A stretch of DNA of 22,422 nucleotides from the IMG/VR virus record IMGVR_UViG_3300009507_000143, positions 1 to 22,422 of that record. One strand, written 5' to 3'. Under the pieces are notes generated by a model. That model saw nothing but the letters and a program-made list of their open reading frames with translations. It was not told where the DNA came from and ran no database searches. The translations under genes were made by a program, and so were the position numbers. This DNA is from a virus. Positions within the stretch are counted from its first letter, which is position 1; the number at the start of each line of letters is the position of its first letter. This document shows, piece by piece, positions 1-22,422 of the stretch.

Positions 1-1728
1 AGCATGTTTTTGTATTAATTCTTTAACATCATAATATGCTTCTCGTCCTTTGTCTGTTTCGTACCCAGCATCTTCAATTTCATTTTCACTTAATTCTTGA
101 CCTTTTCCTATATTAGAAGCTTTTTTAATCTTTTCTTGTTCAAGCTTCTTTTTAATATCAGTAAGTTTCTTAAGGTGAGGTACTACTGATTTATCTCCTT
201 CTTTATATTTTTTAGCAAGTCTTTTCATAGTATGAACTGTAGTATCATAAAGGTCATCTACATTTCTACCTTCATCCATATCCATATCTTCTTCTTCTTC
301 AGCAGTTCTTTCGATATCACTAATAAGAGTTTCTAATGTTTTATCATAACTATTAGAACTTGTACCAAAGCTAAATACATCGTATGCTTCTCCAGCCCTT
401 AATTCGTTAGGGAAGTTATCTCTTACAATCTGTCTAGCTTCATCTCCTAATGTAGCTGCTTGATCTAATATATTCTGTAGATCATAAATTGCTTCTCTTT
501 GTTCTGAAGACATTGCTTCATTAACTTTACTCTCTAAAGCTAATTGATCTATGGCAGGTTGCTTTTCTTCTGAATCTAGATAATGATATGCTGCTGAGAT
601 ATACTCTCTAGCTAATATAAGTTTCTTTTGCCACCAGTTTGGAAAATCTACTTCTCCGTCATGTTGATCATACCTTTGTAATTTCTTAACTAACTTAGCT
701 GCATACTCTGCAGTCTCCATAGCTGAAGCTCCTAACATATTAGGTTCGTCGTCTTGATGTCCTACATCAGTGTCTTCATCTTGTCTTGGATCGTCATGCC
801 ATCCTTGAGCATAATCTGCATCATTTTTAGCATCTTCTTCTGCATCTTCATTGACATCGGGAATATTAGTATCTAAAATTTGAACTCCGTCTCCTTCTAG
901 ATCATCCATTATTCCAGCATCGAAATCTTCTTTCTTAAAGTACATAATAACACCGTCTGGGTCATCATTAAGTTGGTACTTAACATCGTGAAGGTCGTTG
1001 AAAATAACTTGTGCTTTATTTTGAGAAGCTGCGTCTTTAGAAATCTTAATATAGTACATTCCTTCTGGAGCTTCGTTTACTTCAGACTCGTTCATAGACT
1101 TAAGATGTTTTGTAAGCTCATTAGCTAGTACATCAACATTAACGACAGCTTCTCCAGATGGTTTTACTCCTACGTCTGATATTTCTTTATCAAATGAAAA
1201 ATCAACTAAATGTAGTGAATCATCTGTAATATAAAAAGAAAACTGATCACTAGAGTTATTTTTATACTCTACATATATTTCAAAAGAGTTCTCTTCAATA
1301 CTTTTAGCTTTCATATGAGCTACTTCATCACCGAGGCTTTTAAGAGAAATAGCTACTGCCTTTCCTACAGATTTAGCAATAGATTTAGTCTCATCTATAG
1401 AAAACTTTACTCCTTTATTATCTTTTAATCTTTCTTTTATAGTTTTACCTTTAGCTGTATCAATAGATGTTATATTAGGGTCAGATTTTAGATCCATAGC
1501 GTTTTTAGTTGACATCTTCACTGCCTTAGTATCTCCTCCTTTAGTAGAAACGAACATTGTCTCTTCAGCTTCCTTTATTTGCTTAGTTAGTGACTCTTTC
1601 AAAATTTGTAGTTTTTCTTTTTTACTTTCGAAGTCTTTTGTATTACTTAAATTAACAGTTCCGTTTTTTATCTTTTCTAATGAAAGTTCACATTTAGATA
1701 GTCTATTTTTAAGTTCTTCGTAAGTCAT
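1..1728 (-). CDS. Large acidic conserved phage protein (3' end outside window)
   Basis: An open frame begins with ATG at 1728 and runs 576 codons to the left edge without a stop, so the C-terminus is missing. The N-terminus (MTYEELKNRLSKCELSLEKI) is charged and probably coiled coil. A very acidic Asp/Glu-rich segment lies near residues 275-320. A Trp-containing helical motif (FPNWWQKKLILAREYISAAY) sits near residues 359-380; I know similar W-x-K-L-x-x-A-x-x-Y-I modules from proteins of T4-like marine phages. The rest is mostly charged helix, ending in a Lys/Glu-rich stretch. There is no signal peptide or catalytic motif. It lies last in a run of virion-type genes and has its own 39-base leader, which lacks a clear Shine-Dalgarno sequence. 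A structural or head-internal role is inference; the frame itself is secure. Confidence 0.8.
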   Translation of the reverse strand, partial: MTYEELKNRLSKCELSLEKIKNGTVNLSNTKDFESKKEKLQILKESLTKQIKEAEETMFVSTKGGDTKAVKMSTKNAMDLKSDPNITSIDTAKGKTIKERLKDNKGVKFSIDETKSIAKSVGKAVAISLKSLGDEVAHMKAKSIEENSFEIYVEYKNNSSDQFSFYITDDSLHLVDFSFDKEISDVGVKPSGEAVVNVDVLANELTKHLKSMNESEVNEAPEGMYYIKISKDAASQNKAQVIFNDLHDVKYQLNDDPDGVIMYFKKEDFDAGIMDDLEGDGVQILDTNIPDVNEDAEEDAKNDADYAQGWHDDPRQDEDTDVGHQDDEPNMLGASAMETAEYAAKLVKKLQRYDQHDGEVDFPNWWQKKLILAREYISAAYHYLDSEEKQPAIDQLALESKVNEAMSSEQREAIYDLQNILDQAATLGDEARQIVRDNFPNELRAGEAYDVFSFGTSSNSYDKTLETLISDIERTAEEEEDMDMDEGRNVDDLYDTTVHTMKRLAKKYKEGDKSVVPHLKKLTDIKKKLEQEKIKKASNIGKGQELSENEIEDAGYETDKGREAYYDVKELIQKHA

Positions 1729-1740
1729 TATTTAAATAGT

Positions 1741-1749
1741 TTATAAATA
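1741..1749 (-). promoter_or_regulatory. Candidate phage promoter element TATTTATAA
   Basis: The coding strand reads TATTTATAA, 12 bases before the ATG at 1728, in the short gap after the 229-residue gene. The same 9-mer occurs 10-24 bases before three other genes (8849, 17361, 20111). It resembles the T4-type late element in base content, but relative to the genes it is the reverse complement of TATAAATA. Promoter function is inferred from recurrence only. Confidence 0.3.
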
Positions 1750-1767
1750 TAATAATAAATAGAGGGT

Positions 1768-2457
1768 TTAATCAATAACTTTTAAGTAACTAAATAGGTA
1801 GGGTTTATTAAGATAATCATCTTCAAAATACTTTATACCTATTTTATTAAATCCAAACATCTCAGCTTTATATATAGCCTGGTCATATTCGTTTAAATGT
1901 TTCCATTCTTTCTTTCTACTTAATAGGTCTTTTGCTTTACTTTCCCAATCAGTAGAATCTATAAACTTCTCTAATTTACTTAAATTTAATAAAAATTCTT
2001 CAGAATTCCTAGCATCTAGTTCAAAATGAAATATTTCTACTGCTTGATCTTCATCTACCCAATCTACAGCAAAGTCTGCTCCATATTTAGGTTTCATATG
2101 AACCATTCTCCAAAGGTGTGGATGTTCTTTTGCTTTTTGTTTTATTTGTTCTAATGCTTCTCCTTTATAAGCTAGTCTATGAAGTATATGAGCATGATCA
2201 ATGAGTAGGTTAGGGTGTGAGTCTATTTCTGAATACCAATGTTGTAGCTGTACTTTCAACGCATCGTCAGGTACTCTCCTTGTCTGTCTTTCCTCTACTA
2301 AGACTGGTATTTCGTTAGAGGCGTAAAACTCTTTTTCTATAGCATTTAATTCATAACCTTCTCTATCAAAGAAAGACTCATTCCATTTTACATCAGCAAG
2401 TGTAGGACTATCTAGGTATAAATTTTCAAGTACAGTATAATTGTTCTTTTTAAACAT
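1768..2457 (-). CDS. Conserved phage protein of unknown function
   Basis: This is a complete 229-residue frame. I recognise its central block, around residues 112-145 (HPHLWRMVHMKPKYGADFAV followed by a WVDED segment), as a conserved block of hypothetical proteins in T4-like marine phages, but no function is known to me. The protein is acidic to neutral, rich in Trp, Tyr and His, and has no membrane segment or signal peptide. The start is fixed by a TAATG junction: the ATG at 2457 shares one base with the stop of the preceding gene, which implies translational coupling. It is the second to last gene visible in this run. Confidence 0.75.
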   Translation of the reverse strand: MFKKNNYTVLENLYLDSPTLADVKWNESFFDREGYELNAIEKEFYASNEIPVLVEERQTRRVPDDALKVQLQHWYSEIDSHPNLLIDHAHILHRLAYKGEALEQIKQKAKEHPHLWRMVHMKPKYGADFAVDWVDEDQAVEIFHFELDARNSEEFLLNLSKLEKFIDSTDWESKAKDLLSRKKEWKHLNEYDQAIYKAEMFGFNKIGIKYFEDDYLNKPYLFSYLKVID

Positions 2458-3005
2458 TATTTTTTACCTGATTTCATATTAGCACACCAGTGGTACATTT
2501 TACCTTTTTCCCCTCCGTACTTTTTAGCCTTAGCTCTTAATGAAGCAACAGAACCTTTACATGATGCTCCAGATTTTTTAACTCTGCCTGGTTTAGATTT
2601 ACCTTTTACTTTACCGTCTTTGTAGTTTTCGTTTTTAGAAAATGCATCTGGATTTGCAGAAAACTCTCCTACCTTAAAATGTAATTCAGATTCTATACCT
2701 AATACTCTTAACTTAGCACCAAAGAATTCTTCTTTTTCACTATTTTTTTGTAATCTAGCATTATAGTAATCAACATACATATATGCTTGTTTTTTAGTTA
2801 CCTTTTTAGTATTTTCATATTCACCTTCTTCATTTGTGTATATATAAAAAGTACCTGGGGTATCTTCAAAGATTGTTTTTATTTGATCGTTATCGAGATT
2901 ACGTTTAGGGTCTATCACACTAAGTACTATTAAAGTATCTTTACTTAGTTTAGTTTCTTCTTGTAATACCTCTCTTAAGAGGTTAATCATCTCTTTTTTA
3001 TTCAT
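2457..3005 (-). CDS. Phage protein with leader-like N-terminus and basic Cys-containing C-terminal module
   Basis: The frame is open from 3029, but I choose the ATG at 3005. It forms an ATGA overlap with the preceding stop and gives an N-terminus (MNKKEMINLLREVLQEE) of the same type as other proteins in this cluster, resembling a T4 capsid-targeting leader ending in Glu. The product is then 182 residues. The middle (about 20-115) is mixed alpha/beta. The C-terminal 50 residues form a strongly basic module (KPGRVKKSGASCKGSV, then KKYGGEKGKMYHWCANMKSG) with Cys149 and Cys174. I know this module from many phage hypothetical proteins; its function is unknown. DNA or metal binding is possible but unproven. 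It is probably packaged in the virion if the leader is genuine. Confidence 0.75.
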   Translation of the reverse strand: MNKKEMINLLREVLQEETKLSKDTLIVLSVIDPKRNLDNDQIKTIFEDTPGTFYIYTNEEGEYENTKKVTKKQAYMYVDYYNARLQKNSEKEEFFGAKLRVLGIESELHFKVGEFSANPDAFSKNENYKDGKVKGKSKPGRVKKSGASCKGSVASLRAKAKKYGGEKGKMYHWCANMKSGKK

Positions 3006-3475
3006 TTTAAAGGTCCTCCTCCTACCCAAGCATCACAAGTTCTAGCACCGGCACATTTGAACCAGAAGAATTCACAGAACCCTATATTAGATTGTTTTAC
3101 AATTTTTTCTCCTTGATCTCCAATAGCCTTCGCTATCTTTTTTAAAGTAGCAGGTTTTTGGTTAAAAGCCGAACAGTTAGAACATCTTGAAGTTTTAGCA
3201 TGCTCTACTGTAGTGTCCCACATCTCTGCTTTATCTTCCCAAAACTTCTTTGAACCTTTTTCATCGTCTGGATTAAGAGGTCCGTATCTATATTCTTTTA
3301 CAGTAACATTTCGACCTAAAGTATTAAGATCTAGATCCTCTATAGAATCCATAGGTTTAACTTTCTTACCTTCTATCTCTTTTTCTTTTTTAAGAGCAGC
3401 AGGAGTATTATTATCTCCAAAATCAGAAAGCTTACCTTCTAATACTAACTCTTTTATTAGATCTGTTATTTTCAT
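3002..3475 (-). CDS. Conserved Cys-rich phage protein, candidate metal or Fe-S binder with capsid-targeting-like leader
   Basis: A 157-residue protein. It opens with MKITDLIKELVLEG, which matches the leader type shared by several proteins here. The conserved body starts near residue 56 (NVTVKEYRYGPLNPDD) and carries five cysteines: Cys98 and Cys101 (RCSNCSAF), Cys134 (GFCEFFWF), Cys141 and Cys147 (KCAGARTCDAW). This arrangement is familiar from hypothetical proteins of marine and T4-like phages and looks like a metal or Fe-S site, although the ligand set is not known to me. Both ends overlap neighbouring genes by four bases (ATGA), so it is translated as part of a coupled run. The family recognition is good and the biochemical role is unknown. 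Confidence 0.8.
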   Translation of the reverse strand: MKITDLIKELVLEGKLSDFGDNNTPAALKKEKEIEGKKVKPMDSIEDLDLNTLGRNVTVKEYRYGPLNPDDEKGSKKFWEDKAEMWDTTVEHAKTSRCSNCSAFNQKPATLKKIAKAIGDQGEKIVKQSNIGFCEFFWFKCAGARTCDAWVGGGPLK

Positions 3476-4383
3476 TTTACTTTATCAGGATTAAGAGCTA
3501 CTAATTTATCTGCTTCTTTATCTCTACCGCTTCTTCTTAAGTAGTCTATATAGTTCTGATCTTCTTCTTTAGGTCCATCATCTTGCTTATTTTTACCAAA
3601 ATTATTTGCAAGCCAGTTTAGTGTTTTTTCTTCAGACCAATTCCAGTTACTCATTATATAGTCAACTAACTCTTGACCTTTAATTGCTCTTTCATTACCT
3701 TCTCCTTCTTTTTTAATCTTCTTACCGGCTTTTACTGCATCTTTATGTGCATTAGAGTTTTTATGGGCAGGTTTTTCACCTCTAGCTCTTTTAGCTCTAA
3801 TATTAGCCCATAGACCTGGTTTTTCTTCTTTAAGTTCTTTTAATGCTTTTTTTAAATTACGAATACCTTCTTTGGTTACTTTTTTATATCCTGATCCGTA
3901 AGGTGCTGCTTTTCCATCTTGAGGATTAGCTGTTTCCAGTTTAGTTGGGGTTGCCAACTTATCTAATGTCTGGAGAACCATTTCTAAAGCATCTCTACCA
4001 ATAGCCATTTGATCTTGTTCAAAATGCATGTCTGGGTCATGACCTACTCCCATTGCTATTTTCTTATAATCTTCGTAAACTTCTTCTACTGCCTCCCTTA
4101 TCGTCTCTATAGTAGCATCAGTTTCATCTAATAGCTCATCTATACCTTCTATAAACTCTTGGGCCATCCATGCTGCAAACTGCTCTTCATTCATTTTATA
4201 AATTGGATGATCTGACGGTCCAGGATTATAGCCCAGGTATCTTTCTAGATATCCACCTATAGTATCGTAGATGTACTCTTCCATATCATCTTTAGTAAAT
4301 GATCTATCATCATTCTCTTGCTTTAATGCATTGCCTGCTTTCTCAGCTTGTAGTTCTTTTAATGCTTTTTTTAAGTTTTTCAT
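3472..4383 (-). CDS. Two-part phage protein with duplicated leader-like segment
   Basis: This 303-residue protein looks like two small phage proteins joined. Part one begins MKNLKKALKELQAEK and continues as an acidic helical domain to about residue 145. After a linker, residues 175-188 repeat the opening almost exactly (IRNLKKALKELKEEK). They are followed by a basic motif, PGLWANIRAKRARGEKPAHK (189-208), that I recognise from small phage proteins that usually stand alone. A final helical region holds Trp246, Trp248 and Trp257. The duplication is also visible in the DNA. The ATG at 4383 lies four bases after the previous stop, and the 3' end overlaps the next start by ATGA. Fusion is inference. 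A head-internal or scaffold-associated role is likely but untested. Confidence 0.75.
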   Translation of the reverse strand: MKNLKKALKELQAEKAGNALKQENDDRSFTKDDMEEYIYDTIGGYLERYLGYNPGPSDHPIYKMNEEQFAAWMAQEFIEGIDELLDETDATIETIREAVEEVYEDYKKIAMGVGHDPDMHFEQDQMAIGRDALEMVLQTLDKLATPTKLETANPQDGKAAPYGSGYKKVTKEGIRNLKKALKELKEEKPGLWANIRAKRARGEKPAHKNSNAHKDAVKAGKKIKKEGEGNERAIKGQELVDYIMSNWNWSEEKTLNWLANNFGKNKQDDGPKEEDQNYIDYLRRSGRDKEADKLVALNPDKVK

Positions 4384-4387
4384 ATTA

Positions 4388-4741
4388 TTATCCTTCAGAG
4401 TGCATCATTAACATTCTAATTACAATACCTGCTATAGTACCAAAAATGATCCAAAGAGCTCTAGTTACGCCTGCTTTCCAGTTTTTAAGTTCAACTAATT
4501 CATTTATATAAGTATTATATTCTTTTTCTCTAGATTCTTTTTCTAATCTAAATTCAGTATTTTTGTTGGTATTTACAATTACGCCATTATCTGGGTTGAG
4601 TAAAGTAAATTTAAGATCTGTCATATCTTCTTTTACTTTTTCAAAGTCCTTAGCCATCTGTTTTAGCTCACCATTAGGCATATGAGTCTTAACATGCTTG
4701 ATTTCAGCTAATACTGATTCAAGTATTTGTTTCTGGGTCAT
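4388..4741 (-). CDS. Small coiled-coil protein with C-terminal membrane segment (holin/XhlA-like topology)
   Basis: A 117-residue protein. Residues 1-90 are charged, helical and heptad-like. One hydrophobic segment near residues 93-112 (ALWIIFGTIAGIVIRMLMM) is followed by a short tail. This topology, an N-terminal coil and one C-terminal transmembrane helix, resembles XhlA-type lysis accessory proteins and small phage holin-like proteins. However, I see no signature that proves a lysis role and no endolysin next to it. The first residues (MTQKQILESVLAEI) weakly resemble the capsid leaders of its neighbours. The start is preceded by a 28-base AT-rich gap without a clear Shine-Dalgarno sequence. 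Confidence 0.6.
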   Translation of the reverse strand: MTQKQILESVLAEIKHVKTHMPNGELKQMAKDFEKVKEDMTDLKFTLLNPDNGVIVNTNKNTEFRLEKESREKEYNTYINELVELKNWKAGVTRALWIIFGTIAGIVIRMLMMHSEG

Positions 4742-4769
4742 CGATAGTATTTAATAATAAATATATAAT

Positions 4770-5345
4770 TTATCCTAAACGTTCACGAACTATAGAAGAA
4801 TACTCTAAAACTTTTTTAGTAATAGATTCACTATGTTTTTTTTTGTTATGTTTCCATTCTTCTATATCTCCTTGTTCAGTAACAAAAGTATCTACATCTT
4901 GAATTTTATCCTCTAACCAAAGTTCTAGATCCTTAAGGAATCCGTCCATATTATTCTGAAGCATTTGCTTTTCGTATTGCTCGTAAAGGCCTGCTTTTCG
5001 AAGGGAGGTTTCATAGTCAACAGTACAGTCAAAGCAAAACCCATGTATACGGTACATTTTTTTGTGTAAATGATGTCTCATGGGACCGACACATTTAGGA
5101 CAGGTAAGAGGCATTCTATTAGCCTTTTTAGCTTTGTCTAATTTAGTGATATTTTGTTTTAAACCATTTTTAATAGTCCAGTTCTTTCCGTTTTCTTCCC
5201 AGACGTCTCCTTCTTTATGGTGTTCAATAGCCTTCTTGTACCCAGATTGTTGTTTAGTAGAAGAAGTATAGTCTTTATTGACTAAATTTCTTACTCGTTG
5301 AACATCTGATTGTTTAAATTCTTTTTTAAGTAAAGATTCACTCAT
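4770..5345 (-). CDS. Conserved phage protein with Cys4 zinc-ribbon-like site
   Basis: A 191-residue protein of a family I recognise from T4-like marine phages. A conserved block at residues 46-71 (GDVWEENGKNWTIKNGLKQN) leads to a Cys4 site: Cys82-x2-Cys85 (TCPKCVGPM) and Cys104-x2-Cys107 (FCFDC), separated by a His-rich stretch (RHHLHKKM). The C-terminal half is a long charged helix ending in a segment with the family's FVTEQGDIEEW motif. It probably binds zinc, and the function is unknown. The start overlaps the stop of the HAD gene by eight bases. There is no leader-like N-terminus, unlike several neighbours. Confidence 0.75.
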   Translation of the reverse strand: MSESLLKKEFKQSDVQRVRNLVNKDYTSSTKQQSGYKKAIEHHKEGDVWEENGKNWTIKNGLKQNITKLDKAKKANRMPLTCPKCVGPMRHHLHKKMYRIHGFCFDCTVDYETSLRKAGLYEQYEKQMLQNNMDGFLKDLELWLEDKIQDVDTFVTEQGDIEEWKHNKKKHSESITKKVLEYSSIVRERLG

Positions 5346-5883
5346 AACCTAACTCTTTTAATTTATCAATTACATGGTCAACGTTTCCATCTTTACATCT
5401 AATTGCTATACCGCCTTTAGCTGCCCATTCGTTGATATTAGACTTCTTATCGTCTATTAGTATACTATTTTCATTTGCATATCTCTGCTTATCTTTAGAG
5501 TATGCCATTATTACTTTCGGCTTAGGATTAAGGTTATTCTTAGCCCATAGCTGTTTTCCTAATCTTGAAGCATTATCTCTAGATGGAGAAGTGAGTAAAT
5601 CTGGTTTGTATGGCTGTATAAATTCCCAGAGTTTTTTTCCTTGTGGCATCCAAGGCATACCTATCCAAAATTTTATACCTACCTCCACATCTATTAAGTT
5701 CCAAAATGCTGCTAAACCTTTTGACTTTTCATATTCTTGTGGATGCATACCAGAATAATGTTCAAACCTTTCTTCAAAATTAGTAAGTACTCCATCCATA
5801 TCACAGTATATCTTGTACTTAGGTACCTGCTTTTCTTCAGGAATAGGGTATGCTTCTAATAATTCTACTATACTTTTTTTCAT
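5338..5883 (-). CDS. HAD-family phosphatase, 5'(3')-deoxyribonucleotidase-like, with leader-like N-terminus
   Basis: HAD phosphohydrolase motifs are present. Motif I is YCDMDGVLTNF, with nucleophile Asp28 and acid/base Asp30. Motif II is a Thr/Ser in LLTSPSRD (about 98). A Lys in the KVIMAYSKDKQRY region serves as motif III. Motif IV is ILIDDKKSNI (Asp144/Asp145). This pattern and the 181-residue length match the small nucleotidase-like HAD proteins often seen in phages, which act on nucleoside monophosphates or similar small substrates; the substrate here is not proven. The frame is open from 5901, but I choose the ATG at 5883. It forms a TAATG junction with the preceding gene and gives MKKSIVELLEAY, a leader like those of nearby proteins. 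That suggests an enzyme carried in the head. Confidence 0.8.
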   Translation of the reverse strand: MKKSIVELLEAYPIPEEKQVPKYKIYCDMDGVLTNFEERFEHYSGMHPQEYEKSKGLAAFWNLIDVEVGIKFWIGMPWMPQGKKLWEFIQPYKPDLLTSPSRDNASRLGKQLWAKNNLNPKPKVIMAYSKDKQRYANENSILIDDKKSNINEWAAKGGIAIRCKDGNVDHVIDKLKELGYE

Positions 5884-6248
5884 TATGCTACTAATTTCCA
5901 ATTATTTTCTTCTGCAAAAGCAGCTACTTCATAAGGATGATCTGAATAAGAGTATCCCATATTATAATATCTAGTCATCCATGAAGGAGACTGTAGGTAG
6001 TGTTGGTACTCATGTACTATAGTCTGAGCTAAATGTTCTGCATCTTCTATATTCTTATAGTATATTACTATTGTATTGTAGTCAAAGATATATTCTGCTT
6101 CAGGATTATCATCTTCAGTATAGACTGAATGTACGTATGGTTGAAACTCTATATAAGGAGTACAGTCATGATGCTTGCTATGACCGTATACATCTACACA
6201 GTTATCCAAATATTTCTCAGCTAATCTTCTAGTAGTTCTTAAATGCAT
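5883..6248 (-). CDS. Small HExxH zinc metallopeptidase-like phage protein
   Basis: A 121-residue protein with a zinc-peptidase signature HEYQH at residues 79-83 and a downstream HPYEVAAFAEE segment whose Glu107 is the likely third ligand. The pattern is of the SprT/wss-like or gluzincin type. I recall similar small proteins with the SPSWMTRYYNMGYSYSDHPY context in T4-like phages. No signal peptide is present, so it should act in the phage-infected cell or in the virion. The start has an AAAGGT sequence four bases before ATG, one of the few Shine-Dalgarno-like sites in the window. It is coupled to the HAD gene by TAATG. Substrate unknown. Confidence 0.7.
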   Translation of the reverse strand: MHLRTTRRLAEKYLDNCVDVYGHSKHHDCTPYIEFQPYVHSVYTEDDNPEAEYIFDYNTIVIYYKNIEDAEHLAQTIVHEYQHYLQSPSWMTRYYNMGYSYSDHPYEVAAFAEENNWKLVA

Positions 6249-6281
6249 AACCTTTATTTTTATATAGCCAATATACGATAA

Positions 6282-7490
6282 TTATCCTTCATCTCCAACT
6301 TTTTTTACAGAATCTTCCCAATTTCTAAAAGTAATATTTCCTTTTAAATAAGCTTCTTTTTCTAACTCTAATAAATTATCATCTTCATTAGTATCTGATG
6401 TATGTATATTTCCTAATCTACCTTCTAAGTTTTGCATATGATGAATCATTTCATGTACGAAAGATCTCACAATATCTTTAGGGTGTCTTCCTTCTGTATA
6501 AAGTACAATTTCTTTACCATTAGGATCATAGTATGCAGTTCTACCGAAAAAATTAGCAGCATTTGCTTCATCTTTTACAGTTTTAATTTCTGGTAGAGGA
6601 GTAATTTTCATTCCTTCATCTATCATATATTCTAATATAGATGCTATATGAGTAGTGTATACTGGTATGTTTGTTTTTTGTTCTTCCATATTACTGTCTT
6701 TGACTGAAACTGTAAAATGAGTTTGATTAAATTCTATATTACTGTAAAATGGCATTAATCTTTTAGTATATTCGTATAAGTATCCTAATTTCTGTCTATC
6801 AAAATTATTAGTTACTTTAGATGGGGATTCAGTAATAGTATCTTCTGAGCTAAACATTTCTTCAAAAAGATTTTCCATCTTTTGATTCATTATCTCAGAT
6901 ATAATATTGTCTTTAAGCATTTTAAGAATTATCAGAAGTTCTTCTCTTTTAAGTTCTTTAGGAAAAAAATCAGTTAATTCATCTAAATTACCACTAAGTG
7001 CAGCTTTACGAAGATCTGATGCTCTAACATTATTACCTTCAGCTGCTGGTATTACTAATCCTGTTACGTTAGTAGTATTTTTATATGTAGTTATTCTTCT
7101 TAAATCAACTAAATCATCTTCACTTCTAATCCCTGTGATTGCATAAAAAGAATCATTAGGACTTTCTTTAGCATAATCTTTGGCAGCAAACATAGGATTT
7201 TTTTGACCATCTGCTATCTCTATACCAGGTAAGTATTTAGAGTAAATTTTCCATATAGTTACAGCCTCAGCTTTAGTAATCCCGTTTCTTTCTCCTCCTC
7301 CAGGGAAAACTACAACCTTAGTAATTTTTTCAGCTTTACTTGATTCTCCAGAAAGAGAGGAGATACCTACATCCTTATAATTGTCTTTTGTATATACCTG
7401 ACCACCATGAGTACCGTTAAGTAAACTTTTAACGACTTCAAAATGACCTCTATGAGGTGGTTTAAATGCTCCTGGGTATAGTGCTATCAT
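6282..7490 (-). CDS. Fusion of a nucleotidyltransferase domain and an HExxH metallopeptidase domain
   Basis: Residues 1 to about 180 form a cytidylyltransferase/NMN-adenylyltransferase-type domain. It opens with LYPGAFKPPHRGHFEVV (HxGH motif, His13/His16) and has a late NVRASDLRKA segment in the place of the ISxTxxR motif. Residues from about 205 form a different domain ending in FVHEMIHHMQNLE (His346, Glu347, His350), a zinc metallopeptidase site, with a plausible third ligand in ELEKEAYLKG (about Glu379). A short MENLFEEMFSSE segment at the junction (205-216) looks like the start of a once separate protein. Nucleotide transfer could serve NAD or lipid/sugar precursors; the substrate is unknown. 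The gene is coupled to the kinase gene by an ATGA overlap and precedes a second HExxH gene. Confidence 0.8.
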   Translation of the reverse strand: MIALYPGAFKPPHRGHFEVVKSLLNGTHGGQVYTKDNYKDVGISSLSGESSKAEKITKVVVFPGGGERNGITKAEAVTIWKIYSKYLPGIEIADGQKNPMFAAKDYAKESPNDSFYAITGIRSEDDLVDLRRITTYKNTTNVTGLVIPAAEGNNVRASDLRKAALSGNLDELTDFFPKELKREELLIILKMLKDNIISEIMNQKMENLFEEMFSSEDTITESPSKVTNNFDRQKLGYLYEYTKRLMPFYSNIEFNQTHFTVSVKDSNMEEQKTNIPVYTTHIASILEYMIDEGMKITPLPEIKTVKDEANAANFFGRTAYYDPNGKEIVLYTEGRHPKDIVRSFVHEMIHHMQNLEGRLGNIHTSDTNEDDNLLELEKEAYLKGNITFRNWEDSVKKVGDEG

Positions 7491-8422
7491 AAGAACGCTT
7501 GTACTTTTTGATCTATTTCAGCAGGGGATGAATGTTGTAGTAATTGTTGAAACTCTGGGCTATATAACATATCTGCAATACTATCTAATACTGCATCATT
7601 TCTTTCGTCTGAGCTTACTTTACCCTCTCTATATTTCTTGACTGCATCTTTAAGTTTATCTTCTCCAGGACCTGTCCCTATCTTTTTATATGATTTTAAG
7701 AAGGCAGTCTTGAGAGCTTTATCTTCAGATCTTTGATCTTTATTCCAATCTACATTTACAACAGCCTTGTTAAACTCTTGTTCCTCTTCTTGAGACATAA
7801 CTACTGGTTTAAAGAAAGAGCTCTTGCCATAACCTGTTTTTTCGTTGTAAGCTTTTAAATAATCTTTAATACCTGTTACTCCATTTTTAGCAGCAGTATT
7901 AAAAGCTTCTATTTCTTTTTTAAATTCTTCTCCTCTATCGTTTACAAATATAGAAAAGTTACCTTTAAGTTTCTTTCTAAAGTCTCCTATCTTTTGATAA
8001 GCATTTCTCCAAGTAGTGAATACAGATGAAGCAGGTATATTTCTACCTCTTTTGAAATTAGATATATAAGATATCATAGGATGAGTATAGACCATGACCA
8101 TATATACGTCATAGCCGCCTTTAAGGAGTTTGTTTAAGTTCTCGTCAAACTTAGCTCCTGAAGCAGTAGTATCCCATACTAGGCTAATTTTGTCTTCTGC
8201 CGCTGCTAGTACGTCCTTTTCCACTTGTCGACTGGCTGCCCCGAGATTGTTGAAGTACGGGTGATCCTTGTCCTCGACGTATTTGTCTGGGTTGAACTGT
8301 TCTAGGCTGTCTAGGTTGAGTTGGTTGAGTAGGTACGACTTGCCTGATCCCGCTCCTCCTGCCATTATTACGGCTTTCGGTTTGTTCGTTGCTTCTAATA
8401 TTAGGTCTGTTAATTTGATCAT
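7487..8422 (-). CDS. Zeta-toxin-like P-loop kinase with capsid-targeting-like leader
   Basis: A 311-residue protein. MIKLTDLILEA opens it and matches the leader type of other proteins here. A beta strand and Walker A follow (PKAVIMAGGAGSGKSYLL, Gly22-Ser29). Next come an acidic strand end, LVWDTTASG (83-89), and a basic FKRGRNIPASS segment (123-133) resembling the substrate-binding lid of zeta-toxin/polynucleotide-kinase-like enzymes. The C-terminal 160 residues are charged helices of unknown role. It likely phosphorylates a small molecule, sugar nucleotide or nucleic acid; which one is not visible. The start is firm because the Walker A strand begins at residue 15. The first 239 bases overlap the lipoprotein gene in another frame. 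There the kinase codons end in T only 4 times in 79, against 33 in the next 79. Confidence 0.8.
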   Translation of the reverse strand: MIKLTDLILEATNKPKAVIMAGGAGSGKSYLLNQLNLDSLEQFNPDKYVEDKDHPYFNNLGAASRQVEKDVLAAAEDKISLVWDTTASGAKFDENLNKLLKGGYDVYMVMVYTHPMISYISNFKRGRNIPASSVFTTWRNAYQKIGDFRKKLKGNFSIFVNDRGEEFKKEIEAFNTAAKNGVTGIKDYLKAYNEKTGYGKSSFFKPVVMSQEEEQEFNKAVVNVDWNKDQRSEDKALKTAFLKSYKKIGTGPGEDKLKDAVKKYREGKVSSDERNDAVLDSIADMLYSPEFQQLLQHSSPAEIDQKVQAFL

Positions 8423-8849
8423 CTCTTAATCTAGGTTGTGGTGTTGGTCTTGGTCTTGTTCTAGGTCTTGTTCTAGGTCTTGTTCTAGGTTCATTAATTC
8501 TTGGTCTAACTCTCGGGTTAACCGTCGGTCTAATAGGTGTGCTATAATAAATAGGACGGTGATTGTTCCAATAAAAATAAGGTTGATTCCAGCCATAGTA
8601 TCCGTTGTTCCAGTAGTAATTGTAGTTCCAGCTGTACCAGTTAGAATCAAAGTTCCATCTGTAAGAGTTGTTTGAAAAGGATTCTTTATTAAAATACCTA
8701 CTGTTGTAAGGTACTTGTATAGTATCTCCTGATTTTGTAACTGCAAGAATATATTCAATATCATAACCTTTATTTTTAGTAGCTACAGAATAACTGCCGC
8801 AGCTATATAAAGATAAGAAAATAAATGCATATATTAAACTATTTTTCAT
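8184..8849 (-). CDS. Phage-encoded lipoprotein with Tyr/Trp/Asn-rich core and Arg/Pro/Gln-rich tail overlapping the kinase gene
   Basis: A 221-residue protein with a lipoprotein signal: MKNSLIYAFIFLSLYSC, lipobox Cys17 followed by GS. It would be exported, acylated and anchored to a membrane. Residues 60-105 are rich in Tyr, Trp and Asn (NYYWNNGYYGWNQPYFYW). Residues 105-221 are rich in Arg, Pro, Gln, Ser and Gly, including a 12-base tandem repeat giving RTRP units. The style resembles small lipoproteins of Flavobacteriia, which hints at the host. The start forms an ATGA overlap with the nuclease gene, and a candidate promoter element lies 24 bases upstream. Residues 143-221 are encoded by DNA that also encodes the kinase N-terminus in a +1-shifted frame. 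A role in altering the host envelope is inference. Confidence 0.75.
   Translation of the reverse strand: MKNSLIYAFIFLSLYSCGSYSVATKNKGYDIEYILAVTKSGDTIQVPYNSRYFNKESFSNNSYRWNFDSNWYSWNYNYYWNNGYYGWNQPYFYWNNHRPIYYSTPIRPTVNPRVRPRINEPRTRPRTRPRTRPRPTPQPRLRDDQINRPNIRSNEQTESRNNGRRSGIRQVVPTQPTQPRQPRTVQPRQIRRGQGSPVLQQSRGSQSTSGKGRTSSGRRQN
8452..8487 (-). repeat. 12-base tandem repeat encoding Arg-Thr-Arg-Pro units
   Basis: Three perfect, adjacent copies of ggtcttgttcta (plus-strand reading), with degenerate continuation on both sides. They encode the RTRPRTRPRTRP stretch of the lipoprotein, just before the region shared with the kinase gene. In-frame expansion by slippage is the likely origin. Confidence 0.85.
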
Positions 8850-9628
8850 ACTTTTATTGTTGTTGGATAACTATTATAAATAGGTTCAGTATTAGGGTTC
8901 TCTAGTTCGTATAACCTGTATATTAATTTAAAGAGTTCAAAGTTTTTATCGATTTCATCAATCTGTAATAGCTTCCATCCTTTGCCTTGAATAATTTTCT
9001 TTTGTTTAGAAGGTCCTCGAGATTGAGCCTTTAACCAAAGTATAGCAGTCCTATCAATCTTAATACCCCGACTCTCCTCAAGTCCTTTTGCGTAAGAGGC
9101 TAATTGTAGGTCATAAGACTTATGTATGCTGTTAGACGTTTTTATATCTATTAGCCACACTTCTCCATTCATTTTACAGACTATATCTGCTGTACCGGCA
9201 AACTTATGTTCGTCAGACCATACAAATTGTTCAGAAGATATAAGTTCAGGTTTATAGGTCTTCCAGAAATCAGCAAACTTAAGTATCATTTCCCATACTA
9301 GCTGGGAATATTTAGCTCTACCGTAATCATCCATCCAGGATACTTCCCTTCCCTCCACTAATTCTTCTGCTGCTTCATGTACCTGAGTACCTTCTTTACC
9401 TGCTTTACGCATAATAAGATCGGCGTTATGCCCAACGTCCTTCATCCATGTTTCGAAGAACTTATTCTTGGGCATGTATTGGAGTATAGTAGTTACGGAC
9501 GGATAATATACTCCTTCGCCTCTCTTATAGACTCTGCGGTCTAAAAAATTAATCTGTTTTAATTCCGGATTAAAGTCTAATCGTTTTTTCTCGTTTTGTT
9601 CGAGAATGTTCATACCTTGTTTTATCAT
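8846..9628 (-). CDS. PD-(D/E)XK nuclease, RecB/Cas4-like family
   Basis: A 260-residue protein with the motif series of RecB-type nucleases. GTQVHEAAEEL (His84) is followed by a Glu in SSEQFVW (about 133) and HKFAGTADIV (Asp148). Then come VWLIDIKTS (Asp161 and Lys163, the D-x-K core) and DLQLASYAKG (Gln175, Tyr179). The mostly conserved site suggests an active metal-dependent DNA exonuclease or single-strand nuclease used in phage replication or recombination. There are no four-cysteine Fe-S ligands as in Cas4. It directly follows the primase gene (ATGA overlap) and overlaps the lipoprotein start in the same way, so a replication pair is joined to virion-type genes in one transcript. Confidence 0.85.
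   Translation of the reverse strand: MIKQGMNILEQNEKKRLDFNPELKQINFLDRRVYKRGEGVYYPSVTTILQYMPKNKFFETWMKDVGHNADLIMRKAGKEGTQVHEAAEELVEGREVSWMDDYGRAKYSQLVWEMILKFADFWKTYKPELISSEQFVWSDEHKFAGTADIVCKMNGEVWLIDIKTSNSIHKSYDLQLASYAKGLEESRGIKIDRTAILWLKAQSRGPSKQKKIIQGKGWKLLQIDEIDKNFELFKLIYRLYELENPNTEPIYNSYPTTIKV
8874..8882 (-). promoter_or_regulatory. Candidate phage promoter element TATTTATAA
   Basis: The coding strand reads TATTTATAA, 24 bases before the lipoprotein ATG at 8849 and inside the end of the nuclease gene. It matches the element before genes starting at 1728, 17361 and 20111. A promoter here would separate lipoprotein and kinase expression from the replication genes. Support is recurrence only. 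Confidence 0.28.
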
Positions 9629-10548
9629 AGGTCTAATTTGTGCATCATCAAACTTGATAAGTCAAGTTCTCTAGCAGTTTGAATATGTTCGGTAAAAGCT
9701 TTAAAGCCCATTTCGGATGGGTCTTTGTCTGGTAAGTCTATTAAGAAGACTCTTTTACCTTGGTTAAGAAATTTTTCTCCTACTTCTAATGCACGATCTT
9801 TAGCATCAGTATCAAGAGCAATATAGATATCCTTTACTTTACCTGTAATAATTTTTTTATAAAGTGAGGTGGATATACTTTTACCTAAAATAGGAATAGC
9901 ATTTCGTTTTATGGCCATGGCATCAAATACACCTTCGCATAAAATAATTGGCTGATCCCAATTAATTAAATTTTCAAAAAAGATTATGTCTTTGGAAGCT
10001 TCTGGATTTTTGTACTTATAATAATTTCCGTCATAAGTTCGTGCAACAAAAAAGTTGAGTTGGTTGGATCCATTATAACTTGGGATAATAACTCTTCCTC
10101 CATAGTCTCCAGTTGTGCAGTACCCAATGCTATATTTAATAAAATCATTGTCGGTAAGTCCTCTATCATATAGGTATTTTTTAACTATGTTTGCAACAAC
10201 CGAAGTACTGGAAGCAGAATAAAGTGGTTGAACTTCTTTAGGTAGCTCTACTATAGATAGTCCTTTATATTCTGTAAAAGTACCTTTAGGAAGGTATTTT
10301 AAAATAGAAGCTGCTATATCTTTAGGAGTCTTTAATTGTCTTAGTAGAGACCGTATTGACTGGCCTCGGGTTTGGCATACCCAACACTCCCAGAAGTTTT
10401 TACCTTCTTCATTGGTTGCCATATTAATCTCTAGCTTAGGTTTGCGATGATTACAAAAAGGGCAATGGAAAGCATAGTTGTCTCTAGCTCTCTTATGACT
10501 TTTACTCAAAATGTTTTCAATGGATCCTAAAAGGAAGGTGTAGTCCAT
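9625..10548 (-). CDS. DNA primase, DnaG-like (zinc ribbon plus TOPRIM)
   Basis: A 307-residue primase that makes RNA primers for lagging-strand phage DNA synthesis. The N-terminal zinc site is Cys29-x2-Cys32 (HCPFCNHRK) with Cys55-x2-Cys58 (FWECWVCQTRG). The central region carries the DnaG-type GGRVIIPSYN motif (150-159). The TOPRIM domain follows, with Glu205 in IILCEGVFDAMAI, the LDTDAKD acid pair (Asp246/Asp248) and acids in LPDKDPSE (273-279). It is shorter than bacterial DnaG because it lacks a long C-terminal helicase-binding domain, which is usual for phages. It starts its own run after a 53-base gap, and its stop overlaps the nuclease start (ATGA). A bacterial-type or T4 gp61-like lineage cannot be resolved by eye. 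Confidence 0.9.
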   Translation of the reverse strand: MDYTFLLGSIENILSKSHKRARDNYAFHCPFCNHRKPKLEINMATNEEGKNFWECWVCQTRGQSIRSLLRQLKTPKDIAASILKYLPKGTFTEYKGLSIVELPKEVQPLYSASSTSVVANIVKKYLYDRGLTDNDFIKYSIGYCTTGDYGGRVIIPSYNGSNQLNFFVARTYDGNYYKYKNPEASKDIIFFENLINWDQPIILCEGVFDAMAIKRNAIPILGKSISTSLYKKIITGKVKDIYIALDTDAKDRALEVGEKFLNQGKRVFLIDLPDKDPSEMGFKAFTEHIQTARELDLSSLMMHKLDL

Positions 10549-10601
10549 ATAATTCGTCCGTATCTATATGATAAGATAAGAATAAATTATTTACTAAACA
10601 A

Positions 10602-10802
10602 CTATTTACCCTCTTTAAATAGTAAATCACTAATAGCAGCAGTTACTGTTTGCTCTAATAAAGATTTATTATCTACGTCTAAGTAGTCTTGAAGTTTAGT
10701 AGAAATAGCTTCAGCTAGTTTAATTATGTCGTTTTCTGACAGATCTAGCTGTTCTCTTACTACATATTTTTTATTTTCTAAAATAATTTTTGATAACTTC
10801 AT
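10602..10802 (-). CDS. Short protein with capsid-targeting-like leader
   Basis: A 66-residue protein that begins MKLSKIILENKKY, nearly the same opening as the next gene upstream (MKLSRIILAES). It continues as an acidic amphipathic helical protein with no cysteines and no membrane segment. The resemblance to T4 internal-protein leaders ending Ile-Leu-Glu suggests packaging in the head and cleavage after Glu9. The mature peptide function is unknown. It starts six bases after the previous stop. Confidence 0.65.
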   Translation of the reverse strand: MKLSKIILENKKYVVREQLDLSENDIIKLAEAISTKLQDYLDVDNKSLLEQTVTAAISDLLFKEGK

Positions 10803-10807
10803 AATTT

Positions 10808-11167
10808 CTAATCTAATCCGGATGTTCTACCAGCAGATCTTTCTCTATCTAAATAAGCTGCTTTACCAGCTGTATAACTTTTTTTGTCTGCTCTAAATTT
10901 ATCATCTAATACTTGTACTCTTTCCCAAGGAGATTGTACTTCAGTATCAATTTTTAGATTTACGTTGCCGTATTTATTTTCTATACCTGCTTTCCAACTT
11001 TCTAAATCTTCACTATTTTGTATGCTTCTGTATGAATCGTCAGGGTTAGGTAAGTTAAAGCCAAACATAGGTTTTTCCCCAAACATAGATAAAAGGAGCT
11101 CGAAGGTAAGATTTTGTAAGTCTGTTACCTTAGTACTTTCTGCTAATATAATTCTACTTAGTTTCAT
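10808..11167 (-). CDS. Small protein with capsid-targeting-like leader
   Basis: A 119-residue protein. It opens with MKLSRIILAEST, which fits a prohead-protease leader cut after Glu10. The remainder has a Phe/Pro-rich block (FGEKPMFGFNLPNPDD) and a C-terminal basic stretch (DDKFRADKKSYTAGKAAYLD) that I recall loosely from small proteins of T4-like marine phages. No enzyme motif is visible. Its start overlaps the stop of the 45-residue gene (ATGA). It is probably translated together with the 66-residue gene that follows. Confidence 0.65.
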   Translation of the reverse strand: MKLSRIILAESTKVTDLQNLTFELLLSMFGEKPMFGFNLPNPDDSYRSIQNSEDLESWKAGIENKYGNVNLKIDTEVQSPWERVQVLDDKFRADKKSYTAGKAAYLDRERSAGRTSGLD

Positions 11168-11301
11168 TTTCCTTGTCCTTTATACTTCTTTTGATAGTTC
11201 TTAGAAGTTTTTAATTTTGATGTCTTAGATTTAGCATGTATGCCTGGTCTCTTTTTTTTAGACTCGCCTTTATAGTTTCCTAAATTTAATACTTTTGCCA
11301 T
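11164..11301 (-). CDS. Very small basic conserved phage protein (45 residues)
   Basis: ATG at 11301 and TGA at 11164 give a 45-residue, strongly basic protein: MAKVLNLGNYKGESKKKRPG, then IHAKSKTSKLKTSKNYQKKY and KGQGK. The second half (RPGIHAKSKTSKLKTSKNYQ) is a motif I recognise from tiny conserved proteins of many phages, which supports real coding despite the size. It overlaps the end of the preceding gene by 16 bases and the start of the next by ATGA. High Lys content suggests nucleic-acid contact, possibly in the virion, but no function is established. Confidence 0.75.
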   Translation of the reverse strand: MAKVLNLGNYKGESKKKRPGIHAKSKTSKLKTSKNYQKKYKGQGK

Positions 11302-11576
11302 ATCTTTACAACTAAATCACCAGATCCTTTTATTAAACGGTGATATGTCTCTTTTGGTATAAATAGTTTATCTTTTTGTAATCTACGTGGAATATCGTTA
11401 TCTAACTGAAATAGCCAATCGGTGTCGTGCATAGCTTCAACTATACGGTCTTCTTTGTCTCTATGCCACACAAATTCAAATGAGGGAGTATTGTGAGAGA
11501 ACTCTCTTATTATATAATCGTCTTCCTTTTGTTCGGAATACGGTCTACCAGTAACCTGAGAAGTTTGATGATCCAC
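11286..11576 (-). CDS. Small conserved phage protein, cupin-like C-terminal strand pattern
   Basis: A 96-residue protein. The block FEFVWHRDKEDRIVEAMHDT (about 34-53) and the C-terminal KETYHRLIKGSGDLVVKI are conserved features I recall from short hypothetical proteins of T4-like phages and cyanophages. The pattern of short strands with conserved His residues resembles a cupin fold, which is only a guess. The start lies within the end of the preceding gene (32-base overlap). The upstream frame is open only from this ATG, so the start is reasonable. Confidence 0.7.
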   Translation of the reverse strand: MDHQTSQVTGRPYSEQKEDDYIIREFSHNTPSFEFVWHRDKEDRIVEAMHDTDWLFQLDNDIPRRLQKDKLFIPKETYHRLIKGSGDLVVKIWQKY

Positions 11577-12330
11577 CTAATGATTTCCAATAACGGCCTA
11601 TATTGCAAGACCAATAACCTGCTTTTGTTTTATCTTTCTTTGTTGAACATTTATGACGAGCTGCAAATGATGCTCTTGCTCCTCTTTGTTTCAACTTAAC
11701 TGAAAGGTTAGTATCTCCAAAAGATACTTTAACTATATTTCCTTTTTTATTTTTTACATAAACATAGAACTTTTTAGATCCTCCACGTTTAGGTTTGTTA
11801 AGTTGTACTTTTTTACCTCTATGTTCTGCTTCAGACATATAGTTTACAGATGCTTTTATAATATCAAAACCTGAGTAGTCGTAGGTTTCGTTTTGAAGCT
11901 TTACTGCTTTTCTAAATTTTTGCATATCAATAGTACCTCCTATACTTTCAACTAATTCTTTTATTAGATCAAAGTCTATCATTTCTTCTATAGATGCTGC
12001 CTCATCAATTAAATCTTCATTTTCGATCATTTCATCGATCATGCAGCCTATTTCGAACAAAGCATTCTTATCTGTAGATAGCATTGGAAGATCTAAAGGG
12101 ACTTTAAGTCCGTTGTAGTCTCCATATTCTCCTATATCAGTAGTCTCTAAAAGTTCAATATCTTCTTCGCTAAGTTCGATATCCTCGTTGCTATGAGCTT
12201 CTCTTGCTTCTTTAAATAGTTGGATAAAGGCATCAGAGTTATAACGGTAGACATGCTCATGTAGAGAGAGATTGTTATCTATGTGGTACTGTAGGGATGG
12301 GTATCCTAATACGTCTTTAAGTTTTATCAT
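11545..12330 (-). CDS. Acidic protein with basic Cys/Trp C-terminal phage module
   Basis: A 261-residue two-part protein. Residues 1-165 are acidic and helical, with long Glu/Asp stretches. Residues 174-251 form a basic module: VQLNKPKRGGSKKFYVYVKN, VKVSFGDTN, then ARASFAARHKCSTKKDKTKA and GYWSCNIGRYW (Cys228, Cys242). I recognise this C-terminal module from many phage and some large-virus proteins of unknown function, where it often forms the protein's end. The opening MIKLKDVL resembles the leaders nearby but lacks the Glu cleavage position, so I do not count it as a leader. Its start overlaps the GIY-YIG gene by 14 bases. Confidence 0.75.
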   Translation of the reverse strand: MIKLKDVLGYPSLQYHIDNNLSLHEHVYRYNSDAFIQLFKEAREAHSNEDIELSEEDIELLETTDIGEYGDYNGLKVPLDLPMLSTDKNALFEIGCMIDEMIENEDLIDEAASIEEMIDFDLIKELVESIGGTIDMQKFRKAVKLQNETYDYSGFDIIKASVNYMSEAEHRGKKVQLNKPKRGGSKKFYVYVKNKKGNIVKVSFGDTNLSVKLKQRGARASFAARHKCSTKKDKTKAGYWSCNIGRYWKSLGGSSNFSGYW

Positions 12331-12817
12331 TATTAAAGTCTTTTCTGTAAAATTTTCCTAGAATATTATCGTTTATATACTTATGACTATATGTCTCTAG
12401 GACGTCATTAATAAATAGGTGTTTACATTCGTAATAGGTTAAAAGCTTTTTATTAGGTACAAAATCTAATATTCTCTTTTCAAAATCAGCTTTTAAATCT
12501 GTTGAATCTTTTACAAGTTGTTTTATCCTAGGATGAGAACCATAGTACTCTTTCCAATCTGATTCAGTTATAACTTTCTGTTTAAGTGGGGTACGACCTC
12601 CTATACCTTTTGCTTTTCTTTCTTCTCTAAGAGCTTCTAGTGCTCTTTTGCCCAGCCTCTTATTTCTTTCGAATCGCAATACTTTCTTACCGAGGTATTT
12701 CAAGCCAGTAGGTTTATGTAAAACCTCATAAATAAAGCCGTAAGTTCCTTCTGGGAAGTCTGATATATCGTTGAAGATCCTGCCCTGGTATGTCCAGGTA
12801 GGTAAAGTCATTTCCAT
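12317..12817 (-). CDS. GIY-YIG-like nuclease domain protein
   Basis: A 166-residue protein. The segment TYGFIYEVLHKPTGLKYLGK (25-44) matches the two-strand GIY-YIG core: YGFIY in place of GIY and KYLGKK in place of YIG. A conserved basic helix and an ESDWKEYYGSHPRIKQ block (85-100) follow, with a downstream Glu in LLTYYECKHLF (Glu130) in the position of the metal-binding acid. Similar proteins in T4-like phages are annotated as putative endonucleases. There is no extra DNA-binding module, so whether it is a homing enzyme or has a replication or repair role is open. It sits between the tail fibre gene and the small-protein cluster. Confidence 0.7.
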   Translation of the reverse strand: MEMTLPTWTYQGRIFNDISDFPEGTYGFIYEVLHKPTGLKYLGKKVLRFERNKRLGKRALEALREERKAKGIGGRTPLKQKVITESDWKEYYGSHPRIKQLVKDSTDLKADFEKRILDFVPNKKLLTYYECKHLFINDVLETYSHKYINDNILGKFYRKDFNNDKT

Positions 12818-12835
12818 ATAAGTTAGTTTCTGTCG

Positions 12836-14647
12836 CTAGAGCTTTGACTTTAGCTCATCTATTTGTAACTGCTGCTCTTTAATAGCATTTATTAATAACG
12901 CGACGATTTTATCATAACGCACTGCTTTGTAGCCATTGTCTCTATCGACTACTACTTCTGGCAGCACTTTTTCGATCTCTTGAGCAATAACACCAACATC
13001 ATGGCCGCTATGCTCAGAATTATCATTCCAATCAAATCCATATCCTCCTATTTGATTTACTTTATCTAAAGCTCCTTCTATGGGAGTAATGTTATCTTTT
13101 AATCTTTCATCAGATGAGAAGAAAGCTGTTATGTCTCCTGTGGCAGTTATGGCACCGTTAATCAATGCAGCACTTCCAGTAATACCTGCAGATACTTCTA
13201 GGCTAGAGCCAGTAAATAATGTCGTAGCGGTGATAGTAGCAAATGTTGGAGAGTCTCCAGTTTGCATTGTATTTACATTTACATCTACACCGTTGAGTTT
13301 AAATTGACCTTGAGCAGTTCCAGCTGATGAACCTGATACTGTACCTGTTGGAAGGTGGCTTACTACTTGAGCTGAGCCTGATACTGTACCTGCTGGTGCG
13401 GTTGCTGAAGCGTCTTCTAAAGAGTCAAGTCTAGTACTTATAGAGCTACTTGGTGCAGTAAATGAACCTGATATGGTAGTACCTGTTAAACTGCGTATAA
13501 GATCTGCATTAACTCCTAATGAACCTGATATGGTAGTACCTGTTAAACTGCGTATAAGATCTGCATTAACTCCTAATGAACCTGATATGGTAGTACCTGT
13601 TAGAGACCTAATCAAACTAGCGTTAACTCCTAATGAACCGGATACTTTATTTGCATCAGCTTTATCTGTTGTTAGTGTACCTACACTAGCTAAGTTTGTT
13701 GCTATATTAGCTGCTAAGCTTGCGGAGGTTGATGTAAACGAACCTGATATTACAGTTCCTGTTAGAGACCTTATCAATGCAGCATTTACTCCTAATGAAC
13801 CAGAGATTCCTGCTGAGGTTATACCTCCGAAAGAACCTGATATAGATGAAGCATTCAACGATCTAATAAAGGTTGCGTTTACTCCTAGTGAACCTGATAT
13901 TTCATCGTCTATTTGATCTGATGAAGATATTAGAGTTTTTGCATTTAAGGTATTAATAGCTGTTTCATGTGAAGCACTTGCAGCTGTTAGGGTTGCAATT
14001 GACGTTTCATGTGAAGCACTTGCAGCATTTAGAGTAGCAATATCGGTTGCGAATGATGATGAATTAGCTAATTGTACCCAATTTCCACCATGTGCAAAGT
14101 AAGCTGATCCTGTAGCATGTACGTGAGCGAACATACCGTGGTAAGTTGTAGCGGATGGTAGGTCATCATATTCATTATAATGGAATCTAATTTTACTAGA
14201 CATTCCAGTTGAATCGATTGCTCCTGTAATAGTTGATGAGCCGGATACTGTTAAATTACCTTCTAAAGTTTCAGAACCAGTGACCAGTAGGCTTCCTGTT
14301 ATCTGGTGAGTGTCTTCGCTATCATCACCAAATATGGTCGAACCGGATTCAAATATAGTTGATGAAGAAATTATTTCTGTATTAAATTGCTGTGCTGTTA
14401 TGTCTCCAGTTACTAAAAGAGAACCTGTTATAGAAGCTACTCCTGTACTTGTAGAACCGCTAAGTCCAAACCATTGAGGTCTAACATCAATTGCTTTTTC
14501 CGCTCCAGAACTTTCAGAAGTAAATAAAGATAGTTGTCCGGTAGTGATATCTACCGAAGCGGAGTTAATTAAAGACCTAAAGTTATTATCCATCTCTGTT
14601 TGAGATAGAGCTGTGCCTTTTAATATTCTAAGAGTTATCTGGGACAT
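12836..14647 (-). CDS. Tail fibre with C-terminal peptidase S74 intramolecular chaperone
   Basis: A 603-residue trimeric-fibre-type protein. The N-terminus (LKGTALSQTEMDNNFRSLIN) is typical of phage fibres. The shaft is rich in Ser/Gly/Thr, with repeats of a Gly-Ser-Leu-Gly-Val-Asn-Ala unit; two are identical at the DNA level. Residues 511-603 are a peptidase S74 domain: SSDERLKDNI with the Ser512/Lys517 pair, YGFDWN, HDVGVIAQEIEKVLPEVV and a C-terminal coiled coil (INAIKEQQLQIDELK). Such domains trimerise the fibre, then cut themselves off before the Ser, so mature fibre should end near residue 511. It probably binds the host surface. The leader between 14648 and 14660 has no clear Shine-Dalgarno sequence. 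Confidence 0.9.
   Translation of the reverse strand: MSQITLRILKGTALSQTEMDNNFRSLINSASVDITTGQLSLFTSESSGAEKAIDVRPQWFGLSGSTSTGVASITGSLLVTGDITAQQFNTEIISSSTIFESGSTIFGDDSEDTHQITGSLLVTGSETLEGNLTVSGSSTITGAIDSTGMSSKIRFHYNEYDDLPSATTYHGMFAHVHATGSAYFAHGGNWVQLANSSSFATDIATLNAASASHETSIATLTAASASHETAINTLNAKTLISSSDQIDDEISGSLGVNATFIRSLNASSISGSFGGITSAGISGSLGVNAALIRSLTGTVISGSFTSTSASLAANIATNLASVGTLTTDKADANKVSGSLGVNASLIRSLTGTTISGSLGVNADLIRSLTGTTISGSLGVNADLIRSLTGTTISGSFTAPSSSISTRLDSLEDASATAPAGTVSGSAQVVSHLPTGTVSGSSAGTAQGQFKLNGVDVNVNTMQTGDSPTFATITATTLFTGSSLEVSAGITGSAALINGAITATGDITAFFSSDERLKDNITPIEGALDKVNQIGGYGFDWNDNSEHSGHDVGVIAQEIEKVLPEVVVDRDNGYKAVRYDKIVALLINAIKEQQLQIDELKSKL
13461..13602 (-). repeat. 57-base tandem repeat in the tail fibre shaft
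   Basis: Two perfect 57-base copies (13461-13517 and 13518-13574) are followed by 28 more identical bases (13575-13602). Each copy encodes 19 residues of the unit that includes SLGVNADLIRSLTGTTISG. Diverged copies lie on both sides (13440-13900). The exact identity points to recent duplication, changing fibre length by whole shaft units. Confidence 0.9.
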
Positions 14648-14660
14648 AATTATTTTTTAT

Positions 14661-15668
14661 TTACATGTCTAATTTTACTACAAATGTCATTTCAGTGCTA
14701 TCAGATTTAGGTATCGGTTGACTAAATTTTGATACAGCTAATAATTCATTTGCATCATTATATAAGCCTACTGTTGTAATATATGGATGAAAGGAACTAC
14801 CTGTAACATTATCATGTAGTATACCTTCATTCCCATTTATAACTGATGGATGTTGAGAAAAGTTTAATTCACTATCTTTTACTTGACATCTAACATTATA
14901 CGTATAAATAGGTTGAGTTGCTTTCCAGCTCATATCTAATTCAGTAGTAGCTAAATTAAGGAGGCTACTAGTTGTAATAGTAACTATACCGTGAGGGTAT
15001 ATAATATCTCCAACTTTGAAACTACCTGTATCAGATAATTGAGATGATGCTGAAACTATTAGGTTACCTTCTCCGTCATCAACGTACTCTATTCCATCTC
15101 CTATTCTTAATAATTCTTCATTAGATGGAAAAAGTATATAATCATCACTACTTTCTTCTATTCCGTCAGAGCCAGTTTCATAATAACCATCTAATAAGTA
15201 AGAGCCAGAGTACTGATCTTGTGCAGTAGCTCCTGAGATATGCATTACAAAAGTGTTTGGTTTTATTCCCATACCTATATGTTTTCTAGGTAATGAAAAT
15301 ATATTAGCATTATTAGGTAGTTGTCTAAAGCCAGTTTTATATGAACCTGTAGATAAGGAAGACATAATAAAATTATCAAAAGATCCTGATTGTGCTAGTT
15401 CTCCTGTGTCTGCTGAATGGGAAGTAAAGTTAGAATAGTATAAATGGAATAAGCTCCGAAAACCTAAATACCTATTAAATGAAGTTCCTGAGTTACCAAT
15501 TGTGTTGTCGAAAGGTGATACAAAATAATCTCCAGACGAAGAAATAGTATAAAATGCATCTATATCAAACTCTTCAAACTGATCATCTCCAACTACGTTG
15601 TAAGATTTGTTCGCTTCATATGATGTAATGTATACATCTTGTTTGTTTAGCTTTTTGTAGGCTCCCAT
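14661..15668 (-). CDS. Virion structural protein, paralogue of the adjacent gene
   Basis: A 335-residue protein. Its C-terminal 80 residues (SELNFSQHPS, then YITTVGLYNDANELLAVSKF and a final VVKLDM) match those of the neighbouring 340-residue protein. The GLYND-N-LLA motif is familiar from tail or baseplate structural proteins of phages related to T4 and of marine phages. The rest is Ser/Tyr/Gly-rich beta-type sequence. No signal peptide or enzyme motif is visible. It lies between the fibre gene and its paralogue, three bases from the latter, within the tail gene run. The exact position in the virion is unknown. Confidence 0.75.
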   Translation of the reverse strand: MGAYKKLNKQDVYITSYEANKSYNVVGDDQFEEFDIDAFYTISSSGDYFVSPFDNTIGNSGTSFNRYLGFRSLFHLYYSNFTSHSADTGELAQSGSFDNFIMSSLSTGSYKTGFRQLPNNANIFSLPRKHIGMGIKPNTFVMHISGATAQDQYSGSYLLDGYYETGSDGIEESSDDYILFPSNEELLRIGDGIEYVDDGEGNLIVSASSQLSDTGSFKVGDIIYPHGIVTITTSSLLNLATTELDMSWKATQPIYTYNVRCQVKDSELNFSQHPSVINGNEGILHDNVTGSSFHPYITTVGLYNDANELLAVSKFSQPIPKSDSTEMTFVVKLDM

Positions 15669-15671
15669 TCA

Positions 15672-16694
15672 TTAAAAGTCAAGCTTTATACGGACCAATG
15701 CTTCTTTAGTAAAGTCTTTAAGTAAAGGTCTTGATAGTTTAGCGGTTGCAAGTAAATCGTTATTATCGTTATATAATCCAACTGAAGTAGCATAAGCTTG
15801 AGGGTTGTTAACCATTACGTCATGTCTAAGTTCTCCTGAGCCTGTTGTGTTAGAAGGGTTTGAAGAGTAATTAAACTCAGCGTTTCTAGCTCTTACAAAT
15901 ACAAAGTTAGATGAAATAGTCTCTTCTGAGTTTACTTTAAATGAACCTCCACTCTTAATAGCGTCAAAAATCTTTTCAGATCCACTACCTTCTGTATTCA
16001 TAGAACGTATAGTTCCTAAACTTAGCCCACCGTCTGCAGGTGTTCCGTCTAATGCTCTACCGTTAAGTAGTATTACACCAACGTCCGGTAAGAAGAAGCC
16101 ATAGGAGCCCGAAGCCTTAGAATGCCCTGTAGCATTTACTCCGGTATAAACGTTTCCTAAACTTCCTGATACAACTTCGAATACACGACCTGCATCGTTG
16201 AAGTTAGTAGTAGTAGCTACTTGACTGTTATCAGTTAAATTTAAATAAGTATCTTCTCCTGATCCAGATAACAATAAGTTAAAGGTTCCTGGTAGAAGTT
16301 TTTCTTTGTACCTAGCTCTATCTAAAGATATAACATAAAAGTGAGAACCAGTTTCAGAACCAAATACAAAGTTACTCTCTTCATCTCCTAATACTAAAGA
16401 TCTGTACTGACCATATATTGTTTTAGAAGGAGAATTTCCTGATACTGCTAAGTTAAAATGTAACGAGCCGGATCCATCAATGTCTCCATATGCTACTGAA
16501 AATTGGACTGCAGCTGTAGTATCATCTGATGCGGTCTGGTATACATTATTATAATATGCTCCTGATGCTCCTGCTACTTGAGCGGAAGATGTAAAGAAGG
16601 AAGTTAGTTCTATTACTGAGTTACTCCATACTGGTGCTGTTATGGATTCTGCACTAATTACTATATCTTGAGGGTCAAATCTTTTAAACGACAT
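15672..16694 (-). CDS. Virion structural protein, paralogue of the adjacent gene
   Basis: A 340-residue protein. The N-terminus (MSFKRFDPQDIVISAESITA) and the C-terminal block (AEFNYSSNPS, then YATSVGLYNDNNDLLATAKL and a final IKLDF) are both familiar from phage tail structural proteins. The C-terminal block is shared with the 335-residue neighbour. The central region has many Ser-Gly turns and LGDEESNF-type segments, consistent with a beta-rich virion component. No Shine-Dalgarno sequence is obvious before the ATG at 16694; the leader is TTAATAAATAAAAG. Confidence 0.75.
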   Translation of the reverse strand: MSFKRFDPQDIVISAESITAPVWSNSVIELTSFFTSSAQVAGASGAYYNNVYQTASDDTTAAVQFSVAYGDIDGSGSLHFNLAVSGNSPSKTIYGQYRSLVLGDEESNFVFGSETGSHFYVISLDRARYKEKLLPGTFNLLLSGSGEDTYLNLTDNSQVATTTNFNDAGRVFEVVSGSLGNVYTGVNATGHSKASGSYGFFLPDVGVILLNGRALDGTPADGGLSLGTIRSMNTEGSGSEKIFDAIKSGGSFKVNSEETISSNFVFVRARNAEFNYSSNPSNTTGSGELRHDVMVNNPQAYATSVGLYNDNNDLLATAKLSRPLLKDFTKEALVRIKLDF

Positions 16695-16704
16695 CTTTTA
16701 TTTA

Positions 16705-17361
16705 TTAATTAGTTTTAGTAATATTAACTGGTAAAGTAAGACGTGCACCTGAGTCTCTTCCTATTACTGTTATAGTTGTTTGTAATTGAGTTCTAGTACC
16801 AAATAATGTGTTGATAGCAGTTGCAGTTAAATTAATAGAGGTACCTATTACCGTCTTAGATACATTAGTACCGACTGTGGTAGTACTATTTAATCTTTCT
16901 GCTTCGTCTGTATTAATACCGACTCCTGCAAAAGAACTTAATACTCTAGTATCAGCAATAGTTGCTGTATACCCGTTTGCTTCAAAGCTTGTTGTTGCTC
17001 CTAGATAGTTTAGCGTTTGAGGGGTAATCGCTAATGATGCACCTTGTTTAAGGGTAATGGAGGCAAATCCTAAATCTAATACTGGAAGTTTAGATGTACC
17101 TCTAGGAAGAGTTGTCAACTTGTACTTCATGATTTGATTTTCATCAGGAAAGGCTTCTAATAGAGGCATGTTTTCTATTGCCTCACCGTAATAAGCAGAA
17201 CCTGAGGGATGGTTCGGATTGTAGAGTGTGTAGTCGATTTCGTCATCTGCTAGTGCAAATTGAGTAATCTTAAATGAGCCGTCCCCTCTTGCTAATAACT
17301 CTCTACCTTTTTTGGTGAGAATAGCATCGACGGTTACTACAGAGTTATTTAAATATCCCAT
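16705..17361 (-). CDS. Conserved virion structural protein
   Basis: A 218-residue protein. The N-terminal half is highly recognisable: NNSVVTVDAILTKKGRELLA, then GDGSFKITQFALADDEIDYT and a following YNPNHPSG segment. I know this block from tail-region proteins of marine and T4-like phages. The C-terminal half is Thr/Ala/Val-rich beta-type sequence (TVGTNVSKTVIGTSINLTAT). The function in the particle is not known to me. It has its own leader with a candidate promoter element and no Shine-Dalgarno sequence, and is followed 10 bases later by the 340-residue structural gene. Confidence 0.75.
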   Translation of the reverse strand: MGYLNNSVVTVDAILTKKGRELLARGDGSFKITQFALADDEIDYTLYNPNHPSGSAYYGEAIENMPLLEAFPDENQIMKYKLTTLPRGTSKLPVLDLGFASITLKQGASLAITPQTLNYLGATTSFEANGYTATIADTRVLSSFAGVGINTDEAERLNSTTTVGTNVSKTVIGTSINLTATAINTLFGTRTQLQTTITVIGRDSGARLTLPVNITKTN

Positions 17362-17378
17362 TTCTTTGTGTGTGTTTG

Positions 17379-17387
17379 TTATAAATA
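17379..17387 (-). promoter_or_regulatory. Candidate phage promoter element TATTTATAA
   Basis: The coding strand reads TATTTATAA, 17 bases before the ATG at 17361, in the 57-base gap after the Pro-tract protein gene. It is the same element as at 1741, 8874 and 20122. This gap is one of the longer ones in the window, which fits a new transcript start, but no direct evidence exists. Confidence 0.33.
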
Positions 17388-17418
17388 TCTATAATAATTA
17401 AAATAAAGTTGTTTTATG

Positions 17419-18609
17419 TTATGGTGTTGGTGATGTACTTGGTGTTGGTGTTGGTGTTATTGAAATACTAGGAGTAATATCAGGAGTTACAGATATACTA
17501 GGAGTTACAGTAGGTGTAATTGTTATTGTAGGAGTTACAGTAGGGGTAATTGTTATTGATGGACTTATAGTAGTGCTAGGTGATGGTGATGGGTCTACAA
17601 TTAAATTATTAGATTTATCTATTACCAGACCTGCTTGATCAGTAGTTACTACTCTACCGGATTCAATGTTAAAAACTTTACTATTAACTAATCTTACATA
17701 TCTATTTGATTCAGTATCAAATTCGTAAACATAGTTACCTACCTGAGGTATTCTAGAATAACTAGAGACTGTAGCAGATGAGCTAATGATTCTGTCTTTA
17801 TCGAAATCAAAATATATCTGTTCTATAATTCTTTCAGATGCATTAATCTTAGATATTGTAATATTATCTGAATCATCAGTATGTATAGATCCTCCAAACT
17901 GAGTAAAGGATAATCCTGGTGAATCTCCTACTACACTTCCGCTTGTAAGTTTAGTTCCACTGTACCTACTGTTTGTTAACCCGGTATCTGTATAATTAGA
18001 ATCTTGAACGTTTGCTTTTACTGCAGAGCGACTAATAATAGACTCAAAATTTTTAGGGTTAATTTGGGATTCATTTCGATCTACTATAAACTTAAATGAA
18101 TTTGGTTCTAAATTAGTTGCGTTACTAAGGAGAGTTTCATATTCAGAGTTAGTAAAAGTTCCTACAATAAATGGATCTAATAATACTGCTTCGTTTTCAG
18201 TAGCTGAAGGGATATTATTAAAGGACCCGTTTTGATCTGATTCGTAGTTAATTGAAGAAGATGTAAAACTTTCACTTACAAACGTGCTATTGTCTCCTAA
18301 TACAAATGTTTCGTTATTAATATAGCTAGATTGATCAAACTGTACAAAATAATATCCACTTTTTCTTGTTTTTTGAGATACATCAAAAATAACTTTATCT
18401 ATAGTTTCAGGAGAGTCTTTTTTATTTATAGTAAATTCAGTTAACTGTTGAAGTGAGTTTTCTATATTTATTCCGTTAGCACTTTCAAATGGTATACATG
18501 CTCCAACAATAGTAAAGTTACCACTTTGACCTATAGATTGAGAATATAATAAATTTATAGTTCCGTTTTGAGGTTTTGTATTAGAAAATTGAAATATACT
18601 AATTGGCAT
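17419..18609 (-). CDS. Tail protein with C-terminal Ser/Thr/Pro repeat tract, no Hint domain
   Basis: A 396-residue protein. Residues 1-338 are Ser/Asn/Thr-rich, beta-type sequence (MPISIFQFSNTKPQNGTINL at the start) without a known enzyme motif. Residues 339-396 are a Pro tract of ITITPTVTP and ISVTPDITP units, the same low-complexity type as in the two upstream Hint proteins, ending abruptly in STSPTP. Neither the Asn-Ser-Pro-Pro segment nor the Cys module nor Hint follows, and the next 57 bases hold no remnant of them. It may be a related host-contact or fibre component. No Shine-Dalgarno sequence is clear before the ATG, five bases after the preceding stop. Confidence 0.75.
   Translation of the reverse strand: MPISIFQFSNTKPQNGTINLLYSQSIGQSGNFTIVGACIPFESANGINIENSLQQLTEFTINKKDSPETIDKVIFDVSQKTRKSGYYFVQFDQSSYINNETFVLGDNSTFVSESFTSSSINYESDQNGSFNNIPSATENEAVLLDPFIVGTFTNSEYETLLSNATNLEPNSFKFIVDRNESQINPKNFESIISRSAVKANVQDSNYTDTGLTNSRYSGTKLTSGSVVGDSPGLSFTQFGGSIHTDDSDNITISKINASERIIEQIYFDFDKDRIISSSATVSSYSRIPQVGNYVYEFDTESNRYVRLVNSKVFNIESGRVVTTDQAGLVIDKSNNLIVDPSPSPSTTISPSITITPTVTPTITITPTVTPSISVTPDITPSISITPTPTPSTSPTP
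17422..17595 (-). repeat. Coding repeat tract for Thr/Ser-Pro units (third copy)
   Basis: Low-complexity DNA encodes residues 339-396 of the 396-residue protein. It includes two adjacent, nearly identical 30-base units (17501-17530 and 17531-17560, two mismatches). Its units match in type those at 19302-19793 and 20897-21350, so exchange among the three genes is possible. Confidence 0.8.
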
Positions 18610-18614
18610 AATTA

Positions 18615-20111
18615 CTACTTTATGTTATGAGTTAAAATACTGTTAGCATAGTAGACATCATCGGTCTCTACATTTAATTTATATACAGTAGTTTCTCTAT
18701 CTTCAAAATTAATATCAGTTATTTCTATCAAGTTACCATTAATATCTTCATAGTAATCCCCAACTGTTACATCGCTTGCTTTTTTGACATACCATATATT
18801 ATCTCTCATAACGATATGTAGGTGTTTACCTGTAGTAGAAAGTGAACCGCTATTGAAATTATAAATACCTCTAATGCTAAATCCAGGATTAGAAGTTACT
18901 AAGGCTGTGCTGCTTGATCCACTAATACTACTCCCGCTCCATGCAACTAAGATTTCCTGGTCATCAGTATCTGGTAATTCAGAAATATTTTTAGATAATA
19001 CTTCATCTCCAACTTGTAATGTTTCTACTGCTACAGAAGAGCTAGGAGATGTTGCAATTAATGTTCCTTCGATTACACATTGACAATCAGCGACATAATA
19101 GGCTGCTGCACTGTAAACCCAGCATTCATCATCAGTTGTAAAATAACCACCTGTGATCGTACCCGTACCTGTCATTGAGGTGTATAGGGTTTGACCGTTT
19201 CCGAAAGGTCCAACATGCCAAACATATGTATCAGGGATATCTGCACAAGCTTGAGTACAGTTAGAACTTCCAATCTGTCCAATTAGGGTACTTATTCTTC
19301 CAGGGGGAGAGTTTGGTGGTGTCTTCGATATTGAAATACTAGGTGTTTTACTAATAGATGGTGTTCTACTAATTGAAATACTAGGAGTCCTGCTTAAACT
19401 ATTAGGGGGTGAATTCGGTGGACTATTAGGTGGGCTATTAGGTGGGCTATTAGGAGGTGTTCTACTAGGTGTTCTAGTAGGGGATACTCCGGGTGTAACA
19501 CTAATCGATGGTGTTATACTAATAGTAGGTGTTATTGAGATGGTTGGGGTCCTGGTTATACTTACAGAGGTAGTCGGAGTAACGGAGGGTGTTAGTGAGG
19601 TGGATGGTGTTTTACTTACACTGATAGTTTTAGTTGGTGTGATAGAGGGAGTAACGCTAATAGTTGGAGTAATAGTAGGAGTAACGCTAATTGTTGGAGT
19701 AACGCTAATAGAGGGGGTTGCTGAAATACTAATAGTTGGAGTAACGGAAGGTGTAACACTTGGAGTGATACTTATAGTAGGAGTAGGAGAAGGTGGTATG
19801 TATGTAAATCCGTTAGTACAGTTGCTAACACTTCTGAAAATAAACTGAGGTCCTATTACATTTGTAGTAAGTCCTAGTCCGGCATTTAAACTATCCTTAC
19901 TAACTACATTAGTGTAGGTAATTCCTTCAGCTGTAATATCTTCTAATTTAGAGTCTGTATCGTCATATAGATTATGAACAAGTAGATCAACGCCAGGTTC
20001 TCCAGCTCTGGCTGAAGGTGTTTCGTTATTTAGGTACACTTCAAAAGGACCTGCATCGGCTATATTACCGAACGTGTTATTTCTTGCTCCTTTTACTAGA
20101 AAAACTGCCAT
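18615..20111 (-). CDS. Tail/surface protein with Pro-rich stalk and C-terminal Hint domain
   Basis: A 498-residue protein. Residues 1-106 are a distinct N-terminal domain (VKGARNNTFGNIADAGPFEV). Residues 107-270 form a Ser/Thr-Pro tract of ISVTPTITPT-type units, with four Asn-Ser-Pro-Pro copies at 221-236. Residues 284-343 form a Cys-containing module (NCTQACADIP, VGPFGNGQTLYTS). Cys345 begins a Hint domain: CVIEGTLIATSPSSSVAVET and LQVGDEVLSKN, a block-B-like TTGKHLHIV (Thr427, His430), and a C-terminal VETDDVYYANSILTHNIK with His495-Asn496. Hint domains cut or rearrange the backbone at the Cys, so the protein may be released or attached at that point. There is no C-terminal extein beyond two residues. 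It is probably a virion surface component. Confidence 0.85.
   Translation of the reverse strand: MAVFLVKGARNNTFGNIADAGPFEVYLNNETPSARAGEPGVDLLVHNLYDDTDSKLEDITAEGITYTNVVSKDSLNAGLGLTTNVIGPQFIFRSVSNCTNGFTYIPPSPTPTISITPSVTPSVTPTISISATPSISVTPTISVTPTITPTISVTPSITPTKTISVSKTPSTSLTPSVTPTTSVSITRTPTISITPTISITPSISVTPGVSPTRTPSRTPPNSPPNSPPNSPPNSPPNSLSRTPSISISRTPSISKTPSISISKTPPNSPPGRISTLIGQIGSSNCTQACADIPDTYVWHVGPFGNGQTLYTSMTGTGTITGGYFTTDDECWVYSAAAYYVADCQCVIEGTLIATSPSSSVAVETLQVGDEVLSKNISELPDTDDQEILVAWSGSSISGSSSTALVTSNPGFSIRGIYNFNSGSLSTTGKHLHIVMRDNIWYVKKASDVTVGDYYEDINGNLIEITDINFEDRETTVYKLNVETDDVYYANSILTHNIK
19302..19793 (-). repeat. Coding repeat tract for Ser/Thr-Pro and Asn-Ser-Pro-Pro units
   Basis: Short degenerate repeats encode residues 107-270 of the 498-residue protein. 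They include 12-base units around 19410-19460 (ggtgggctatta type) that give Asn-Ser-Pro-Pro. Codon choice varies between copies, so the amino-acid pattern is kept better than the DNA, which suggests selection on the stalk. Confidence 0.8.
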
Positions 20112-20121
20112 TTAAATTTTA

Positions 20122-20130
20122 TTATAAATA
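20122..20130 (-). promoter_or_regulatory. Candidate phage promoter element TATTTATAA
   Basis: The coding strand reads TATTTATAA, only 10 bases before the ATG at 20111, in the 52-base AT-rich gap between the two Hint genes. It matches three other pre-gene sites. The short distance would leave almost no leader, which weakens the promoter reading or suggests a translation-related role. Confidence 0.28.
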
Positions 20131-20163
20131 TTAATATATGAAATTAATCTATTACTTCCTATT

Positions 20164-22422
20164 TTATTTTATATTATGAGTTAAAATACCTCCTGCATAG
20201 TATACATCATCTGTTTCTACATTTAACGGGTAAACTGTAAATGATCCTGTCTCTTCTGTAATAGTCGTAATTTCAACTAAAGCACCGCTTATATTTTCAA
20301 AATAATCTCCTACTGCTACATCTGAAGCTGCTTGAGTTAACCATTGAGATCCTCTCTTGACTATATGAGTGTGGGATTTAGTAGTCCTAAGTGTACCGTT
20401 GTTAAAGTTAAGTAAAGCTGATGAACTTAAAGCTGTATTAGCAGTAACTAGTGCGTTAGAGGCTGAACCGGTAATATTACTACCGCTCCAAGCAATTACT
20501 TCTTCCACGGTCATATCATCATCGAAGCTGTCAATATCTTTAGATAGTACTTGATCGCTTATAGCCAATGTTTCTACTGCAACTGATGAGCTAGGTGATG
20601 TAGCAATTAAAGTACCTTCAACTACACAACAGACACTATCTGATTGTACCTGCCCTGTTCCTGTTCCAATGTAGCAAGTAGATGCACTAGAATCAAATAT
20701 ATAATAACCTGAAGAGATAGTTCCACTACCCATCGCAGATGTATATATGGTTGTACCGGTTCCAAAACCTCCAACTGCCCAGTATGTAGTTTCGTTATAG
20801 CTAGATGCACAAGCTTGAGAACAGTTAATATAGCTAAGAGATCCAGGGAATGATGTTCTAGCGGCTGGTGGACTTTTAGATGGGGATGGGGTTACAGATA
20901 CCGATGGTGTTTTAGATACCGATGGTGTTTTAGATACCGATGGTGTTTTAGATACCGATGGTGTTCTAGATACAGATGCAGGTGGACTGTTTGGTGGACT
21001 ATTCGGTGGACTGTTTGGTGGACTATTAGGTGGACTGTTTGGTGGTGTTACACTAACAGACGGAGTATTAGATACTGAAATTGTCGGTGTTACACTAATA
21101 GATGGTGTATTAGATATTGATATAGAAGGTGTTACACTAATAGATGGTGTATTAGATATTGATATAGAAGGTGTTACCGATGTTCCTGGTGTAGCTGATA
21201 CTGATGGTGTAATACTAATCGTAGGAGTAATTGAGGGAGTGATAGTTGTAGAAACAGTTATACTAGGAGTAGCAGATGGAGTGATTGATATAGTAGGAGT
21301 TATGTCTGGAGTAACTGATATACTAGGAGTTATGGATACAGAAGGAGTAACCGGTACAAAGGTAAGTATAGAGAAAGCGCATATAAAAGATGCATCAAAA
21401 GGCTCTATATCAAATAAAAGGTTTAAACCAGATTCTTTTTTAAAAGTATTGTCTAGGTTCAAGTTTTGAGTTGCTGCTGTAATAGTGCTTCCGGAGAATT
21501 GACCATCTATTTTTCCTATGTCAAAATTACGATAAGTGCGTAAAGCAGATCCTGACGGGGTAAGTACAGTTTCAGTAAAAGAAGTACTAGCGCTAAAAGG
21601 TGTATCGAATACTCCTCCATCTGCTCCTTTAAACGTTGTCAAAGATTTTGACCCAGTAAATTCTGTCTGCTTTAAAGAACCAGATACTTGTTTTACTTTA
21701 CTTCTATTAAGAGCATTTGGTTTTACTATTATACCTACAGAAGCGTTAGTTCTAGCAGGAATAAAATCTTTTATAGACTTAAATAAAGTATTATCAAAAA
21801 ACCTTATTAGGTTTACGAAATCTTTTATATCGTACCTAGAGTTAGTTGAAGTATAATCATCAAGTAAACCTTGTAGTCCAGTATACTTAGTTAAAAATTC
21901 ATCAGATGGGGCTCCAATATAATCATCTATATTTAATCCTCCTGCGGCAGAGGCAGAGTTGTAAATCTGTACGTTTTCACTATCTGCGGTTGAAAATCCT
22001 ACTTCTAAGGTATGTCTAGTTTTAGATCTTTTTAATTCTTTACCGTAAATAGATATATCAGGTGACAGAGTACTACCTTCAATTATGGAACCTGTATGTT
22101 GGATGAATATATTATCTAATGATGCTGAAATATTAGAAATAGATCCTGTTATATTTTCTTCTGGAGATAGGTATACGTTATCTGAAAATAAAGATTCGTT
22201 AGGTACTTCTGTATTACCGTGTAGTTTAATACTAAGTATATCAGAAGGAATTCCGTAACAGTTTATAAGTGCTCTAAGTCCTCTTTCTGTTCCTTTTGTT
22301 TTTACTAAATAAGGTAAGTTGTGGTAAAGTCTTTTATATATTTCTTGTGCATAGGACTGCTTGGGCATTGGTTGCAAATACTCGTTAGTACCTGCTGATG
22401 CAGTAATATGAGTTGATGCAGG
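20164..22422 (-). CDS. Large tail protein with Pro-rich stalk and C-terminal Hint domain (5' end outside window)
   Basis: The frame stays open to the right edge, upstream of an apparent TTG at 22377, so the true start is outside; 752 codons are visible. Residues 1 to about 355 are a phage tail domain with EIYKRLYHNLPYLVKTKGTE and LRALINCYGIPSDILSIK, a block I know from tail proteins of marine phages. Residues 358-520 are Ser/Thr-Pro repeats with five Asn-Ser-Pro-Pro copies. Residues 533-598 are the Cys module (NCSQACASS, VGGFGTGTTIYTS). Hint runs from Cys599: CVVEGTLIATSPSSSVAVET, then TTKSHTHIV and a final VETDDVYYAGGILTHNIK (His749-Asn750). The last 220 residues clearly match the 498-residue neighbour. 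It is likely a baseplate or fibre-attachment protein. Confidence 0.85.
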   Translation of the reverse strand, partial: PASTHITASAGTNEYLQPMPKQSYAQEIYKRLYHNLPYLVKTKGTERGLRALINCYGIPSDILSIKLHGNTEVPNESLFSDNVYLSPEENITGSISNISASLDNIFIQHTGSIIEGSTLSPDISIYGKELKRSKTRHTLEVGFSTADSENVQIYNSASAAGGLNIDDYIGAPSDEFLTKYTGLQGLLDDYTSTNSRYDIKDFVNLIRFFDNTLFKSIKDFIPARTNASVGIIVKPNALNRSKVKQVSGSLKQTEFTGSKSLTTFKGADGGVFDTPFSASTSFTETVLTPSGSALRTYRNFDIGKIDGQFSGSTITAATQNLNLDNTFKKESGLNLLFDIEPFDASFICAFSILTFVPVTPSVSITPSISVTPDITPTISITPSATPSITVSTTITPSITPTISITPSVSATPGTSVTPSISISNTPSISVTPSISISNTPSISVTPTISVSNTPSVSVTPPNSPPNSPPNSPPNSPPNSPPASVSRTPSVSKTPSVSKTPSVSKTPSVSVTPSPSKSPPAARTSFPGSLSYINCSQACASSYNETTYWAVGGFGTGTTIYTSAMGSGTISSGYYIFDSSASTCYIGTGTGQVQSDSVCCVVEGTLIATSPSSSVAVETLAISDQVLSKDIDSFDDDMTVEEVIAWSGSNITGSASNALVTANTALSSSALLNFNNGTLRTTKSHTHIVKRGSQWLTQAASDVAVGDYFENISGALVEITTITEETGSFTVYPLNVETDDVYYAGGILTHNIK
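20897..20968 (-). repeat. 18-base tandem repeat encoding Lys-Thr-Pro-Ser-Val-Ser
   Basis: Four adjacent 18-base copies (gataccgatggtgtttta on the plus strand); the fourth differs at one base. They encode the KTPSVSKTPSVS stretch just before the Cys module of the right-hand Hint protein. Confidence 0.9.
20981..21040 (-). repeat. 12-base tandem repeat encoding Asn-Ser-Pro-Pro
   Basis: Five adjacent 12-base units, alternating ggtggactgttt with ggtggactattc or ggtggactatta. The alternation suggests a 24-base step of duplication. The four-residue Asn-Ser-Pro-Pro unit also occurs in the neighbouring Hint protein. Confidence 0.9.
21086..21169 (-). repeat. 42-base perfect tandem repeat in the Pro tract
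   Basis: Two identical 42-base copies (21086-21127 and 21128-21169) encode a 14-residue unit of SISISNTPSISVTP type. Exact identity in otherwise diverged repeats indicates a recent duplication. Confidence 0.9.

Follow-up and report, generated by a model that had tools for sequence, protein, structure and literature searches.

A phage lipoprotein tail very likely overprinted on the start of a P-loop kinase gene and selected for its composition

Two open frames over the start of a kinase gene

Can the first codons of an enzyme gene also encode the end of a lipoprotein and, if so, what does selection preserve in the second frame? The question is raised by a locus on a viral contig (IMG/VR record IMGVR_UViG_3300009507_000143), of which we analyzed a stretch of 22,422 nucleotides, called the window here. 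The genes of the locus follow each other on the minus strand in the order primase, exonuclease, lipoprotein, P-loop kinase and adenylyltransferase-like protein, with these features:

9625-10548, minus strand: primase gene (ORF list and profile searches)
8846-9628, minus strand: exonuclease gene
8184-8849, minus strand: lipoprotein gene, 221 aa (ORF list), with a signal peptide and lipobox (LSLYSC, Cys17), a Y/W/N-rich body, RPRT repeats and the putatively overprinted tail (residues 143-221)
7487-8422, minus strand: P-loop kinase-like protein, 311 aa, with a Zeta_toxin / polynucleotide kinase / PSTK-like fold
6282-7490, minus strand: adenylyltransferase-like protein
8184-8422, minus strand: dual-coding overlap, 239 nt, covering kinase codons 1-79 and lipoprotein codons 143-221 plus stop
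8393-8422, minus strand: kinase leader MIKLTDLILE with the L/I-X-E motif at residues 8-10 (translation)
8339-8365, minus strand: kinase Walker A region MAGGAGSGK (residues 20-28), read as NGRRSGIRQ in the lipoprotein frame (translation)
8184-8186, minus strand: lipoprotein stop TAG, formed from the kinase codons ATT AGC (Ile79-Ser80) (sequence)

An earlier note, made from the letters of this DNA, had claimed that positions 8184-8422 are open in two frames, and the ORF list places both frames where the note did. The first base of a lipoprotein codon is the third base of a kinase codon, again as claimed, and its second base is a kinase first base. We recovered the note's count of third-base T, which is found in 4 of kinase codons 1-79; the next 79 codons (80-158) are T-rich as it had said, with 32 such codons instead of 33. 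From codon 80 onward T ends 84 of 233 codons, significantly more than the 4 of 79 in the overlap (Fisher p = 8e-9). Among the four third-base T's of the overlap, one belongs to the TAG stop and three give lipoprotein Ser codons. The G+C content was also as claimed, at 111 of 236 bases in the overlap (47%) and 63 of 180 in positions 7981-8160, while the remainder of the window kinase has about 33%.

Four kinase scans of viral contigs identified 292 loci including the window, 128 of which are distinct over the first 600 nt of the kinase. The kinases of these relatives are 53-93% identical to that of the window. The lipoprotein frame is open for at least 200 nt into the kinase in 119 of the 128 distinct loci, nearly always for 227-242 nt; in L013 and L018 the overlap ends at kinase codon 71. 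We then recoded each kinase with synonymous codons taken from later kinase codons of the same set of loci. None of 23,600 such reshuffles opened the lipoprotein frame to its observed stop, and the mean open length was 8.6 codons. Both frames are open beyond chance over many divergent relatives, as genuine dual coding predicts.

The phages carrying the overlap form a large marine group, with related contigs reaching lengths of 167-191 kb. Among cultured phages, the nearest one found is Flavobacterium phage immuto (Immutovirus), making Flavobacteria their likely hosts. Its exonuclease and primase are 73% and 63% identical to those of the window and the gene order around the locus is the same; however, another gene, nucleotidyltransferase-like by eye but not by profile, stands in place of the lipoprotein and kinase. 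The immuto homologue of the adenylyltransferase-like gene encodes 907 aa with an additional N-terminal part (cf. L295 7764-10487). The window's own version (6282-7490, minus strand) has a HEMIHH metalloprotease-like motif close to its C-terminus.

Codon choice in the overlap and after its release

We sorted the kinase codons in which T is silent by the product that T gives in the lipoprotein frame, using codons 2-70 of 117 overlapped loci and, as control, kinase codons 84 onward. T making a lipoprotein stop is found at 4 of 1924 positions in the overlap (0.002), at 0.69 in non-overlapped relatives, at 0.28 in relic losses and at 0.66 in the control. For T making Cys, the respective values are 3/879 (0.003), 0.41, 0.20 and 0.51; for T making F/L, they are 0.08, 0.54, 0.14 and 0.47; and for T making Ser, they are 0.37, 0.58, 0.27 and 0.55. 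Taking F/L, Y and W as classes, T is used in 8-11% of overlap codons compared with 37-69% of control codons. The pattern stays when the set is thinned to 45 loci at 80% identity or to 9 at 65%, and the classes other than stop and Ser go in the same direction in all 45 thinned loci. Sites that are silent in the kinase are under selection in the second frame.

The avoidance also has a sharp edge. Third-base T stands at 0.01 in the last five codons before each locus's own stop and at 0.55 in the first five after it (n = 117), so that the earlier note's observation of a codon shift ending at the lipoprotein stop is true of the window and general across the 117 overlapped relatives. In nine loci with an overlap of 203-215 nt (stop at about codon 67-71), T is already back at codons 72-76 (16/45), whereas the same codons in longer overlaps have T at 20/455 (p = 2.5e-9). 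Folding detected nothing unusual in the RNA structure of the overlap (z = 0.63), and we rejected RNA structure as the cause of the codon pattern.

Several relatives provide natural experiments in which the two genes have come apart. In L002 and L003 the kinase shares 91% identity with that of the window, but the lipoprotein ends in an R/S/N/G-rich tail of its own, the stop of which falls just upstream of the kinase ATG. Their kinase starts show background values, with third-base T in 34-36 of 79 codons and a G+C content of about 32%. Kinase residues in both stay like those of the window clade, and the difference at fourfold sites is 0.67 inside the former overlap versus 0.42 outside, suggesting that codon relaxation after release is fast. 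Own lipoprotein tails are also found in L157, L033 and L065, and the lipoprotein is lost in L032, L050 and L181. Kinase starts of relatives with an own-tailed or lost lipoprotein are ordinary and T-rich in codon use, with three exceptions. As expected for recent losses, L032, L033 and L065 are intermediate, with 12-15 T, 4-7 stops and 42-44% G+C. A further clade (L372-L379) has an own lipoprotein ending with an 8-nt overlap and 28-33 T, and in its member L374 the lipoprotein ends at the kinase start in another frame; the neighbors of this clade (L380-L392) are overlapped, with 2-10 T. On a kinase tree built from residues outside the overlap, well-supported branches require eight changes of architecture. 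The tree is unrooted for the ancestral state: the kinases of Pelagibacter and Methylophilales phages, the sole outgroup, are very distant, and the separated L372-L379 lie near the base.

The earlier note had named relatives with an interrupted lipoprotein frame and the same kinase codon pattern as the case that would speak against dual coding. Such a combination is found in part, in 6 of the 128 loci. Three of them are the intermediate L032, L033 and L065, in which the codon pattern is itself decaying. The other three (L067, L076 and L226; 3/128) keep the open-type tail, but their lipoprotein frame appears to be broken once, which could reflect sequencing errors, recent decay or tolerance of loss. 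L076 also has a methyltransferase-like gene (by eye) at 2950-3552, between exonuclease and lipoprotein.

Composition of the lipoprotein tail

The lipoprotein starts with a hydrophobic leader followed by Cys17, a predicted signal peptide and lipobox. The putatively lipid-bearing Cys17 (15 relatives), G41-D42-T43 and V46 are invariant among lipoprotein relatives. No match to the protein was found in Pfam, PHROG, PADLOC or named phages. AlphaFold2 predicts just the signal helix and two short strands at a mean pLDDT of 47, a value consistent with disorder and equally with a thin alignment. The product probably resides in the outer membrane as a lipoprotein carrying a long basic tail, and interference with receptors or the envelope would be our guess for its role. 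We dropped a reading as u-spanin, given the basic, hydrophilic tail without a C-terminal transmembrane segment. At least two quite different lipoprotein bodies (a short GDT type and a long AQYA type) are found on the same kind of tail (L001-L080, L372-L392), suggesting that the body is exchanged by recombination with the tail staying with the kinase. In L356 (797-1273), a lipoprotein of the family has no kinase downstream and its own tail ends in GKGCAKC.

The tail is basic, Cys-free, rich in R/S/Q/P/G/N and probably disordered; Cys is absent from it in 116 of the 117 overlapped loci. In separated relatives, unrelated tails of similar composition stand in for the overprinted one. Net charge per 75 residues is +11.5 for overprinted tails and +10.4 for own tails, and the share of disorder-type residues is 0.86 and 0.83, respectively. 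The two kinds of tail are alike in Ser, Pro and the absence of Cys and differ in Q versus N.

We looked among the relatives for purifying selection on lipoprotein residues, part of the test that the earlier note had proposed. It is evident against stops, Cys and hydrophobic residues, and transitions that are silent in the kinase but make a lipoprotein stop occur at 0.012, roughly one-fortieth of the 0.51 in the control region. Conversely, other changes are about as frequent as in the control, with no clear signal at the level of individual residues: the NN/NS ratio from overlap-aware N/S counts resembles that of the control region, and a matched A-C test at silent sites was not significant. 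With no clear residue-identity signal beyond stops, Cys and hydrophobics, the constraint appears to act on openness and composition. Such composition-only selection can escape dN/dS-type tests for overlapping genes.

Could the codon pattern have arisen without a selected tail? One alternative holds that the frame is fortuitously open because the kinase start became G+C-rich through recombination, expression codon choice or an RNA element, the lipoprotein simply ending near the kinase start. The 47% G+C of the region against 33% in the kinase remainder fits this account, and unusual codon usage is common at the 5' ends of genes. Yet the avoidance of T is not uniform and depends on what T does to the lipoprotein frame (0.37 for Ser, near zero for stop and Cys), the edge tracks each locus's own stop, kinases 91% identical with a separated lipoprotein have 34-36 T of 79, and RNA folding is ordinary, making a fortuitous frame very improbable. 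Even less probable is programmed frameshifting that fuses lipoprotein and kinase, the second frame serving one joined product. The two frames do overlap on one strand, but a 236-nt open overlap is unnecessary for a frameshift; moreover, a separate kinase ATG is conserved in the relatives examined, and loci lacking the lipoprotein (L050, L181 and L032) have a free-standing kinase with an unchanged N-terminus.

The alternative that deserves more weight, though we still consider it unlikely, is a tail that is translated but useless, from which stops are purged since altered termination harms kinase initiation or translational coupling. Some relatives lack the lipoprotein gene, and non-stop changes that are nonsynonymous in the lipoprotein are about as common as their equivalents in the control region, both in line with a dispensable tail. 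However, damage from altered termination would not explain why Cys (3/879) is kept out no less strictly than stops and why F/L/Y/W are depleted with Ser tolerated, nor why the own tails of separated lipoproteins, though unbound by the kinase, are similar in charge and residue classes. Class-specific avoidance of T, an edge at each locus's own stop and loss of the pattern without overlap can be accounted for only by selection on the lipoprotein frame. It is unlikely that a nucleotide-level cause would separate Ser from Cys, while a translated, exported tail can. The same three observations bear out the earlier note's proposal that both frames are translated; on this sequence evidence, both products are very probably made. 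We thus hold it very likely that this is a genuine, long-standing terminal overlap in which the kinase is the older frame and the lipoprotein tail an overprinted extension selected for composition.

The kinase, the origin of the overlap and known systems

The kinase matches the Pfam family Zeta_toxin (PF06414; E = 8e-11, 42.1 bits with a cut-off of 22.3), carries the Walker A motif GGAGSGK and also matches PHROG 2071 'ATPase'. Its structural model has a pLDDT of 86, with O-phosphoseryl-tRNA kinase, zeta toxin and polynucleotide kinase as nearest solved folds. Zeta toxins are toxic through UDP-sugar phosphorylation and are neutralized by the epsilon antitoxin. The Walker A residues M20, A21, G22, G27 and K28 are invariant, and in the leader L9 and E10 are invariant in 27 relatives.

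In T4, residues 1-10 of IPIII make up the capsid-targeting sequence, and cleavage by gp21 takes place behind L/I-X-E (PMC9026906). The kinase leader MIKLTDLILE appears to resemble such a T4-type sequence, and three long related contigs encode a Peptidase_S77 prohead protease. The likeness has limits: the residue after the putative cut varies, and the exonuclease likewise has ILE at residues 8-10. Leaders with L/I-X-E within about 16 residues (MKLSKIILE, MIKLTDLILE, MKLSRIILAE) are common in proteins of the window, which may be internal, injected head proteins:

2457-3005, 3002-3475, 3472-4383, 4388-4741, minus strand: proteins with such leaders
5338-5883, 7487-8422, 10602-10802, 10808-11167, minus strand: further proteins with such leaders

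The earlier note's suggestion that the tail is overprinted on a conserved kinase start is upheld, as the kinase belongs to a widespread P-loop family and we found no relatives of the tail outside the overlap. Pelagibacter and Methylophilales phages have distant homologues of the kinase, whose overlap with the preceding gene does not exceed 53 nt. Together with the Zeta_toxin membership, this identifies the kinase as the older frame.

How could such an overlap arise? Ribosomes translating the lipoprotein would read about 78 codons beyond the kinase start, in a frame where each codon begins with the kinase wobble base. What the tail would need to provide is an open, hydrophilic, basic, Cys-free and probably disordered exported segment of no fixed sequence, and a segment of this kind can be written into kinase silent sites. 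Stops in the lipoprotein frame all begin with a kinase wobble T, and all those counted in nine separated loci are silently removable, so that stepwise extension from an ordinary 8-nt overlap would be possible. In L376-L379 a single T, in kinase codon 2, blocks the junction, with further stops downstream. Shorter stepwise intermediates were not found among the relatives collected. Once the lipoprotein disappears or again has a tail of its own, the kinase silent sites would relax to the A+T-rich codon usage of the phage. We infer the stepwise growth, as well as the disorder of the tail and its role at the cell envelope. We lean, by a small degree, toward a lineage that over deep time repeatedly swaps between its own DNA and kinase silent sites as the source of the tail, the wobble positions serving as reusable code. 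If so, the tail is selected by residue class and not by sequence, and each release relaxes the enzyme's codons toward background.

Two-component spanins (Rz/Rz1 and relatives) likewise involve a phage lipoprotein gene that overlaps its neighbor in another frame. Spanin families have both overlapped and separated members, one pair with an 8 bp overlap only, and their overlaps are thought to be eased by the lack of a required structure (PMC6139136). In spanins, however, the 3' end of the i-spanin lies over the 5' signal region of the o-spanin for 70-155 bp (mixed families) and the partners act in one complex, whereas in the present locus the lipoprotein is the upstream gene, with a 3' tail that extends over the start and P-loop of a soluble kinase. 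The partner at this locus is thus a soluble P-loop kinase and not an inner-membrane i-spanin with an N-terminal transmembrane segment.

Modeling predicts that terminal same-strand overlaps, the type to which the lipoprotein/kinase overlap belongs, arise more often when the upstream gene is elongated at its 3' end (PMC3887535). A survey of overlaps of more than 60 bp in 338 prokaryote genomes retained zero real co-directional cases (PMC2478687); the overlap described here is, in contrast, 239 nt long, lies in phages and is found in more than 100 distinct sequences. Viruses are richer in overlaps (PMC7017920), and in overprinted viral proteins (Rancurel et al., Willis and Masel) the newer frame is disorder-prone, easing conflict with the older folded frame (PMC8227390). 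The lipoprotein tail is alike in being a disorder-prone newer frame over a folded older one. Unlike the reviewed cases, which are mostly new proteins of small viruses, it is a C-terminal tail only. It also lies in phages with contigs of up to 191 kb, for which compression is no obvious need, and the same type of tail exists un-overlapped.

Overlapped and separated phage lipoprotein genes (spanins) and disorder in overprinted frames were already known. What this locus adds is deep replication, selection on residue classes with no detectable selection on identity, and a natural release that has happened repeatedly. Long same-strand overlaps in prokaryotes have almost always been judged annotation errors, and the rise, persistence and dissolution of real ones have mostly been modeled. 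With more than 100 natural replicates, close overlapped and separated pairs and decaying relics, it allows direct measurement of what dual coding costs, which property is selected in the second frame and how fast codons relax.

Elsewhere in the window, two minus-strand proteins (18615-20111 and 20164-22377) combine TPSIS / PPNSPP repeats with a C-terminal Hint/intein-like domain ending ...LTHNIK, and the former has Intein_splicing (2.5e-6) and Hint_2 matches. Similar repeats are found without a Hint/intein-like domain at 17419-18609.
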